Of a stretch of 64,000 nucleotides of DNA, positions 1-64,000 are shown in pieces; positions within the stretch are counted from its first letter, which is position 1; the number at the start of each line of letters is the position of its first letter. Origin of the DNA: Archangium sp. (GTDB lineage: Bacteria > Myxococcota > Myxococcia > Myxococcales > Myxococcaceae); assembly GCA_030695565.1 (NCBI GenBank), contig JAUYRZ010000048.1:1-64000 (forward strand), read 5' to 3'. A program made the translations under genes and the position numbers. Under the pieces are notes generated by a model, which was given only the letters and a program-made list of their open reading frames with translations, ran no database searches and was not told where the DNA came from.

Positions 1-1854
1 GTTCGACTCGTGTGTGAAGCGGCTGGGGTTCAAGGAGAGCGCGGCGAAGCTGCCTTCGCTCGAGTGGACTCGCCGGGAGGCGGCCGCGGGGACGTAGTTC
101 ACCAGGTGGTGCGAGAACTGGAAGTTGCGGCCTTCACCGCCGACTTCCGTCGAGAGCAACACGCGCGGACCATCGGGATCGCGGAAGCGGGCCACCTGCC
201 GGTCACGTTCGGCCAGGGCGAGTTCACCGTGGTACGCGAGCGCCTCGACCTGCTCCAGCCGGAGCTTCGACTGCAGGCTCTCGAGCGTGTCACGCGCTTC
301 GGTGAAGACGAGCACCTTGGCGCGCGGCTCCTTCGCCCAGATGCCCCGCAGCACCTTCACGAACGCGCCGAACTTGGAGTCCTTGTCGGGCAACGTCAGC
401 TTCATGCCCGCCAGCGCCCGGTTGTCGCGCAGGGCCGAGAGCAAGGCCGCGGGTGAAGACTCGAGCCGGCGCACCAGGTTCGCCAACGCCGCACCACGCA
501 CGGTGCCGTCTTTGGCCAGTTGGGTGAGCGCCGCGTCACGCGCGTCGAGCTCGTCCTTCGCGATCGCCACCGGGTGCACGTGCAGCTTGCGCGCAGAGAA
601 ACCACCCACCGTCGCGCGCCGGTTGCGAATGAGGCGATCCGACAACGAGTACGTCTCGGCGAGGTGCAGCAACATCTCGTCGCCGTCTTCGATCTCCTGC
701 AGCGCGTCGTCCTTGGGGAACTTCTTGGCGAGCTCCTTCACCGAGGCCTTGGTCGACTTGCCGGCCATCAGCGCACGCAGCGCGTTCGACAATTCTTCCT
801 GCCGCTCCAGCCGCGCTTCGAACTCCTTGGCGGTCGGCGCGGTGAGCGGATCGATGAGCGAGAGCAGCGCCTGGTACTCCGCCGGGTCGAGCTGCATCGG
901 CGTGGCGGTGAGCAGCAGCAGGCCCCACGAGTTGCGCGCCAGTGCCTGCGCCGCTTCGTAGGCCTTCTCGCCCTTGAGGTGGTGCGCCTCGTCGATGATC
1001 ACCAGATCCCAGTGCGCCGAGGGGTCGCCCGCTTCTTTCCGGTACTGCTCGGAGCGCTGGAGCAGCTCGAGGCTGGTCACGATGAAGTTGAAGCGCGACC
1101 ACGGCGAGACGGTCGGCTGCTCGTCGAGCGACTGCTCGTAGCGGTCCGTGTCCATCAAGGTGAACAGGTGGTTGAACTTGTGGAAGAGCTCGACCAACCA
1201 CTGCACGGTGAGGTGGCTCGGCGCGACGACGAGCACGCGGCGGCCCAGACCCGCGAGGCGCAGCGCCGAGAAGATCATGCCCGCTTCGATGGTCTTGCCC
1301 AGGCCGACTTCATCGGCGAGCACGAAGCGCGGCCGGTGCGACGACAACACGCGCTGCACCACGCCCACCTGGTGCGGCTTGACCATCACGCGTGAGGCGA
1401 GCAACGCGCCCAGCGCATCGTTGCGGCGCTCGTCATCGAGCTGCAGCGCAGAGCGGCGGAGCAGGAAGTTCTTCGCGTCAGCCGCGCGCCCCTCCTTGAG
1501 CATCGTCAGGAGATCGGGCTTGGGCGGCAGCGCCTTGAACTCGGTCTCCGGGTACTCGGCTTCTTTGCCGTCTTCGAACTTGATGGCGTACCGGCGCAGC
1601 CCCCGGCCACCTTCTTCTTCACGAAGGATGACGCCGGTCTTGCCCTTGAAGGTCTTGACCAGCTGGCCGGGCTCGAGCGGCCAGGGCTGCAACACGCCGC
1701 CGCGGGTGGAGACCGTGAGCGGTTCGCCATTCTCGCGGCCGGGAAACATCACCACCGCGCGCGCGCCACCTTCCTCGACTGACACGAGGTGCCCGACGCC
1801 CCATTCCGGCTGGGGCAGGTACTTCACCTTCATTCCGAGGATGAACGAACTCAT
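1..1854 (-). CDS. RapA-like SNF2/DEAD-box helicase, partial (runs off left edge)
   Basis: The reverse frame is open for 618 codons from an ATG at 1854 to base 1. An N-terminal region of about 150 residues precedes a superfamily 2 helicase core. Walker A (DEVGLGKT) lies at about residues 181-188, the DEAH box at 288-291, then TATPMQ (motif III) and a STEVGGEGRNFQFSHHL motif V stretch. The arrangement matches RapA/HepA-type ATPases, which recycle RNA polymerase or remodel nucleic-acid complexes; that role is inferred. After Y587 the reading frame stays open but no longer resembles the family: the expected QRIGRxDR motif VI does not appear in any reverse frame of the first 95 bases. This may be a real deletion, a divergent gene or an assembly join. 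The C-terminus is outside the window. Confidence 0.85.
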   Translation of the reverse strand, partial: MSSFILGMKVKYLPQPEWGVGHLVSVEEGGARAVVMFPGRENGEPLTVSTRGGVLQPWPLEPGQLVKTFKGKTGVILREEEGGRGLRRYAIKFEDGKEAEYPETEFKALPPKPDLLTMLKEGRAADAKNFLLRRSALQLDDERRNDALGALLASRVMVKPHQVGVVQRVLSSHRPRFVLADEVGLGKTIEAGMIFSALRLAGLGRRVLVVAPSHLTVQWLVELFHKFNHLFTLMDTDRYEQSLDEQPTVSPWSRFNFIVTSLELLQRSEQYRKEAGDPSAHWDLVIIDEAHHLKGEKAYEAAQALARNSWGLLLLTATPMQLDPAEYQALLSLIDPLTAPTAKEFEARLERQEELSNALRALMAGKSTKASVKELAKKFPKDDALQEIEDGDEMLLHLAETYSLSDRLIRNRRATVGGFSARKLHVHPVAIAKDELDARDAALTQLAKDGTVRGAALANLVRRLESSPAALLSALRDNRALAGMKLTLPDKDSKFGAFVKVLRGIWAKEPRAKVLVFTEARDTLESLQSKLRLEQVEALAYHGELALAERDRQVARFRDPDGPRVLLSTEVGGEGRNFQFSHHLVNYVPAAASRRVHSSEGSFAALSLNPSRFTHESN

Positions 1855-1933
1855 GAACGTCGGCGGCGTATAGCGGGCAGCGCACCCGAGCGCATTGATT
1901 CGTTGCAGGCCGAGGTCCTTTCAAACCCACGAA

Positions 1934-1961
1934 AGGCCTGCTCTTTTCAGCACGGAGGCCT
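1934..1961 (-). terminator. Possible intrinsic terminator after the beta-barrel gene
   Basis: Read on the minus strand, the stop codon is followed at once by AGGCC, a 4-base bulge, TGCT, a GAAAAG loop, then AGCA and GGCCT, ending in TTTC. The stem is short and the T-run weak, so this is only a candidate. Confidence 0.35.
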
Positions 1962-2560
1962 CACATGTCGAAGCCGAGCCCGACCTTGACCCAGGGGTAG
2001 CCGACTTCAGCGCGGAAGGAGACCTTGTCGCTGAACTTGTACATGAGGCCCACGTTGCCGATGGGCGAGGCGCTGACCGCGCCGCCGCGGCAATAGATGC
2101 TGCCCACGTTACACACGTACGGCACGAAGTTGATCTCGAGCACCACGCCGACCTTCGCGTACGCGGAGAACTTCTGGGTGAAGTGGAACTGCCACATCAC
2201 CTCCACCGGGATACCGAGGATTGGATAGAAACGAGTGCCCACCGCGCCGCTCAGGTCCAGGCCGAACTCGATGCTGAACGAGTCGTTGACCGAGGGGAGG
2301 AAGCCGTCGTGAAGAATGGGGATGAGGTAGCGGCCGCTCACGCCGAAAGGGAAGCCGTAGTAAAAGTAGCCGTACGGCAGGCCGAGGAAGATCGAGAGCA
2401 TCTGCGAGCGGCGCTGCGGTGAACGATCGAGCAACGCACCCGAGCGGCGCCAGGTGCTCTCGGTGGGCGTGTCAGAACCCGCGGCAGGCGCGTCGTCGGC
2501 CAGCACGGGCGTCGCAAGCAGAGCTACAGCAATCAAGATGATTTTCGCGGAACGTCGCAT
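1961..2560 (-). CDS. Putative outer-membrane beta-barrel protein
   Basis: This is a protein of 199 residues from an ATG at 2560. A further upstream start at 2590 would add ten residues before the signal peptide and is less likely. The N-terminus (MRRSAKIILIAVALLATPVLA) reads as a Sec signal peptide cleaved after about residue 21. The mature part alternates aromatic and glycine-rich strands and ends in WVKVGLGFDM, with a near-terminal aromatic as in beta-barrel proteins. Two cysteines (VCN, YCRG) could pair. No family was recognised. It is divergent from the NAD-binding gene at 2623 with 62 bases between them, so the two probably share a promoter region. Confidence 0.7.
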   Translation of the reverse strand: MRRSAKIILIAVALLATPVLADDAPAAGSDTPTESTWRRSGALLDRSPQRRSQMLSIFLGLPYGYFYYGFPFGVSGRYLIPILHDGFLPSVNDSFSIEFGLDLSGAVGTRFYPILGIPVEVMWQFHFTQKFSAYAKVGVVLEINFVPYVCNVGSIYCRGGAVSASPIGNVGLMYKFSDKVSFRAEVGYPWVKVGLGFDM

Positions 2561-2622
2561 GAAGCCTCCATTGGAAATGTGCGATGCCACAATACGGAAC
2601 AGCCCCTGAAGGAGCGGAAAAA

Positions 2623-3264
2623 ATGTCGAAACGTCACGTCTTCGTAGCGGGAGCGACGGGTGCAGTGGGCCAGGCGCTGCTGGAGTTGGCCGCGAAACGC
2701 CAGGTCGACGTGCTCGCGCATGCGCGGCCGAAGAGTGCGGGCCGGTTGGGCGCCCGCCCCGTCGCGGCGATCGAACTTTCCGATCCCAAACTCGCCGACA
2801 CGCTCAAGGGGTGCACCACCGTGGTGCAGTTGATCGGCACCATGAAGAAGCGGTTCGCCTCGGGCGACACGTACGAGTCGAGTGACATCGGCACCACGCG
2901 GCAGCTGGTCGACGCAGCGAAAGCGAGCGGCACGGTCGATCACCTCGTGCTGCTCTCGAGCGTGGGCGCCGGCAGCCCGCGTGGTGCGTACCTGAAGGCC
3001 AAGGCCGAAGCCGAGCGCATCGTCACCTCGAGCGGAATTCCGTACACGATCTTCCGGCCTTCGGCGTTCGCCGATCGGGAAGGCGTCTTCATCCCCGGCA
3101 TGGGCGCGCTCACGAAGCTGCTGGGCCTCAAGAAGTATCAGCCGATCAAGCTGGCCGAGCTCGCTTCGGCGATCCTGTTCGCGGCCACCGAACGTGCACC
3201 CCTGGGCGTGGCGCTCGAAGGCGCGCCGCTGTGGGACCTCGTCGAGAAGGCGTCACGCGGGTGA
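2623..3264 (+). CDS. NAD(P)-binding atypical SDR / NmrA-like protein
   Basis: The ATG at 2623 follows an AAGGAG-type ribosome site, so it is preferred over the in-frame ATG at 2584. The protein has 213 residues. Near the start is a Rossmann GATGAVG motif (about residues 9-15), then a VVQLIGT strand, LLSSVGA, and a Y-x-x-x-K (YLKAK) that matches the extended or atypical short-chain dehydrogenase fold. These proteins often act as NAD(P)-dependent epimerases, reductases or redox sensors; the substrate is unknown. The stop codon overlaps the GTG start of the DUF523 gene (GTGA), so the two are translationally coupled. Confidence 0.85.
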   Translation: MSKRHVFVAGATGAVGQALLELAAKRQVDVLAHARPKSAGRLGARPVAAIELSDPKLADTLKGCTTVVQLIGTMKKRFASGDTYESSDIGTTRQLVDAAKASGTVDHLVLLSSVGAGSPRGAYLKAKAEAERIVTSSGIPYTIFRPSAFADREGVFIPGMGALTKLLGLKKYQPIKLAELASAILFAATERAPLGVALEGAPLWDLVEKASRG

Positions 3265-3725
3265 AGAAGGTGCTCATCAGCGCCTGCTTGCTGGGTGAGC
3301 GGGTGCGCTTCGATGGCCGTGAGAAGGGCTCGCAGGACGAAGTGTTGGCGCGCTGGTTGGCCGAAGGCCGCGTGGTGAAGGTATGCCCCGAAGTCGAAGG
3401 TGGGCTGTCGGTGCCCCGGCCGCCGGCCGAACAGCAACCCGATGGCCGCGTGCTCACCGACACCGGGCTCGACGTGACCGCGGCCTTCACGCGCGGTGCC
3501 GCCGAAGCGCTTCGCCTGGCCCGTGAACATCACATTGAAGTCGCGGTGCTCAAAGAAGGCAGCCCGTCGTGCGGGAGCGGCTTCATCTACGACGGCTCGT
3601 TCAGCAAGGTGAAGCTGCCGGGCAAGGTGGGAGAGACCACCCGCGTGTTGCAGGAAAACGGTGTGCGCGTGTTCAGCGAACTGCAATGGGCCGAAGCCGA
3701 CGCGATCATCTCGGCAGGTGATTGA
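3261..3725 (+). CDS. DUF523 family protein (TudS-like, possible Fe-S desulfidase)
   Basis: This 154-residue protein starts with a GTG at 3261 that overlaps the upstream stop by four bases. Family signatures are SACLLG (C9), KVCPE (C42) and EGSPSCGSG (C104). In the DUF523 family three such cysteines are known to hold a [4Fe-4S] cluster, and one characterised member, TudS, removes sulfur from thiouracil. Whether this copy does so is inference. The frame continues upstream to 3231, but that part lies inside the NAD-binding gene. The 3' end overlaps the converging zinc-ribbon gene by 20 bases (3706-3725). Confidence 0.85.
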   Translation: MKKVLISACLLGERVRFDGREKGSQDEVLARWLAEGRVVKVCPEVEGGLSVPRPPAEQQPDGRVLTDTGLDVTAAFTRGAAEALRLAREHHIEVAVLKEGSPSCGSGFIYDGSFSKVKLPGKVGETTRVLQENGVRVFSELQWAEADAIISAGD

Positions 3726-4119
3726 CCACGCGGCCGATCACCCCGCCCTTCTCCAGGGCCAGTGAGATGAACGTCGCTTCGGCGTGAGTGCCTTCGAAGG
3801 CGAGGGCCGGCAACTTCGCCATGCGCTTCTTCGCTTCGGCTTCAGGCACACCCAGCCCCTTCACCAGCAGCGTGAGCACCTGGGCCACCTTCTTCGCATC
3901 ATCCACCCAGACCTCGGCGCGCCCCGACTGGGTGATGATCGACTTGCGCAGCCCCTGGGCAGGCAGCCCCGCCCCGCCCGTCTCGAAGCCGTGACCGCAG
4001 GCGCAGCTGAAGCGCTCGAACCACTTGAGCTGACCGTCGGCGAGCTCCTGGCCGACCTCCAGGAAGCCGGCTTTCTGGCAGGTCGCACAATTGGAAGGGA
4101 TGCGTGCAGTGGAGACCAC
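3706..4119 (-). CDS. Small zinc-ribbon protein with possible L7/L12-like C-terminal domain
   Basis: This 137-residue protein starts with GTG at 4119; an in-frame stop lies two codons upstream, so the start cannot be much earlier, and a GGTGAGG site precedes it. The first 45 residues carry CATC and CACGH cysteine pairs (C11, C14, C39, C41), typical of a treble-clef or zinc ribbon. The C-terminal half (VAQVLTLLVKGLGVPEAEAKK...LALEKGGVIGRVV) has the helix-helix-strand pattern of ribosomal L7/L12 C-terminal or ClpS-like folds. That resemblance was judged by eye. Function is unknown. The gene converges on and overlaps the DUF523 gene. Confidence 0.65.
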   Translation of the reverse strand: MVSTARIPSNCATCQKAGFLEVGQELADGQLKWFERFSCACGHGFETGGAGLPAQGLRKSIITQSGRAEVWVDDAKKVAQVLTLLVKGLGVPEAEAKKRMAKLPALAFEGTHAEATFISLALEKGGVIGRVVNHLPR

Positions 4120-4254
4120 GCCTCACCTCACCATAAATGAGAACGGAAACGGAGCATCCGCGCTCCCTCTCTCTGGAGAGCCTGCGTCCTGAGGCCTCCG
4201 CTCGCGGGGATTGCGGCATACCCGTTGCTCTGGATGCCCTTTGGGGGTGGGGCG

Positions 4255-4971
4255 ATGGATGGTGACTGGCTGACGAATCTGGAAGGCAGCGGACCGAGCG
4301 CCGCTGAAGAAGCGCGACGACGGCTCTTGCGATTGGGCGCCCGGGCGCTGAGCAATGCCGAGCTCATCGGCGTGCTGCTGGGAGGCGAAGAGCTCACCCG
4401 CGCGGCGAGCCTGGTCGAACAGGGTCTGAAGGCCCTGCTCACCGAGTCACCCGAGGCGTTGATCGAGTTCCGCCAGCTCTCGGCGGAAGAAGCGTCTCGC
4501 GTGCTGGCCGCAGGCGAGCTCGCCCGGCGCCTGCACGCCGCGGTGGAAGAGCGGCCTCGGCTGCAGACGCCCCAGGGCATCTACGAGTGGGCGCGCAAAC
4601 AGCTGGTCGGCGCACGACGCGAAGAGTTCCACGTGTTGTGCCTCAACAGCCGCAACGTGCTGCTCCGGCATGCCTGCGTGGCGGTGGGGAGCATCGATCA
4701 GTGCCACGTCGATCCCCGGGAGGTGCTGGCCCCGGCGATCACGGCGCGGGCGACGGGCATCGTGCTGCTCCACAACCACCCGTCCGGAGATCCAGAGCCC
4801 TCCGTGCAGGACGTGGCGTTGACCCGCCAGCTGCGAGAAGGCGCGCGGTTGTTGTGCCTGCGGCTGCTCGATCACATCGTGGTGGGCGAGACGGGGTTCG
4901 TCTCCATGCTCGCTCGCGGCCTCATCAAGGGCGACGAGCCGGGGTTCTCCGCTCGCCTGCAATCACCATGA
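4255..4971 (+). CDS. radC: RadC family (UPF0758) JAB/MPN domain protein
   Basis: The ATG at 4255 follows a GGGGGTGGGG ribosome site and gives 238 residues. An N-terminal helix-hairpin-helix type region (about residues 20-90; ALSNAELIGVLLGG) is followed by the JAB/MPN metal-binding domain. HNHPSGD is at 173-179, with a conserved S-x-x-D (SVQDVALT) after it. RadC proteins were once linked to recombinational repair; current work treats them as putative metalloproteins of uncertain function, so a repair role is not assured. It lies 30 bases upstream of recQ in the same direction, which suggests a two-gene unit. Confidence 0.92.
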   Translation: MDGDWLTNLEGSGPSAAEEARRRLLRLGARALSNAELIGVLLGGEELTRAASLVEQGLKALLTESPEALIEFRQLSAEEASRVLAAGELARRLHAAVEERPRLQTPQGIYEWARKQLVGARREEFHVLCLNSRNVLLRHACVAVGSIDQCHVDPREVLAPAITARATGIVLLHNHPSGDPEPSVQDVALTRQLREGARLLCLRLLDHIVVGETGFVSMLARGLIKGDEPGFSARLQSP

Positions 4972-5001
4972 GTATTGACGCCCGAGCGGAGGAGAGACCA
5001 T

Positions 5002-7035
5002 ATGCGCGCAGTGTCAGCAGACCTGCCGTACTTCAGTGAGATGTTGGCAGGGCTCAAGAAGCACTTCGGGCTCGACTCGTTTCGTCACGGCCAGGCGGAG
5101 GTGATCTCCAACGTCATCTCCGGGCGCAACGCGGTGGTGGTGATGCCCACCGGCGCCGGCAAGTCACTCTGCTACCAGCTGCCGGCGATGCTGCTCGACG
5201 GCGTCACGGTGGTGGTCTCGCCGTTGATCGCGTTGATGCAGGATCAGGTCGACTCGCTGCAGGCGCGCGGCATCGCGGCGACGTACATCAACTCGACGCT
5301 CAGCGACTCCGAGCGGGCCAACCGCCAGCAGCGCATGCGGCAGGGTGAATACAAGCTCGTCTACGTGGCGCCCGAACGTTTCCGCAGCGAGGGCTTCATC
5401 AACGCGCTGCAAGAAGCCCGGCTGGCGCTCTACGCCATCGACGAAGCGCACTGCATCTCGCAGTGGGGTCACGACTTCCGGCCCGACTACGCGATGCTCG
5501 GCCAGGTGCGAAAACGCCTGCGGCCGCCGCGTACGGTCGCGCTGACCGCTACAGCGACGCCCGAAGTGCGCGACGACATCGTGCGCGTGCTGCTGATGAA
5601 AGATCCGCAGGTGTCGGTGGCGGGTTTCGATCGCCCGAACCTCTTCCTCGAGGTGGCCACGGTCACCGGCGACGCCGACAAACGCGCGCTGTGTGTGTCA
5701 CTGGCCGAAGAAGGCAGCGGGGTCGTCTACTGCAACACGCGCAAGCAGGCCGAGGTCATCCACGAGCACCTGGTGAAGGAAGACGTGCCCGCAGTGCTCT
5801 ACCACGCAGGCATGGAGGACGACGCGCGGCGCAAGGCGCAGGAGGCCTTCATGTCGAAGCCGAACTCCGTGGCGGTGGCCACCAACGCGTTCGGCATGGG
5901 CATCGACAAGCCCGACATTCGCTTCGTGGCGCACGCCGGCATTCCGAAGGCGGTCGAGGCCTACTACCAGGAGATCGGCCGCGCCGGCCGCGACGGTAAC
6001 CCGAGCCGCGCCGTGTTGCTGTTCAACCACGCTGACGTCTTCACGCAGGAGCGGTTGATTCAGGGCAACCACCCGCCTGAGACGCTGTTCGTCGATCTGT
6101 GGAACGTGCTGCGCAACATGGACACGTTCGATCGCGGCGTGCACCTGCTCGCAGGTCAGGTCGGCGCGTCGGAGTTCGAGGTGTCCGCGGCGCTGAAGAT
6201 CCTCGAGCGGCAAGGCGCCATCTCTCGCGCAGGCCGAGGTGAAGGCCGCTACGGGATCACCGTGCAGCCGTCGGGCATGTTGCACCAGCCGCGCAGCGCT
6301 GAAGCGAAGGCGTTGCTCACCGCGCTCAACTCAGGCGCCTCGCCCGGCGTGAAACAGACGATGGAGCTGTACCTGCTCTCGCGGAAGTGTGGCCTCGATG
6401 AAGAGCGGGTGCGGCATGCGCTCACGCTGCTCGAGCGCAGCGCGATCGTGACGGTGCAGCGGCCGTTCTCGGGCCGGTCCATCAGCGTGCTCAAGCACGA
6501 CTCGTGGAGTCAGCTCGGTGTCGACCTGAGCCGCCTGCGTGAACAAGAACGCAACGCGCTGCTGCTGCTCAAGCGCATGACGGACTACGCGTACACCAAG
6601 CGGTGCCGGCGCGCGTTCGTGCTGCGGTACTTCGGGGAAGAGGTGCCGTTCAGCCAGTCGTGCGGCTCGTGTGATGTCTGCGTGGGGCCGAAGCTGATCG
6701 CCCGGCCTGCGAAGGCGGCCAGCGCGGTGAGCAACGTGCGGGCGCTGCCGGAGAAGTATTCGGCGCTCGCGGCGGAGGAGCTGAAACGCTGGCGGCGGGA
6801 GCTGTCTCAGGATCTCGGCGTGCCTTCGTTCATCATCTTCAATGACGCGACGCTGTTCGCGTTGGCGGCGGCGTTGCCCACCACGAAGGAAGAGTTCCTC
6901 GCGGTGAAGGGAACGGGCGAGTCGCGCTGGGAACGGTTTGGTCCACGCATCTCGCAGATCTGTTTGATGGCGCGCGCATCGGGCGATGAGCCGCAGGTCG
7001 CTGCGTTCGTGCCGCGAAGACGAGTGAGAAGGTAG
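5002..7035 (+). CDS. recQ: ATP-dependent DNA helicase RecQ
   Basis: The chosen ATG at 5002 has a GCGGAGGAGAG ribosome site; a TTG at 4975 would extend it by nine residues. The protein has 677 residues with the full RecQ layout: Walker A MPTGAGKS (about 47-54), DEAH at 147-150 followed by CISQWGHDFRPDY, TATATP motif III, ATNAFGMGIDKPD motif V, and QEIGRAGRDG motif VI. A zinc-binding RecQ-Ct region (CRRAF...SCGSCDVC) and a winged helix follow, and an HRDC domain ends the protein (about 590-660). RecQ unwinds forks and recombination intermediates 3' to 5'. Confidence 0.97.
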   Translation: MRAVSADLPYFSEMLAGLKKHFGLDSFRHGQAEVISNVISGRNAVVVMPTGAGKSLCYQLPAMLLDGVTVVVSPLIALMQDQVDSLQARGIAATYINSTLSDSERANRQQRMRQGEYKLVYVAPERFRSEGFINALQEARLALYAIDEAHCISQWGHDFRPDYAMLGQVRKRLRPPRTVALTATATPEVRDDIVRVLLMKDPQVSVAGFDRPNLFLEVATVTGDADKRALCVSLAEEGSGVVYCNTRKQAEVIHEHLVKEDVPAVLYHAGMEDDARRKAQEAFMSKPNSVAVATNAFGMGIDKPDIRFVAHAGIPKAVEAYYQEIGRAGRDGNPSRAVLLFNHADVFTQERLIQGNHPPETLFVDLWNVLRNMDTFDRGVHLLAGQVGASEFEVSAALKILERQGAISRAGRGEGRYGITVQPSGMLHQPRSAEAKALLTALNSGASPGVKQTMELYLLSRKCGLDEERVRHALTLLERSAIVTVQRPFSGRSISVLKHDSWSQLGVDLSRLREQERNALLLLKRMTDYAYTKRCRRAFVLRYFGEEVPFSQSCGSCDVCVGPKLIARPAKAASAVSNVRALPEKYSALAAEELKRWRRELSQDLGVPSFIIFNDATLFALAAALPTTKEEFLAVKGTGESRWERFGPRISQICLMARASGDEPQVAAFVPRRRVRR

Positions 7036-7147
7036 CTCCCTCGCCCTGCGAAGCGGGGAGAGGGTCGGGGTGAGGGGCCAATTCGAGCACGCCCCTCACC
7101 CGGCCCGCTTCGCTGGCCGACCTCTCCCCGCGGTCGCAGGGAGAGGT
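7036..7147. repeat. Compound palindromic repeat, two inverted copies of the CTCTCCC/GGGAGAGG element
   Basis: Directly after recQ, one copy reads CTCCCTCGCCCTGCGAAGCG then GGGAGAGGGTCGGGGTGAGGGG. A second, inverted copy follows (CCCCTCACCCGG...CCGACCTCTCCCC...GGGAGAGG). Together they could form a long hairpin. The same core recurs at seven other gene borders in this window. Confidence 0.75.
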
Positions 7148-7172
7148 AACTCTTTTGCATTCACCAAGTGAA

Positions 7173-7823
7173 ATGCCCTCCCCCACCGCCGAACGCGGCG
7201 ACGCAGACACGTCAACGCGGTCTTTCGCCCTCGTCGCTGTGTCCGTCCTGGCGCTGATCCTCTGGACCGCCCGATCCACCCTCGTCGGCCCGCGCTTCGT
7301 TTTCCTCTGGTGGAACCTCTTCCTCGCCTGGGTGCCGTGGCTGCTCTCCACCACCCTGCGCTTCACGCGCCGCGGCGTCTTCTTCTGGCCGCTGCTCCTG
7401 AGCTGGCTGGCCTTCTTCCCCAACGCGCCCTACCTGCTGACCGATCTCATTCACCTCAAAGCGCGCCCACCGGTGCCGATGTGGTTCGACGTGCTCTTCC
7501 TGGCGAGCTTCGCCTGGGCCGGTTGCCTGCTGGGCTGGGACTCCCTCTCGCGGGTGCACGCCGAGTTGAGAACCCGCTGCGGGCCACACCTCGCCGCCGC
7601 GCTGGTGAGCGCCGCGGTGCTGCTGTGCGGAGTGGGTGTTTTCCTCGGCCGCTTCGAGCGCCTCAACAGCTGGGAGCTGATCACCGATCCACTGCAGGTC
7701 GTGCTGACCGCGAGTGAAGCGCTGCTCCAGCCCCGAGCCGGAGTCTTCTCACTGGCCTTCGCGAGCTTCGTGGGAGCGGGCTACCTCTGCACCCGCTCCA
7801 CGCCGCGAATCAGCGCTTCTTGA
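7173..7823 (+). CDS. DUF1361 family integral membrane protein
   Basis: From the ATG at 7173 the protein has 216 residues; a TTG at 7155 is a possible but weaker start. It has five or six hydrophobic spans. The signature WNLFLAWVPWLLS and FPNAPYLLTDLIHL stretch is typical of DUF1361, a family of small polytopic membrane proteins of unknown function. The start lies 25 bases after a compound palindromic repeat. The 3' end overlaps the end of the converging OmpA-type lipoprotein by 14 bases. Confidence 0.8.
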   Translation: MPSPTAERGDADTSTRSFALVAVSVLALILWTARSTLVGPRFVFLWWNLFLAWVPWLLSTTLRFTRRGVFFWPLLLSWLAFFPNAPYLLTDLIHLKARPPVPMWFDVLFLASFAWAGCLLGWDSLSRVHAELRTRCGPHLAAALVSAAVLLCGVGVFLGRFERLNSWELITDPLQVVLTASEALLQPRAGVFSLAFASFVGAGYLCTRSTPRISAS

Positions 7824-8505
7824 ACTCGACGCGGCGGTTGGTCGCCCACGCGTCTTCGCCGCTGCCATTCGACGCCGGCTTGTTCTCGCCGTAGCCGACG
7901 GTGTCCAGCGCGCCGCCCGAGACGCCGAGGTCGACCAGGTACTTGCGCACCGAGGCCGCACGCTTCTGCGAGAGCACCATGTTGAACTCGTCGGTGCCGC
8001 GCTCGTCGGCGTGACCTTCGAGGGTGAAGCGCAGGCTGCCCTTCTTGATGCAGTCTGCGTACGACGCGAGCGTCGACTGCACGGTGCTGTTCAAGTTGTA
8101 CTCGTTGAAGTCGAAACGAACCGGCTCGAACGTGCACGCCGTGCTCACGTTGCTGGCGACGCACTTGCCGTTGGTGCAGCCCTGACCCGAGGGGCAGTCA
8201 TCGGCGGCGCTGCACTCGGGCTTGCTCTCGGTGGCGACCGCGCACTTGCCCTGCTTGCACTTCTTGCCTTCGCCGCAGCCCGTGTCGCCCGTGCACTCCG
8301 GCTTGGGCACGCACTTGTTGGCGTCGCACACGAAGCCTTCTTTGCAGTTCGCGTCGGTCGCGCACTCCTGGCACTGGCCCTGAACGCAGACCTCGCCCTT
8401 GTCCTTGCAGTGATCGTCGCTCTCGCACTTCGGGTACGTGGGGGGACAACCGGCCAGGGCGAGCAGCGCCGCTGACATTCCGAGGATTCTAAGGGTCTTG
8501 ACCAT
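7810..8505 (-). CDS. OmpA/Pal-type peptidoglycan-binding lipoprotein with Cys-rich N-terminal region
   Basis: The ATG at 8505 gives 231 residues with a lipoprotein signal ending LLALAGC (C20). Longer in-frame starts up to 8592 precede the signal and are unlikely. Residues 25-125 hold repeated Cys modules (SDDHCKDKGEVCVQGQC type) resembling those in the lipoproteins at 27970 and 37838. The C-terminal 110 residues are an OmpA-like domain: FEPVRFDFNEYNL, the peptidoglycan-binding signature GHADERGTDEFN, LSQKRAASVRKYL, and a closing NRRVEF. It probably anchors the outer membrane to peptidoglycan in the Pal manner. It is transcribed away from the NtrC-type gene at 8704. Confidence 0.9.
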   Translation of the reverse strand: MVKTLRILGMSAALLALAGCPPTYPKCESDDHCKDKGEVCVQGQCQECATDANCKEGFVCDANKCVPKPECTGDTGCGEGKKCKQGKCAVATESKPECSAADDCPSGQGCTNGKCVASNVSTACTFEPVRFDFNEYNLNSTVQSTLASYADCIKKGSLRFTLEGHADERGTDEFNMVLSQKRAASVRKYLVDLGVSGGALDTVGYGENKPASNGSGEDAWATNRRVEFKKR

Positions 8506-8567
8506 GATTCCGGCCTCCGTGGCGGTGTGCGTCAACCCGCCCCCCTTACCTGCCATTCCGTGGTGCC

Positions 8568-8585
8568 TCAAGGCGAAAGCCTTGA
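8568..8585. promoter_or_regulatory. Perfect 7-bp hairpin with GAAA tetraloop
   Basis: TCAAGGC-GAAA-GCCTTGA forms a perfect stem with a GNRA-type loop in the intergenic space between the divergent lipoprotein (8505) and response-regulator (8704) genes. It could be an RNA structure in a leader or chance; no T-run follows. Confidence 0.4.
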
Positions 8586-8611
8586 TCCCCAAGACGAATC
8601 AGCCCGTGCGG

Positions 8612-8635
8612 GCATTGGCACACGTCTTCCAATGC
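8612..8635. promoter_or_regulatory. Perfect inverted repeat GCATTGG-N10-CCAATGC, candidate operator
   Basis: Two perfect 7-base half sites are separated by ten bases, a spacing that puts them on nearly the same helix face. The dyad sits 68 bases before the NtrC-type start and about 107 bases from the lipoprotein start. No sigma-54 -24/-12 pair with the right GG-N10-GC spacing was seen here. Confidence 0.4.
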
Positions 8636-8703
8636 ACCCCAGCACCCGCGTCTGATGCGCGGCAGAATAGCCACACCACCCTGCAGCACGCCTGGAGCAC
8701 CCC

Positions 8704-10149
8704 ATGCCGGCCACGGTCCTCGTCGTCGATGATGAACGGAACATTCTGCTGACGTTGAGCCAGGCGCTGCAGCTCGAGGGCTACCACGTGGAGCTCGCGT
8801 CAGGCGCGAAGGTGGCCCTCGACGTGCTCGCTGCGCGGCCGGTCGACGCGGTGTTGATGGACGTGAAGATGCCCGACATGGACGGGCTGACCGCCTTGTC
8901 GAAGATGCGGGAGCTCAAGAAGGAGCTGCCGGTGATCATGATGTCCGGCCACGGCACCATCGACACCGCGGTCAAGGCGACGCAGCTGGGCGCGCGCGAC
9001 TTCCTGGAGAAGCCCATCTCGCGTGATCGCATGTTGCTCGCGCTCAAGAACGCGCTGGAGCACCAGAAGGTGGTGGAGGAGCTGCAGACGCTGCGCGCCG
9101 AGGTGGGCCGCTTCGACATGGTGGGCCAGGGCGCCGCGATGCAGCGCATCTACGCCCTCATCCAGCGGGCCGCGCCGTCAGAAGGCCGCGTGCTCATCAC
9201 CGGCGAGAACGGCAGCGGCAAGGAGCTCATCGCGCGCGCGATTCATCAGCACAGCAAGCGCAAGACGGGCCCGTTCGTGAAGCTCAACTGCGCGGCGGTG
9301 CCGCACGAGCTCATCGAGTCGGAGCTGTTCGGGCACGAGAAGGGTTCATTCACCGGCGCGGTCAGCGCGCGGCGCGGCAAGTTCGAGCTGGCCGATGGCG
9401 GCACCCTGTTCCTCGACGAAGTCGGCGACATGCCTGCGCAGATGCAGGCCAAGCTGCTGCGGGTGCTGCAGGAAGGTGAGCTCGAGCGCGTGGGTGGCAC
9501 CGAGACCATCAAGGTCGACGTGCGGGTGATCGCCGCGACCAACAAGGATCTCGAAGCCGAGACGCAAGCCGGTCGCTTCCGCGAAGATCTCTACTTCCGC
9601 TTGAACGTGGTGCAGCTGCACTCGCCGCCGCTGCGTGAACGAAGGGAAGATCTCGGCCCGCTCATCGACGCGTTCCTCGAGGAGTCGTGCCGGAAGAACG
9701 GCCGCAAGACGCTGCGCCTGCTCCCCGAGGCGATGGCCCGCATGACCGCCTACGACTACCCGGGCAACGTGCGCGAGCTGCGCAACCTCGTCGAGCGCCT
9801 GGCCATTCTGTGTGAAGGCCCGCTCGTCACGGGTGCAGAGGCCGACGCGCTGTTGCCTCGCCGCCGCACCAGCCCGGCTGCTTCCAGCGCTCCGGTGGTG
9901 GAAGGGGCCGCGCCGGTCATCACGCCGCCCCCCTCGCTCCCGATGCCGCGTTACCGCGCGGACAAAACGTTCAGGGACCAGGTGGAAGAAGCCGAGCGCG
10001 AGATCATTCTCGGCGCGTTGTCGTTCAGCCGCGACAACGCCACCGAAGCGGCGCGGCTGCTCGATCTCGAGCGCGGCCACTTCTACAAGAAGATGAAGTC
10101 GCTCGGCCTCAAGCGCGCGGGCGGCGAGACCTCCATGGGCGCGGAGTAG
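8704..10149 (+). CDS. NtrC-family sigma-54-dependent response regulator
   Basis: The protein has 481 residues. A receiver domain (1-120) has the acidic pair D9/D10, phospho-acceptor D53 (LMDVKMPD), and a KPI lysine near 105. The AAA+ domain (about 137-365) has Walker A GENGSGKE, the sigma-54 contact loop ([13 protein letters not shown]), Walker [12 protein letters not shown] and the arginine-rich sensor [13 protein letters not shown] Pro/Ala-rich linker (390-420) leads to a Fis-type helix-turn-helix at the C-terminus. Once phosphorylated it would activate sigma-54 promoters. No sensor kinase is adjacent, so it is an orphan regulator. The loop reads GSFTGA instead of the textbook GAFTGA, a common variant. 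Confidence 0.95.
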
Positions 10150-10226
10150 GCACACCTTTCCCCTCTGTTCGTTCCTGCCCGGGTGACGGGTGCACAGGCT
10201 GAGCGCGAAATGGGAGAGAACGGCCC

Positions 10227-11102
10227 ATGCGAATTGCGCTCCTCAGTTTGTTGACGCTCGCGACGACCAGTCTCGCCGCGCAGGTGGTGGTCACCGAAGT
10301 CACGTACACCCACTCAGGGACGACCACGCACGACTCGCACTACGTGCTGCCGCCGTTGCCGGGCTCGCCTTCCAACTGGACCACGCCGGTCGACTACTCG
10401 CACGGCACCGCGGTCGTTCGGCTCGAGGTCTTCACCAAGCCCACCAACATCGCGACCCGGTTTCAGATCTGCTTCGACGGCTCGCCCAGCTACGCGTGCA
10501 CCAACCAGGCGCCCGCGTACACCACGACGGGCGTGTACACGTGGACCACGCCGTTCACGAGCTTCTACCAATACGCCTCGGTGAACTGGGCCCAGGGCGT
10601 GCGCAACATCGCGCTCATCTTGAAGGACACCAGCAACGGCAAGCCTTCGCCGGAGAACGTCGGCGCGACGGAGTCGGCGAAGTACATGCCCACGCAGCTT
10701 CGCGTCACCGTCACGCTGGTGAGCGCGGGCAGCACGTATGTGCCGCCGGCGGATCCGGATGCCGGTGTGGTGGTGCTGCCTGATGCCGGCGCGGTGGTCG
10801 ACGCGGGCGTGCGCGATGCCGGGTTCGATGCGGGTGTCGATGCGGGCTCTTCGGAGATCGACGCGGGTGAGGTTGAGGTGGATGCGGGTCAGGTCGTGGT
10901 GCCTGCTCCTGATGCGGGTTCCGACGCCGGTTCCGATGCGGGCTCGGTGGTTCAACAGCCCGAGCCTGTCGCGGTGACCGAGCCTGACGGTGGTAGCGGG
11001 CATGAAGCGTGGGAGGTCACGGGGAGTGGTTGCTCGGGTGCTCCTTCGGGCGTGCTGGCTTTGCTCGGGCTTGCTTTGATTCGGCGGCGGCGCCGGAACT
11101 AG
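10227..11102 (+). CDS. Secreted/surface protein with DAG repeats and MYXO-CTERM-like sorting tail
   Basis: This 291-residue protein begins with a Sec signal (MRIALLSLLTLATTSLAAQ). A folded domain of about 150 residues follows, with Thr/Tyr-rich strands and one likely disulfide (FQICFDG...YACTN). Residues 173-255 are low complexity with about ten Asp-Ala-Gly units. The C-terminus has GSGCSGAPSG, a hydrophobic helix and RRRRRN, as in MYXO-CTERM sorting tails of myxobacteria, where the cysteine is the presumed processing site. That makes it a cell-surface or outer-membrane-attached protein. The N-terminal domain was not recognised. The start has GGGAGAG upstream. Confidence 0.8.
   Translation: MRIALLSLLTLATTSLAAQVVVTEVTYTHSGTTTHDSHYVLPPLPGSPSNWTTPVDYSHGTAVVRLEVFTKPTNIATRFQICFDGSPSYACTNQAPAYTTTGVYTWTTPFTSFYQYASVNWAQGVRNIALILKDTSNGKPSPENVGATESAKYMPTQLRVTVTLVSAGSTYVPPADPDAGVVVLPDAGAVVDAGVRDAGFDAGVDAGSSEIDAGEVEVDAGQVVVPAPDAGSDAGSDAGSVVQQPEPVAVTEPDGGSGHEAWEVTGSGCSGAPSGVLALLGLALIRRRRRN
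10741..10985 (+). repeat. Coding low-complexity repeat (Asp-Ala-Gly linker)
   Basis: GATGCGGGT-like nine-base units recur irregularly and encode DAG or DAGS repeats inside the surface protein. Such linkers are common just before sorting tails in myxobacterial surface proteins. Confidence 0.75.
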
Positions 11103-11167
11103 GTCCTCACCCCGCACTTGGAGGTTTCGCCACTGACATGACGTTGCGGCGGTACCATGCGACGGCG

Positions 11168-12319
11168 ATGCGAAAGCTCCTGCTGTTGGTCCCGTTGCTG
11201 GCCTCCTGTGAGTGGGTGGCCGACCCGATGAACTTCACCCGGGAAGAAGTGCCCCGCTACAAGGCGAACGCCGAACACCCTGCTCCGGTGGCGAACCCCA
11301 TCGGCCTCAAGGTGATGGCGTGGAACGTCAAGTACGGCGCCTGCCGCGTCGACTTCTGGTTCGACTTCTGGGGCGACCGCGTTCAGCTCACCGAGGCTGA
11401 GACGACCGACTGCCTCACCAAGGTCGCCGCGCTCATCAAGGAATACGACCCCGACATCTTCATGGCCGAGGAGATCGAGGTCGACAGCAAACGCAGCGCG
11501 TACATCGATCAGGTGCGCTTCCTCCTGGAGAACACCAACCTCCAGTACGCCACGTTCGATGAGACGTGGAACGCGCGCTACGTGCCGTCGGAAGGCGTCG
11601 GCCGCATCACCCTGGGCAACGCCATCTTCTCGCGTTACCCCATCACCAAAGCCGAGCGCATTCGCCAGGTCGATCGCACCGATCAAGATGGCCTGACGGC
11701 GACTTTTTACATCAAGCGCGCTATCGGCCGCGCCGAGATCAATCTGGGTGATCGCACTGTCGCGGCTTACGTGGTGCACACCGAGGCGTACGACTTCGAC
11801 GGCACCAAGCAGAAGCAGATCAAGCAGGTCTACGACGTGCTCCAAGAAGAGACGATGCCGTGGGTGATCGGCGGCGACTTCAACGAGCTGCCTCCCGTTT
11901 GCGATGAAAAAGCAGAGGCCGGCACGCCTGAGTCTTGCGAAGGCAAGCTGCGGCTGGCCGGCTTCATCGACGAACGCGCCAGCAGCAAGGGCACCGAATA
12001 CGAGCAGCCGCCGTACACGCCGTCGGTGATGAAGCCGTTCTACGACGACTACGAGCCGTCGATTCCCCTCGCGCGCTACGGCATCGGAGAGACCGCGCAG
12101 CAGCCGTTCTTCACGCACACCGTGCTGGGCCCCGATGGCGTCAATGACGAAGGAGTGCCCGGAAGGTGGAACCGCACGCTCGACTACCTCTTCATCCGCA
12201 AGGGGGAGACGTGGGCGAGCACCGATGTGCTGCAGGAACCCGGTCGGCTGGGCATCGTGGGTGACCCGTCGCGGCTCTCTGATCACGCACCGGTGGTGGG
12301 AACGTGGGTGCTGCCATGA
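11168..12319 (+). CDS. Endonuclease/exonuclease/phosphatase-family lipoprotein
   Basis: The ATG at 11168 is chosen because the first 14 residues form a lipoprotein signal (MRKLLLLVPLLASC); upstream codons lie in the previous gene. The protein has 383 residues. EEP-fold motifs are MAWNVKYG, MAEEIE (metal-binding Glu), GDFNELP, and a terminal DYLFIRK with SDHAPVVG. The family covers nucleases, sphingomyelinases and phosphodiesterases, so an exported nuclease or phosphodiesterase is likely and the substrate is unknown. It overlaps the next gene by four bases (ATGA) and heads a run with the barrel protein and the TldD/PmbA pair. Confidence 0.85.
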   Translation: MRKLLLLVPLLASCEWVADPMNFTREEVPRYKANAEHPAPVANPIGLKVMAWNVKYGACRVDFWFDFWGDRVQLTEAETTDCLTKVAALIKEYDPDIFMAEEIEVDSKRSAYIDQVRFLLENTNLQYATFDETWNARYVPSEGVGRITLGNAIFSRYPITKAERIRQVDRTDQDGLTATFYIKRAIGRAEINLGDRTVAAYVVHTEAYDFDGTKQKQIKQVYDVLQEETMPWVIGGDFNELPPVCDEKAEAGTPESCEGKLRLAGFIDERASSKGTEYEQPPYTPSVMKPFYDDYEPSIPLARYGIGETAQQPFFTHTVLGPDGVNDEGVPGRWNRTLDYLFIRKGETWASTDVLQEPGRLGIVGDPSRLSDHAPVVGTWVLP

Positions 12320-13182
12320 GAGCACTCCTTCTGGTGCTGGTGGCCACCACGGCGCTCGCCACGCCCCGCCCCGCGCGCGACACCGCCGACGTCGGCAATC
12401 GCGGCAGCTACAGCGTGGGCATCTTCAACCCGCTGCGCATCGCGTTTCACAATCGGTTCGAGCTGCAGGCCAACCCGCTGCTCTTCTTCGTCGCGCCTCA
12501 CCTCGACGCGCGTTTCGCGATCTTGAAGCCGCCGGTGGCCGAGGGGCAGCTGCCCATGGGCGTGCGGCTCACCGCAGAGGCGGGGCTGCTGATGCCCACC
12601 TTCGGCATGCGGTTGATGAAGGGCTTCTTCTTCCCCACCTGGGCGACCAGCCCCAACGACATCGGCTTCATGCTGATTCCGCGCGTCGGGTTGCTGGCGT
12701 CGGGTGACTTCTTCACCAACGACGTGCTCACCGTGCGCATCGATGGGGCGCTGAGAATTCCCCTGGGGCCGAACAACGCGACGCCGATGAACTCGTTCCT
12801 CGCGCCGCTCGAGATCCTCTTCGCAGCGCCGCTCACCGGTTTCTGCGGGCGGCTCGGCGGTGCCTACGATCACGCGTTCGGTGATCGCCTGCGCCTGAGA
12901 GGTGAGGTGAACCTCTACGTGACCGGCCAGCAGGGAAACCTGGAGGTCGAAGGCCAGAACCTGGGCCCGGTGGCGGCCATTTCACCGTTCATCTTCACCG
13001 CCCACCTCGGGCTGGACATCGCGGTCTTCCAGTACAGCCGCATCACGGTGGGCGCGTTGTTCGCCAACTACGATCAAGGCGCGACGCAGGTCACCACGCG
13101 CGCTGATGGCTTCAGCGAACGCACGCGCGTGCGCAGCAACAACATCCTGCCGACGCTCGACTTCATCTGGGCCGGCTTCTGA
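12316..13182 (+). CDS. Putative outer-membrane beta-barrel protein
   Basis: The start ATG at 12316 overlaps the stop of the EEP lipoprotein gene, which indicates coupling. The protein has 288 residues with a short Sec signal (MRALLLVLVATTALA). The rest is rich in alternating hydrophobic and aromatic strands and Gly turns, and ends with DFIWAGF, a terminal phenylalanine as in outer-membrane barrels. No family was recognised. Coupling to a putative exported nuclease lipoprotein suggests both act in the same cell-surface process. Confidence 0.7.
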   Translation: MRALLLVLVATTALATPRPARDTADVGNRGSYSVGIFNPLRIAFHNRFELQANPLLFFVAPHLDARFAILKPPVAEGQLPMGVRLTAEAGLLMPTFGMRLMKGFFFPTWATSPNDIGFMLIPRVGLLASGDFFTNDVLTVRIDGALRIPLGPNNATPMNSFLAPLEILFAAPLTGFCGRLGGAYDHAFGDRLRLRGEVNLYVTGQQGNLEVEGQNLGPVAAISPFIFTAHLGLDIAVFQYSRITVGALFANYDQGATQVTTRADGFSERTRVRSNNILPTLDFIWAGF

Positions 13183-13189
13183 AACTCTT

Positions 13190-13224
13190 TCCCTCTCCCT
13201 CTTTGGGAGAGGGTCGGGTGAGGG
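13190..13224. repeat. CTCTCCC/GGGAGAGG palindromic element, copy 2
   Basis: TCCCTCTCCCTCTTTGGGAG followed by AGGGTCGGGTGAGGG. It lies between the barrel gene and the TldD gene, ending ten bases before the ATG, so it could also affect translation of the latter. Confidence 0.7.
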
Positions 13225-13233
13225 CGTCACGAA

Positions 13234-14787
13234 ATGCATCTCAGCCGACGGTCACTCCTCCAGGCCACAGCCGCGCTCACTCTCGCCCCTGCCCTCGCGC
13301 ACGCCAGAGGCCTGGTCGCCGACGCGACCTACCTCAACGTGATCGCCGCCACGCTCGATGCCGCAAAGCGAGCCGGAGCCTCCTACGCCGACCTGCGCAT
13401 CCACCGCCGGCGCGACGAAGGCGTACGAGTCCGCGACGACCACGTCGAATCCATCAACGACGCCGAACGTTTCGGAGTCGGCGTGCGAGTGTTGGTCAAC
13501 GGCGCCTGGGGCTTCGCCTCTTCCCCCGTGGTCACGGTGAAAGAAGGCGCCCGCCTCGCCCAGGTCGCCTGTGCGCTGGCCAAAGCCAACGCTGCGGTGA
13601 TCACCAGGAAGGTCGAGCTCGCCCCCAACCCCGCGCACGTCGACGTCTGGCAAACGCCGCTGCAGAAAGATCCCTTCAAGATCCCCGTCGCAGACAAAGC
13701 CGAGTTGTTGCTCGCCGTCTGCGAAAAGCTCCGCGCCGTGAAGGGCATCAACTTCTGCGAAGCCTCGTTGAGCACCCGCCTCGAGTGGAAGCTCTTCGCC
13801 TCCTCCGACGGCGCGTTGATCGAACAGAGCCAGACGCGCATCGGCCCCGACTACTCCGCCACCGCCATTCACCCGACGACCGGCGAGTTCGTCAGCCGCA
13901 GCTGGGACGGCCAGCCGCTGCAGGCAGGCTGGGAGCACCTCGAGACGAGCCACTTCCTCGAAGACACCACGCGCGTCGCAGAAGAAGCGGTGCAGAAGCT
14001 CAACTCCTTGAGCGTGGAGCCGGGAAAAAAAGACCTCATCCTCGACGCCAGCAATCTCTGGCTCACCATCCACGAGTCGGTCGGCCACCCCACCGAGCTC
14101 GATCGGGCGCTGGGGTACGAAGCGAACATGGCGGGTACCTCGTTCGCCACCATCGACACGCTCGGCACGCAATACGCAGCGCCCCTCGTCACGCTCTACG
14201 CCGACAAGACCACGCCCGGAGGCCTCGCCACCTGCGGCTACGATGACGACGGGGTTCGCACGCAGCGCTGGAACCTGGTCGAGAAGGGAAAGTTCGTCGG
14301 CTACCAGACCACCCGCGAGCAAGCGGGCTGGATCGGCGAGAAGGCCTCGCGCGGCTGCAGCTACGCGCAAGACCACGCCTCGGTGCCCTTTCAACGCATG
14401 CCCAACGTCTCGCTGGCGCCCGGTGAAAAAGATCTCTCGGTGCTGGACCTGATCAAGGCGACCGACGACGGCATCTACGTGGTGGGCACCGGCAGCTGGT
14501 CCATCGATCACCAGCGCTACAACTTCCAATTCACCGGCCAGATGTTCTTCGAAGTGAAGAAGGGCAAGGTCACCCGCTCGCTCAAAGACGTAGGCTACCA
14601 ATCGAACACGCCCGCCTTCTGGAAGAGCTGCGATCTCCTCGGAGGCCCCTCGAGCGTGCGCATGGGCTCGGCCTTCGATGACGGCAAAGGAGAGCCGATG
14701 CAGTCGAACCCGGTCAGCCACGCCTGCCCGCCAGCGCGGTTTCGCGGTGTGTCGGTGATCAACTCCGCGTCGAAGAAGGGCGGCTGA
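13234..14787 (+). CDS. TldD-like metalloprotease with Tat signal peptide
   Basis: This 517-residue protein starts SRRSLLQATAALTLAPALA, a twin-arginine signal followed by an AxA cleavage site. Cytoplasmic TldD proteins lack such a signal. The core matches TldD/PmbA: the catalytic metal site HESVGHPTE begins at H280 (the HExxxH of TldD) and later sequence includes GCSYAQDHASVPFQRMPN and a TGSWSIDHQRYNFQFTG C-terminal region. TldD-TldE complexes cleave unfolded or small modified peptides in the cytoplasm; a periplasmic or surface version would process exported peptides instead, which is inference. The partner pmbA-like gene begins one base after the stop. Confidence 0.9.
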   Translation: MHLSRRSLLQATAALTLAPALAHARGLVADATYLNVIAATLDAAKRAGASYADLRIHRRRDEGVRVRDDHVESINDAERFGVGVRVLVNGAWGFASSPVVTVKEGARLAQVACALAKANAAVITRKVELAPNPAHVDVWQTPLQKDPFKIPVADKAELLLAVCEKLRAVKGINFCEASLSTRLEWKLFASSDGALIEQSQTRIGPDYSATAIHPTTGEFVSRSWDGQPLQAGWEHLETSHFLEDTTRVAEEAVQKLNSLSVEPGKKDLILDASNLWLTIHESVGHPTELDRALGYEANMAGTSFATIDTLGTQYAAPLVTLYADKTTPGGLATCGYDDDGVRTQRWNLVEKGKFVGYQTTREQAGWIGEKASRGCSYAQDHASVPFQRMPNVSLAPGEKDLSVLDLIKATDDGIYVVGTGSWSIDHQRYNFQFTGQMFFEVKKGKVTRSLKDVGYQSNTPAFWKSCDLLGGPSSVRMGSAFDDGKGEPMQSNPVSHACPPARFRGVSVINSASKKGG

Positions 14788-14788
14788 G

Positions 14789-16099
14789 ATGATCACCGAG
14801 CCGCAGATCCTCGCGTTGGGCAAGTCGGTGTTGGCGGTGGTGAAGAGCCTCGAGCCGAAAGCTGAGGCCGCCGTCGCCGTGTGGGCCACGCACCGTGCGC
14901 ACACCCGCTTTGCCCGCAACGAGATCACCACCTCCGGTGAGATCGACGAGCTGAGCGTGTCGTTGTCAGTCCAGCTGGGGCTGCGGTCCGCCTCGGCGAA
15001 CAGCAACCAGACCGACGCCGCCTCCTTGCGCGGCCTGGTCGAACGAACGCTCGCCATCGCGCGCCTCTCACCCGAGCTGCCTGAGACCATGCCGGTGCTG
15101 GGCCCCAGCAAGGTGGCGAAGAGCGCCCTGCGCGACGACGCCCTCTCGCGACTCGATGCGAAAGGCAGAGCCGAAGGCATCACCCAGGCGCTCGCGCCGT
15201 CGCGCGAGAAAGATCTCCTCACCGCGGGTTTCCTTCAGGTCTGGGACGGGATGACCGCACTCGTGACCTCGGCAGGCGCCTCGCTCGCGCAGCCCTTCAC
15301 CGACGCCGACTTCTCGGTCACCGCGCGCACGAAAGACGGCACCGGCTCGGGCTGGAGCACGCTGAGCACCCGTCAACGCGCGCTGCTCGACTTCGCCGCG
15401 GTGGGCCGGATCGCGGCCGAAAAAGCCATCGCCTCGGCGAGGCCGAAGACGCTGGAGCCGGGCCGCTACACCGTGGTGCTCGAGCCCGCCGCGGTGGGCG
15501 AACTCTTCGAGTACTTCACCAGCTCACTCGATCGCCGCGCCGTCGACGAAGGCCGCTCGGCGTTCAGCGGCAAGCTGGGTCAGAAGCTGGTGAGCGAGCT
15601 CATCACGCTCACCTCTGATCCACGCACCACCCCGATGTTGCCGTGGGATGGAGAAGGCCTCGCGCTCGCCCCGCGCACCTGGGTGAACGCGGGCGTGCTC
15701 GAGTCACTGGCCGTCTCGCGCTACTGGGCGAAGCAGCAGAAGCTGGAGCCCACCGGCTCGTACACCGGGTTCGAGCTGGCGCCCGGTCAGTCATCGCGCG
15801 CGCAGCTGCTCACCGGCATCAAACGCGGCGTGCTGGTCACCCGCTTCTGGTACTCGAACGTGGTCGACCCGAAGACGCTGGCCATCACCGCGTTGACCCG
15901 TGACGGCACGTTCCTCATCGAAGACGGCGTGGTGACGACGCCCATCAAGAACTTCCGCATCAACCAGTCGGTGATCGACGCGCTGGCGAAGGTCGACGCG
16001 GTGTCGAGCGATCGCGAGTCACCCGGTTCGTCTGCCTGGAAGATCCCCGCGATGCGGACTCACGAGTTCCTCCTGGCCAGTCAGAGCGAGGCGGTCTGA
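14789..16099 (+). CDS. PmbA/TldE-like partner of the TldD homologue
   Basis: This 436-residue protein starts with ATG at 14789, one base after the tldD-like stop. It belongs to the TldD/PmbA fold (residues 1-110 with FARNEITTSGEIDELS, and a C-terminal FELAPGQSSRAQLLTGIKRG...INQSVIDAL region) but lacks the HExxxH motif. This is as expected for the non-catalytic TldE/PmbA subunit. It has no signal peptide, although its partner carries a Tat signal. If the two form the usual heterodimer, this subunit may leave the cytoplasm as a passenger. Confidence 0.88.
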   Translation: MITEPQILALGKSVLAVVKSLEPKAEAAVAVWATHRAHTRFARNEITTSGEIDELSVSLSVQLGLRSASANSNQTDAASLRGLVERTLAIARLSPELPETMPVLGPSKVAKSALRDDALSRLDAKGRAEGITQALAPSREKDLLTAGFLQVWDGMTALVTSAGASLAQPFTDADFSVTARTKDGTGSGWSTLSTRQRALLDFAAVGRIAAEKAIASARPKTLEPGRYTVVLEPAAVGELFEYFTSSLDRRAVDEGRSAFSGKLGQKLVSELITLTSDPRTTPMLPWDGEGLALAPRTWVNAGVLESLAVSRYWAKQQKLEPTGSYTGFELAPGQSSRAQLLTGIKRGVLVTRFWYSNVVDPKTLAITALTRDGTFLIEDGVVTTPIKNFRINQSVIDALAKVDAVSSDRESPGSSAWKIPAMRTHEFLLASQSEAV

Positions 16100-16114
16100 C
16101 AGCGGCTTGTGGGC

Positions 16115-16155
16115 AGGTCCACAAAGGGTCTCTTTTTGATACCAAAGGTGGACCT
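16115..16155. promoter_or_regulatory. Inverted repeat over the ribosome site of the antitoxin remnant (candidate operator)
   Basis: AGGTCCAC at 16115-16122 and GTGGACCT at 16148-16155 are perfect inverted 8-mers, and the second touches the ATG at 16156. The ribosome site AAAGGTGG lies mostly in the right arm. A smaller TTTG-ATAC-CAAA dyad sits between. Such repeats are typical antitoxin operators and could also hide the ribosome site in RNA. Confidence 0.55.
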
Positions 16156-16477
16156 ATGAAACCCGTTCGGATCTCCGAGAACTTTGTCCCGGTCAGTGAA
16201 TTCAAGGCGCAGGCGGCGGAGTGGTTGCGCAAGGTGGGTGAAGGCGGAGCCCCCCTCGTGGTGACCCAGAACGGCCGCCCTCGTTTCGTCGCAGCCGTGA
16301 ACGAGGGGCTCTCCGACGCAGAGGCAGGGCGAGTTCACTCAGACGCTGCCGTATCGAAGCGGCTGAGCGCGCGATTCGGCGATCGGCGACTATTGCTACC
16401 GAATCGTCTACTGCGTGACGGAGCGGGAATGCCTGGTGCTGACGGTGTTCGAAGGCCACAAGCGCCTCGACCGCTGA
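16156..16477 (+). pseudogene. Decayed toxin-antitoxin locus: Phd/YefM-like antitoxin fused out of frame to a RelE/ParE-like toxin tail
   Basis: The ATG at 16156 opens a frame whose first 40 residues (RISENFVPVSEFKAQAAEWL, then VVTQNGRP) match Phd/YefM antitoxin DNA-binding domains. The next stretch (RFVAAVNEGLSDAEAGRVHS to SARFG) resembles an antitoxin C-terminus, but the usual loop of about 20-25 residues between them is missing. From 16379 to 16477 another frame encodes AIGDYCYRIVYCVTERECLV, then LTVFEGHKRLDR and a stop, which resembles the last strands of a RelE/ParE toxin. The toxin N-terminus is absent. The antitoxin frame itself runs on without homology to 16641. I read it as a deletion-damaged type II module; a functional orphan antitoxin is possible. 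Confidence 0.6.
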
Positions 16478-16481
16478 AGGC

Positions 16482-16694
16482 TCAGGCGGATCCCACGTCG
16501 CGGAAATCGAGCACGAAGCCGCCCTGCTCGTACTGCTGCAGGCGCGGCCGGCCGATGGTGTGGCAGATGGCGCAGAAGCTCCTCACGCCATCGGCCGAAA
16601 TTCGGAGTTCCAGGGCGCCTGCGCACGTCGGGCAAGCGTGAGGGAGCTGAAGCTCCGCCGTTCCTTCGCTGATGACTCGAAGCTCAGTATTCAT
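16482..16694 (-). CDS. Small zinc-ribbon protein
   Basis: From the ATG at 16694 this encodes 70 residues; a TTG at 16700 adds two. CPTCAGALELRIS and SFCAICHTIG give two CxxC pairs 20 or so residues apart, a classic zinc-ribbon knuckle. Function is unknown. It lies 68 bases downstream of the SPFH pair on the same strand and may belong with it. Its stop is five bases from the end of the toxin remnant on the other strand. Confidence 0.55.
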   Translation of the reverse strand: MNTELRVISEGTAELQLPHACPTCAGALELRISADGVRSFCAICHTIGRPRLQQYEQGGFVLDFRDVGSA

Positions 16695-16762
16695 GCACAA
16701 CAGGTACGACGGCGTGCCGCACCTGCAACCACATTCCGTGTGATGCAGCCTGACTGAAGAGG

Positions 16763-17662
16763 CTAGCGGTTGTTCTGCGCCGCCAGCAGAGGCATCAACA
16801 TCTGCGCCGCACCCGAGCCCTGGGGCAGCAGCGTTACCGGTGCGCCACTGTCGAGCAGCTTCTGCGTCTCCAGCAGCTCGAACATCGCCTCCATCACCTC
16901 GGGATCGGCGGCGATCACCTGCAGCGCCTTGCCCACGATGAAGGGGCGCTGCGCGGCGGCGCGGGCGAACTCGGCGGCGGCCTTACTGTCTGCCGACGAC
17001 TTGATGATGTTCACCTGGTTGTGGCCGTCCTGGCTGATGGCCGAGGTCACCTGGCGCAGGCGGTTGACGACCTTCTCTTCGATGCCGCGGATCATCGCGA
17101 CGTCGCGGAAGTGCACCTTGCGAATGTAGACGGAGCCGAGCTGGTAACCCCACTCTGCCGAACGCGGCGTCACTTCGTTGCGCACCGCCTGGCTCATCAC
17201 GTGGCGGGTCTCGAGCATGTCACCCAGCTTCATGTTCGAGAGCGTCCGCACCGCGGCGTTGCTGACGTTGGCGCGCATCGAACCGCGCGGGTCGGCGTTC
17301 TTGAAGATGAACGACACCGGCTCGGCGACGTACATCTCGTACCAGATGCCGATGCCCATCGGAGCGCCTTCCTCCGAGTTGACCGGCTGGCTGCGCAGGT
17401 ACTCCTGGTCGAGGCGCAGATCGACCGAGTGCACCTTGCCGAAGAGCGGAATGAGCGCGGCCTTGATGCCGAGCTTCGCCCACAAGAAGTGCAGGCCCGG
17501 CTCGTTGATGGTGCCGAGCACTTCACCGAAGAGCGTGAACACCTTCGCGCGGCGCTCATCGATGGTGACGTAGAGGCCGAACGCCTTCGCGATGCCCAGG
17601 GCCATGGGGACACCGATGAGACAGGCGAAAAAACCGACGAACATCGAGATGAAGAAGTTCAC
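16763..17662 (-). CDS. SPFH/band-7 membrane protein (second of a pair)
   Basis: This 299-residue protein begins with a hydrophobic segment (residues 3-28). The SPFH core follows: FTLFGEVLGTINEPGLHFLW, VDLRLDQEYLRSQPVN, and a coiled helical tail (EEKVVNRLRQVTSAISQDGH, EFARAAAQRPFIVGKAL). A C-terminal PVTLLPQGSGAAQMLMPLLA segment is typical of stomatin-like oligomerisation regions. SPFH proteins form membrane-bound cages or microdomains that organise proteases and other enzymes. The gene start overlaps the stop of a second SPFH gene by four bases, the arrangement seen for HflK/HflC. Whether this pair serves FtsH is unknown. Confidence 0.85.
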   Translation of the reverse strand: MNFFISMFVGFFACLIGVPMALGIAKAFGLYVTIDERRAKVFTLFGEVLGTINEPGLHFLWAKLGIKAALIPLFGKVHSVDLRLDQEYLRSQPVNSEEGAPMGIGIWYEMYVAEPVSFIFKNADPRGSMRANVSNAAVRTLSNMKLGDMLETRHVMSQAVRNEVTPRSAEWGYQLGSVYIRKVHFRDVAMIRGIEEKVVNRLRQVTSAISQDGHNQVNIIKSSADSKAAAEFARAAAQRPFIVGKALQVIAADPEVMEAMFELLETQKLLDSGAPVTLLPQGSGAAQMLMPLLAAQNNR

Positions 17663-18666
17663 GGCTTGACCTCCACGAACGCGTTCTTGGCTTTGCTGAA
17701 GAGGCTGAGCTTCACGTTGCGCACGTACGCATCGAGCACGCCCGAGCCGCCGTTCTTCTTGAGGTCGGCCAGCTGCTGGGCGAGCTGCACCAGCGGCTCG
17801 ACTTCGGCCTGGCTGTTGAGGGTCTGAATTTCGACGGCGCGGCGCGACTGCACCAGCTTCTGATCGGCCGAGGCCTGGGCCAGCGAGACTTCGGCGCCGA
17901 CCGAGTTGTGCGCCGTGTTGATGGCGGCCAAAGCGCTCTCCACGTCGGGCGGCGGGTCGATGCCGGTGATGAGCGAGGCATCGAGCACGATGCCGTAGCG
18001 CGCGGTCGACGACATGCAGCCCTTGTCCATGTCTTCATTGAGCAGGCGCAGGTTCTTGCGCAGGTCGTTGATCGACACGCCCGCGGCGACCGCGAGATCC
18101 GCGCCGTGAGCGGCGGCCACTGCAGTCGCCCCGCTGGCGCCCGTGTCAGGCGCCTCGAACGAGGCGATCTTCTGGCGGAGGATCGACACGAAGTAGCCGA
18201 GCACGTGCACCAGCGGGCGCTTCACGCCGAAGATGTACGCGTAGAGGTTCTGATCGCTCACGCGGAAACGGAGCTGGCCGACCAGGCCGATGTTGAGCTG
18301 GTCCTTGGTGACGGCGTCGAGCTCGGTGCCTCCGCGGTTGGCGTTGATGTCTTCCGCGTCGAAGGCGAGGTTCACCGTCTCGGTGGCGATGGAGACCTTG
18401 TAGATCTTCTCCCAGGGCCACTTGAAGTACGGGCCGCCGGGCTGGATCACGGAGAGCTGAGGGTAGTTGTAGCGCTCGCGCTCATCGGGCCGCAGGTACT
18501 CGGACATGGGGTTGTCGAGCGTGGTGGTGGTCAGGCGCTGCGCGCGACCGAACGAGGTCTTCACCACGCGCTCGTTCTGGTTCACCGTGAAGAAGCCACG
18601 GATCACATAGACGAGCAGGAACCAGCCAACCGCCCCGAAGACCAGGCCGGCGAATGAAATCTCCAT
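17659..18666 (-). CDS. SPFH/band-7 membrane protein (first of a pair)
   Basis: The protein has 335 residues with one N-terminal membrane span (about 5-25), then NQNERVVKTSFGRAQRLTTT, the usual band-7 opening. GPYFKWPWEKIYKVSIATET and the RVSDQNLYAYIFGVKRP region complete the SPFH fold, and an Ala/Gln-rich helical tail follows (AEVSLAQASADQKLVQSRRA). It has an extra Ala/Gly-rich insert near residues 170-190. Its stop overlaps the next SPFH start, so the two subunits are probably made together and form a hetero-oligomer. Confidence 0.85.
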   Translation of the reverse strand: MEISFAGLVFGAVGWFLLVYVIRGFFTVNQNERVVKTSFGRAQRLTTTTLDNPMSEYLRPDERERYNYPQLSVIQPGGPYFKWPWEKIYKVSIATETVNLAFDAEDINANRGGTELDAVTKDQLNIGLVGQLRFRVSDQNLYAYIFGVKRPLVHVLGYFVSILRQKIASFEAPDTGASGATAVAAAHGADLAVAAGVSINDLRKNLRLLNEDMDKGCMSSTARYGIVLDASLITGIDPPPDVESALAAINTAHNSVGAEVSLAQASADQKLVQSRRAVEIQTLNSQAEVEPLVQLAQQLADLKKNGGSGVLDAYVRNVKLSLFSKAKNAFVEVKP

Positions 18667-18711
18667 ATGGGTACACCCCTCTTGAGTGACGTGCGGCTGC
18701 GCTCGCGGACC

Positions 18712-19503
18712 TTAGACCTGACGACCCAAGACGCTAGCGATTTCGCCGCTCGCAAATTCCGCCCACACCGGCGCGTGATCCGACGGCTGAGCCCCTTTTC
18801 GAGCGTCGCGATCGACGTCGACTTGCAGGCAGCGTGAGACGAGGTCGGGGCTCACCAAGATGTGATCGATGCGCAGGCCCTGATTCTTGTGAAAAGCGCC
18901 GGCCCGATAATCCCACCACGAGAAGCGCCCGCCTTCGGGGTGCCGCGCGCGGAAGAGATCGACCAGGGAGTTGGCCTTCACCATCGCGGCGAACGCTTCC
19001 CGCTCCTTGGGCGAGCAGAGTGTCTGGCCCTGCCACAACGCAGGGTCCCACGTGTCGAGGTCTTCGGGCGCCACGTTGAAGTCACCGCAGACCAGCAGCG
19101 GGCCCTTCGTGCTGGCGAGCCAGCGCGTCAGCTTCGCGTACCACTCCAATTTGTATTCGTAGGCGGGCGCGCCGAGCGCCTGACCATTCGGCGCGTAGAG
19201 CCCGACCACCCGAATGCCGCCGATGGACCCCGCGATGAGGCGCGCCTGCTCGTCGCCGTCACCCAGGTTGCGGGTGAGCTCGGTCATCGGCTGCTTCGAG
19301 AGGATCGCCACGCCGTTGTACGTCTTCTGCCCGAACACCTCGGCGCGGTAGCCGGCCGCTTCGATCTCGGTGCGCGGGAACTGCTCGTCGGTGCACTTGA
19401 GTTCTTGCAGACACAGCACGTCGGGCGAGCGGGTCTTCAGGTATTCGAGCAGCCGTTCGAGGCGCGCGCGGATCGAGTTGATGTTCCAGGTGACGATCTT
19501 CAC
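18712..19503 (-). CDS. xthA: Exodeoxyribonuclease III (AP endonuclease)
   Basis: The GTG at 19503 gives 263 residues beginning VKIVTWNINSIRARL, the standard start of the family. The longer open frame upstream overlaps the HDOD gene and lacks homology. Key motifs are LQELKC (metal-binding Glu), YNGVAILSK, GLYAPNG, GDFNVAPEDLD and the catalytic-site SDHAPVWA with RIDHILVS. The enzyme incises DNA at abasic sites and trims 3' blocked ends. It lies 32 bases downstream of the HDOD gene on the same strand. Confidence 0.95.
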   Translation of the reverse strand: MKIVTWNINSIRARLERLLEYLKTRSPDVLCLQELKCTDEQFPRTEIEAAGYRAEVFGQKTYNGVAILSKQPMTELTRNLGDGDEQARLIAGSIGGIRVVGLYAPNGQALGAPAYEYKLEWYAKLTRWLASTKGPLLVCGDFNVAPEDLDTWDPALWQGQTLCSPKEREAFAAMVKANSLVDLFRARHPEGGRFSWWDYRAGAFHKNQGLRIDHILVSPDLVSRCLQVDVDRDARKGAQPSDHAPVWAEFASGEIASVLGRQV

Positions 19504-19535
19504 CCCGCTGCTGTGCCGCGATGGCGGCGGCTTGT

Positions 19536-20630
19536 CTAGAAGTTGCTGCCCGTGCGTTTGCGCGCCGGCTGATGAAACGACGCGAGCACCGACTCCAGTT
19601 CGGTGCGCAGCTGGGTCTCCAGAGATCGCAACGCGAAGCCGTCGAGGTGCAGCGCCAGGCAGCTCTGGTCGATCTCCTGCTTGACCTGCGTCACCCTCCA
19701 CGGCTGGCGGAGGTACTGCACCAACGCGCTGGCCAACCGCACGCAGTGCACGTCGACGTATTCGCCATCGGCCGGCAGGTTGAGTTCGTGATGCCGCATG
19801 GCCACCAGGGTGCAGAAGCGGGGCAGGCTCCAGTCGGCATGCAGCTCTCCGCCGATTTCGACATGCACGCGTTCGACCACGCGGTCGATCTCGGTGCCTT
19901 CCAACTCGAAGCAGTGTTCGGTCATCGCCAGGGCGGCGACCGAGCGCAACGCCACCGAGCGGCCGAGATCGTGGAGGATGCCGGCGAGGAAGGCGTGATC
20001 ACTGCGGGCCCGTTTGACGCGCATGCACAACCACGCGGCCCCCCGAGCGGCGGCCACCGACTCCGCGAAGATGTCGTTCCACCGGCTGCCGAAGACGGCG
20101 AACTCGCTGCGCACCTGGGGTTGAAAGAGTGAACGCGCTGACACCATGCCAGCCACCCGGCCCACTTCGGTGAGCCCGAGCCTCGCCACCGCGTCGCGCA
20201 ACGTCTGGGTTTCCTGCACGCCCATGTACGCGGGCGAGTTGGCCACCTTGAGGATCGCCGCGGAGAACGCGGGATCTTGCGAGACGACGCGGGTGAGTTG
20301 CGAGAGCGAGAGGTCGGGTTCGGCGACCAGGTTGAGCACCTGCAGCGAGATCGCCGGCAAGGCGGAAGGCGCCGGCCGGTTCTTGCGGAAGTGAGCCAGC
20401 ACCCGCTCGGACAACAGGTCTTCGCGATCATGCTCCTCTGGGGTCAACGGCACCGGTGGGGGTTCGGTCTGACTCGTGAGGGCGAGCAGCTGCTCGAAGC
20501 TGGAGGTCGTGTCCAACCCGCCTGAGATCACCCTGAGCACCGGCGGATCACTGCGGATCGGCTGGGGTGCCGGCGGCAACTGCGGTCTCGGTGTCACGCG
20601 TTCCAACACGCGATGCAGCCAGTTCCACAT
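19536..20630 (-). CDS. HDOD domain signalling protein
   Basis: This 364-residue protein has a Pro-rich N-terminal region of about 80 residues and then an HDOD domain (about 85-290). Signatures are LPAISLQVLNLVAEPDLSLS, VSQDPAFSAAILKVANSP, LRDAVARLGLTEV and GILHDLGRSVALR, where HD survives. HDOD proteins are regulatory relatives of HD phosphohydrolases, often tied to chemotaxis, motility or c-di-GMP signalling, and usually lack enzymatic activity. No partner domain is present. It follows the ABC exporter genes and precedes xthA. Confidence 0.88.
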   Translation of the reverse strand: MWNWLHRVLERVTPRPQLPPAPQPIRSDPPVLRVISGGLDTTSSFEQLLALTSQTEPPPVPLTPEEHDREDLLSERVLAHFRKNRPAPSALPAISLQVLNLVAEPDLSLSQLTRVVSQDPAFSAAILKVANSPAYMGVQETQTLRDAVARLGLTEVGRVAGMVSARSLFQPQVRSEFAVFGSRWNDIFAESVAAARGAAWLCMRVKRARSDHAFLAGILHDLGRSVALRSVAALAMTEHCFELEGTEIDRVVERVHVEIGGELHADWSLPRFCTLVAMRHHELNLPADGEYVDVHCVRLASALVQYLRQPWRVTQVKQEIDQSCLALHLDGFALRSLETQLRTELESVLASFHQPARKRTGSNF

Positions 20631-20677
20631 GGTGATCCTCCTTCAGCGAGGGAGGACTGCACGTGTTGAGCCGCGAC

Positions 20678-21472
20678 CTAACCGCCTGCCGAGGTGTAGT
20701 GCCCGATGCTGCGCAGCCAGATGCGCCGGGCCACGGCGGCGAACACGAAGGCGCCCCCGATGCTCGAGACCAGCGTCATCGGCGCGAGCCGGCCCAGCAG
20801 CGCCTCCGCGGGAAAGGTGGTCATCACCGCGAGCGGGATCACGAAGGTGAAGAAGAACTTCACCGCGCCCCGAAACACCGACGACGGCCACCGCGCGGCA
20901 TCGAAGATCGAGCTGAACAAATAGGTGAGGTTGTCGACCTTCACCACGATGAAGGCCGCGGAGATGATCAGGATCCACAACGAATAGAGCAGCAGCGTGG
21001 CCACCGCGAAGAGCACCAACGCGGTCAACACGCCGAGCACCGACGGCCCGTGGCCAATCTGATGGAAGGCGATGCCGAACACGATGCCCGACGTCACCAG
21101 GCTGAAGACGCGCCAGAGCATGAAGCGCGAGGTCGACACCAGGAACTGTGCGTCGGCCGGCTTGAGCAGCACGAAGTCGAGCGTGCCCTTGCGGATGTGA
21201 TCGATCACCGCCTGCAACCCCGGGTTGATGGCGCCATCGAGCACGCCTTGCAGAAGAATGAAGCAGGCCGTCACCACCAGCGCTTCCCCGAAGCTCCAGC
21301 CGGGGATGCCCGGGCGCGTCTCTTCTCCGTACACCACGAAGAGCGGCACCACCGCGGTGGCTGTCCAGAACAAGGAGATGGCCGCGTCGACGAAGAAGTC
21401 GAAGCGGTACTGCGCAGCCAGGAGCGCAGAGGTACGCAGCTGCAGCCCGAGCAACCGGAGGTAGCGCGTCAT
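20678..21472 (-). CDS. ABC-2 type permease subunit
   Basis: The ATG at 21472 gives 264 residues and starts two bases after the previous permease stop; the long upstream extension lies within that gene. There are six predicted membrane spans. Features such as RKGTLDFVLLKPADAQFLVS and the closing SIGHYTSAGG match the COG3694-type ABC-2 permease that works with a second permease and an ATPase. The substrate is unknown. It is the last gene of the exporter unit. Confidence 0.85.
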   Translation of the reverse strand: MTRYLRLLGLQLRTSALLAAQYRFDFFVDAAISLFWTATAVVPLFVVYGEETRPGIPGWSFGEALVVTACFILLQGVLDGAINPGLQAVIDHIRKGTLDFVLLKPADAQFLVSTSRFMLWRVFSLVTSGIVFGIAFHQIGHGPSVLGVLTALVLFAVATLLLYSLWILIISAAFIVVKVDNLTYLFSSIFDAARWPSSVFRGAVKFFFTFVIPLAVMTTFPAEALLGRLAPMTLVSSIGGAFVFAAVARRIWLRSIGHYTSAGG

Positions 21473-21474
21473 CG

Positions 21475-22290
21475 TCAGCCCCCGAACGCCTGGAAACGTT
21501 TGATGCCGCTTCGCCAGAGGAGCAACGAGGCGACCACCATGAGGCCCGCCCAGGTGTACTGGCGGGCGAGCAGCGGCAAGGCGGCTTCGACGGTGAGCTG
21601 GCCCGTCATCAACTCGACCGGCAGGCCAATCTGGTAGCGGAACGGGAGCCACTGCGCGGCGATGCGCAGCCACTCAGGGAACAGCTCGAGCGGGAAGAGG
21701 TATCCGGAGAAGACGAAAAACGCGGCGAGCCACACGTCCATGATCTTGATCGAGCTGTCGATGAAGAAGCTCAAGCTGCCGATCGCCACGTTGGCGAAGA
21801 AGGTGATCAGCCACCCGCCGATCAGCGCCAGCGGCCACAAGAGCCAGACCTGCCACTGCGCGGTCATTCGGCTCAGCTCAGTGACCAGGAGAATCGCGAA
21901 CACCGGCAGGGTCACCACCGCGCGCATCGGCATGTAGGCGAGGTTCGACATCGCGAACGACAACACCGGGTGCATCGGGCGCAGCAGTCGCATCGACAAC
22001 ATGCCCTGGCGGACTTCGAAGTTGATCTCCCAGGCGGCCCACGCGGAGATCAGCTGGCGCACGATGAACACGCTCAGGAAGTAGGCCACGAACGCGCCGC
22101 TGCCCCACTGCTTGCCGCCCTGCCCCACCACCGGAGAGGCCTCGGCCACGGTGGTCCACAACATCATCATGATGAGCGGCATGGTGGTGGCGAACACCCA
22201 GACGAGCATCTCCGCCCGGTAGGCCACCGCTTCGGAGAACCCGATCTTCAGCAACGTGGGGATCGCACGGAGCGCGGCGAAGGTTTTCAC
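21475..22290 (-). CDS. ABC-2 type permease subunit
   Basis: This 271-residue protein has six membrane spans and the sequence YRAEMLVWVFATTMPLIMM near the N-terminus and QGMLSMRLLRPMHPVLS in the first cytoplasmic loop, as in COG4587-type permeases. It starts within the last codons of the ATPase gene (four-base overlap at 22287-22290) and the second permease starts two bases after its stop. The three together form an exporter with unknown cargo. Confidence 0.85.
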   Translation of the reverse strand: MKTFAALRAIPTLLKIGFSEAVAYRAEMLVWVFATTMPLIMMMLWTTVAEASPVVGQGGKQWGSGAFVAYFLSVFIVRQLISAWAAWEINFEVRQGMLSMRLLRPMHPVLSFAMSNLAYMPMRAVVTLPVFAILLVTELSRMTAQWQVWLLWPLALIGGWLITFFANVAIGSLSFFIDSSIKIMDVWLAAFFVFSGYLFPLELFPEWLRIAAQWLPFRYQIGLPVELMTGQLTVEAALPLLARQYTWAGLMVVASLLLWRSGIKRFQAFGG

Positions 22291-23276
22291 GCGACCTCCC
22301 TCGCGGCGCGGCTGCGGGAGAACAGCTCGCTCATCACCTCTTCGAGCGGCGGGTTCTCCACGTTGAGATCCTGCACGGGCAGGGTGGCCAGCGCCTTCGC
22401 CACCGCCGCGTTCATGGCCGACTGTTTGACCAGCAACACCGCCTGCGCAGGTTCGTGTTTCACGATGGTGCCCAGCTCAGCCACCTGCTCGCGGGACACC
22501 GGCGCAGAGAAGCGGAGCGTGAGCCGTTTCTCGGGCCGCACCTGGGTGACCAGGTCTTCCAGCTTGCCGTCGAAGGAGAGCGCGCCCTTGTCGATCACGA
22601 TCACCCGGGGGCAGAGCGCGGCGACGTCGTCCATGTAGTGCGAGGTCAGGATCAACGTGGCGCCGTGCTCCTCGTTGTAGCGGCGAATGAAGTCTCGCAT
22701 CGCCACCTGCATCGAGACGTCGAGGCCGATGGTGGGCTCGTCGAGGAAGAGCACCTTCGGGCCGTGAATCAGCGCGCCCGCCAGCTCGCACTTCATGCGC
22801 TCCCCCAGGGACAGTTGTCGCGTCGGCTTGGTGACCAGCTCGCCGAGCTCGAGCAGCTCGGTCAGCTCCTTGAGGCGCTTGGTGAAGTCGGCGCGCGGCA
22901 CGTCGTAGATGGCGCGGTTGAGCTCGTAGGTGTCGGCGGGCGGCAGATCCCACATGAGCTGCTGCTTCTGGCCCATCACCAACATGATCTTCTTGAGGAA
23001 CTCGTTCTCGCGCTTCTGGGGCGTGTGGCCGTCGACCGTCACTTCACCTGACGTCGGGTGGAGCAGGCCCGACGCCATCTTGAGCGTGGTGGTCTTGCCT
23101 GCTCCGTTGGGCCCGAGGAACCCGACCCGCTCTCCGGGGCTGATGGAGAAGTCGATGCCGTCCACCGCCTTGACGATCTCGTACTCGCGCTTGAACAGAG
23201 ATTTGAGCGCCGCCTTCAGGCCCGGCGGCCGTTTGTGTACCCGATAGTGCTTCCTGAGCCCGCTGAGGCGAATCAT
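22287..23276 (-). CDS. ABC-2 transporter ATP-binding protein
   Basis: The protein has 329 residues. Walker A is GPNGAGKTT (about 55-63), the Q-loop VMGQKQQLMWDLPP, the signature LSLGERMKCELA (variant of LSGGQ), Walker B KVLFLDEPTIGLD, and the switch His in LTSHYMDD. The N-terminal KALKSLFKREYEIVKAVDGI extension is typical of the COG4586 subfamily. It is first in the unit with two permeases and is divergent from the gene at 23328, 51 bases away. Confidence 0.93.
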   Translation of the reverse strand: MIRLSGLRKHYRVHKRPPGLKAALKSLFKREYEIVKAVDGIDFSISPGERVGFLGPNGAGKTTTLKMASGLLHPTSGEVTVDGHTPQKRENEFLKKIMLVMGQKQQLMWDLPPADTYELNRAIYDVPRADFTKRLKELTELLELGELVTKPTRQLSLGERMKCELAGALIHGPKVLFLDEPTIGLDVSMQVAMRDFIRRYNEEHGATLILTSHYMDDVAALCPRVIVIDKGALSFDGKLEDLVTQVRPEKRLTLRFSAPVSREQVAELGTIVKHEPAQAVLLVKQSAMNAAVAKALATLPVQDLNVENPPLEEVMSELFSRSRAAREVA

Positions 23277-23327
23277 GGGTCGCCTTTGTAACTGGCTCGT
23301 GCGCAGAACGCGCTATTGACCGCCCGC

Positions 23328-24059
23328 ATGAGCGACACGGCGATCATCGACGTCACCTTCATCGACGCTGAGACCAGCGACGAGTTCATGAAACTGAAGG
23401 TGCCGCTGCGCCAGCTGCCCGTGCGCGACACCACGCTGACGATCGGGAAAGACGACTGGCTGGTGCTCGACGTGACGCCCGGCCGCACCGAGGAGATCGT
23501 CAAGGCGGGCAAGGTCAGCCTCGTGCTGCGCAAGGTGCAGTACGTCAACCCGAACGACATCCTCTTCTCCCTGCCCACGGTGGCCGACGTCATCCCCGAA
23601 GAGGTGATGGAAGGTGACCTCAGCGACGCCTTGCAGATGCACGAAGACGACTGGCTGCAACTCGAGCTGGTCCCCCGCGAAACGGTATTCGAGGCGCAGG
23701 CCGACCTCGAGGCGGTGCGCACGGTGCTCGCCAACGAGCGGCAGGGCACCGGCTTCAAGCGGCTGCACGTGCGCATCGAGCTGCCGGCTCCGTTCGAGGA
23801 GCACCCCCGTTCGCTGGCCTCGTTGCGGGGCCTGTTTGGCGCGGTCCACCCGGTGGCGTACCGGGGTGGTGCGGGGGCGTTGAAGGGCTGTTTTGCCTTC
23901 AAGCTGCCTTCGGGAGTGTGGGTCTACGGGCAAGCGGCGGGCGACCAGGTGAAGGCGCTCGGCTTGACTGCTCCGGATGATGAGGCCTTGAGCCGATTGG
24001 AGGGGCTGACCTTGATCGACTGGTGCGCCGGGGAAGTGTACGAGGTGAAACATGGGTGA
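23328..24059 (+). CDS. Hypothetical protein upstream of Rsm22-like gene
   Basis: From the ATG at 23328 the protein has 243 residues; a TTG at 23316 is the first possible start. No signal peptide or membrane span is visible and no family was recognised. The protein is acidic, mostly alpha/beta in pattern, with a KVPLRQLPVRDTTLTIGKDDW region and a C-terminal domain starting about FKRLHVRIELPAPFEEHP. It overlaps the next gene by eight bases, so it is likely co-expressed with the methyltransferase. Confidence 0.7.
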   Translation: MSDTAIIDVTFIDAETSDEFMKLKVPLRQLPVRDTTLTIGKDDWLVLDVTPGRTEEIVKAGKVSLVLRKVQYVNPNDILFSLPTVADVIPEEVMEGDLSDALQMHEDDWLQLELVPRETVFEAQADLEAVRTVLANERQGTGFKRLHVRIELPAPFEEHPRSLASLRGLFGAVHPVAYRGGAGALKGCFAFKLPSGVWVYGQAAGDQVKALGLTAPDDEALSRLEGLTLIDWCAGEVYEVKHG

Positions 24060-25236
24060 CCCGACCCGTGATCTCGAGCAGTGGATTCCGCGGCTGATTG
24101 CCGTGTGGCGACGGCACCGCAAAGGCGGCAAGGCGCAGCAGGGCGGTCATGGCCGCCACCAGCGTGGCCGTTTCGAAGAAGACGAGCTGCCCGAAGGCAA
24201 GCTCACGCCCGATGAGCTGCGCGAGGTCGGCGCGGGCGTGAAGCAGCTGTCGATGGGCCTGACGCGCAATCGTGAGCTCGCGGGCGCCCGGTACATGGAC
24301 GACCCGAAGCTGCTCGGCGCGTACCTGCTGTTCTACTGGCCGGTCAGCTACGCACAGGCGCGCAGCACGTTGTCCGAGCTGACCAACCGTCCGCGCTCGG
24401 TGCTGGATCTCGGCTCAGGCCCGGGGCCCCTCGCGTTTGCCGCGCTCGATGCCGGTGCGGCCACGGTGGTGGCAGCGGATCGCAGCAAGCCCGCGCTCGA
24501 TCTCGCGAAGGCGCTCGCCACCGAAGCAGGTGAAGGCCTGGGCACCCGCGAGTGGAGCCCGGAGAAGCCGCTGCCCGATGGGAAGTACGACCTGATCACC
24601 ATGGGGCACGTGGTGAACGAGTTGTTCAATGGGCAGATCGCGCCACGTGCCGACCTGCTCGAGAAGATCCTCGAGCGGGTGAACCCGAACGGCTCGCTGG
24701 TGGTGATTGAGCCCGCGCTGCGCGACACCTCGCGGGCGCTGCTGCAGGTGCGTGATGCGCTGGTGAACAAAGGCTTCGCGGTGCGCGCGCCGTGTCTGTT
24801 CCGCGGGAATTGTCCGGCGCTGATCAAGGAGTCGGATTGGTGTCACGCCGAACGGTCGTGGCGCATGCCGGGCCTGGTGGAGGATCTCGCGCGCACTGCG
24901 GGGCTGAACAAGGAGTCGCTCAAGATGAGCTACCTGGTGCTCGCTCCGAAGGGTGAGCCGTGGGCCACGCCGCCGCCGGGCACCTTGTTCCGCATCGTGT
25001 CCGAGCCTCTCGAGGGCAAAGGCCGTCGCCGCTTCATGGCGTGCGGGCCGGATGGTCGCGTGGGCCTGGCGATGCAGGAGAAGCACGAGTCGCCGACGAA
25101 CCGGCTCTTCTTCAAGATCGCGCGCGGTGACGTCATTCGCATCACCGACACGGAAGAGCGTGGTGATGGGCGGGCGCTGACCGAGAAGTCGACGGTCGAA
25201 GTGGTTGCCAGTGCAGGCAAGCCGGTGCTCCCGTAA
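24052..25236 (+). CDS. Rsm22-like SAM-dependent methyltransferase
   Basis: This 394-residue protein has a Lys/Arg-rich N-terminus, a SAM-binding motif VLDLGSGPGPLAFAAL (about 115-130) and MGHVVNELF. It also has the Rsm22 hallmark Cys cluster CLFRGNCPAL...SDWCHAERSW. Rsm22 in mitochondria supports small-ribosomal-subunit assembly and carries an Fe-S cluster; bacterial relatives are poorly studied. A C-terminal beta domain (LFRIVSEPLEGKGRRRFMAC) is also present in the family. Likely substrate is rRNA or a ribosomal protein, by inference. The stop is followed by a hairpin at 25288. Confidence 0.85.
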   Translation: MGDPTRDLEQWIPRLIAVWRRHRKGGKAQQGGHGRHQRGRFEEDELPEGKLTPDELREVGAGVKQLSMGLTRNRELAGARYMDDPKLLGAYLLFYWPVSYAQARSTLSELTNRPRSVLDLGSGPGPLAFAALDAGAATVVAADRSKPALDLAKALATEAGEGLGTREWSPEKPLPDGKYDLITMGHVVNELFNGQIAPRADLLEKILERVNPNGSLVVIEPALRDTSRALLQVRDALVNKGFAVRAPCLFRGNCPALIKESDWCHAERSWRMPGLVEDLARTAGLNKESLKMSYLVLAPKGEPWATPPPGTLFRIVSEPLEGKGRRRFMACGPDGRVGLAMQEKHESPTNRLFFKIARGDVIRITDTEERGDGRALTEKSTVEVVASAGKPVLP

Positions 25237-25287
25237 GCCCTGGGGAAGGCAGCAGGGCCACGATCAATCGAAGCACGTCGCGCGCAG

Positions 25288-25310
25288 GCCCCTCGCTCCG
25301 AGCAAGGGGC
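25288..25310 (+). terminator. Hairpin after the Rsm22-like gene
   Basis: GCCCCT-c-GCT-ccg-AGC-a-AGGGGC folds into a strong stem of about ten pairs with one mismatch. There is only a short TT after it. In GC-rich genomes such hairpins may still end transcription, so this is a moderate call. Confidence 0.5.
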
Positions 25311-25326
25311 TTCAGCTGATCCGGTT

Positions 25327-25423
25327 GTTACGGATTCTGCATCGAGATGCACTTTCGGCCCACAGATCCGCGCTTTCCGTACTGAGAGAGGCTCGAATCG
25401 AATCTCGATGGAGTATCCGTAAC
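25327..25423. repeat. 97-base imperfect palindrome with 22-base arms
   Basis: Bases 25327-25348 (starting GTTACGGAT and ending CATCGAGAT) are the inverse of 25402-25423 with 20 of 22 matches, and pairing can extend one base outward. The 53-base interior is partly palindromic (TTCGGCC against the reverse of GGCTCGAA). The stretch is noticeably less GC-rich than its surroundings. It lies in the convergent gap between the Rsm22-like and anti-sigma genes. It could be a small non-autonomous mobile element, a structured RNA or a bidirectional terminator. Confidence 0.7.
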
Positions 25424-25514
25424 AGCACCAGATGAACATCTGCGCTCGAGGCAGAGAGGCCTGCTCGCGACCGTCCCGGGAGCAGACCCAACAACAGCCG
25501 CGCACTTCAAGGCG

Positions 25515-27113
25515 TCATTCTCCGAGCGCTTGATGTGCTTCCGCTGCGAAGTGACCGCGCGGATAGACCTCGAGATACTTCCGGTACTCGCTCATCGCCT
25601 GCCGCGGCCTCATCTGTGAATCGAAGCACCGCGCCCTGAGCACCCGCGCCTGCTCCGTGCGCGCGTTCCGCTCGGAGTCGGTGGCGATGTCTTCCAGGCC
25701 GAGCAAGAACCGATCGCACGTGCCCTTCTGAATCGAGTCCTCCGCGCGCTGCATGAAGATGCTCTCGAGATCCTTCGCGATCACCTTCGGCTGCTGAGCC
25801 GGCTCTTCGGTCAGCCGCGCCGCGGACGGTGCCTCAGGCGCAGCTGCCGCCGGAAGCGATTCCCACTCATCGACGCTCGGCTTGGGCGCTTCGGCCCACT
25901 CCGTCGGCTGCGTGACCGGAGGCGCCTCCACCACCGCCTCCCGCGGCGCAGGCACACCCCGAACGATTTCGCCGCCGCCCAAAGTCGGCCAGACCTCCGC
26001 GGGCCCCTCGACCGTCAGCACCGTCTTGCCGTCTTCAATCGGCGGCGCCGCCCTGGCGGGCTCTTCGGCCGTCAGCACCGGAGCGCTCACCTGCCGGGCG
26101 CGCGCTTCAGAAGGTGACAACCTCGGCAACGAACGCGGCGTGCCCTGCGCAGTGAGCATCGGAGGCGAAGACGGAGGACCGCCCACGGCCGCCACCACCG
26201 CGCGCTGCTCGACCGAGGTGGTCGCATCGGCCACCGCCGCGACCTCCGACAACTCGCGCTCATTCGCCGCGGTCAGCTTGAGCGTCTTCGAACGCTGCGT
26301 CTTCGAGTCGAAGCGGAGGCGCTGCCCCGGCTCGACGAACACCGACTCACCCGTGGGCAACTCGACGCGCACCCGGCCCTCGGTCACGGTCACTTCGACC
26401 TGCTCGGAGTCGTTCATCACGCCGAAGACCGTGCCGATGACGTTCACCGTCAAGCCGCCCGTGTGCACCACGAAACCCTTGCGGACCTGGTGTGAAGCGC
26501 GCACCGCCAACGAGCCGCGCTCCAGCGTCAACGCCACGTCGTCGGCCTCGGACCGGGTGAGCGCCAGCTGCGAAGCACCACCGACCCGCAGGTGGCTACC
26601 ATCGGGCAGGTGAACGTACGCCTTGCCGACCTTCGAAGTGCGCAACACATCGCCACCCCGCAGCTCGGTGCCATCGAGGATCTCACTCGACTCGCCATCG
26701 ATGCGCGTGAGGCCCTGAGCGCGATCCACCCGCGCCCACGACGAGACGGGAGACGGCTGTTCGACGGACGGCAGCGGCAACAGCGCCTCACGCGGCATCG
26801 AGAAGTACAGCACCGCCGCGGCAGCCATCGCCAGACCCGCGCCGAACACGCCCACGCGGAAATACAGCGGACGCCGGGCCTGCGCGTGCAGCCGCTTCTC
26901 CACCATCGCGCCGATGCGCTCATCCACCTTCGCCCAGGCCACGCGGGGCCGCGCATCACGCGCGAGTTCGAGCGCCTCCTTGGCGACCTGCACCGAGGCG
27001 AGCTGCTCGACGCACTCGGGGCAGTCTTCGAGGTGCGCCTCGACGAAGCGTTGATCACCCAGCTCGAGCTCTTGCGCGGCGTACGCCCACAGCTGCACTT
27101 CGTGGCGGATCAT
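25515..27113 (-). CDS. Anti-sigma factor with FecR domain and tetratricopeptide-like tail
   Basis: This 532-residue protein begins with a zinc-finger anti-sigma region (H27LEDCPEC34, the HxxxCxxC signature), followed by one membrane span (about 88-108). A FecR domain lies at about 125-265 (TRIDGESSEILDGTELRGGD, VTVTEGRVRVELPTGE). A long Pro/Ala-rich spacer (300-430) leads to a helical C-terminal repeat (DRFLLGLEDIATDSERNART, YRKYLEVYPRGHFAAEAHQA) that resembles a TPR. The ECF sigma factor gene overlaps it by four bases, so this is its cognate regulator. Stimuli sensed outside the membrane are unknown; FecR regions transmit outer-membrane signals in other bacteria. Confidence 0.85.
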   Translation of the reverse strand: MIRHEVQLWAYAAQELELGDQRFVEAHLEDCPECVEQLASVQVAKEALELARDARPRVAWAKVDERIGAMVEKRLHAQARRPLYFRVGVFGAGLAMAAAAVLYFSMPREALLPLPSVEQPSPVSSWARVDRAQGLTRIDGESSEILDGTELRGGDVLRTSKVGKAYVHLPDGSHLRVGGASQLALTRSEADDVALTLERGSLAVRASHQVRKGFVVHTGGLTVNVIGTVFGVMNDSEQVEVTVTEGRVRVELPTGESVFVEPGQRLRFDSKTQRSKTLKLTAANERELSEVAAVADATTSVEQRAVVAAVGGPPSSPPMLTAQGTPRSLPRLSPSEARARQVSAPVLTAEEPARAAPPIEDGKTVLTVEGPAEVWPTLGGGEIVRGVPAPREAVVEAPPVTQPTEWAEAPKPSVDEWESLPAAAAPEAPSAARLTEEPAQQPKVIAKDLESIFMQRAEDSIQKGTCDRFLLGLEDIATDSERNARTEQARVLRARCFDSQMRPRQAMSEYRKYLEVYPRGHFAAEAHQALGE

Positions 27114-27820
27114 GACGACACCTCCGCCCGGGTGAGATCTCGAAGGGCCTCTGTGAACTCCAGCCGCGCGTGATGGAGGCGCGAGCGCACCGTGTTGTAC
27201 GAGACGCCCACGGCCTGCGCGATCTCCTCAGGGCCCATGCCGCAGAGCTCGTGGTAGACGAAGACGATCCGCTTCTTGGCGGTGAGCTTCTCCAGCGCGC
27301 GGTGCACCAGGCGAGAAGCCTGCGCTGCCTGGGCCGCGCGCTCCGGGTCCTGCCCGAAGTCGATGCCGTCGGGCAGCTCAGCCGTGAGATCCTCTTTCCT
27401 GCGACGCCACCAACGCAGGTTCATCAGCGCCACGTTCGCGCACACCCGGTAGAGGAAAGTGCGGAACTGCGACTCGCCGCGAAAGCCGGGCACCGCCTTG
27501 AGCAAGCGCAGGTACGTCTCCTGGATCATGTCCTCCAGATCCGGCCGGTGACCGACGAGATGAAAGAGGGTGCGGGCCACGTCGTCGCGGGTGAGGCGAT
27601 ACAGCTCCTCGAACGCGAGCACGTCGTCCTTCTTGATGCGGTCGACGAGTCGCAGCAGGCGCGCTTCGGTCTGACCCGTCGGCGGCTGTGAAGGGACCAA
27701 CCGAGGGAGTGGCAGGGCATCAGCGGACAAAGCGGACCTCCGGTCAACGGCAGGCCGACGCGCTTCGGGGGCTCCCGATTCACCAGAAACCGGGGTTTTC
27801 CAGGCAGCGGGCAGCACCAT
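27110..27820 (-). CDS. ECF RNA polymerase sigma factor
   Basis: From the ATG at 27820 the protein has 236 residues; a GTG at 27856 adds twelve. Region 2 is about 65-140 (FEELYRLTRDDVARTLFHLV, LEDMIQETYLRLLKAV, FRTFLYRVCANVAL). Region 4 is about 175-230 (LTAKKRIVFVYHELCG, then the helix-turn-helix EEIAQAVGVSYNTVRSRLHH). An N-terminal extension of about 50 residues is rich in Pro and Arg. Its last codon overlaps the anti-sigma gene start, the usual arrangement for a sigma/anti-sigma pair, which generally controls its own promoter. Confidence 0.92.
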   Translation of the reverse strand: MVLPAAWKTPVSGESGAPEARRPAVDRRSALSADALPLPRLVPSQPPTGQTEARLLRLVDRIKKDDVLAFEELYRLTRDDVARTLFHLVGHRPDLEDMIQETYLRLLKAVPGFRGESQFRTFLYRVCANVALMNLRWWRRRKEDLTAELPDGIDFGQDPERAAQAAQASRLVHRALEKLTAKKRIVFVYHELCGMGPEEIAQAVGVSYNTVRSRLHHARLEFTEALRDLTRAEVSS

Positions 27821-27969
27821 GTCTTCTTTGTTGCCGCTCGGGCTCCGGGTGATCACCGCTCCGGGTTCGCGAATCGCGACCCGGGTGAATGATCAATTCT
27901 TCAATGCGCGGCATCGAACGGGTCAGTGACGCGGCGAAGGAAGCCGCCACAACCCGAGGAAAACCCCGC

Positions 27970-28854
27970 ATGAACCTTTCATCGCTGAGAGTCCTGACCT
28001 TGCTTGCCGTGCCGCTGCTGGGCGTGAGTGGCTGCACCATCATCAACACCGACGGCAGGTTCGGCCCTGGCTCGGCCTGCACCGCGGACGATGACTGTGC
28101 CGAGAGCTGTGCCTGTACCAACTTCGTCTGTGAACCCCGACACACCACGTGCTCGGCGAACTCGGACTGTGGCAGCGGGCAGTTCTGTCTCTCCGGCACC
28201 TGCCGCGCCGTTCCCCCGGGCTCGCACACGTGCACCTCGTCGCAGCAGTGCGGCATGGACACCTGCATCAACGGCTACTGCGTGCGCCCCTGTGACCGCA
28301 GCGTCGACTGCAGCACGGGCCAGACCTGCCAGGCCGGCTTCTGCGGCGGCGTGACGATCTCTGACGGCGGCACGGGTGGTGGCTCAGGTACGGGTGGCGG
28401 TTCGGCGACCGGCGGCGGCACCGGTACGGGCGGCGGTTCGGCGACGGGCGGCGGCACGGCGACGGGCGGCGGTACGGGCGGCGGCACCAACACCGACGGC
28501 GGCGTTCCGACGAGCTGCACCTACAACGCAGACTGCGGCCTCGGCGGCTGGTGCGTGAACAACAGCTGCTTGTTCGGATGCACGGCTGACACCGACTGCA
28601 CCACGGGTAACTCCTGCCAGGGTGGCCTGTGCCGTCCTCGCCCGGCGGGCACGTGCTCGAACTCCACGCACTGCGCCTCGGCTCAGGATTGCGTCGATGG
28701 CGCCTGCCGCGATCGCTGCGCTTCGGCCGCGACCTGCGCGACCGATCTGGTCTGCCGCATCGGCTACTGCCTGCCCCCCACGCAGGTGGTGTGCACCACC
28801 AACTGCGACTGCTCCGCGGGCCTGCGTTGTCTCCAGGGCAGCTGCGCGCCGTAA
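27970..28854 (+). CDS. Cys-rich lipoprotein with Gly-Thr-rich linker
   Basis: The ATG at 27970 gives 294 residues with a lipoprotein signal (MNLSSLRVLTLLAVPLLGVS then GC). Cys modules of the type CTADDDCAESCACTNFVC and CSANSDCGSGQFCLSGTC recur before and after a low-complexity linker of GGG-S/T repeats (about residues 136-180). Each module has spaced D-x-D-C and G-x-C pairs that suggest several disulfides. Related modules occur in the lipoproteins at 8505 and 37838. Role unknown; such proteins are numerous on myxobacterial surfaces. An earlier in-frame start at 27889 precedes the signal peptide. Confidence 0.8.
   Translation: MNLSSLRVLTLLAVPLLGVSGCTIINTDGRFGPGSACTADDDCAESCACTNFVCEPRHTTCSANSDCGSGQFCLSGTCRAVPPGSHTCTSSQQCGMDTCINGYCVRPCDRSVDCSTGQTCQAGFCGGVTISDGGTGGGSGTGGGSATGGGTGTGGGSATGGGTATGGGTGGGTNTDGGVPTSCTYNADCGLGGWCVNNSCLFGCTADTDCTTGNSCQGGLCRPRPAGTCSNSTHCASAQDCVDGACRDRCASAATCATDLVCRIGYCLPPTQVVCTTNCDCSAGLRCLQGSCAP
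28372..28503 (+). repeat. Coding Gly/Ser/Thr repeat (GGCGGTnCGGCnACG units)
   Basis: Tandem imperfect units encode GTGGGSATGGG-type linkers inside the Cys-rich lipoprotein gene. Copy number may vary between strains through slippage. Confidence 0.75.
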
Positions 28855-28911
28855 CGAGCAGCTGACTTCGAAGTGAGGGGGTGGGGAGGCCTGGCGCCTC
28901 CCTGCCCTTTT

Positions 28912-30303
28912 CTACTTCTGGAGCGCCTTCGCGAGCTCGGCGTAGAGGTGAATCGCGCTCTTGATCGACTTCTCCCAGTCACCCAGGTGCAGGCTCTCGT
29001 TCTCGGAGTGCGCGTTGGTGTACGGATCTTCGACGCCGATGAGCAACGCCGGCACGCCGCCGAGCTCCTTGCTGAAGGGCTCGACGAAGGGAATCGAACC
29101 ACCGCAGCCGATGGCCACTGACTTCACGCCGTAACCCTTTTCCAGTGCGCGGAACGCGGCCTGGAACGCCGGGCCCGACGGATCGGTGTACCACCAGCCC
29201 GCGGCCGACTCGGCCTTCACCACGCACTCGAGGCCCCAGGGCGTCGCAGCCTTGATCGCCTCGATGAGCTTCTGCTGCACCTCGAGCGGCTCGAGGTTGG
29301 GCACCAGGCGAATGCCGACGCGAGCCCACGCCGACTCGCACACGATGTTGCGCGCGTCTTTGCGCGAGCTGGCCTGGATGGCGTTGACGGTGAGCGAAGG
29401 CTGGCGCCAGTTCGTCTCCCACGGGTGGCGATCACCGCCCATCAACTGCACGCCGGGGAGCAGCCCTGCCTGCCGGCGGAACGTCTCCAGGTTGCCCGGC
29501 AACGCGGCGATGGAGGCCTTCTCGGCCTCGTTCAGCGGCTTCACGCGCTCGAGGATGCCGGGGATGGCGATGGTGCCGTCGGCGTGGGTGAGCGAGGCGA
29601 GCATCTTGGAGAGCGCCATCACCGGATCAGGCACCGGCCCGCCCCACATGCCCGAGTGCAGCGACTGCTTGAGCGCGCGCACTTCGACGTCGACGGTGAC
29701 GAGGCCCCGCAGCGCGGTGGTGATCGAAGGCAGGCCCGTCTCGAAGTTGCTGGTGTCGGTGAGCACGATGCAGTCGGCCTGCAGCAGCTTGCGGTGCGCC
29801 TGGAGGAACTGAGTGAGGTGCTCGGAGCCGATCTCTTCTTCGCCCTCGATGATCACCTTCACGTTGAGCGGCAGCGGATCGCCCGACTGCAACCACGCGT
29901 CGACGGCGCTGGTGTGCACCACGATGCCGGCTTTGTCGTCGGCCGAACCACGCGCGTACATGCGGCCGTCACGCTCGGTGGGCTCGAAAGGCGGCGACTT
30001 CCACGCGCTGGCGTCGCCCGCGGGCTGCACGTCGTGGTGCGCGTACATGAGGATGGTGGGCTTGCCCGGGGCGTTGAGGATCTCGCCGTAGACGTAGGGG
30101 TGCGCGCCTTCGATCTCGAGCAACTGCACGTTCTGAAAACCGCGCTTCTTGAGCAGCACCGCGGTGGCGTCGGCGCTCTGGCGCACGAGCTTGGGGTCGA
30201 AGCCGTCGAACGACACCGAGGGGATGCGCACCAGGGTCTTGAGATCTTCGAGGTACTCGGTCTTCTTCGCGGCGAAATGGGCGAGGGCGGAGTCGATGGA
30301 CAT
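28912..30303 (-). CDS. M20 family metallopeptidase (dipeptidase-like)
   Basis: The protein has 463 residues with the M20/M28 pattern. AHHDVQPAG gives the first metal ligand (H88 region), SADDKAG the bridging Asp, [10 protein letters not shown] the catalytic and metal Glu pair, and [10 protein letters not shown] the last His. A dimerisation or lid domain lies at about 200-360. Closest layout is the CNDP-type dipeptidases that act on small peptides. It starts 77 bases from the divergent zinc-ribbon membrane gene, with a palindromic repeat between. Confidence 0.93.
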
Positions 30304-30332
30304 GCGCCGCTCATATCAGGGTTAAAGTGTCG

Positions 30333-30370
30333 CCCTCTCCCTTCGGGAGAGTGTCGGAGAGGGGCGAGGG
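30333..30370. repeat. CTCTCCC/GGGAGAGG palindromic element, copy 3
   Basis: CCCTCTCCCTTCGGGAGAGT followed by GTCGGAGAGGGGCGAGGG. It lies between two divergent starts, so it is not acting as a simple terminator here. Confidence 0.7.
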
Positions 30371-30379
30371 GAAAACGCC

Positions 30380-31054
30380 ATGAGATGCGAGAACTGCGGA
30401 GCGGCGGCGTTCGAAGGGGATCTCGCCTGCGGAGACTGTGGCCGAGAACTCGCCCAGGAGCGCAGAGCGGAGCCCGTGACCGTCGCGCCTGCCCTGGTCA
30501 TCGAGGCCCCGCCTGAACCTGAACCTTCTGCGCCGATTCCGGCAGATGCGCCTCGCTGCCCGCTGCACTTCGACGCACCTGGCATTGCAACCTGTGCGCG
30601 GTGCGGAAGGTATTGCTGCAACGCGTGTTTGCCCGAAACGAAGCGCCGACCGAACTGCCCCGACTGCCACGAGCGGATCAGAGCCGAGACACTGCCACTT
30701 CAGATCAAGGCACTCCGGCGCGAGCTGACGGTCTCGTTCTACTTCGCCGCGCTGGCAATCCTCTTCTTCGGGACCGGCGTGCCCATGATGGTGGGCAACA
30801 TCCACGCAGGATGGGGAATCTGCTTTGTGGTGCCGCAGCTGATCGTGGCGATCGTGTTCACGGCCTGGCCCCGTACGGCTGTGGCGATCGGAGCCATCGG
30901 GTACGAGTTCTTCGGTGCGGTGGCTGCGTTTGCGGTGCTGCCGACCTGGATCGGAGGCGTGTTCCTGATGTTCCCGCTCATGACCGTGTTCCGGCTCATG
31001 AAGTGGCTGTCGCTGATGGAAGACGCGACAGCTCTTGCGGCCGCACCGAATTAG
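30380..31054 (+). CDS. Membrane protein with N-terminal zinc ribbon and B-box-type zinc finger
   Basis: This 224-residue protein opens with MRCENCGAAAFEGDLACGDC, a zinc ribbon. After a Pro/Glu-rich spacer comes PRCPLHFDAPGIATCARCGR then YCCNACLP and NCPDCHE, a B-box-like finger. Three or four membrane spans fill about residues 118-210. Its function is unknown. Similar proteins with a zinc-knuckle head and a polytopic tail are common in myxobacteria. Its stop codon TAG shares bases with the TAA of the converging methyltransferase gene. Confidence 0.75.
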   Translation: MRCENCGAAAFEGDLACGDCGRELAQERRAEPVTVAPALVIEAPPEPEPSAPIPADAPRCPLHFDAPGIATCARCGRYCCNACLPETKRRPNCPDCHERIRAETLPLQIKALRRELTVSFYFAALAILFFGTGVPMMVGNIHAGWGICFVVPQLIVAIVFTAWPRTAVAIGAIGYEFFGAVAAFAVLPTWIGGVFLMFPLMTVFRLMKWLSLMEDATALAAAPN

Positions 31055-32055
31055 ATCTGTCCGAGGACGACCTGACAGCCGATGCCGCCGTTGGTCACGT
31101 GGTGCCGCTCTTCGATCTTCAAGCCCAGGTGCTCTTCCCCGCCTTCGAGCAGAAAACCGAAGTACCAACCGGGGCACGCCGCGCGCAGTGACTTGCCGAG
31201 CGCCCGATACAGCTGACCGAGCTCGTCGCGTTCACCCACTCGTTTCCCGTACGGAAGATTGCCGATCACCAGCCCCGCTTTCTCGCGGGCCACCAGCTTC
31301 GTCGCGTCGATGCGTTCGAGCTTGAGCGACTCGAGCACGCCAGCTCGTTTCGCGTTTCGCCGCGCCGTACCAAGCGCACCCGAGTTGAGATCGCTGCCAG
31401 TGATGAGCGGCTTCTTGCCGGAGCGTTCACGAGGGAGCGCACGCCAGCTCTTCTCGTCGTGCGAAGGGAACTGCTCGAATGCGAACTTGCGGTTGCGGCC
31501 AGGTGCGAGGCCCAGCGCGATCTCGGCGGCTTCGATGATCAACGTCCCTGAGCCGCACATCACGTCCCAGAGCGGTTCGTCGGGGTTCCACTTGGCCAGG
31601 CGCAGCACGCCGGCGGCGAGGGTCTCCCTCATCGGCGCTCGCCCGACTTCCTGCCGGTAGCCGCGAAAGTGGAGCAGCTCGCCCGACGTATCCAGGCTCA
31701 CCTGACAGCCGTTCTTCGTTCCGCGGAGGAGAAGCTTCACCGCTCCCGGCGTCGAGGGCAGCACCCCGCCCCACTTGCCCGGATCGATCCCGAAGGCGTC
31801 GACTTCGAAGGCTTCTCCGTAGTCGCGCAGCTTCAGCTTTCGCAGCGAGTCGGGCGTCGGGACTTCGGCGACCCGGAGCAGCACCCGGCTGGCGACGCGG
31901 CTCCAGAGGTTGACGGTTCGGTAGCTGCCTTGCGGACCGGAGATGGTGACTCCGCCGCTCGTGGGTTCCCCTTCGAAACCGAGCTCGGCCAGTTCTTCTG
32001 CGAGGACTCCTTCGAGCCCGGGCGTCGTGCCTACGAAGACTGTCTCTTGTTGCAC
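31051..32055 (-). CDS. THUMP-domain SAM-dependent RNA methyltransferase
   Basis: This 334-residue protein has an N-terminal ferredoxin-like and THUMP region (FVGTTPGLEGVLAEELAEL, residues 1-140). A Rossmann methyltransferase domain follows with DVMCGSGTLIIEAA (SAM-binding) and the catalytic NLPYGKR (N-P-P-Y type). RlmL/TrmN-like enzymes of this layout methylate guanosine N2 in 23S rRNA or tRNA. The target here is not certain, so no symbol is given. The upstream 77 bases hold an inverted repeat element. Confidence 0.9.
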   Translation of the reverse strand: MQQETVFVGTTPGLEGVLAEELAELGFEGEPTSGGVTISGPQGSYRTVNLWSRVASRVLLRVAEVPTPDSLRKLKLRDYGEAFEVDAFGIDPGKWGGVLPSTPGAVKLLLRGTKNGCQVSLDTSGELLHFRGYRQEVGRAPMRETLAAGVLRLAKWNPDEPLWDVMCGSGTLIIEAAEIALGLAPGRNRKFAFEQFPSHDEKSWRALPRERSGKKPLITGSDLNSGALGTARRNAKRAGVLESLKLERIDATKLVAREKAGLVIGNLPYGKRVGERDELGQLYRALGKSLRAACPGWYFGFLLEGGEEHLGLKIEERHHVTNGGIGCQVVLGQI

Positions 32056-32056
32056 G

Positions 32057-32092
32057 GCCCTCTCCCCGACCCTCTCCCCCTCGGGGAGAGGG
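32057..32092. repeat. CTCTCCC/GGGAGAGG palindromic element, copy 4 (inverted)
   Basis: GGCCCTCTCCCCGACCCTCT then CCCCCTCGGGGAGAGGG, in the reverse orientation relative to copies 1-3. It sits between two leftward genes. Confidence 0.65.
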
Positions 32093-32132
32093 AGACAGGG
32101 TCCTTCGTTTTCGTATTGGTCTGACGTGGCGG

Positions 32133-32969
32133 CTACGCGATGCCCAGCGTGCGTACCAGCTTCGGGCGCACACCGGTCGACGCCAGCAACGCCTCGAGCC
32201 GCTTCTTCGCGATCCCGTTCTCGTGCTGCACGCGCCGCCCGATGATCAGCTCATTCTTGAGCGAGTGCTCCCAGCCGGCGAGCTCGGTCACCGTGACCTG
32301 ATACCCGCTCGCTTCCAGCACCAGCGCCCGGATCACGTTGGTCAAATGCGAGCCGAACTCCCGCCGATGCCACGGGTGCGAGAACAACGACTGCATCGCC
32401 GAGTCGACCTTCGGGCGCGCGTCCTTCAGCTGCTGCGCCACCTCCGCCTGGCAACAGGGCACCACCGCCACGTGATCCGCCTTGCGCGAGATCGCCACCG
32501 CCAACGCGTCGTCGGTCGCCGTGTCACACGCGTGCAGCGCGGTCAGCACGTTGATCCGCTCGGGGTACGCCGCCGCCTCGATGTTCGAGGTCGCGAACTT
32601 CATGCGCCCGTAGTTCAGCTCGGCCGCGCGCTGCTTCGCCTTCTCGGTCAGCTCGTCACGCGACTCCACCGACAACAGCTCGCCGCGCTCCTTCAAGAAG
32701 AGCTCGTAGAGAATGAAGCCCAGGTACGAATTGCCGCTCCCCACGTCGACCACGGTGGCCTGGGGGAACCGCTCGAGCACGTCATCCAGCGCAGGCTGCA
32801 GCAGCCCCACCAGGTGATTGACCTGCTTCAGCTTTCGACGCGCGTCGGCGTTGAGCTGCCCGTCACGCGTGACGAGGTGCAACGTCTTGAGCAACTCGAC
32901 TGACTGATTGGGGAGGAGCTCCCGCCGCACCTGCTTGGCGGGGACCGACTCTCTGGCCTTCGGGTTCAC
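32133..32969 (-). CDS. Methyltransferase (Methyltransf_32-like)
   Basis: The GTG at 32969 (VNPKARES) gives 278 residues. It lies two bases after the stop of the Nfu gene; the longer frame upstream only shadows that gene. The SAM region is VVDVGSGNSYLGFILYELF (about residues 70-90), with LTALHACDTATDDALA and VPCCQAEV. The CC motif is shared with METTL25/Methyltransf_32-type proteins whose substrates are small molecules or nucleic acids; the target is unknown. Coupling to Nfu suggests co-expression. Confidence 0.82.
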   Translation of the reverse strand: MNPKARESVPAKQVRRELLPNQSVELLKTLHLVTRDGQLNADARRKLKQVNHLVGLLQPALDDVLERFPQATVVDVGSGNSYLGFILYELFLKERGELLSVESRDELTEKAKQRAAELNYGRMKFATSNIEAAAYPERINVLTALHACDTATDDALAVAISRKADHVAVVPCCQAEVAQQLKDARPKVDSAMQSLFSHPWHRREFGSHLTNVIRALVLEASGYQVTVTELAGWEHSLKNELIIGRRVQHENGIAKKRLEALLASTGVRPKLVRTLGIA

Positions 32970-32971
32970 GA

Positions 32972-33544
32972 TTAGACCGCGACGACCTCGAGGATTTCCG
33001 GGATCGCTTCCTTGATCCGGGTCTCGATACCCATGCGCAGGGTGGCGGTGGAAGACGGGCAGCCGGCGCAGCTTCCCTGCATGTGCAGGTAGACGATGCC
33101 GTTCTCCACGCGGTCCAGGGTGATGTCGCCGCCGTCCATCGCGACCGCGGGGCGGATCTCGGTGTCGAGGATCTCCCGAATGCGCTGCTCGATCGCGCCG
33201 CCGCTGCCCAGCGTCACCGCGGCCGCCGCGGTCCACGCCTCGAGCACGTCGGGCTTCACCACCGCTTCGCCGTCGGTCAGGTGCTTGTCGAGCGCGAGCA
33301 TCACGCCGTCGTTGAGCTCATCCCACTCGCCTTCGTCACCCTTGGTGACCGTGACGAAGTTGGTGCCCAGCATCACGGCCATCACGCCCTTGATGTCGAA
33401 CAGCCGGCTCGCGAGGGGTGACTTCTCGTCAGCGAGGCCCTTGTTCACGAAGTTCATCGCGCCACGAGGCAGCAGCGCCGTGTCGACCACGTACTTGAGG
33501 GTGCTGGGGTTCGGGGTCCACTCGAGCTGGATGTTGACTGACAT
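32972..33544 (-). CDS. Nfu-type iron-sulfur cluster carrier
   Basis: This 190-residue protein has an N-terminal Nfu_N domain (MSVNIQLEWTPNPSTLKYVV, about 1-95) and a C-terminal NifU-like domain with RPAVAMDGGDITL and the cluster-binding GSCAGCPSSTATLRMGIE (CxxC). Nfu proteins receive [4Fe-4S] clusters and hand them to client enzymes. The downstream methyltransferase starts two bases after its stop. A dimeric scaffold with one cluster per dimer is expected. Confidence 0.93.
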   Translation of the reverse strand: MSVNIQLEWTPNPSTLKYVVDTALLPRGAMNFVNKGLADEKSPLASRLFDIKGVMAVMLGTNFVTVTKGDEGEWDELNDGVMLALDKHLTDGEAVVKPDVLEAWTAAAAVTLGSGGAIEQRIREILDTEIRPAVAMDGGDITLDRVENGIVYLHMQGSCAGCPSSTATLRMGIETRIKEAIPEILEVVAV

Positions 33545-33593
33545 GCCCCTGAATTAAGGAGTTACCGGCTCGAAAGCAAGCCAGCCGCCCGGG

Positions 33594-34697
33594 TTAGCCC
33601 AGCCGCTCGGATTCCGAGGTCATGTCGACGATGTCCAACTCGAGCTCGATCGACAACGTGCTCTCCACTTCCAGCTCGGTGGAGATGACGTCGAGGTCTT
33701 GTTCCGAGGGGGCGGCGGGCAGCATCTGCTCGACCGGCTTGCTCACCTTGGCGATGCCCGAAGGGCGCCCGGGGAGCGGCAACATCATGTTCGCCTCGCG
33801 CACGTGCTGAACGAGCTGCCGCGCGATCAGGTCGACGATCTGAAACGCAAAGCGGTGACCGGCCGAGAACAGCTGGTCGAAGTCCCGATCGCTCATCTTC
33901 AGCAACGTCGCAGGCCCCGTCGCCACGCAGCTCGCCGAACGCACACCGGCGTCGATGCAGGCCACCACGCCGAACATCGTGCCCGCGGGCAGGTTGGCCA
34001 GGGTCTTCCCATTGCGGCCGACGGAGACCTCACCTGCCACGATGAAGTACGCCCCGTCGGTCTTCTCGCCCTCGGCGAAGATGGGCGACATCTCCGTCAG
34101 TTCGATCACCTCGAGCTTGGAAGCGAGCGCCAGCTTCACCACCGCGGGTAACGACTTGAAGGCCGGGTAGCGGTCGACCATCTCTTTCGTGGGGCGCGGG
34201 CCGGGCGGGAGCGACGGCGTCTCGATGGGCGAGTTGCCCGAAGGCACGATCCGCTCATTGGTGTGACGCAGCCGCGCGCAGAGATCGACCGCGATCTTCC
34301 GGAGCACCTTGAAGGCGGCCGGCACGAACGCGCCACGCATCGCCTGAAATTCGTTCGCGTCGATCTGATGCGCGGGGCCCGACTGGGTGACGATCGCCGT
34401 GCCCGAGCGCGGGCCGTCGTCGACCAGGGCCATCTCACCGACCACGTCACTCTTGCGCGCGTAGGCGACCACCACGGGCCGGTTCTGCCCTGAGGTGGTG
34501 GCCACCGAGACCTCCGCGCCTTCGCCGAGCACCCACATCGCCTTGCCGGGATCACCTTCGCCGAAGAGCACCTCGCCTGCGTGCAGCTCGACGGGGCGGA
34601 AGAGGCGCAGCACGTCGTTGAGATCGGCGTCACCGACCAACGAGAACAGCGGAATGCTCCGGATGAACTGGGCCAACGCGGGATTCGCTGAACTCAT
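33594..34697 (-). CDS. Double cyclic-nucleotide-binding domain protein
   Basis: The ATG at 34697 gives 367 residues; a frame extending to 35135 lies opposite the next gene and is unlikely. There are two cNMP-binding domains, about 10-130 (FGEGDPGKAMWVLGEGAEVS, VGEMALVDDGPRSGT) and about 180-300 (FAEGEKTDGAYFIVAGEVSV, FGVVACIDAGVRSAS). The first has the canonical phosphate-binding GEMALVDDGPRSG; the second is degenerate. No output domain is present; an acidic C-terminal tail follows. A cytoplasmic sensor or scaffold role is likely. It diverges from the barrel gene at 34743. Confidence 0.85.
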   Translation of the reverse strand: MSSANPALAQFIRSIPLFSLVGDADLNDVLRLFRPVELHAGEVLFGEGDPGKAMWVLGEGAEVSVATTSGQNRPVVVAYARKSDVVGEMALVDDGPRSGTAIVTQSGPAHQIDANEFQAMRGAFVPAAFKVLRKIAVDLCARLRHTNERIVPSGNSPIETPSLPPGPRPTKEMVDRYPAFKSLPAVVKLALASKLEVIELTEMSPIFAEGEKTDGAYFIVAGEVSVGRNGKTLANLPAGTMFGVVACIDAGVRSASCVATGPATLLKMSDRDFDQLFSAGHRFAFQIVDLIARQLVQHVREANMMLPLPGRPSGIAKVSKPVEQMLPAAPSEQDLDVISTELEVESTLSIELELDIVDMTSESERLG

Positions 34698-34742
34698 CGA
34701 GAGCTTTCCTAGCACGGCTCCCCGGCTACACTGAGGAACCCC

Positions 34743-36053
34743 ATGACTTTCCGAACGGCCCTGGTGCTCGTCGCCTTCTCCGCGAGCACTGCAGCGGCGC
34801 AGCGCGTCTCCTTTCCCAGCTTCACCGGCCCCAGCGCCGCCAGCGTGCGCAACCAGGTCGTCGGCGCCGTCTGCGACACCGCCGATTGCGTCTCCGCCAC
34901 CAAGGTCACCACCAGCGGCAAACCCGACTGGAAGAAGGCCAAGAAGGAGTCGGTGCAGTTCTTCGTGACCGGCGCGGTCGCCAAACGCGGCAAGGCGTTG
35001 ACGCTCGATCTGTTCGTCTTCACCAAGGCGGGCGCGCCCAGGGCCCGCAAGAACTTCCCGCTCGACAAGAACGGCACGCTTTCGCCGAAGAACCTGCAGA
35101 GCGTGATGGACCTGCTGGGCAGCACCTTCGGTCAACGCGCCGCGCCCGAGCCGACCCCGCCGATGGTCGAAGAGAAGCCCGCGGCCCGGGAGCCCACCAG
35201 AACCAACCGCCCCGCGGATCCGCCGCCTGCGCGTGCGCAGAGGAAGCCGGAAACCACCCCAGAGGCTGAGCCGGAGCAGCGTGGTGAGCCGGAAGCGCCG
35301 TCGAGCGCGAAGGACAAGAACAAGCCGACCTTCCTGGTGCTCGACGTGGGCGCTGAGATCCTCAACCGCCGGCTGGAGTACTCGCAGGTCGCCACCTCCA
35401 ACCTGCGCCGCTACGATCTCACGCTCTACGGCCAGCTCGCCATCGGCGCCGAGTTCTACCCGTTGGCGCTCGTGCGCGACGATCTGCTCGCGGGCCTGGG
35501 CCTGGAAGCGAGCATCGCGTTCGCGCCGTGGCTCCAGTCACGCCTGGCCAGCATCCCCGAAGCGTTCCCCACGTCGACCCTGCGCATCGACGCGGGAATT
35601 CGGTTCAGCATCGCGCCGATCAAGACCTACGCGCTGCGCATCGCGCCGTACCTCGGAGTCCGTTCGCACAGCTTCACCGTCGGCGCGTTGCCGGATGGGC
35701 GCCGGCTCGACGGGTTGCCCAACATCTCGCTGGTCGGTCTGCGTGCGGGTCTGGCCATCGAGCTGCCCATCGTGCCGCGCTGGCTGACGTTGTTCGGCCG
35801 CTTCGGGGTGATCCCGGTGTTCGGCTCAGGCGAGATCATCTCGCCGGCGTTCTTCCCCAACGGGAGCGCCTTCGGGCTCGAGGGCAACGCGGGCCTCGGC
35901 GTGAACCTCGTCTCGTTCCTGCAGATCCGCGCGGGCTTCGACTTCGCCCGCTACGGCTTCACCTTCACCACGCAGCCGACCGATCCGTACGTGGCCGCGG
36001 GCGCGACCGACACGTACATCGGCGGCAAGGCGTCGCTGCGACTCTCGTTCTGA
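34743..36053 (+). CDS. Putative outer-membrane protein with N-terminal stress-type domain and beta-barrel
   Basis: This 436-residue protein has a Sec signal (MTFRTALVLVAFSASTAAAQ). Residues 21-135 form a domain containing SVRNQVVGAVCDTADCVSAT and VQFFVTGAVAKRG, which looks like a nucleotide-independent periplasmic module with a Cys pair. A Pro/Glu/Arg-rich linker (137-200) leads to a C-terminal barrel of about 230 residues ending ASLRLSF, with the terminal aromatic residue. It may bind or hold envelope components; no specific function is visible. It converges on the DUF2254 gene, three bases between stops. Confidence 0.7.
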   Translation: MTFRTALVLVAFSASTAAAQRVSFPSFTGPSAASVRNQVVGAVCDTADCVSATKVTTSGKPDWKKAKKESVQFFVTGAVAKRGKALTLDLFVFTKAGAPRARKNFPLDKNGTLSPKNLQSVMDLLGSTFGQRAAPEPTPPMVEEKPAAREPTRTNRPADPPPARAQRKPETTPEAEPEQRGEPEAPSSAKDKNKPTFLVLDVGAEILNRRLEYSQVATSNLRRYDLTLYGQLAIGAEFYPLALVRDDLLAGLGLEASIAFAPWLQSRLASIPEAFPTSTLRIDAGIRFSIAPIKTYALRIAPYLGVRSHSFTVGALPDGRRLDGLPNISLVGLRAGLAIELPIVPRWLTLFGRFGVIPVFGSGEIISPAFFPNGSAFGLEGNAGLGVNLVSFLQIRAGFDFARYGFTFTTQPTDPYVAAGATDTYIGGKASLRLSF

Positions 36054-36056
36054 AGC

Positions 36057-37355
36057 TCAAGTGCTGAGCTTCGCGGCGACCTCGGCCGCTTCACGCCCGA
36101 GGACTTCGCGCTCGACCGGGCTGTTCACGGTGCGCCCGATCACTTCGATGACCGCCTCGAGCTGCGCGAACAGCGCGCCTCTGCGCTCGGCGGGCAAGGT
36201 CACCTGACCGAGGGTCGCGAAGCACCGCACCAGGTGCCGGAGCATCGCCACGTTGCCTTGCGCGTTCTGCCGGATCTGGTCGAACGCCTCGGCGAGGAAG
36301 TCTGCGTACCCTGGCCGCCGCGCGATCACCCACACGCGCCCCGACGCCCCGCGCGCTGGCCAGGCAAGGTGCCTCGCGCCCAGCCGAGCCAGAATCGCGG
36401 TCAGATGATTGGCGCACATGATCGCGGTGGTGACGTCGTTGACTCCCGGTGAGAGGCCCTTGAGCGCCACGTCGACGAGCTGGCGAATTCCGTACCCCGC
36501 ATCCTGATCGACCGTCCGCTGGCGATCGATGGTGAAGGCCCGATTCACGGCCGCCACCGTGGCCTCGTCGATGGAGCGGGCGTCGAGGAGCGCGGCCAGG
36601 GGCGTGCCTTCGATGACGAACTCGCCGACCCCCCGCTCGAGGCGCACCACGCGCTGCTGCTCGCGCGCCCAGGTGAGCAGCTCCTCGAGCTCGACCCGCT
36701 GGATGTACCCGGTGGTCTGGGAAAGCAGCGGCTGTGGCGTGGCGAACCGGGCTTCGTCGGGCAGCTCGGAGGCCGGCTCACCCGCGCCCTCGGGGAACAG
36801 CTGCTCGATCACGCGCGCCGTGTCGTCCGAGACCAGGGCGATGATGTGCGAGGCCTGAATCGAGGTGCCGATGTGATGAATGAAGAGAATGAGCACGCCG
36901 ATGCCCACGAACGCCAGCACCACCGCGCCCAGCACGGCCAGCCCCGGCACGAACGGGCCCACGTCGCCCCCGCGGATGGTGCGGAGCACCACCAGGCAGT
37001 AGGCAAAGATGCCGAGAAAGACGCCCAGCACCACCTGGTTCACCCGATCACGGATGAAGTTACGCAGGACGCGTGAGCTGTACTGACTCGAAGCCAACGA
37101 GAGCGCCACGATGGTGATCGAGAACACCACGCCGGCGACGGTGATCATCGAGGTGGCGATGGCTGACAGCATGCCGCGAGCACCGTCGGCGCCCGCACCG
37201 AAGAGCCGGGGCCAGGCCTCCAGCGCACCTTTTTCAATCCACGGCTCGAGCTCGATCGCCGCGATCGCCAGGCCCACGCTGGCGAGCACGATCAGCGAAG
37301 GCACGGCCCAGAAGCTGTCGCGCACCGCCGCCCAGAGCGCCTTCACCTTGTTCAT
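36057..37355 (-). CDS. DUF2254 family membrane protein
   Basis: The ATG at 37355 is preceded by AAGGGGGGG and gives 432 residues; an in-frame start at 37394 lacks a site. Four membrane spans lie in the first 170 residues (SFWAVPSLIVLASVGLAIAA, SAIATSMITVAGVVFSITIV, then QYSSRVLRNFIRDRVNQVVL). The remainder is a cytoplasmic domain with DEARFATPQPLLSQTTGYIQ and VDVALKGLSPGVNDVTTA. The family has no known function but looks like a predicted membrane channel or sensor. Length and order fit the family well. Confidence 0.9.
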   Translation of the reverse strand: MNKVKALWAAVRDSFWAVPSLIVLASVGLAIAAIELEPWIEKGALEAWPRLFGAGADGARGMLSAIATSMITVAGVVFSITIVALSLASSQYSSRVLRNFIRDRVNQVVLGVFLGIFAYCLVVLRTIRGGDVGPFVPGLAVLGAVVLAFVGIGVLILFIHHIGTSIQASHIIALVSDDTARVIEQLFPEGAGEPASELPDEARFATPQPLLSQTTGYIQRVELEELLTWAREQQRVVRLERGVGEFVIEGTPLAALLDARSIDEATVAAVNRAFTIDRQRTVDQDAGYGIRQLVDVALKGLSPGVNDVTTAIMCANHLTAILARLGARHLAWPARGASGRVWVIARRPGYADFLAEAFDQIRQNAQGNVAMLRHLVRCFATLGQVTLPAERRGALFAQLEAVIEVIGRTVNSPVEREVLGREAAEVAAKLST

Positions 37356-37457
37356 TGCCCCCCCTTGAGGCCGCACGATGGCCGCTCCGGCCACTCATAA
37401 GCGCGCGAAGGCGCGAACTCAGCGCTTCAGCCCCGGGTGTTCGGTCAGTCTGACCTT

Positions 37458-37838
37458 CTACTTCGACGGGGGCACGCAGGACTTCGAGGTGCTCACGCCC
37501 ACGTGTTCTGCGTTGCCGACGCAGTTCGCCTCGTTGTCGACGGTGCGGTTGAAGTTGCACTGCGGCTTGTCGGTGCAATCGCGGAAGCAGTAGTTGGTGC
37601 CGCTCACCTTCACGCACGACGAGCCGGTGACGCAGTCGTCATCTTTCGTGCAGCCCGACAGACCGCAGTAACCGCCCTTGAAGCCGGTCAGACACTTGAG
37701 CTGAACGTCGCCCACCTTCGCGCAGTCGGTGTCTGTACCGCATTGAGCAGCGATGCCGATTTGATCAGCTGCATTGCCACAGCCCGCCGCGCTGATCAGC
37801 ACCGCGAGCCAGAGTGTCTTCATCGGGTTGGTCTTCAT
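37458..37838 (-). CDS. Small Cys-rich lipoprotein
   Basis: This protein of 126 residues has a short lipoprotein signal ([20 protein letters not shown]). The mature part carries eleven or so cysteines in the repeated pattern [16 protein letters not shown] and [12 protein letters not shown], as in the lipoproteins at 8505 and 27970. An alternative ATG lies at 37823. It is divergent from the collagen-like gene at 37893, 54 bases away, so the two may share a control region. Function is unknown; secreted and disulfide-bonded is likely. Confidence 0.75.
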
Positions 37839-37892
37839 GAAGTCACCGTACCTCTGTTTGCACTTTCATGACGGCCCGGGGGTCGGGCGGGA

Positions 37893-39263
37893 ATGCGTCG
37901 TCTTCTGCTCGCGTCTGCCTGCATTCTGCTCTCCGCCTGCCCTTCGCCCAGTGGCTCCGAAGGCCCGCAGGGGCCGAAGGGTGATCCCGGCGCACCAGGC
38001 CCCGCTGGGGCGGTCGGCCCGCAAGGACCCCAGGGCGAGCCCGGCATGACCGGCGCCATGGGAGCGCAGGGCCCGATGGGCACGGTGCTGGTGCTCGATG
38101 GAGGTGTCGTCACAGGTCCCCAGGGAGTTCAGGGCGCATCGGTCGTGCTGCGCAGCCTCGACGCCGGAACTCAGTGCGCCAGGGGAGGCGTCGTGGTCTC
38201 GCTCGAAGACGGCGGTTCCCCGCAGGTGGTCTGCAACGGGCTCGATGGACCGCAGGGCATTCAAGGTCTCCAGGGCATCGCGGGGCCCACGGGCTCGCCC
38301 GGTCTGCAGGGACCGGCCGGCGTTCAAGGCCCGCCCGGAACCATCGGCCCCGCGGGACCTGCTGGCATGACGGGCATGACGGGCTCAACTGGCGCGGCGG
38401 GTGCTCCGGGTTCTGCTGGCCCCGCGGGTGCGCCCGGCCAGACGGGACCGATGGGGCCTCCCGGGCCAGCGGGGCCGGCGCTCCTGCTCGACGGCGGGAC
38501 GATCCCGGTGAGTGCCTCTGAAGGCTTCAGCTTCGCCGGCTTCACCGCCACGCTCTACGACGGCAACCTCGGCGGCCCCATCGGCGCCAACGCCAGGTGC
38601 GCTGCGGAGTATGCGAACAGCCACCTCTGCACCGACCGCGAGTTCGATTGGACGGGCGCCTCGACCATTCCCGGCGCGACCGGCTTCTGGGCTGATGACG
38701 CGCAGTACTCCTCGCAGTCGTCGCCCAACTACTACGCGCGCGATCGTTCGGGCTCGTACTCGTGCAACAGCTGGCGCTCTGCCGACGGCCCGGGAAATTA
38801 CGCCCAGTTCACCGACGCGCAGGGCCTGCGCGCGAGCCCCACCTACAACCTGTGCAACGTGCCCCGGCAGCTCGCCTGTTGCCGCTCGCCGCATGCGGCC
38901 TGGTTCCGTGGCTTCACCGCGCAGACGTACGACGGCAACCTGGGCGGCCCCCTCGGTGCCAACGCGAAGTGTTCGCTGGAATACCCGCGCAGCCACCTGT
39001 GCACCGATCGCGAGTTCGCCTGGGCCGGCACGGGCGTCTCTCCGGGCGCCGCGGGCTTCTGGGCCGACGACGCGCAGTACTCCTCACAGTCATCGCCCAA
39101 CTACTACCCCCGTGATCGCTCCGGCTCGTACTCGTGCAACAGCTGGCGCTCTGCCGACGGCCCGGGCAACTACGCGCAGTTCACCGACCCGCAGGGCATG
39201 CGCGCCAGCCCCACGTACAACCTCTGCAATGTGCGCCGTCAGCTCGCCTGCTGCGGCGGCTGA
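37893..39263 (+). CDS. Collagen-like lipoprotein with two tandem Cys-rich C-terminal modules
   Basis: This 456-residue protein has a lipoprotein signal ([16 protein letters not shown]). Residues 23-205 are mostly G-x-y collagen triplets ([16 protein letters not shown], and further [13 protein letters not shown]), broken twice by short non-collagen stretches with LVLDGG. Two modules follow, 214-332 and 338-456. Each carries [20 protein letters not shown], [47 protein letters not shown] and a closing QLACC. They share most residues. The collagen part likely forms a trimeric stalk and the modules a globular head at the cell surface. Ligand unknown. Confidence 0.85.
38532..38889 (+). repeat. First copy of a tandem coding duplication (surface module)
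   Basis: Codons 214-332 of the collagen-like protein. It is collinear with 38904-39260, offset by 372 bases. The run from ctcgtactcgtgcaacagct onward and the GACGGCAACCTcGGCGGCCC start are near-identical at the DNA level in both copies, indicating recent duplication or gene conversion. Confidence 0.85.
38904..39260 (+). repeat. Second copy of the tandem coding duplication
   Basis: Codons 338-456 of the same protein. Most differences from copy one fall early in the module ([38 protein letters not shown]). The second half is almost identical. Confidence 0.85.
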
Positions 39264-39286
39264 GTCACGGACTGTGCTTGCACAGT

Positions 39287-39631
39287 GGCGCTCGATGCCA
39301 AGGGCTTGGCATCTTCGACCTCGAAGTGCGCGGGCCCAATGAAGTGTGGGCCATCGCGAGCTCAGTCTCACCGCTGATGACCATGCGCTCGCATGGCGTC
39401 TACCTGTGGGACGGCACCGGCTGGTTCACCATCGACACCTCGGCCCAACCTTTCGGCAGCCTCGCGGTGCAGTCATCGAACGTGGTGTGGGCCGCGGGCC
39501 AGACCGGCGGTTGGTGGCGACGCACTGGCACCGGCATCGAGCGTTTCCCGTCTGGCGCACCGGCTGCCGACACCGTTCGCACCGTCGCAGGCGCCGGCCA
39601 GACCATGATGGCGTTTTCAAGCAACGGCGTC
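39287..39631 (+). pseudogene. Remnant of a beta-propeller-type (DVWAVG-repeat) protein
   Basis: In a frame with no start, about 115 codons read LGIFDLEVRGPNEVWAIASS, then HGVYLWDGTGWFTI, SNVVWAAGQTGGWWRRTGTG and IERF. The spaced NEVWA...LWDGTGW and NVVWAAG...W motifs are typical of repeats in myxobacterial propeller-like lipoproteins. There is no signal peptide, start codon or further repeat, and the piece is cut at about 39630 by the end of the convergent methyltransferase gene. It is the only content of the gap 39264-39616. A functional gene is not supported. Confidence 0.5.
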
Positions 39632-40315
39632 CGCCCGCTGGCGCCAGTAGAGGCCGGTGCACTCCGGCACCACTGTCCACCCGTTTTCGCGCACGCGGGT
39701 GATCAGGCGCGCCCCGAAGAAGAAGCCCAGGGTCTGCGCCGCTTCGTCCACCGTCGCGAAGGCGTAGTCGGTGCGCAGCACGCGATGCGAGAAGCCCAGC
39801 GTCTCGAGCGCGAAGGCGTGAAACGGCTCGAGGGAGTGACCCCCTTCGAAGGGCGTCGCCACGCCGGTGCCCATCGTCTCGATCATCACCAACGTGCCGC
39901 CGGGGCGCACGATGCGCTCCAGCTCGCGCACCCAGCGCTGGAGATCGTCGCGCCAGCCCGTCGGGTTCCACGCCAGCGCGTGACCGAAGGCCCAGCCCTC
40001 GAGCGCGAAGTCGGCGCTCGCGTCGGGCACCGGCAAGGCGTCGTGCAGCGCGACACCCCACTCCACTGAAGGCAGCGACTGTTTCGCGACGTCAATCATG
40101 GGGGCCGCCGCGTCAAAGGCCTTCACCGTTCGCGCACGCGGAGCGATGAGCCGCGTGAGCCGCCCGGTGCCCGCGCCGGTCTCGACCACGTCGAGCGAAC
40201 GCTCACCCATCAACTCGAAGAGCGCGCGGCCGAGGTTGCCTTCGTGATCTTCGTGAGAGACCAGCGTGTCGTAGCGGTCGGCGTGGTGTTCATAGACTTC
40301 GCGGTAGTCGGGCAC
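39617..40315 (-). CDS. Class I SAM-dependent methyltransferase
   Basis: This 232-residue protein carries VVETGAGTGRLTRLIA (SAM motif I, about residues 43-58), a D in AFDAAAPMID, and DALPVPDASADFALEG and VRPGGTLVMIET (motifs post-I and III). The layout fits the Methyltransf_11/25 type acting on small molecules. The C-terminal region (AFATVDEAAQTLGFFFG) resembles cyclopropane or quinone methyltransferase lids, but the substrate is unknown. Its 3' end overlaps the propeller remnant. Confidence 0.85.
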   Translation of the reverse strand: MPDYREVYEHHADRYDTLVSHEDHEGNLGRALFELMGERSLDVVETGAGTGRLTRLIAPRARTVKAFDAAAPMIDVAKQSLPSVEWGVALHDALPVPDASADFALEGWAFGHALAWNPTGWRDDLQRWVRELERIVRPGGTLVMIETMGTGVATPFEGGHSLEPFHAFALETLGFSHRVLRTDYAFATVDEAAQTLGFFFGARLITRVRENGWTVVPECTGLYWRQRADAVA

Positions 40316-40358
40316 GGGCGCACTCTCTCAGGATGTCAGTGCCTCTCGGTAGGGTGCT

Positions 40359-40380
40359 GTTTCGGCGCTGATGCCGAAAC
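40359..40380 (+). promoter_or_regulatory. Perfect 8-bp hairpin upstream of the hypothetical gene
   Basis: GTTTCGGC-gctgat-GCCGAAAC is a perfect dyad ending 16 bases before the ATG at 40397 and next to the GGGGGG ribosome site. It may be a repressor site or a leader hairpin that affects ribosome access. Confidence 0.5.
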
Positions 40381-40396
40381 GCAACGGGGGGAACAC

Positions 40397-41182
40397 ATGA
40401 ACGCAGAACAGGTGATGGTCAGTGAGCAGGAGAGGAGCCTCGAGCTCGAGGTTGCAGGCGGACACGCCACCAGGTCGACGCTCGGCAAGCTCGAGCGCCT
40501 CAGGAAAGAGCGGCAGCGCGCGAGCCTGGGGCGGCTGGCGAGGCTGTTCGACGACTATGAGTTTCGCGACGAGATGCTCTTCAGCGCGCGCCTTCGCAGG
40601 CGGGCCGGCGAGTTGGTGCAGTGCCTCGACGACCCACAGTGGGCCACGGTGCAGTTGCTCGACCTCGCCTCAGGGAGTTTCCCAGCGCTCGAGGGGAAGA
40701 TGGGAGCGTTCTTCAATTCATTGCCGCAGCTCCACACGGTGACTCGCTTGCAGCCGCGCCTGCTGCCCGAGGTGCCCTGCCCGCGAATCACCTCCGTCTC
40801 ACTCCCCGCAGCGCCCCTCGACCGGCTGGCCGCGGCTTTTCCCGGCCTGCGATCACTGGAGTTCGTGGATCATCTTCGCGACGCCCGCGCCTTCTGGGCT
40901 CACCCCTTCATCGACAAGGTGGAGAGCGTCACCGTGCGCTCGCTCACCTGGTCTCAAGGAAAGCTGACCACGCGTGCGGGGCTGGCCCGCGACGCCTTCG
41001 TCGAATGGGTCGAGTCGGGCCCGCCGCTCACGCACATGGAGCTGTCGGAAGACGACATCCTCTCCGCAGGTGAGCTGTACGGCCTCAGAGAACTCCTGGC
41101 CGCGGCTCGCAGAAAAGGGGCCGAGGTCATCCTCATGCCGTCGTCGGAGCGCGGCCACGCTCCCCAGTGGTCTTCGTACTGA
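40397..41182 (+). CDS. Hypothetical protein with possible leucine-rich-repeat-like region
   Basis: The ATG at 40397 follows CGGGGGGAAC and gives 261 residues. The N-terminal 60 residues are strongly charged and helical (LGKLERLRKERQRASLGRLA). The rest alternates short strands and helices (FNSLPQLHTVTRLQPRLL, ITSVSLPAAPLDRLAAAFPG, LRSLEFVDHL) with spacing like degenerate leucine-rich repeats. No domain could be named with confidence. Nothing suggests export. Past its stop the 165 bases to the GGDEF gene hold no gene I can support. Confidence 0.65.
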   Translation: MNAEQVMVSEQERSLELEVAGGHATRSTLGKLERLRKERQRASLGRLARLFDDYEFRDEMLFSARLRRRAGELVQCLDDPQWATVQLLDLASGSFPALEGKMGAFFNSLPQLHTVTRLQPRLLPEVPCPRITSVSLPAAPLDRLAAAFPGLRSLEFVDHLRDARAFWAHPFIDKVESVTVRSLTWSQGKLTTRAGLARDAFVEWVESGPPLTHMELSEDDILSAGELYGLRELLAAARRKGAEVILMPSSERGHAPQWSSY

Positions 41183-41347
41183 CCGGCGCGGACACGGCGA
41201 TGGGCCGCACGTATTCGGTGTCGAACTCGCGCCGCCAGACCTCGCTCGATGACGAGGCGGTCGAGCCAATCGCGGGGGCCGACAGGTCGGGCATCGCCCC
41301 TCCGCGAAGCCTCGAGGCACCCGAAGCGAATCACGAGCCTCGTGAGG

Positions 41348-42232
41348 TCAGCCGATGACGCGGTTGCGGCCGGCCTTCTTGGCCTTGTACAGATTCGCGT
41401 CGGCCAGCTTGATGAACTGGAGCGGCTCGGTCATGTCGCCCACCAGATCCGCCACGCCGATCGACAAGGTCACCTTGATGTCCTTGCCCTCGAAGGTGAA
41501 GCGGTGATCCTCGACCATGCGGCGGATTTTCTCCGCGAGCTTGCGGGTGTTGTCGCCGCCTGACTCGGGCATCACGTACGCGAACTCTTCGCCTCCGTAG
41601 CGCGCGAAACACTCTTCTTTGCGCACCCGGGGTTTGACCACCGCGGCCAGCTCGCGCAGCACGTAGTCGCCCGCGAGGTGGCCGTTGGTGTCGTTGATGT
41701 TCATGAAGTGATCGATGTCGATCATCATCAACGAGAGCGCTCGGTTGTAGCGGTGACAGCGCCCCATCTCGCGCTCGATGAACTCGAGGAAGTAGCGCTT
41801 GTTGAAGATGGTGGTCAGACCGTCACAGATGGTCAGCGTGTAGATCTCTTCGTAGTACTGCTGCTCGATGTTCCCGCCGGAGAGGAACTTGAAGATCGCG
41901 CTGCCGATCTTCACCAGATCGCCGGAGCGCAGCGGCTGCTCCTCGCGGATCTCTTCGTCGTTCAAGTAGGTGCCGTTGGTCGAGCCGAGGTCGCGCACGA
42001 AGAACTTGCCCATGCGGGCGACGACCTGGGCGTGACGGCGGCTCACGTTGTCCATGTCGCAGACGATGAAGTTCTTCTCGTCGCGGCCGACCGTGAACTC
42101 GTCTTCGTCGATGAGCGCGTACTTCTTGCCCAGGAACGGGCCGGCGATCATGACCAGGCAGCTCTCTCCGCTGACCTTCATGTCCTTCAGCTTGGAGATC
42201 TTCGTGACGCGCGTTTCAGTCGGGCCCGGCAT
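41348..42232 (-). CDS. FHA-GGDEF diguanylate cyclase
   Basis: From the ATG at 42232 the protein has 294 residues (a start at 42289 overlaps the divergent gene's ATG). An FHA domain (about 20-105) has FTVGRDEKNFIV, NVSRRHAQV and GSTNGTYLNDEEI, so it should bind phospho-threonine peptides. The GGDEF domain (about 125-290) has DIDHFMNINDTNGHLAGD and the active loop YGGEEF. The inhibitory I-site, normally RxxD five residues before GGEEF, reads RKEE here, so product inhibition may be weakened. This joins protein-kinase signals to c-di-GMP production. Confidence 0.93.
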   Translation of the reverse strand: MPGPTETRVTKISKLKDMKVSGESCLVMIAGPFLGKKYALIDEDEFTVGRDEKNFIVCDMDNVSRRHAQVVARMGKFFVRDLGSTNGTYLNDEEIREEQPLRSGDLVKIGSAIFKFLSGGNIEQQYYEEIYTLTICDGLTTIFNKRYFLEFIEREMGRCHRYNRALSLMMIDIDHFMNINDTNGHLAGDYVLRELAAVVKPRVRKEECFARYGGEEFAYVMPESGGDNTRKLAEKIRRMVEDHRFTFEGKDIKVTLSIGVADLVGDMTEPLQFIKLADANLYKAKKAGRNRVIG

Positions 42233-42287
42233 CGCGTCTCTTCGTAGCACACCGGCGGGAGCCTCCCACGTAGAGTGTTTTCCCCTC

Positions 42288-43085
42288 ATGAAGCGACTCG
42301 TGGTGATCAGCCTGGGTGTGTTGGCGGTGGGTGGATGTGTGAAACGCGTGATCGAGGTGCCCCCTGAGGCGATGGTCAGCCTGGGCCGGCTTCAGGCCCC
42401 CTGGCGGCCCTGGGCGCAGGTCGACGATCTCTGCGCCATCGACCCGAAGAAGTTCACCGAAGAGCAGCAGGCGATGACCGCGCTGCTGGTGCAGTGGCTC
42501 GGCCAGACCTCCGCCCCCGCCGATGGCGCGTGGGATGACGAACACGTGGCGCTGTTGGAGGAAGGCGTGCGGGTGTTGCCCGGGCCGCTTCAGGCGCAGC
42601 AGGCCTCGTTGAAGAAGGCGGCCTCGGCGGGCTGCCGGTTCGAGGGGCTGGGGCCGGCCACTGAGTTCAATGGGCAGGGGCTGCGGCGAGTGGAAGAGGG
42701 CCCCGAGTTGGCGCGGCAGGTGAAGGGGCGGCTGGCGCTGGCGAAGTGGAAAGAGGCGCGCCCGGCGGCGCAGGCGAACGCGAAGGCCGCGAGCTGCGGC
42801 ACGAAGATGAAGCCGCCGGCGCCGATCCTCTACTTCGCCGCGGAGGACGAGAACGCGCGGTTGGAGTGGTTGTTCTGCGATGGGTCGATGGTGGTGGCGA
42901 CGCCGGGCAATACGCCTTCGTGGGTGGCGGCTCCCACGGCGAAGAAGACGAAGAAGGAGCCGGACCCAAAGGTCTGGCTCGACGTGGCGGCGAAGTTTCC
43001 GCCCGGGAACGTCAGCCGCGCGCCGAAGCTGCCGAAGAAGAAGGTGCAGCGCGAAGAGAACGTGCTGGAGCCGGAAGAGCCGTGA
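42288..43085 (+). CDS. Hypothetical lipoprotein
   Basis: The ATG at 42288 starts a lipoprotein signal (MKRLVVISLGVLAVGGC), and the protein has 265 residues. The body has three cysteines (LCAIDPK, AGCRF, SCGTKM) and a Lys/Pro-rich C-terminal tail. No family was recognised. It is divergent from the FHA-GGDEF gene, with 55 bases between starts, so the two may share a promoter region. An earlier in-frame ATG inside the divergent gene is not used. Confidence 0.7.
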   Translation: MKRLVVISLGVLAVGGCVKRVIEVPPEAMVSLGRLQAPWRPWAQVDDLCAIDPKKFTEEQQAMTALLVQWLGQTSAPADGAWDDEHVALLEEGVRVLPGPLQAQQASLKKAASAGCRFEGLGPATEFNGQGLRRVEEGPELARQVKGRLALAKWKEARPAAQANAKAASCGTKMKPPAPILYFAAEDENARLEWLFCDGSMVVATPGNTPSWVAAPTAKKTKKEPDPKVWLDVAAKFPPGNVSRAPKLPKKKVQREENVLEPEEP

Positions 43086-43094
43086 AACAGAAAA

Positions 43095-43148
43095 CCTCTC
43101 CCTGCGAGCGGGGAGAGGTCGGTCCCAACGGGACCGGGTGAGGGGCCC
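43095..43148. repeat. CTCTCCC/GGGAGAGG palindromic element, copy 5 (extended)
   Basis: CCTCTCCCTGCGAGCGGGGA then GAGGTCGGTCCCAACGGGAC then CGGGTGAGGGGCCC. It fills the convergent gap between the lipoprotein and the GMC oxidoreductase, and its inner GGTCCC/GGGACC extends the palindrome. Confidence 0.7.
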
Positions 43149-43167
43149 ACTTGCTTCGACCCGCACC

Positions 43168-43193
43168 CCGACCGTTACACCCGACCGTTACAC
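43168..43193. repeat. Perfect 13-bp tandem duplication over the GMC stop codon
   Basis: CCGACCGTTACAC occurs twice back to back. The second copy contains the TAA stop of the leftward GMC gene, so the first copy is a slippage duplicate just beyond it. Confidence 0.8.
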
Positions 43194-44738
43194 CGCAGCC
43201 CCGATGTGCTGCGCCGCCCACCGCGCAATTCCGTAGATCGTCTCCTGGGGGTTGACCCCCAGTGACGTGGGCATCACCGAACCATCCACCACGAACAGGT
43301 TGTCCATCGTGTGGAACTTGAGGTGCGGATCCACCACCGACGTGCGCGGATCCTTGCCCATGGCACAGCCGCCCATCTGATGCGCCGTCAGCACACGCAT
43401 GTGCACCGGTGCCCACTTCGCCTGGTCGAGCTTGTCGAGGTCTTCGACGCGCTCCATCACCACCGGGTCGAGGTGCAGCGACGCCACCTTCTTCGCGCCC
43501 GCGGCGAATTGCAGCTTCGCCATCTCCTTGCACGCGAAGCGGAACGCATCCCAGAGCTTGGGCTTGAAGTCGTACGTGATGGAGTACTTGAAGTTCGCGC
43601 CATCTTTCAGCCGTACCGTCGCGCCGGTCTCTTCCGGCAGCAGCCCGTCGACGTGAATGGCGAGCATCGAGTTGATGTACGGCAGGCGCCCGAGCATGTC
43701 CTGCACCAGCGCCCCGGTGCCCGTCGACGCCGTGGCCGCGAGCAAGGGATGCAGCGGCGGCACCTCGAGGAAGAAGCCAATCTCACCCGGCCCCCGATCG
43801 ACGAAGTGATGCGAGCTGACGCTCTGCGGCGCACCCGAGAACGCCTTCACCTCGAAGGGGAACTCCGCCAGCATCGACACCACCGGGTGCAGCCAGGTGC
43901 GTTCACCCACCCGGCCCTCCGCGGTCAGCCCGCTGCGCATGAGCAGGCCCGGCGAGTTGATCGCCCCGCCGCTCACCACCGTCAGCTTCGCCTTCACCTT
44001 CACCCGCACGCCGGTCGGCCGGTTCTTCACCGGGTCGATCACCTCGGCGGTCACCCCGGTGATCTTCCGCCCTGACCACTCCAACTGCCGCGCCGACACG
44101 TTGGCGTAGAGCTCGAGGCCCTTCTCCACCGCGTCGGGCAGCACGGTGGCGAGCATCGACTGCTTCGCGTCGACCGGGCAGCCCATGCCGCAGTAGCCGA
44201 TGTTCAAGCAGTTGTTCACGTTGCGGCGAATCAACGCGCGCTCGTACCCGAGCTTGCCCAGGCCATCCCAGAGCACCTTGTTGTTCGCGTTGATCATCTC
44301 CAGCGGCCACTCGGCGATGTGCAGCCGCTTCTCGATCGCCTCCCAGTGCGGGGTGAGCGTCTGAGTGCTCAACGTGTCGATGCCGAAACGATCCTTCCAC
44401 GTCGCCAAGATGCGCTCGGGCGTGCGGAAGCTGGAGCACCAGTTCACCGTGGTGCCCCCCCCCACGCTGCGCCCCTGCAGAATGGTGATGGCCAGGTCGT
44501 CGGTGCCGCGATCGCCGAGCTCCTGGTAGAGGTTGGTGAACGCGCGGGCCTCGGTCATGTCGAACTCGCGGCGCGTGTGGTACCCGCCCTCCTCGAGCAT
44601 CACCACGCGTTTGCCCTGCTTGACCAGCTCGTGCGCCGTCCACGCGCCGCCGGCGCCGCTGCCGATGATGCAGACGTCGCAGTCGAGCGTGAGATCCTGG
44701 GTGAGCTCGTCGCCGGTGACGATCTTGCCCGCGGTCAT
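43188..44738 (-). CDS. GMC-family oxidoreductase
   Basis: The ATG at 44738 overlaps the stop of the Tat subunit gene and gives 516 residues. The FAD Rossmann motif is [16 protein letters not shown] (about 20-35), followed by [19 protein letters not shown]. The C-terminal catalytic region has [11 protein letters not shown] and [20 protein letters not shown], the GMC C-terminal signature. It probably oxidises an alcohol or sugar and passes electrons on, rather than to oxygen, in the manner of membrane-bound dehydrogenases with a small Tat subunit. It has no signal peptide of its own. Confidence 0.9.
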
Positions 44739-45391
44739 GGCGTCACCTCGGGCTTCGGCTCTTCGGGCGGCTGCTCGAGCATGGTGCCGTTGCCGATGGG
44801 CCGGGGCTCCCCCCCGCCTTTCCACACCGGCGCGGATGGATCGTGGATGCCTGGCGGCGGCCCGGGGTAGCCGACCGCGCTCCAGGTGGCCTTGTTGCCG
44901 TAGTACGCGGCGACCGCGAGGCCCCGCAGCGCCCGATAGCCGGTGCGGCGCAGGGTGAGCCGGCTGTCACGCCACTCCGCCAACACCTCGTCCTGCTCGG
45001 TGGGGCCCAGCTGAGTGAAGGGCACACTGCGGCCGCCGAAAAGGAAGTTGGGCAAGGCGTTCTCGAAGAGCATGAGCAGCTGTTTGATCTCGTCGCGGGT
45101 GACGTCTTCGAGCATCGCGATGATGCCGTCGGCGGCCACGGTGGTTTGGATCGCATCGGCCGCGGGGAAACCTTCCCGCGCCGGAACGAAGCGCTGCACG
45201 ATGGCCCACATCACTGCGTACTCGGCCGCGCTGAGCACCTGCAACCCGGGGGGAATCAGCACCTGCGCGCCGCGCCGCGTGGCGAGGAAGCCGCCGCCGC
45301 CCAGCGCGAGCAGCAGGCCGCCGAACAAGCCCTTCTTCAGGAAGCCACGGCGCGAGTTCGGGGCGCCTCTCGGCGGGAGGTACATCTTCAT
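44735..45391 (-). CDS. Tat-exported small subunit (gluconate 2-dehydrogenase subunit 3-like)
   Basis: This protein of 218 residues begins [20 protein letters not shown], a clear twin-arginine signal. The rest ([58 protein letters not shown]) matches gluconate 2-dehydrogenase subunit 3 relatives that accompany GMC dehydrogenases. Its stop overlaps the start of the GMC gene, so it probably carries the FAD subunit through the Tat pore. The full complex would be periplasmic. Confidence 0.85.
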
Positions 45392-45412
45392 AGGCGGGGG
45401 AAGTTAACCCAC

Positions 45413-45991
45413 TTACCGGGGGCCGGCGGCCTCGACGATGAGGCTCTTCCACTGGGCTTTGGCGAACTCGACGAACGGCCTGGGCGCCTGCTCGAAGGAG
45501 GGATCGGGCGTGTACTCGCCTCCCTCGTACTCGGTCTCGCCCACCCGCTCCCGGCTGGTGCCGCGCAGCGCGTATTTGGCCGAGCCTTCGTACAGCAGCA
45601 GCTTCGCGGTCAGCGGCGACACGTCGCTGCGGCACGCGGAGCGATAGACGAACGAGACCTCGGGCTCACCGTCGTCGTCGAGATCGGTCAGGCGGATGGA
45701 GCCTTCGACCACCTCGAGCGTGAGATCGAACTCACACCGCTCCACGAAGTCCTTCGCGCGGAAGACCTCTTTCTTCCCCACGGAGTGCGTCACCGTCAGG
45801 TAACGGCTGCGCTCCAGCCCGTCGTCCGGCAGCTTCTTCTGCTTCTCCGCGCTCAGCTCGAAACGAACCACGTGCGGGCCCGCCTTGTCGGTGAAACGGA
45901 GCTCCCGCGAGTCGACGCCTTTCGACGAGCTCCACTCCGATACCGAACTCTGGGGAGCAACGGCCAACAAGACAAGCAATCGCCAAGTCAT
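45413..45991 (-). CDS. Secreted protein of the M949_RS01915 type
   Basis: The ATG at 45991 starts a Sec signal ([18 protein letters not shown]), 192 residues in all. Middle motifs [40 protein letters not shown], and AKYALRGTS resemble the M949_RS01915 family, which has been linked to surface polysaccharide in one genome; the link is by recall, not search. Longer upstream starts lie in glgC on the other strand and are shadow. It diverges from glgC with 24 bases between starts. Confidence 0.65.
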
Positions 45992-46015
45992 GCGGCTGGT
46001 CCTAGCATCACCTGC

Positions 46016-47260
46016 ATGACTGCTCGAACGCTCGCGATGGTCCTCGCTGGTGGCGCCGGAACGCGCCTCGAACCCCTCACCCGGGAGCGCGCCAAACCCG
46101 CCGTGCCTTTCGGTGGCCGCTACCGCATCATCGATTTCTGTCTCTCGAACTTCGTCAACTCGGGCGTCTACAAGGTGAAGGTGTTGACGCAGTACAAGTC
46201 GGACTCGCTCAACAATCACATCTCGCGCACGTGGCGCATGACCGCGTTCCTGGGTCACTTCTGCGAGACGGTGCCCGCGCAGATGAGAACGGGCGGCGAT
46301 TGGTACAAGGGCTCGGTCGACGCGATCTTCCAGAACCTGAACCTGATCACCGACGAGAACCCCGACACGGTCTTCGTCTTCGGAGCCGATCACGTCTACC
46401 AGATGGACGTCGCGCAGATGCTCGAGTTCCACAAGCAGCGCAACGCCGACGCCACGGTGGCGGTGTTGCCGGTGCCCATCGAGCAGGGCAGCGAGTTCGG
46501 CATTCTCGACGTCGGCCCCGATGGTGAAGTGCGCAGCTTCCTCGAGAAGCCGAAGAACCCGCCCCCGATGCCCGGCGATCCGACCCGCTGCCTGGCCTCG
46601 ATGGGCAACTACATCTTCAACACCGAGACCCTGGTGCGTGAGGTGGTCAACGACGCGAAGCTGGAGAACTCGTCGCACGACTTCGGCAAGTCGATCCTCG
46701 CCTCGCTCAACAAGCGCGCGCGCGTGTTCGCCTACGACTTCCAGCAGAACATGGTGCCGGGTCTCGGCAAGCGCGAGCGCGGCTACTGGCGCGACGTGGG
46801 AACGCTCGACGCCTACTTCCAGGCGAACATGGATCTGATCGCCGTCGAGCCGATCTTCAACCTCTACAACTCGCAGTGGCCGATCGTCACGGCGAACACC
46901 TCGCTGCCGCCGGCGAAGTTCGTGTTCAACGATCTGCCGCAGAAGCGCGTGGGCCGGGCGCTCGACTCGTTGATCAGCGAAGGCTGCATCATCTCGGGCG
47001 GTCTGGTGGAGCGCTCCGTGCTCTCACAGCGCGTGCGAGTGAACTCGTGGTCGACCGTGACGGACTCGATCTTGATGGAGAACGTGGAGATCGGCCGCCA
47101 CTGCGACATCCGCAAAGCGATCATCGACAAGAACGTGACCATTCCGCCGGGCACGAAGATCGGCGTCGACCTGGAAGAAGATCGCAAACGTTTCCACGTG
47201 ACCGAGAGCGGCATCGTGGTGATCCCCAAGGGCGCCCACGTGCCCGCCGAAGCGACGTAG
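46016..47260 (+). CDS. glgC: Glucose-1-phosphate adenylyltransferase
   Basis: The protein has 414 residues. The N-terminal nucleotidyltransferase has [20 protein letters not shown], and the sugar and metal-binding [22 protein letters not shown]-type [20 protein letters not shown], and EFGILDVG. The C-terminal part is a left-handed beta-helix ([27 protein letters not shown]-like hexapeptides). It makes ADP-glucose, the glycogen precursor, from ATP and glucose-1-phosphate. No other glg gene is in view. Its 3' end is followed by a palindromic repeat and then the convergent fusion gene. Confidence 0.97.
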
Positions 47261-47267
47261 GCGAAGT

Positions 47268-47300
47268 CCCCTCTCCCTTCGGGAGAGGTCAGGGTGAGGG
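47268..47300. repeat. CTCTCCC/GGGAGAGG palindromic element, copy 6
   Basis: CCCCTCTCCCTTCGGGAGAG then GTCAGGGTGAGGG, in the 42-base gap between convergent glgC and the sulfur-fusion gene. A bidirectional terminator role is plausible here. Confidence 0.75.
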
Positions 47301-47302
47301 CC

Positions 47303-49747
47303 TCAAAGACACTTCAAGTTGGTGTTCAGCGCCTCGCGCAGATTCGACGGAGGCGGCATGCCCACCTGGTTGGCGGCCATCGCGTCGACGAACTCCTGCG
47401 CGGTCTTCGGCTGCAGGCGGGGGTTCTGCTTCTTTTCCCGCCCCAGGGTGCTCGCCTGGCGGCCTTCGTAGTCGTGCGCCGGCAACACGATCGTGTCGTC
47501 GGGCAACGCCGCGAGCAGCTTCTGCAGGCTCTCGAAGAGCGACGACGAGTTGCCGGTGGGCAGATCGGTACGGCCCACCGCGCCGATCAACAAGGTGTCA
47601 CCGGTGAGCACGCGGCCCGGCAGCACCAGGCAGATCGCGTCGTGCGTGTGACCCGGCGTGGCCACCACGCCGATCTTCAGCGAGCCCAGCGCGATCTCAT
47701 CACCATCCACCAGGCCGCGATCGACACACGGCGCCGGTGAGTTGGCGTGCATCAACATCTTCGCGCCCGTCAGATCCTTCAAGCGCACCGAGCCCGACAG
47801 GTGATCCGCGTGGGTGTGCGTCTCGATGGTGTAGCGCAGCGTGTAACGGCGCTCGGTGAGCAGGTCGATGTACGACTCCACGTGCCCGCGGACGGGATCG
47901 ACCAGCACCGCCTCACGGGTGGCGCGATCGGCGATCAAATAGCTGCGGCACGGCTCGTTGCCGTTGAGCACCTCGAAGTCGTAGCCGAGCTCGGTCGCGT
48001 CGGCGGCCACGCTGGTCTCCGCCTCTTGATGCGAGGCCTCCATCCACCGGTCCGCGCAACGCCCGGCGAACTCCGCGCTGACGGTGTCGCCCTTCACGCG
48101 GTACTGGCCCTTCCACTTGCGATCGCGGACCCGCTCGACGAACTCCAGCAGACGATCGACGTCGGTCTCGTCGTTGTAGAGACCCACGCTGCAGCGCACC
48201 GCGCCGGTCGGGCCACCCTTGCCCGTTCCCCGGCCCAGCAGGCGATCCACGTAGATGTGCGCGCAGAAACGGCCGTTGCGCACGGCGATGGCGCCCTCTT
48301 CGGACAACACCGCGGCGGTGAGCAGATCAGAGACGCCGTCGATGTTGAACGCGGCCACGCCGAGCCGCTTCTCTGCGTCGCCCGGCCCGTACACCTTCAC
48401 GCCGTCGAGCTTCTGCATGCCATTGAGCAGCCGCTTCATCAGCTTCACTTCGTGCGCGCGCACCTCGGGCAGCCCGATCGACTGGAGGAACTGGAGTGCC
48501 TTCGCCATGCCCACCACGCCCGCGATGTTCGGGGTGCCGCCGTGGTGACGATCGGGGGCCGGCAGGTACTCCGCGCTGCGCGGGGTGACCTGGGTCGCCG
48601 TGCCGCCGCCCGCGATGTACGGGGGCGCCTCGTTCATCAACGCGCGCGGGCCGTAGAGGAACCCGGCTCCGAACGGGGCGTAGGCCTTGTGACCTGCGCC
48701 CGCGAGGAAGTCGATGTGCTCGGGGTGATCGAACGGTTTCACGTCGATGGGCATGCGCGCCAGCGCCTGCGCCGCATCGACGAGGATCAACGCGCCCTGC
48801 TCGTGCGCCATGCGCGCGATCTTCGCGATGTCGGGCATGAACCCGGTGACGTTGGAGCCCGCGGTGACGGCGACCAGCTTCACCTCGTTGTTCCGCAGCA
48901 ACTCCTCCACGTGATTGAGGTCGAGCTCGCCCTGATCGTTGACCCGCGCGCGCAGCACCGAGCCGCGGCTGCGATGCGGCAGCTCGTTGCTGTGGTGCTC
49001 CATCTCGGTGGTGAGCACCTTGCCCGGATGCTCGGCCATCACGTGGCTGGCGAGGTCGATCGCCTGGGTGGTGTTGTTGGTGAAGCACACCGCGCCCCGC
49101 TTGAGCTCGGCTCCGATGAAGTCGGCGACGATGTAATAGGCCTCGTCGAACCGCTCGGTGGCCTTCCGCGAGAGGTGATGATTGGCCCGGTGAATGTTGG
49201 CGTACTCGCGCGAGACGAACTCCGTGTACGCGTTGAGCACCGAAGCGGGCGCGTGCGTGCTGGCGGCGTGATCCATGTAGACCAGCGGCCGCTCGCCTGA
49301 ACCGAGCACGGGCACCCGGCGGCCGACGATGGCGAACTCTTCACGCACGGCCTGCCAGTCGAGCTTGGCGCCGGGGATCCGGCAGACCGCGCTCGAACCC
49401 GCGATGGGCAGCCCGAGGTGACGCCACCGCTCGATGCCACCGGCGAGGTTCTTCACCTGCGAGTAGCCCATCTTCATCAGCGTGTCGGCCACCAGCGCCG
49501 AGCGGTTGCCGGTCGCGCAGTACACCACCACCGGCGTGTCGCGATTGGCGATGTGTTCGTGCACGTGCTTCTCGACGAGACCGCGGGGCAGCAGCACCGC
49601 GCCGTTGAGGGTCTCATTGCCGATCTCGTCGGCCTCGCGCACGTCGAGCAGCACGGGGCCGCTCTTCGCGGTGTCCTCGCAGGAGATCTCGGGAACGCGG
49701 GAGAGCGCGTCTTTGACGAAGTCTTTGTAGGACCAGGGCTGGCTCAT
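47303..49747 (-). CDS. Three-domain fusion: rhodanese, class V aminotransferase (cysteine desulfurase-like), persulfide-dioxygenase-like MBL
   Basis: This 814-residue protein links three sulfur-metabolism folds. Rhodanese (about 20-115) has the catalytic loop VVYCATGNRS with C77. A class V PLP domain (about 140-545) has SufS-like features: GAGHK (K354) and RNGRFC (C495, at the persulfide-carrying position). An MBL domain (about 585-795) has THTHADHLSG (H644, H646, D648, H649), PGH (H700), GDT (D717) and PAHD (H758), with GAVGRTDLP as in ETHE1-type persulfide dioxygenases. One plausible flow is sulfur mobilised from cysteine or an analogue, carried as a persulfide and oxidised. Order of events, and whether the PLP domain acts on cysteine, is unproven. 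Confidence 0.9.
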   Translation of the reverse strand: MSQPWSYKDFVKDALSRVPEISCEDTAKSGPVLLDVREADEIGNETLNGAVLLPRGLVEKHVHEHIANRDTPVVVYCATGNRSALVADTLMKMGYSQVKNLAGGIERWRHLGLPIAGSSAVCRIPGAKLDWQAVREEFAIVGRRVPVLGSGERPLVYMDHAASTHAPASVLNAYTEFVSREYANIHRANHHLSRKATERFDEAYYIVADFIGAELKRGAVCFTNNTTQAIDLASHVMAEHPGKVLTTEMEHHSNELPHRSRGSVLRARVNDQGELDLNHVEELLRNNEVKLVAVTAGSNVTGFMPDIAKIARMAHEQGALILVDAAQALARMPIDVKPFDHPEHIDFLAGAGHKAYAPFGAGFLYGPRALMNEAPPYIAGGGTATQVTPRSAEYLPAPDRHHGGTPNIAGVVGMAKALQFLQSIGLPEVRAHEVKLMKRLLNGMQKLDGVKVYGPGDAEKRLGVAAFNIDGVSDLLTAAVLSEEGAIAVRNGRFCAHIYVDRLLGRGTGKGGPTGAVRCSVGLYNDETDVDRLLEFVERVRDRKWKGQYRVKGDTVSAEFAGRCADRWMEASHQEAETSVAADATELGYDFEVLNGNEPCRSYLIADRATREAVLVDPVRGHVESYIDLLTERRYTLRYTIETHTHADHLSGSVRLKDLTGAKMLMHANSPAPCVDRGLVDGDEIALGSLKIGVVATPGHTHDAICLVLPGRVLTGDTLLIGAVGRTDLPTGNSSSLFESLQKLLAALPDDTIVLPAHDYEGRQASTLGREKKQNPRLQPKTAQEFVDAMAANQVGMPPPSNLREALNTNLKCL

Positions 49748-49766
49748 GACCCTGCCTTACTTGTTT

Positions 49767-49797
49767 CCCTCACCCTTGGGGAGAGGGTCAGGGTGAA
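49767..49797. repeat. CTCTCCC/GGGAGAGG palindromic element, copy 7 (diverged)
   Basis: CCCTCACCCTTGGGGAGAGG then GTCAGGGTGAA. The left arm differs (CTCACCC). It lies between divergent starts (fusion gene and GT22), 20 bases from the fusion start. Confidence 0.6.
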
Positions 49798-49844
49798 GGC
49801 ATCGGACACAGCACGCTGCCCATTCTTGGGGTAAGCGGCCGCCG

Positions 49845-51242
49845 GTGCAGCCCTCCCCCGCGTCCCGTCTCGCGCACCCGATCTTGATCGGCGGGCTCGT
49901 CACCGGGCTGGTCGCACGGCTGATCTTCGCGTTTCACGACGACGGGCTGCTGTGGCCCGACGAGTACTACCAGTCGTTGGAACCCGCCCACCGCGCGGTC
50001 TTCGGCTACGGCTGGCAAGCGTGGGAGTTTCTCGACGGCGCTCGCCACTGGACGTTGCCCGGCTTCGTCGCCGCCTTGATGAAGCTGAGCACCATTCTCG
50101 GCTGGGACTACCTCGCCACCATCGAAGTGACCTTCTGCCTCACCGGCATCGCCACCGCCTTCGCCACCTATCGCCTCGCGCGCGCGCAAGACGCCTCACC
50201 GTTCTCTGCCGCCGTGGGAGCCGCCACCTTCGCGTTGATGGGCCTGGCCGTGTACGTGGCGCCCCGCGCGATGGGCGAGAGCCTCTCTGCCTTGCCCATC
50301 ACCTTCGCCTTCGCGGCGCTCTGCCAACCCTCGACGCGTTGGCGGGTGGTGCTGGCCGGTCTTCTGTTGAGCCTCGCCGTCGGCCTGCGTCTCCAGAACG
50401 GGCTCTTCTGCCTGGGAGCGCTCGCGATGTTGCGCGCGGAGCGCAAGCGCGCCGATGCCGGAGTCCTGCTGGGCGTGTTGCTGCTCGGCGCCGTGGCCTA
50501 CGGGGCGATCGATCACCTCACCTGGGGCTCGCCGTTTCATTCCGCGCGGCAGTACCTGCGCTTCAACGTGATCGAAGGCCGTTCGTCCGCGTTCGGCACC
50601 GCGCCGTTTCTTCACTACGTGGGCGCGTTGGTGACCGCGGAGGGCCTGACCATGGTGCCAGTCATCGCGCTGACCGCGATCGGCGCGCGCACCCGGCGAG
50701 CCATTCCGCTCGTCGCGCTCGGCTTCTTCCTGGTGCACTCCTTCATCCCGCACAAGGAGCTGCGCTTTCTCTTCCCGATCATTCCCCTGCTCTGCGCGCA
50801 GGCCGCGCTCGGGCTCGACCGGCTCAGCTCGCCCCGCCCCGCCTTCGTGTTGTTGCTCTCGTCGGTGGCCTCGCTCGCCACGCTGCCCACGTTGACCTTC
50901 TGGCGCCTGGGCATCTGGAACCCGCGCGGTTCGATCTCGGCGATCGACTACGCGGGCCCGGAGAACAGGCTGCTGCGCCGTGCCAGCAAGCTCACCGATC
51001 TCTGCGGCCTGAAGATCGCCAGCATCGAGAACTGGCGCACCGGCGGCTACGCGTACCTGCACCAGCGCGTGCCGATGTACCGCTTTCAACCGCCCGACGC
51101 CGGAGCGGGTCACTTCAACTACGTCATCGCGGGCCGCGGCACGGTGAATGGCACCGAGGTCGCACTCGAAGGCGAAGTCGCGCTCATCAAGCTGCCCACC
51201 GGCTGCTCACCGGATCTCACCTATGACTGGCACCTCGAGTAG
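49845..51242 (+). CDS. GT22-like mannosyltransferase (PIG-B/ALG9-type membrane glycosyltransferase)
   Basis: This protein of 465 residues starts with GTG. It has about ten membrane spans. The first lumenal loop has LLWPDEYYQSLEPAHRAVFG, the DE-Y-Q-E-P-A-H pattern of eukaryotic GT22 mannosyltransferases, and the later HSFIPHKELRFLFPIIPLL matches their HKE-RF motif. The family uses lipid-linked mannose, so a glycan or protein glycosylation role is likely. The next gene overlaps its end by 20 bases, forming a two-enzyme unit. Confidence 0.8.
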   Translation: MQPSPASRLAHPILIGGLVTGLVARLIFAFHDDGLLWPDEYYQSLEPAHRAVFGYGWQAWEFLDGARHWTLPGFVAALMKLSTILGWDYLATIEVTFCLTGIATAFATYRLARAQDASPFSAAVGAATFALMGLAVYVAPRAMGESLSALPITFAFAALCQPSTRWRVVLAGLLLSLAVGLRLQNGLFCLGALAMLRAERKRADAGVLLGVLLLGAVAYGAIDHLTWGSPFHSARQYLRFNVIEGRSSAFGTAPFLHYVGALVTAEGLTMVPVIALTAIGARTRRAIPLVALGFFLVHSFIPHKELRFLFPIIPLLCAQAALGLDRLSSPRPAFVLLLSSVASLATLPTLTFWRLGIWNPRGSISAIDYAGPENRLLRRASKLTDLCGLKIASIENWRTGGYAYLHQRVPMYRFQPPDAGAGHFNYVIAGRGTVNGTEVALEGEVALIKLPTGCSPDLTYDWHLE

Positions 51243-52680
51243 CCGCCGCTTTCAGGTGGCGCTCGGCGTGATCGCGTTCGGCGCGTTCCTGCTGCGCGTC
51301 TTTCCGTTCTTCGGGCCCGACGGCGCGTGGAGTTACCGCGTCGACTACGACGAAGGCGTCTACTTCAGCTCGGCCTCGCTGCTGCTCGACGGCCTCTTCC
51401 CCTACCGCGATTACGTCTTCGTTCACCCGCCGGGGTTGCTCGTCTTCTTGTCGTTGACCTCGTGGACACGCGCCTTCCTCGGCGTCGACGGAGCCTTCGC
51501 GCTCAGCCGGTGGATCGCCGCGCTGCTCGGAACCATCAACGTGCTGTTGGTGGCCAGACTGCTGCTGCGCTGGCCGCTCTCCTGGTGGGCGGCGTTGTGC
51601 GGCGCGGCGTTCTACGCGACCTATCCAGAGCTCGTGCAGGTCGAGCGCGGGCCTTTCCTCGAGCCGCTGCTCAACCTGGTCTGTTTGTCGCTGGCGTCCG
51701 CGGTGGTGAACGCGTCGGGGAACCGGCGTTGGGTCTGGGTGGCCGGAGCGCTCGCGGGCGCCGCGGTCTCCATCAAATTGTGGGCGGTGATCTGGGTCGC
51801 GGGCGCGGTGTGGGGGCTGAGCACCTTCGTGACCCGCCGAGAGTTCCTTCAGTTCATCGGAGCCGCCGCGTTGAGCTGGGCGGTCATCGTGCTGCCCTTC
51901 GCGCTGCAAGCCCCTGCTGCGTTCGTCACCCAGACCGGCCTCTTTCACGCCTGGCGCCCACCGGATGGAATGACCGCACGTCTTCCGCGGGTGGAGCAGA
52001 TCCTCGCGCTCCGGCATCTCGCATCACCGCTGTTCGCGTTGCTGATGCTGAGCTTCCTGGTGGTGCGTCGAGGCGCTGCGTTGACCGTCGCCGCCCGCGT
52101 GGTCGCGCTGGCCTGGCTGCTCACCCTCGCCGCCTTCTTCAGCTCGCCTTCCTATTGGGCTCAATACAACGCGCACCTGATCGCCTCGGAGGCGGTGCTC
52201 GCCGGCGCCTTGCTCGGAACGCTGGCACCGCGGTGGCGCTGGGGTGCGCTGGCCGTGGTCACCCTGAGCCTCTTCAGCTCCATCTACCAATGCGTGCACC
52301 GCGCGGCGGGTGACGATCGGCATCTGCTGCTGGCGCGCTCGCCCCTGGGCACCACCCCCGACTGCGTGTTCACCTTCGAACCCGGTTGGTCACTGGCTGC
52401 GGGCCGGCTCCCCCCACGAAACGCGCCGATGATCGTCGACAGCTACGCGCACCAGCTCCTCGGCGCAGTCCAGGGTGGTCGCCGCTTCGCCAGTTCACAG
52501 GCCGCCTTCGCCTCGAGCGACCAGCCGCTGTCGATCCTGGAGCAATGCGAAAACGTCGTGTTGGGTGAGCGGGGCCACCGTCAGTTGTCGGCAGCACAAC
52601 TCGAGCGGCTCCAGACCACGCATGCACAGGCAAAGCTGTCAGGCTTCGAGGTGTGGCAGCGGCGTCCCATCAGTCCCTGA
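51223..52680 (+). CDS. Membrane glycosyltransferase (GT39/ArnT-like)
   Basis: From the ATG at 51223 (20-base overlap with the GT22-like gene) the protein has 485 residues and eleven or so membrane spans. Early YRVDYDEGVYFSSASLLLDG and FPYRDYVFVHPPGLL give the DE and HPP features typical of GT39/ArnT-like enzymes that use polyprenyl-linked sugars. The C-terminal part ends in a soluble domain (MIVDSYAHQLLGAVQGG, LSILEQCENVV). A role in envelope glycan or lipid modification is likely. Confidence 0.8.
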   Translation: MTGTSSSRRFQVALGVIAFGAFLLRVFPFFGPDGAWSYRVDYDEGVYFSSASLLLDGLFPYRDYVFVHPPGLLVFLSLTSWTRAFLGVDGAFALSRWIAALLGTINVLLVARLLLRWPLSWWAALCGAAFYATYPELVQVERGPFLEPLLNLVCLSLASAVVNASGNRRWVWVAGALAGAAVSIKLWAVIWVAGAVWGLSTFVTRREFLQFIGAAALSWAVIVLPFALQAPAAFVTQTGLFHAWRPPDGMTARLPRVEQILALRHLASPLFALLMLSFLVVRRGAALTVAARVVALAWLLTLAAFFSSPSYWAQYNAHLIASEAVLAGALLGTLAPRWRWGALAVVTLSLFSSIYQCVHRAAGDDRHLLLARSPLGTTPDCVFTFEPGWSLAAGRLPPRNAPMIVDSYAHQLLGAVQGGRRFASSQAAFASSDQPLSILEQCENVVLGERGHRQLSAAQLERLQTTHAQAKLSGFEVWQRRPISP

Positions 52681-52759
52681 TCCAGCGCGCGCACGCCCGC
52701 CCATCGTCGTGCAGTCACGGGGTTATGAGGGCACACGGCTTGCTCACTGGCGCGCCACC

Positions 52760-53644
52760 ATGAGATCGGCGGCGGTGGCGGTGGGGGTCTTCATCTGGAG
52801 CGGCTGTGCAACGCCGATGACGACCACCAGGACGATCCAGACACGCCGGGTGGCCTTCGTGACTCAGCCCAGCGCGCCCCCCGCACTCGGCGGCACCACC
52901 GGTGTTGGTTTGCGAATGAGCCTGTTCACGGGCGTGCCGGAAGCGAAGGGCCCGGAAGGCGCCGTCTCCTTCCCCCTGTTCCAGCCGGACCTCAGCGCGA
53001 TGGTCAAACTGGGCGCGCGCTCGTACCTGGGTGGCCGCCTGGCGATGGCCTTTCCGGCGTTCGGAGCGCAGTCGCCTGAGGGAATCATCGCAGCACCGCA
53101 AGACGCCGTGGCCGTGGATCTCGCGGTCGGCGGTGGTCACGACGTGCCCTTCACGTCGATCTTCGGCATGACCGTCTCGGGAGAACTGGGCCTCGCGGGG
53201 GGCACCCTCACTGCGGTCGGCTTCGACCGAACCACCCGGGTGATCGTGCTGCCCTCCGCCCGCGCCGCGCTGGGGCTCACCCTGTCGCCGGGCCCGTTTC
53301 GGTTCTACGCCGGCGGCACCGTCGGAACGTCCGTGATGAACGAGCCCTTCGGCACGCAGACCCAGACCTGCACGATCACCTGCACCCTCAACGAGACCGG
53401 ATCCTTCCGCCTCGCTGGCGTCACCATGGTGGGCGGCGGCGTGCGGTGGCAGGCGAACGCGATGACCTCCGTGACAGTCGAAGGCTGGGTTCCCCTGAGC
53501 GACAACACGCGTTTCCCGTTGATGGTCGCGCTCACTTTGCGGCTGGGCGACTTCGGCACCACCCCTCCGGCACCGATACCGCTGAGTTCGCCCCCACCCC
53601 CGCCCGACGTCACGCCCGAGCCGGAAGAGGCGCCTCAGCTTTGA
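52760..53644 (+). CDS. Hypothetical lipoprotein with beta-rich body
   Basis: The ATG at 52760 gives 294 residues with a lipoprotein signal (MRSAAVAVGVFIWSGC). The body is beta-rich (LGARSYLGGRLAMAFPAF, SGELGLAGGTLTAVGFD, LTLSPGPFRFYAGGTVG) with one Cys pair (CTITCTLN). A Pro-rich C-terminal tail follows. The longer upstream frame lies in the GT39 gene. It may be an outer-membrane lipoprotein tied to the neighbouring glycosyltransferases. The 3' end overlaps the convergent Wzy-like gene by 35 bases. Confidence 0.7.
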   Translation: MRSAAVAVGVFIWSGCATPMTTTRTIQTRRVAFVTQPSAPPALGGTTGVGLRMSLFTGVPEAKGPEGAVSFPLFQPDLSAMVKLGARSYLGGRLAMAFPAFGAQSPEGIIAAPQDAVAVDLAVGGGHDVPFTSIFGMTVSGELGLAGGTLTAVGFDRTTRVIVLPSARAALGLTLSPGPFRFYAGGTVGTSVMNEPFGTQTQTCTITCTLNETGSFRLAGVTMVGGGVRWQANAMTSVTVEGWVPLSDNTRFPLMVALTLRLGDFGTTPPAPIPLSSPPPPPDVTPEPEEAPQL

Positions 53645-54884
53645 CGGGGGCAGCCAGCCCCAACCCGATCGCCAACATCAAGGCCATGCTGACGGGTGCT
53701 TGAAAGAGCGGGTCGTGCGCGAGTGAGAGAATGGCGAAGAGCGCGATCGACCCCTGCGTCAACGCGCCGTAAGGCCGACGCCGCGCGATCGCCGCGAGCC
53801 AGCCCAACAAGGCGATGAAGCCGATGGCGCCAGGAATGCCGATCTCGGCCGCCATCGAGAGGTACTGGTTGTGCGCCTTGCCCGGGTTGTCCTTCACGTG
53901 CTCGGCCATGTTCGGGTCGCTGAACTTCGAGGGGCGGAACTGGCCCGGCCCGATGCCCACGAAGGGATGCTGTCTCACCGCTTCCACGCCCGCGGCCATG
54001 TGCTGCGTGCGCTGACCGCTGCCTTGATCGGTCAGGGCAGAGAGAAACCGATCGCGAAGCGGCGCGATGCTGACGATGGCGAGCACCCCCACCAAACCGA
54101 GCGCGGCGCAGATCATCAACGCGCGCAGCGGTGAAGCAGAGACGAGCGCGACGGTGATGCCGACCGCGATGGTCATGGAGACCGCGCCCATGCGCGCGTA
54201 CGGGAAGACCCAGACGGCGATGAAGCCCATCGCGCCGAGCACCATCGCGGCGATTCGCGCGCGGCCGGTGAGGTGACGTGCGGCGACCACCGCGCCCACC
54301 ACCGCCATGCCGGAGACGTGCCCGAACTTGAGCCGGTGAAAGAGCAGCCCACCGCCCATGAAGCGGCCCGAATCGGCGATCGGCTCGTACACCCGCGCGA
54401 AAGGAATCCGCATCCAGTCGAGCGAGGCGAAGGTGCTCATCGGCGGCCAGATGCCGAAGTGCTGCAGCCCCGCCACGATGCTGGAGAGCCCGAGCGTGCC
54501 CAGCGTGACGAGCGTGAGAACGGTCCACCGGCGTGGGGTCAGCTGCGTGCCGGTCGCGGCGATCAGCGGAATGGTGGCCCAGTCGAGCGTGCGCGCGAGC
54601 CCCGTTCCATCGGGGTACTGACCGACGATGGTCGGCGCGAGCAGCGACCACGCGATGAAGGCGAGCAACGGGCGCCACGGCCGTGCAGTGGCCTCGAGCG
54701 TGCCTGCCCTCAGCTCGGCGAGCAGTGAGGGAATGAAGAGCAGCACCAGCAGCGCAAAGGCGGCAGTGCTCGCCAGCTCGTGCGTTTGAACACCCACCGC
54801 CCAGAAGACGAGCGCTCCGAATCGCCAGGTCGACAGACGCCCGTTCGTCCCGGGCGAAGTCGAGGGACCACCGCTCGTTCGCAT
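53610..54884 (-). CDS. O-antigen ligase-like (Wzy_C) membrane protein
   Basis: The ATG at 54884 gives 424 residues with about ten membrane spans. The Wzy_C signature region is RQHPFVGIGPGQFRPSKF and KAHNQYLSMAAEIGIPGAIG, with the large periplasmic loop between (GSGQRTQHMAAGVEAV). Such proteins link or polymerise surface polysaccharides. The longer frame to 55244 overlaps the adenosine deaminase gene. It lies downstream of adenosine deaminase on the same strand with 41 bases between. Confidence 0.82.
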   Translation of the reverse strand: MRTSGGPSTSPGTNGRLSTWRFGALVFWAVGVQTHELASTAAFALLVLLFIPSLLAELRAGTLEATARPWRPLLAFIAWSLLAPTIVGQYPDGTGLARTLDWATIPLIAATGTQLTPRRWTVLTLVTLGTLGLSSIVAGLQHFGIWPPMSTFASLDWMRIPFARVYEPIADSGRFMGGGLLFHRLKFGHVSGMAVVGAVVAARHLTGRARIAAMVLGAMGFIAVWVFPYARMGAVSMTIAVGITVALVSASPLRALMICAALGLVGVLAIVSIAPLRDRFLSALTDQGSGQRTQHMAAGVEAVRQHPFVGIGPGQFRPSKFSDPNMAEHVKDNPGKAHNQYLSMAAEIGIPGAIGFIALLGWLAAIARRRPYGALTQGSIALFAILSLAHDPLFQAPVSMALMLAIGLGLAAPVKAEAPLPARA

Positions 54885-54925
54885 CGGAGGTGCCCCCTCG
54901 ACTCCGCTCGGGGAGACCGGGGGCG

Positions 54926-56080
54926 TCACTTCGCGAGGCTCTTCTTTTCGAACGCTCTGAGCGTGGAGTCGATCTCGGTGTTCACCGCCCTGAGCAGATC
55001 CTGCTTCTCGCGGAACGGCAGGAACGCGCTCTTGAACCCGGAGACCATGATGGTGGTGAGATCCTCCAACGAGAGCCCCAGCTGCTGGTGCGCGATCAGG
55101 TACTCGCGAGAGACCGTGGTGTCCGTGATCAACCGGTTGTCGGTGTTGATGGTCACGCGCAGGCCGTAGTCGAAATAGAACTTCAGCGGATGGGTCTTCA
55201 TGTCGTCGACCGCGCGCGTCTGAACGTTCGATGACGGGCAACACTCGAGTGGGATGCGGTGATCGTTGACGTAGTTGAGCAGGTCGCCGTCTTCGCGCAG
55301 CCGCACGCCGTGACCGATGCGATGCGCACCGAGATAGTGGAGCGCCTGGCCGATCGATTCTGGGCCGTACGCTTCACCTGCGTGCGCCGTGCAGTTGACG
55401 TTGTTCTTGAGGATCAGCTGGAACGCCTGGCGGTGCTCCTTTGCGGGGAAGTTCGCCTCCGCGCCCGCGAGATCGAAGCCGACCACGCCGCGGTTCTTGT
55501 ACGCCACGCACAGCTCGGCCAGGCGCAGGCTGGTCTCCGGGCTCATGTGGCGAATGCCGCAGAGGATCACGCCGTACTTGATGCGCGTCTCGTGCTTCGC
55601 CGCGCGCAGCCCTTCGAGCACCGAGTCGATGATGTGCGTCAGCTTGAGCCCACGCGCCTGGTGCAGCACCGGCGCGTACCGCACCTCGAGGTACCTCACG
55701 CCCTCCGCCGAAGCGTCGACACCGAGCTCGTAGGCCGCGCGGTAGAGCGCCTCTTCGGTCTGCAGCACGCTGCAGGTCACGTCGAAGGCGACGAGGTAGT
55801 CCTCGAGGTCCTTGCAGATCTCACCTTTGTGGATCGCTTTGCCCAGGCCTTCTTCGGTGTCGGCGGGCAGCTTCACGCCCTGCTTCTGGGCGAGCTCGAG
55901 GATCGTCTTGAGCCGCATGCTGCCGTCGAGGTGGCAGTGGAGATCGGTCTTGGGGAGCGCGCGCAGCAGCTCCTCGGTCACTTCGATCTTCGGCACGACG
56001 ATCGACGGAGGCGGGGGCGGATGCCAGGCCGTGCTGCTGATGCCGGCGTTGGGAGCATCCTCATCGTGAAAGGAGGGCAT
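54926..56080 (-). CDS. add: Adenosine deaminase
   Basis: The ATG at 56080 gives 384 residues; an ATG at 56098 would add six residues and falls nearer the divergent gene. Metal and catalytic motifs are DLHCHLDGS, TAHAGEAYGPESI and HRIGHGVRL, followed by a TINTDNRLITDTTVSREY stretch holding the late Asp. The last site reads NTDN rather than the NTDDP of animal enzymes, as in some bacterial members. It hydrolyses adenosine to inosine in purine salvage. An N-terminal Pro-rich stretch of about 25 residues precedes the domain. Confidence 0.95.
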   Translation of the reverse strand: MPSFHDEDAPNAGISSTAWHPPPPPSIVVPKIEVTEELLRALPKTDLHCHLDGSMRLKTILELAQKQGVKLPADTEEGLGKAIHKGEICKDLEDYLVAFDVTCSVLQTEEALYRAAYELGVDASAEGVRYLEVRYAPVLHQARGLKLTHIIDSVLEGLRAAKHETRIKYGVILCGIRHMSPETSLRLAELCVAYKNRGVVGFDLAGAEANFPAKEHRQAFQLILKNNVNCTAHAGEAYGPESIGQALHYLGAHRIGHGVRLREDGDLLNYVNDHRIPLECCPSSNVQTRAVDDMKTHPLKFYFDYGLRVTINTDNRLITDTTVSREYLIAHQQLGLSLEDLTTIMVSGFKSAFLPFREKQDLLRAVNTEIDSTLRAFEKKSLAK

Positions 56081-56103
56081 GGCTGATCGTATATGCACTC
56101 TTG

Positions 56104-57018
56104 GTGCGCGCGTACCACTTGGTGATGATCCTGGCCGTCAGCGGCTGCCGCTGTGCAGAGGACCTGGTGTTCCTCGATGGCGGCACGTTCGTGATGGGCA
56201 GCGAGGAGGAGCCGCAGGAGCGGCCGGCGCATCGCGTCGAGGTCAGCGCCTTTTCGATATCCCGCACCGAGGTGACCAACGCCCAGTTCGGGCGCTTCGT
56301 GGCGGCGACGAAGTGGGTCACCACGGCCGAGCGTGCACCTGACTGGGCGGTGCTGCAGAAGCAGCTGCCACCGGGAACGCCGAAACCCGACGACGCGCTG
56401 CTGGTGCCGGGGTCGATGGTGTTCGTCGATCGCGCCTGGTCGTGGACCGCGGGCGCGGATTGGCGGCATCCCGAAGGGCCCGGCAGCTCGATCGCGGGCA
56501 GGGAACAGCATCCCGTGGTGCACGTGAGCTGGGACGACGCGGCCGCCTACGCGAAGTGGGCGGGTGGCCGCTTGCCGACGGAGGCCGAGTGGGAGTTCGC
56601 GGCGCGTTCGGGGACCAGTGGCCACCGCTTTACCTGGGGTGATTCGTGGCCGGAGAAGCCGCTCGCCAACACGTGGGAGGGCGCGTTTCCGGTGAGCAAC
56701 TCAGTGGCTGATGGGTTTGCCGGCACGGCTCCGGTGAAGAGCTATCCGCCGAACGCGGCGGGGTTGTTCGATCTCGCGGGGAACGTCTGGGAGTGGACGG
56801 CAGACCGGTATCGCGAGGACACGTACCTGGCTCGCGCGGACGGGGGCGTCGTCTTGAATCCCGCGGGACCTGAAGACTCCGACGAGTTGCGGCGCGTCAT
56901 TCGCGGTGGATCGTTTCTGTGTGCTCCGAATTACTGCGCCAGCTTTCGCACCAGCGCACGGCGGAGCACGACTCAGGACTCGAGCCTGTCGCACCTGGGC
57001 TTCCGAATTGTGAAGTGA
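56104..57018 (+). CDS. Formylglycine-generating-enzyme-like lipoprotein
   Basis: The GTG at 56104 gives a short lipoprotein-type N-terminus ending LAVSGC (C15); a TTG at 56101 and ATG at 56125 are alternatives. The FGE-sulfatase domain is complete: GGTFVMGSEEEPQERPAHRV, SRTEVTNAQFGRFV, HPVVHVSWDDAAAYAKW, RLPTEAEWEFAAR, GNVWEWTADRY, and IRGGSFLCAPNYC. C273 and C278 match the C-x4-C catalytic pair of true FGE, which most bacterial FGE-like proteins have lost. Such enzymes turn a cysteine of a sulfatase into formylglycine. No sulfatase is in the window, and outside-the-membrane action is inferred. Confidence 0.85.
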   Translation: MRAYHLVMILAVSGCRCAEDLVFLDGGTFVMGSEEEPQERPAHRVEVSAFSISRTEVTNAQFGRFVAATKWVTTAERAPDWAVLQKQLPPGTPKPDDALLVPGSMVFVDRAWSWTAGADWRHPEGPGSSIAGREQHPVVHVSWDDAAAYAKWAGGRLPTEAEWEFAARSGTSGHRFTWGDSWPEKPLANTWEGAFPVSNSVADGFAGTAPVKSYPPNAAGLFDLAGNVWEWTADRYREDTYLARADGGVVLNPAGPEDSDELRRVIRGGSFLCAPNYCASFRTSARRSTTQDSSLSHLGFRIVK

Positions 57019-57019
57019 G

Positions 57020-57043
57020 ACCCTCTCCCGAAGGGAAAGGGAG
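57020..57043. repeat. CTCTCCC/GGGAGAGG palindromic element, copy 8 (short)
   Basis: ACCCTCTCCCGAAGGGAAAG then GGAG fills the 27-base convergent gap between the FGE-like gene and pcrA. It would serve as a bidirectional terminator. Confidence 0.6.
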
Positions 57044-57045
57044 CA

Positions 57046-59511
57046 CTACGCAGGCTGCAGGAACCTGGCGATCACCGTCTTCACGCCGAAGTTGTCGAAC
57101 CTGATCGTCAGCTTCGCGTTCGGCCCCTTGCCCACCACCTCGAGCACCTGCCCTCGCCCAAATTGCGTGTGCGAAACGCGCATGCCCTTCACCTCGGTGT
57201 CCTCGCCACCCTGGTGAAAGTCCGTCGATTGATCGTACGTGCGATCGACCTGCACGCCGTCGTCACCTTCACCCCGCCGCCGAATCATCGGAGGCCGGTG
57301 ACTGGGCCGTTCGATCTCCGGCACCTGGTGAAAGCCGAACAACTCCTGCGGCACCTCCGCCAGGAAACGTGAAGGCGCGTTGAACTTGAGTTCACCAAAC
57401 AGCGCGCGGCACTGAGCCAGCGAGCAGAACAACCGCCTGCGGGCGCGCGTGAAGCCGACGTAACAAAGCCGGCGCTCCTCGCTCATCTCCTCCTCGGTCG
57501 CCTCGGGCTTCGTCGCGCGCCGGTTGGGGAAGACCTCTTCTTCCATGCCGGTGATGAACACCGCGTCGAACTCGAGCCCCTTCGCCGCGTGCATGGTCAT
57601 CAACGAGACGCGCTGCTTGCCGACGCCCGTCTCGCCATCGGCATCGCCCACCAGGCTCAGCTGCTCCAGGAACCCCTGCAGCGGCGGCACCTCCAGCTCC
57701 AACGGCGCATCTTCGGCCAGCGGCGGAGGCGGCGGGGCCACCTCGATGGGCGCAGGCGGCGGCAACGGCAAGGGGGGAGGCGGCGGTGGCCGGTGAAACG
57801 CGGCGAACAGATCGCCCTGCGGCGAAGGCTGAACCTCGGGCTCCGGCTCGGGCGTGCCGGGCATCTCCGGGCCTTCTGGCAGCGGAACCACCGTGGGCAA
57901 CGGCTGACCGGAAGCCGCGAGCCGCTCCTCGCGCTGGCGATCGAACTCGCCGGTCGCGGTGAGGAGTTCCTTCAAGTTCTCCGCGCGGCCCATCGCCTCA
58001 TCGGTGCCTTCGGCCATGTACGTGGCCACGAGCCCCGTCTGCTCGAGCATGTACCGCGCTGCGCTCGTCGCATCGGGCGTGTGCCGCGCGAAGGTCACCA
58101 GCCGCTCCGCCAGCTCGCGGAACGCCTTGAGCCGCTTCACGGCGGCCCCACCCAACGAGTCGATGCGCTCGGGTACTTCGAGCGCCTCGTAGAGACTGAT
58201 GCCCTTCTCCGCGGCGTACTCCCGCATGCGCTCGACCGTGGTGTCGCCGATGCCGCGCGCCGGCACGTTGATCACCCGCTCCAGATCCGCGTCGGATCTC
58301 GGGTTGGCCATCAAGCGCAGGTAGCTCGCGGCGTCCTTCACTTCCGCGCGTTCGTAGAAGCTGCGCCCCGAGACGAGCACGTAGGGCACGCGCATCAAGC
58401 GGAAGGTCTCTTCGAGCACGCGGCTCTGCGCGTTGGCCCGGAAGAAGACCGCCATCTGGTCGTAGTCGGTGACGCCGTCGCGCCGCAGCTCGTGAATCTT
58501 CGCGGCGACCTCCTGCGCTTCGCCGCGTTCATCCCGCGCCACGATGAGGCCCAGCGACTCGCCCTTCGCGCGGGAGCTCCACAGCTTCTTGTCCATGCGC
58601 CGCTTGTTGCGGCTGATCACCGCGTGCGCGGCCTCGAGGATCGTCTGATCAGATCGATAGTTCTGCTCGAGCTTGACCACCTTGCAGCCGGGGTACTCGG
58701 TGGGAAACCCGAGGATGTTGTCCACCTCGGCCCCGCGCCACCGGTAGATGCTCTGATCGTCGTCGCCGACCACCACCAGGTTCGCCGTCGGGCCCGGGGG
58801 CGCCAACGCCTTGAGCAGCGCGTACTGCACCGGGTTGGTGTCCTGAAACTCGTCGACCAGCACGTGCTGAAAACGCCCGCTGTACCGCTTGCGCACCTCT
58901 TCGTTGCTGCGGAACAACTCGACCAGCAGGAGCAGCAGATCGCCGAAGTCGACCGCGTTCGCCGAGCGCAGGTAGTTCTGGTACTTCCGATAGACGCGCT
59001 GCACCGCCTGCTGCTTGGGGTCCTGCCCGGGCTCCATCTGATCGGGCAGCCGGCCCTGGTTCTTCTCGGCGTCGATCTTCGAGAGGATCTCGCGCGGCGT
59101 GACCGAGGCCACGTCGATGCCCGCTTCGCGAATCGCCCGCAGCACCACCTGGAGCTGATCGCCGTCGTCGTAGATGACGAAGTTCCGCTCGAGCCCCACG
59201 TTCTCGGCCTCGCGGCGCAAGATGAGCGCGGAAGCCGAGTGAAAGGTGCTCACCGTCAGGCCCTGCGCCAGCGGCCCCAGGATGTGATCGAGACGCTCGC
59301 GCATCTCGCGCGCCGCCTTGTTGGTGAAGGTCACCGCCAGAATGCGCCAGGCCGGCACCTTGCGATCGCGCACGAGCGACGCGATGCGGCGGGTGATCAC
59401 CCGCGTCTTCCCCGAGCCGGCGCCCGCCAGGACCAGCAACGGACCCTGCTGGTGCAGCACGGCGTCTCGCTGGGGCTCGTTCAGATCTTCGAGGAAGTCG
59501 TCCACGCCCAT
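57046..59511 (-). CDS. pcrA: UvrD/PcrA-type DNA helicase with Pro-rich insertion
   Basis: This 821-residue protein has every superfamily 1 motif: GAGSGKT (about 30-36), VTFTNKAAREMRERL, the DEFQDTN box, GDDDQSIYRWRGA, LEQNYRSDQ, VSLMTMHAAKGLEFD and CYVGFTRARRRL. A PcrA-type Tudor-like C-terminal domain (VSHTQFGRGQVLEV...GVKTVIARFLQPA) is present. About residues 540-605 hold an unusual Pro-rich insert (PPPPPPLPLPPPAPIE), placed before the final helicase motifs. The enzyme unwinds 3' to 5' in excision repair and plasmid or phage replication. The 236 bases upstream hold no visible gene. Confidence 0.95.
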   Translation of the reverse strand: MGVDDFLEDLNEPQRDAVLHQQGPLLVLAGAGSGKTRVITRRIASLVRDRKVPAWRILAVTFTNKAAREMRERLDHILGPLAQGLTVSTFHSASALILRREAENVGLERNFVIYDDGDQLQVVLRAIREAGIDVASVTPREILSKIDAEKNQGRLPDQMEPGQDPKQQAVQRVYRKYQNYLRSANAVDFGDLLLLLVELFRSNEEVRKRYSGRFQHVLVDEFQDTNPVQYALLKALAPPGPTANLVVVGDDDQSIYRWRGAEVDNILGFPTEYPGCKVVKLEQNYRSDQTILEAAHAVISRNKRRMDKKLWSSRAKGESLGLIVARDERGEAQEVAAKIHELRRDGVTDYDQMAVFFRANAQSRVLEETFRLMRVPYVLVSGRSFYERAEVKDAASYLRLMANPRSDADLERVINVPARGIGDTTVERMREYAAEKGISLYEALEVPERIDSLGGAAVKRLKAFRELAERLVTFARHTPDATSAARYMLEQTGLVATYMAEGTDEAMGRAENLKELLTATGEFDRQREERLAASGQPLPTVVPLPEGPEMPGTPEPEPEVQPSPQGDLFAAFHRPPPPPPLPLPPPAPIEVAPPPPPLAEDAPLELEVPPLQGFLEQLSLVGDADGETGVGKQRVSLMTMHAAKGLEFDAVFITGMEEEVFPNRRATKPEATEEEMSEERRLCYVGFTRARRRLFCSLAQCRALFGELKFNAPSRFLAEVPQELFGFHQVPEIERPSHRPPMIRRRGEGDDGVQVDRTYDQSTDFHQGGEDTEVKGMRVSHTQFGRGQVLEVVGKGPNAKLTIRFDNFGVKTVIARFLQPA

Positions 59512-59747
59512 GGAGAACCACGCTGGCGCTGCGGAATCAACCCGGCGATTTCCTCAGAAGGCCCCCCACCACCGTTCGCATCGAGCGCAAACGAGATGCC
59601 ACCTCCGCTTCGTGCGGCAAGGGACCGGGGTGGGCTGTTCCCCAGGAGAGCAGTCGAGAGAGTACCTCTGCGTCGCGCTGCAAGTGCCCCGGTGACGCAA
59701 CCCGATTCCTATTTCAGCCAACCCGCTCGGGGTGAACGGGGGGCTGC

Positions 59748-61358
59748 TCAGCCTTCGGTCGACAGCACGCCCCGGCGCAACAGTTCGGCGAGCGCCGGCT
59801 CGACGTCGGTGACCGGCAGCCCCACGTTGCTGGCCAGGGTGTCGAGGCTGTCGGGCGACGCGCGCACCGCGTCGAGCACCTTGAGCTCGCTCACCGTCGC
59901 CACCCGCGAGAAGAGACTCGCGAGCTCTTCGTTCAGGTACAACTTGCCGGGATCGATGGCCGCCTCGTGCAGCCGGCGCGCTTCCTCTTTGCGCATGCCG
60001 TCGACGCACTCGTCGATCATCTCGTACAACCAGCGGGCGCCTTTGGGCGGCTCGCACTTCTCGAAGACGAACCGGCCTTCGCCGCGGCTGGTGATGATCG
60101 CCTCGAGCGCCGTACGGCCCTGCACCCGCAGGCTGCCCGTCTGGGCGGCCGCATCCACGATGTGCCCCTGTGACACCCGCAGCTCGTAGCGGCCCATCGC
60201 GTCTTCGAGCTCGAGCCGGCCGATGCAGTCGAGCTCGGCCAGCGTCCGCAAGAACCAGAGCGGGCCCACCGAACGCAGCTCGACCTTCACCTCACCGCGC
60301 GCCTCCAGCGCATTCCAGACGCGGGCACGGGGAGCGGCCAGCAGCGACAAGGTGTCGAGCAGCTCCTTCGAGCGGCCTGACTTCTTCAAGTACGCCCGGG
60401 CGCCCGCGCGCGCGGCCTTGAGCGTGTCGACCGTGCCGTCGTGCGCCGAGAGCACCATCACCGCGATCTCCCGCGAGCTCACGTCACTGCGCAGCGCGCG
60501 AAGCAGCCCCCAGCCGTCGAGCCGCGGCAAGTCGAGATCGGCCACCACGATGTCCCACGGCTTGTGGGTGGCGAGCTGCAGCCCGGCCTGGCCATCGGCT
60601 GCGACCTCCACCACGTAGCCCGAAGGCGCGAGCTGCCTCGTCACCATCTTGCGCAGCGACGGGTCGTCTTCCACCAGCAACACCCGCGCCTTGTAGCCAG
60701 CGGGCACCGTGGCTTTGACCACCGGCGCAGTCGCAGGCTTCTCGTCCCAGAGCACCGGGCCGTCATCGAGCTCGAGCAGTTGGTCGAGCGCACGTTCACC
60801 CGACTCGTCACCGAACCGCGCTTCCTGCAGCTCACCTTCCACGAAGCTGGCGCGCCCCTCGAACGGAGTCCCCGGATACGTGGTCACCGTGCCGGTCAGC
60901 CGCGCGCGGCCCGCCCAGGCCAGCATGCGCGCGCGCATGCGCCCGAGCTGCACTTGCGACCGATCACACTCGTCGATGAGCTCACGCGTGCGGCTCGGCA
61001 CGTCGCGGGTGAACGGAAATCGCCAGAGATCGGTCGCGCCCACGCGCAGCCACTTGAGGACGTTGCCGACCGAGAGATCCGTCAGCACGCCGGCGATGGC
61101 CACCTTGAAGGTCTCGCCGCTCGCGCGCAACGAGAGCACCACCTGGCGGCCGCTGCGCTGGGGCAGCAGCTCCTCCACCACCACCAGATCCGGCCGCCAC
61201 GAGCGCACCAGCTCCACGATGTTGAGCGCGTCGTCGGTGTCGCGCACCTCGAACCCTTCGGCTCTGAGCTGCTCCGCGAGCGCGTGGCGCATGGCGCCTG
61301 CGGCAAGCACCAGCACGCGCCGGCGAAGATCTTCGGTGGCTCCATCACTCACATCCAT
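59748..61358 (-). CDS. Double-receiver response regulator with PATAN (DUF4388)-type regions
   Basis: From the ATG at 61358 (a GTG at 61370 is possible) the protein has 536 residues. The first receiver (about 14-125) has lost its acidic pair (LAAGAM), phospho-acceptor (VVVEELLP, E62-E63) and Lys (RFPFT), so it cannot be phosphorylated in the usual way. A PATAN-like stretch follows (GTVTTYPGTPFEG). The second receiver (about 225-340) is canonical: EDD, D274 (VVADLDLP), LSA and LKK. A further PATAN-type region (GRLELEDAMGRYELRVSQGH) and a helical tail complete it. Such proteins tune motility or signalling through protein contacts. Confidence 0.85.
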   Translation of the reverse strand: MDVSDGATEDLRRRVLVLAAGAMRHALAEQLRAEGFEVRDTDDALNIVELVRSWRPDLVVVEELLPQRSGRQVVLSLRASGETFKVAIAGVLTDLSVGNVLKWLRVGATDLWRFPFTRDVPSRTRELIDECDRSQVQLGRMRARMLAWAGRARLTGTVTTYPGTPFEGRASFVEGELQEARFGDESGERALDQLLELDDGPVLWDEKPATAPVVKATVPAGYKARVLLVEDDPSLRKMVTRQLAPSGYVVEVAADGQAGLQLATHKPWDIVVADLDLPRLDGWGLLRALRSDVSSREIAVMVLSAHDGTVDTLKAARAGARAYLKKSGRSKELLDTLSLLAAPRARVWNALEARGEVKVELRSVGPLWFLRTLAELDCIGRLELEDAMGRYELRVSQGHIVDAAAQTGSLRVQGRTALEAIITSRGEGRFVFEKCEPPKGARWLYEMIDECVDGMRKEEARRLHEAAIDPGKLYLNEELASLFSRVATVSELKVLDAVRASPDSLDTLASNVGLPVTDVEPALAELLRRGVLSTEG

Positions 61359-61409
61359 CGCACCCGGCACAGTGTCGAGACTTCGCCCTTCAGTCGAGCG
61401 AGATCGTCG

Positions 61410-62075
61410 TCAGAACCCCGCGCCGAAGCGCACCGTCAGCGTCGACTCGCCCGCGAGGCCGACCAGCTCGGCCACGAGCTCCACGTGGTTGAGCAGCGCC
61501 ACCGGCAACAGCAAGAGCGTGGTGAACACGTTCAAGAACTCGCCGAAGAAGCCCCGCTCGCCTTCGAAGGGCCGCTGAAAGAGGAACGTCTTGGTCCACC
61601 ACGGCGAGGTGACCCCGATGCCCGCGCGGAACCCGAACACGCCATCGGGCCCCGGTGGCGCCTGCAGCCCGGGCGCAATCTGGCCGTCGCCAAAACCCAC
61701 CGACGAGCCGACGAAGGGCGTGAGCCGCACGTAGAGGTACACGTCGGGCATCAACTCGGCCTGATTTCCCGCCGCGCCCCAGGCGTACCCGCCGCGAAAC
61801 TGCACCCCGTATGAAGCGCGGAACGGCACCCGCCCCAGCTGCTGCACGAACTCGAATCCCACGCCGCCAAAAGGTGTTCCCCACGGAGGTCGCACCGGCC
61901 CCAACGCGGCGCCCACGTAGAGCGCAAGCCCTGCGGCAGAACGTTCACCCAGCCCTGCGACGGCAGAGAGATCAGCCTGAAACGGCATCACCCGCTGCTC
62001 GACAGCGCCAGAGACGAGCATCGCGAGCACCGGGAGGAGCACGGGGCCCAGCGTAATACTCACTCCGGCGCACAT
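61410..62075 (-). CDS. Putative outer-membrane beta-barrel protein
   Basis: The ATG at 62075 gives 221 residues; a GTG at 62062 is an alternative that fits the hydrophobic N-terminus (VSITLGPVLLPVLAMLVSGA). The mature part has Gly/aromatic-rich strands (GGYAWGAAGNQAELMPDVYL, YVRLTPFVGSSVGFGDGQ) and ends FGAGF, with a terminal phenylalanine as in barrel proteins. No family was recognised. It lies 51 bases upstream of the double-receiver regulator gene on the same strand and could be co-transcribed. Confidence 0.65.
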   Translation of the reverse strand: MCAGVSITLGPVLLPVLAMLVSGAVEQRVMPFQADLSAVAGLGERSAAGLALYVGAALGPVRPPWGTPFGGVGFEFVQQLGRVPFRASYGVQFRGGYAWGAAGNQAELMPDVYLYVRLTPFVGSSVGFGDGQIAPGLQAPPGPDGVFGFRAGIGVTSPWWTKTFLFQRPFEGERGFFGEFLNVFTTLLLLPVALLNHVELVAELVGLAGESTLTVRFGAGF

Positions 62076-62162
62076 GTGGGGCGGTCGAGCAATCGCGGCG
62101 CGCCCGGTTGCCGATTATCGTTCTGCCTGTACCCACGGCCGCAGACAGAGAACAGGAAGCGC

Positions 62163-62966
62163 ATGTCGAGGTTCGATACGAAGGTCCGGCAGCTCAAGCG
62201 CACCCTCAAGTACCTCAAGGGCTACGTCGACTTCGATCGCAGCACGAATCAGATCGTGCGGCGCACCGACTTCACCAACTGCCCACGGCCGGTGCTGATG
62301 CTCTATGGCTTCATGTCCACCAGACAGAGCTTCGAGATCCTCGAACACCGCCTGCGCCGCGATCAGTTCTGCGTGTGGAGCATCAACCTCGGCGGCTGGA
62401 AGCAGGCCTTCAACACCGACGCCATCGACGTGTTGGCCGAGAAGGTGCGCGAGAAGGTCGAGCGGCTCTACCAGCGCTATCCGCAGATGGGCCCGCTCTC
62501 CATCGTGGGTCACTCCAAGGGGGGGCTGATCGGCTCGTATTACGTGAAGCGGCTGGGGGGCGATCGCCGCGTGCGCAACGTGGTCACCCTGGGCACGCCG
62601 CACAACGGGTCGCCTTCGGCCTACTTCGGCATCGCCGCCTACGGGCTCATCTCACGCAGCATCTGGCAGCTCACCCCGATGTCGCCGTTCATCCGCCGGC
62701 TGAAGATGGGCGCCTTTCCTTCGGCGGTGCGCATGACCTCGGTCTTCTCCAAGGCCGACAAGGTGAACCCGTTTCCGACCTGCATCCTCGAGGGCACCGG
62801 TACCGAGGGGCAGGACATCCACAACATCGAGGTGTCCGACGTGGCGCACCGCGAGTTTCTCACCAGCCGCACCGTCTATGGCGTGCTGCGCCGGGAGCTC
62901 TTCACCGGCTACGGCCTGCCCGTGCCTGCAGAGCCGCGCTCGAAGCGCCTCATCAACCTGAGGTAA
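62163..62966 (+). CDS. Alpha/beta-hydrolase (lipase/acyltransferase-like)
   Basis: The ATG at 62163 (after AGGAAGCGC) gives 267 residues. It has RPVLMLYGFMSTRQSFEI near the first strand, and the nucleophile elbow GHSKGG (Ser in SIVGHSKGGLIGSYY). A late GTEGQDIHNIEVSDVAHREF supplies the candidate His. No signal peptide is visible. The set resembles PGAP1-like or triacylglycerol lipase families that act on fatty-acyl bonds; the substrate is unknown. It heads a rightward unit with the next two genes. Confidence 0.8.
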   Translation: MSRFDTKVRQLKRTLKYLKGYVDFDRSTNQIVRRTDFTNCPRPVLMLYGFMSTRQSFEILEHRLRRDQFCVWSINLGGWKQAFNTDAIDVLAEKVREKVERLYQRYPQMGPLSIVGHSKGGLIGSYYVKRLGGDRRVRNVVTLGTPHNGSPSAYFGIAAYGLISRSIWQLTPMSPFIRRLKMGAFPSAVRMTSVFSKADKVNPFPTCILEGTGTEGQDIHNIEVSDVAHREFLTSRTVYGVLRRELFTGYGLPVPAEPRSKRLINLR

Positions 62967-62976
62967 GAGCGTCTTC

Positions 62977-63435
62977 GTGCAGCCGAGCAAGTGGGACCTG
63001 ATTCTCGACCAGAAGCCGATCCCCCTCCTCACCCACTTGTTGGAGGAGGTGGCGAAGATCTTCGCGAAGGATCTCGCGCAATGGCCCCCCAACGTGGAGA
63101 ACTTCGACCCGCAGACCGGGCGCAAGCTCTCAGACTTGCTGGCCGAAGCGCCGCTGCCGCCCGACCCTCGCATCTACCGCGAGGCGTTCGTGCTCACCCG
63201 CTTCGACCTGGGGCGCGAGCTGGAGGCCAGCGATGACTACCTGCGCAACCAGCGGTGGATGCAGACCGGTCTGGGCGCTAAGGACAGGGGCATGATGTTG
63301 TTCCTCTCGCGCTTCATGGCTGAGCAACTCCTCGGCCTGGCTGAGGCGACGGAAGGCCGTGTGACGAGGCCACACCTGCTGGACGTGCTCGACCGCACCG
63401 AACGACTCTTCTTTGCCCGAGGTCTTACGCCGTGA
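62977..63435 (+). CDS. Hypothetical protein between lipase-like and methionine aminopeptidase genes
   Basis: A GTG at 62977 gives 152 residues; the gene starts ten bases after the lipase-like stop. The protein is helical and mixed charged (LLTHLLEEVAKIFAKDLAQW, GRELEASDDYLRNQRWMQTG, MMLFLSRFMAEQLLGLAE) with no membrane span. No family was recognised. It overlaps the methionine aminopeptidase start by four bases (GTGA), which implies shared expression. Confidence 0.6.
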   Translation: MQPSKWDLILDQKPIPLLTHLLEEVAKIFAKDLAQWPPNVENFDPQTGRKLSDLLAEAPLPPDPRIYREAFVLTRFDLGRELEASDDYLRNQRWMQTGLGAKDRGMMLFLSRFMAEQLLGLAEATEGRVTRPHLLDVLDRTERLFFARGLTP

Positions 63436-64000
63436 ACCTGACCACCACTGCTGCAACGGCTGCCACCCTGCGCCCGCCCAACAAGCTCCCCAAGCCCAAC
63501 GACGCCTGCTGGTGCGCGAGCGGCAAGAAATACAAGAAGTGCCATCAAGACGCTGACGCAGAGTTCGTGAAGGAGGAGCGCAAGCGCCTCGAGGCCAACC
63601 GCGTCAAGCCGGGCCGCATCTCTCCGATGCGCGTGGTGCCGGACAACATCCCCAAGCCGGACTACTGGCAGACGGGTCAGCCTTCGCGTGGTTCGGGCCG
63701 CGTGGTGCGCACGGCTGAAGAGATCCCCCGCATGCGCAAGGCGGGGCTGGCGGCGGCGCGTATTCTGCGAATGGCGGGCGAGTTCGTGAAGCCGGGCATC
63801 ACCACCGACGACATCGACGCGTACGTGCACGAGCTGACGATCAAAGCAGGCGGCTACCCGAGCCCGCTCAACTACCGCGGCTATCCCAAGTCGGTGTGCA
63901 CCTCGGTCAACGAGGTCATCTGCCACGGCATCCCCGACGATCGGAAGCTGCTCGACGGCGACATCGTGAACCTCGACGTGACCATCTTCCTCGAGGGTGT
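63432..64000 (+). CDS. map: Methionine aminopeptidase type I with SEC-C motif, partial (right edge)
   Basis: The GTG at 63432 overlaps the previous stop by four bases. The first 190 residues are visible. The N-terminus has a SEC-C type zinc motif (ACWCASGKKYKKCHQDAD), often found on methionine aminopeptidases that bind ribosomes. The catalytic domain follows (EIPRMRKAGLAAARILRMAG, GYPSPLNYRGYPKSVCTSVN, EVICHGIPD) and reaches NLDVTIFLEG with the first metal Asp. The rest of the enzyme is outside the window. It trims N-terminal methionine from nascent proteins. Confidence 0.93.
   Translation, partial: MNLTTTAATAATLRPPNKLPKPNDACWCASGKKYKKCHQDADAEFVKEERKRLEANRVKPGRISPMRVVPDNIPKPDYWQTGQPSRGSGRVVRTAEEIPRMRKAGLAAARILRMAGEFVKPGITTDDIDAYVHELTIKAGGYPSPLNYRGYPKSVCTSVNEVICHGIPDDRKLLDGDIVNLDVTIFLEG

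Follow-up and report, generated by a model that had tools for sequence, protein, structure and literature searches.

A single gene in the analysed window, a 64,000-nucleotide stretch of an Archangium sp. contig, encodes a protein in which a rhodanese domain, a SufS-like cysteine desulfurase domain and a type I persulfide dioxygenase (PDO) domain follow one another in one chain (Table 1). As far as we found, this is a real, conserved and apparently undescribed combination of known enzyme types. Its best-supported reading, to which we give a rough probability of 0.55, is that of a relay oxidising cysteine sulfur to sulfite.

Table 1. Features of the fusion gene and its product (window coordinates; residue numbers refer to the protein).
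Feature	Coordinates	Strand	Evidence or remark
Fusion protein ORF	47303..49747	minus	uninterrupted, ATG at 49747, TGA at 47303, 814 aa; orthologues in three other genera
Rhodanese domain, residues 1-122, loop CATGNRS	49382..49747	minus	Pfam PF00581 57 bits; nearest solved structure 6mxv
C77, predicted rhodanese persulfide carrier	49517..49519	minus	residue check and alignment
SufS-like cysteine desulfurase domain, residues 128-545	48113..49366	minus	Pfam PF00266 305 bits; Z about 51, rmsd 1.5 to SufS structures
K354, PLP Schiff-base lysine, HK motif	48686..48688	minus	invariant in 38 desulfurase rows
C495, predicted desulfurase persulfide cysteine, RNGRFCAH	48263..48265	minus	invariant in 38 desulfurase rows
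Linker, residues 546-587	47987..48112	minus	551-580 disordered; two-domain relatives terminate within linker
Type I PDO domain, residues 588-814	47306..47986	minus	180 bits to 9rhq, 175 to 4ysb (M. xanthus), 142 to BpPRF, 129 to human ETHE1
HTHADH, residues 644-649; H644 predicted iron ligand	47801..47818	minus	homologues of AcPDO H57, H59, D61, H62 (PMC6060420)
H700, predicted iron ligand	47648..47650	minus	alignment
D717, predicted iron ligand	47597..47599	minus	alignment
H758, predicted second-shell residue, equivalent to AcPDO H171	47474..47476	minus	alignment; PMC6060420
C813, equivalent to AcPDO C224, cysteine strictly conserved in type I PDOs	47309..47311	minus	alignment; PMC6060420

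The preliminary description had proposed three sulfur-handling domains in this order, with their key residues kept. Pfam matches well above cut-off to Rhodanese (residues 29-109), Aminotran_5 (156-533) and Lactamase_B (598-758) within the intact reading frame bear out the order, on the minus strand, which had been left out, and every residue named (C77, K354, C495, H644, H646, D648, H649, H700, D717 and H758) is present. A search for the same architecture recovered the in-frame three-domain chain from three other genera in independent assemblies. The fusion is thus found in four independent genomes, ruling out an assembly or frameshift artefact. Codon-position GC of the gene (0.68/0.44/0.91) is similar across the three domains. 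In a comparison with three orthologues, the third codon position was the most variable in every domain, and all three parts therefore look to be under protein-level selection. An AlphaFold2 model built on a 66-row alignment had a mean pLDDT of 89.8 and a pTM of 0.70, with a single disordered stretch, located in the linker; an alignment of six close orthologues gave a pLDDT of only 49. The fold search covered residues 128-548, the identities of the rhodanese and dioxygenase domains resting on sequence.

The rhodanese active-site signature CxxGxR (PMC8931425) appears at the N-terminal end as C77-A-T-G-N-R82, and is invariant in 16/16 rhodanese rows of the alignment. In the PLP domain, the catalytic set of the SufS/CsdA type is kept: K354, H251 (over PLP), C495 and R518 were found in 38/38 rows, and R490 in 37/38. 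The domain is alike in fold and catalytic residues to the SufS structures of B. subtilis (6kfz), E. coli (1jf9) and Brucella (4w91), but identity is about 33%, and SufS has an HHC cysteine motif and a shorter post-cysteine segment. Calling the middle domain SufS-like therefore holds for its fold and catalytic residues but not for its family score or motifs. Against NCBIfam TIGR01979 (SufS) it reached 332 bits where the curated cut-off is 475 and the window genome's own SufS gives 536, and it carries RNGRFCAH for RxGHHCAQP and HHGGTPN for FEAGTPN. Its nearest in-order relative is a stand-alone desulfurase-like subfamily with an RHGCFCAH motif, followed at three loci (L070, L071 and L072) by a conserved gene of about 245 aa. 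From C495 to R518 there are 23 residues, more than in SufS rows (compare the short loop without the 12-residue group I insertion). Group I desulfurases have a longer flexible cysteine loop and hand sulfur directly to several partners (PMC8931425); by analogy, the longer segment after C495 may likewise serve direct hand-over.

The predicted iron ligands of the C-terminal MBL domain, H644, H700 and D717 (AcPDO H57, H113 and D130), are invariant in 25/25 MBL rows. Its substrate-site or second-shell residues R726, D728, H758, Y760 and R777 match R139, D141, H171, Y173 and R190, which, with C224, are functional residues of AcPDO (PMC6060420), and C813 is conserved in 4/4 fused proteins. A glyoxalase II identity was rejected because the top PDO-like entry reached 180 bits and the best solved glyoxalase II only 80, and because D728 matches a PDO residue. 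M. xanthus PDO (4ysb) and human ETHE1 (4chl) have the family, iron ligands and C-terminal cysteine in common with this domain, but they are stand-alone enzymes with an FQ loop where the fusion has LP: the DFQxG loop of the GSH pocket is here DLPTG. At the position of AcPDO K212, the fused proteins have S, Q, A or R by a reading of the alignment by hand, a basic residue in only 1/4 orthologues. The loop bearing this lysine is variable among type I PDOs (PMC11507549), and for this reason neither a basic residue nor the FQ loop was treated as defining type I. Together, the LP loop and the lack of a fixed basic residue at the K212 position suggest that GSSH may not be the substrate.

We counted close relatives of the fusion at E 1e-100 in 96 Myxococcaceae genomes and found them in eight. 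Four carry the three-domain chain (the window genome, the Archangium MAG G008 at L029, G028 at L030, and G017; 70-73% identity), and four (the complete genome G033, G080, G081 and G026) carry rhodanese and desulfurase only. The two-domain proteins end with the tail MEATKD or MEASPDGSQPS, with no dioxygenase adjoining. The three domains are thus fused in four genomes, but the dioxygenase is missing from the chain in some relatives, indicating that the core unit is the rhodanese-desulfurase. Widening the search to 195 Myxococcota genomes brought in a single further two-domain relative, in G191, outside Myxococcaceae. A single scan of 84,980 species with exact peptide patterns, which distant fusions would escape, returned no further fusion, and a plasmid search returned only desulfurase-only relatives. 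In the rhodanese-desulfurase tree, G026 and G191 contribute two-domain proteins that branch outside the three-domain set, while those of genus g12 are nested within it, as the sister group of G008 (100/98, 96/94). Probably, then, the two-domain core is the older, with a single gain of the dioxygenase and its subsequent loss in g12; support is lower at the outer forks (81/97), making this history a reading of the tree rather than a proof.

The DLPTG loop also marks a clade of stand-alone PDOs limited to genera g8 and g12 (ten genomes). In raw genome counts that ignore kinship, a DLPTG PDO occurs in 7/8 of the family's rhodanese-desulfurase genomes (four fused, three separate) and in 7/88 of the remaining genomes; G026 has its nearest relative (L096, 86/90). 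No genome among the 96 has both a fused and a separate copy. Recent fission as the origin of the separate g12 copies is unsupported, as they group with those of g8. In six genomes (L105-L110) the stand-alone gene has no evident sulfur genes alongside, and glycerol kinase-like genes recur nearby in some. MBL hydrolase genes upstream of or near sufC-sufS-iscU-like genes were seen in Acidimicrobiia (L041, L045, L046 and L047); considered as a split version of the fusion, they were dropped, being of another MBL kind with a GGPG motif.

Biosynthesis draws on desulfurases, whereas sulfide is cleared by persulfide dioxygenases. A fusion of the two suggests a dedicated route that oxidises cysteine sulfur and bypasses free sulfide. 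The natural fusion also argues for cooperation between cysteine desulfurases and ETHE1-type dioxygenases, a link worth seeking where the parts are separate. In the open-licence literature, outside of which many journals lie, we found neither a published fusion of desulfurase and persulfide dioxygenase in one protein nor this domain order with a SufS-like middle, in agreement with the preliminary description, to which no such case was known. The COG1104 group is, we assume, the desulfurase group of IscS and NifS. It was via this group that the CD-Rhd fusion of Pseudorhodoferax sp. (WP_056898193.1) was found, which can draw on DTT, GSH or beta-mercaptoethanol when it desulfurates cysteine, and which transfers persulfide to a protein acceptor (PMC8931425). 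Like the present chain, it unites cysteine desulfurase and rhodanese with both cysteines kept, but its desulfurase comes first and its rhodanese last, with no dioxygenase, whereas the order here is reversed and the desulfurase SufS-like. BpPRF of Paraburkholderia phytofirmans (5ve3-5ve5) couples a type I PDO to a rhodanese and is related to the present MBL domain (Table 1); by contrast, its PDO comes first and its rhodanese last, it has no PLP domain, and its loop is DFQ rather than DLP. CstB of Staphylococcus aureus, a type III PDO-rhodanese, likewise detoxifies sulfide with a dioxygenase and a sulfurtransferase on a single chain; it is without a desulfurase and of another PDO type (PMC11507549).

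The fate of the sulfite is suggested by relatives. In G026 (SSF57), the two-domain gene overlaps a gene for a TauE-family sulfite exporter (161 bits) by ATGA, and the two are probably translated together. In G017, G033 and G191, a TauE gene lies less than 2 kb from another type I PDO gene. No sulfite oxidase of the Oxidored_molyb family, the one family sought, was found in the window genome, which makes export the likelier fate. Elsewhere in that genome (contig C15, L004, 1044-3395), a cluster of rhodanese, Blh-like dioxygenase and rhodanese genes has a divergent TauE exporter gene alongside. As for thiols, a homologue of plant-type glutamate-cysteine ligase is encoded on contig C22 (L126, 1219-2601; 364 bits, below its cut-off). 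For the second step the genome showed only RimK-like ATP-grasp proteins and no clear glutathione synthetase, and the cell may use gamma-glutamylcysteine instead of glutathione.

We infer the substrates, direction of sulfur flow and purpose of the relay, whose course from amino-acid sulfur through persulfide to sulfite the preliminary description had put forward, as follows. The PLP domain would convert L-cysteine to alanine and take up its sulfur as a persulfide on C495, from which the sulfur would move to C77 of the rhodanese domain and on to a small thiol, glutathione or gamma-glutamylcysteine. At the C-terminal iron site, held on a flexible 30-residue tether, the resulting thiol persulfide would react with O2 to give sulfite and return the thiol, and a TauE exporter would release the sulfite. 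Cysteine sulfur would in this way be burned without free sulfide, which could help proteolytic predators with a high cysteine intake. PDOs convert GSSH and O2 to GSH and sulfite (PMC12856154), and with desulfurase, rhodanese and PDO on one chain the simplest outcome would be alanine and sulfite from cysteine. In Bacillus licheniformis, a cluster of SQR and PDO is required for growth on cysteine-rich feathers (PMC9918477), indicating that cysteine feeding can make persulfide clearance necessary; a predatory myxobacterium would, by analogy, benefit from it. Because the modelled dioxygenase sits on a disordered tether, transfer through a rigid channel is less probable than carriage by a diffusible thiol persulfide or by a domain that swings. 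A less likely variant is a single-chain cysteine-to-sulfite enzyme whose desulfurase, sulfur carrier and dioxygenase hand the sulfur on directly, perhaps from a protein persulfide straight to the iron site with no free thiol carrier, so that neither free sulfide nor free persulfide arises.

Several results favour the relay: 1) the key residues are invariant over the rhodanese, desulfurase and MBL rows; 2) PDO-specific residues extend beyond the shared MBL motif (R726, D728, Y760, R777 and C813); 3) the fused copy is the sole type I PDO of the window genome at E 1e-25; 4) fused and separate DLPTG PDOs are distributed in a complementary way; 5) the exporter gene overlaps the two-domain gene in G026; and 6) a CD-Rhd fusion that occurs in nature consumes cysteine with GSH as reductant and passes persulfide to a protein (PMC8931425). 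Counting against it, the probable loss of the dioxygenase in one genus means that its fusion is not essential. The relay reading is also weakened by the LP loop, the variable K212 position and the want of a clear glutathione synthetase, as well as by the isolation of the gene. On one side lies a convergent sugar-nucleotide transferase gene, presumably glgC-like, and on the other a divergent membrane protein gene; neither in the window nor in those three-domain relatives whose surroundings were read do sulfur genes adjoin it, and a search for a conserved operon around it found none.

The two-domain core might instead serve biosynthesis, its persulfide sulfur going into thionucleosides, cofactors or protein persulfides, with the dioxygenase as an overflow valve that trims the excess; sulfur supply for other products was the alternative named in the preliminary description. 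This is possible, if rather improbable: the core is apparently the older part and occurs with no dioxygenase attached, and the Pseudorhodoferax fusion hands sulfur to a protein acceptor (PMC8931425), but the window genome also encodes a true member of the SufS family, with a rhodanese after it, the exporter overlap in G026 points toward sulfite, and no acceptor gene lies near the fusion gene. We think it quite unlikely that the PLP domain acts on another substrate, such as cysteine sulfinate or selenocysteine, and that the chain is no cysteine desulfurase relay. The score below the SufS cut-off, the divergent motifs and the longer post-cysteine segment would fit such an activity, but the PLP lysine, loop cysteine and substrate-site arginines are all retained, and an attached rhodanese makes most sense with a persulfide product. 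Least probable is thiosulfate handling, in which the rhodanese would swap sulfur between thiosulfate and a thiol persulfide for the dioxygenase to burn, with the desulfurase as a side input: PDO-Rhd fusions such as the type I BpPRF exist (PMC11507549), and thiosulfate is a substrate of the rhodanese domain in the Pseudorhodoferax fusion, but that fusion prefers cysteine (PMC8931425) and the rhodanese here travels with the desulfurase, not the dioxygenase, as the two-domain relatives attest.

Two further observations concern the window genome. On contig C29 (L002, 1-1436), a SufS-family desulfurase followed by a rhodanese reaches 790 bits (cut-off 800) against the model for family 2A encapsulin cargo, even though the contig end cuts it. 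The palindromic repeat CCTCTCCCNAAGGGNGAGGG has 62 exact-pattern copies in the genome, compared with none for the reversed pattern; two of them flank the fusion gene in the same orientation, just past its stop (window 47269-47288) and just ahead of its start (49767-49786).
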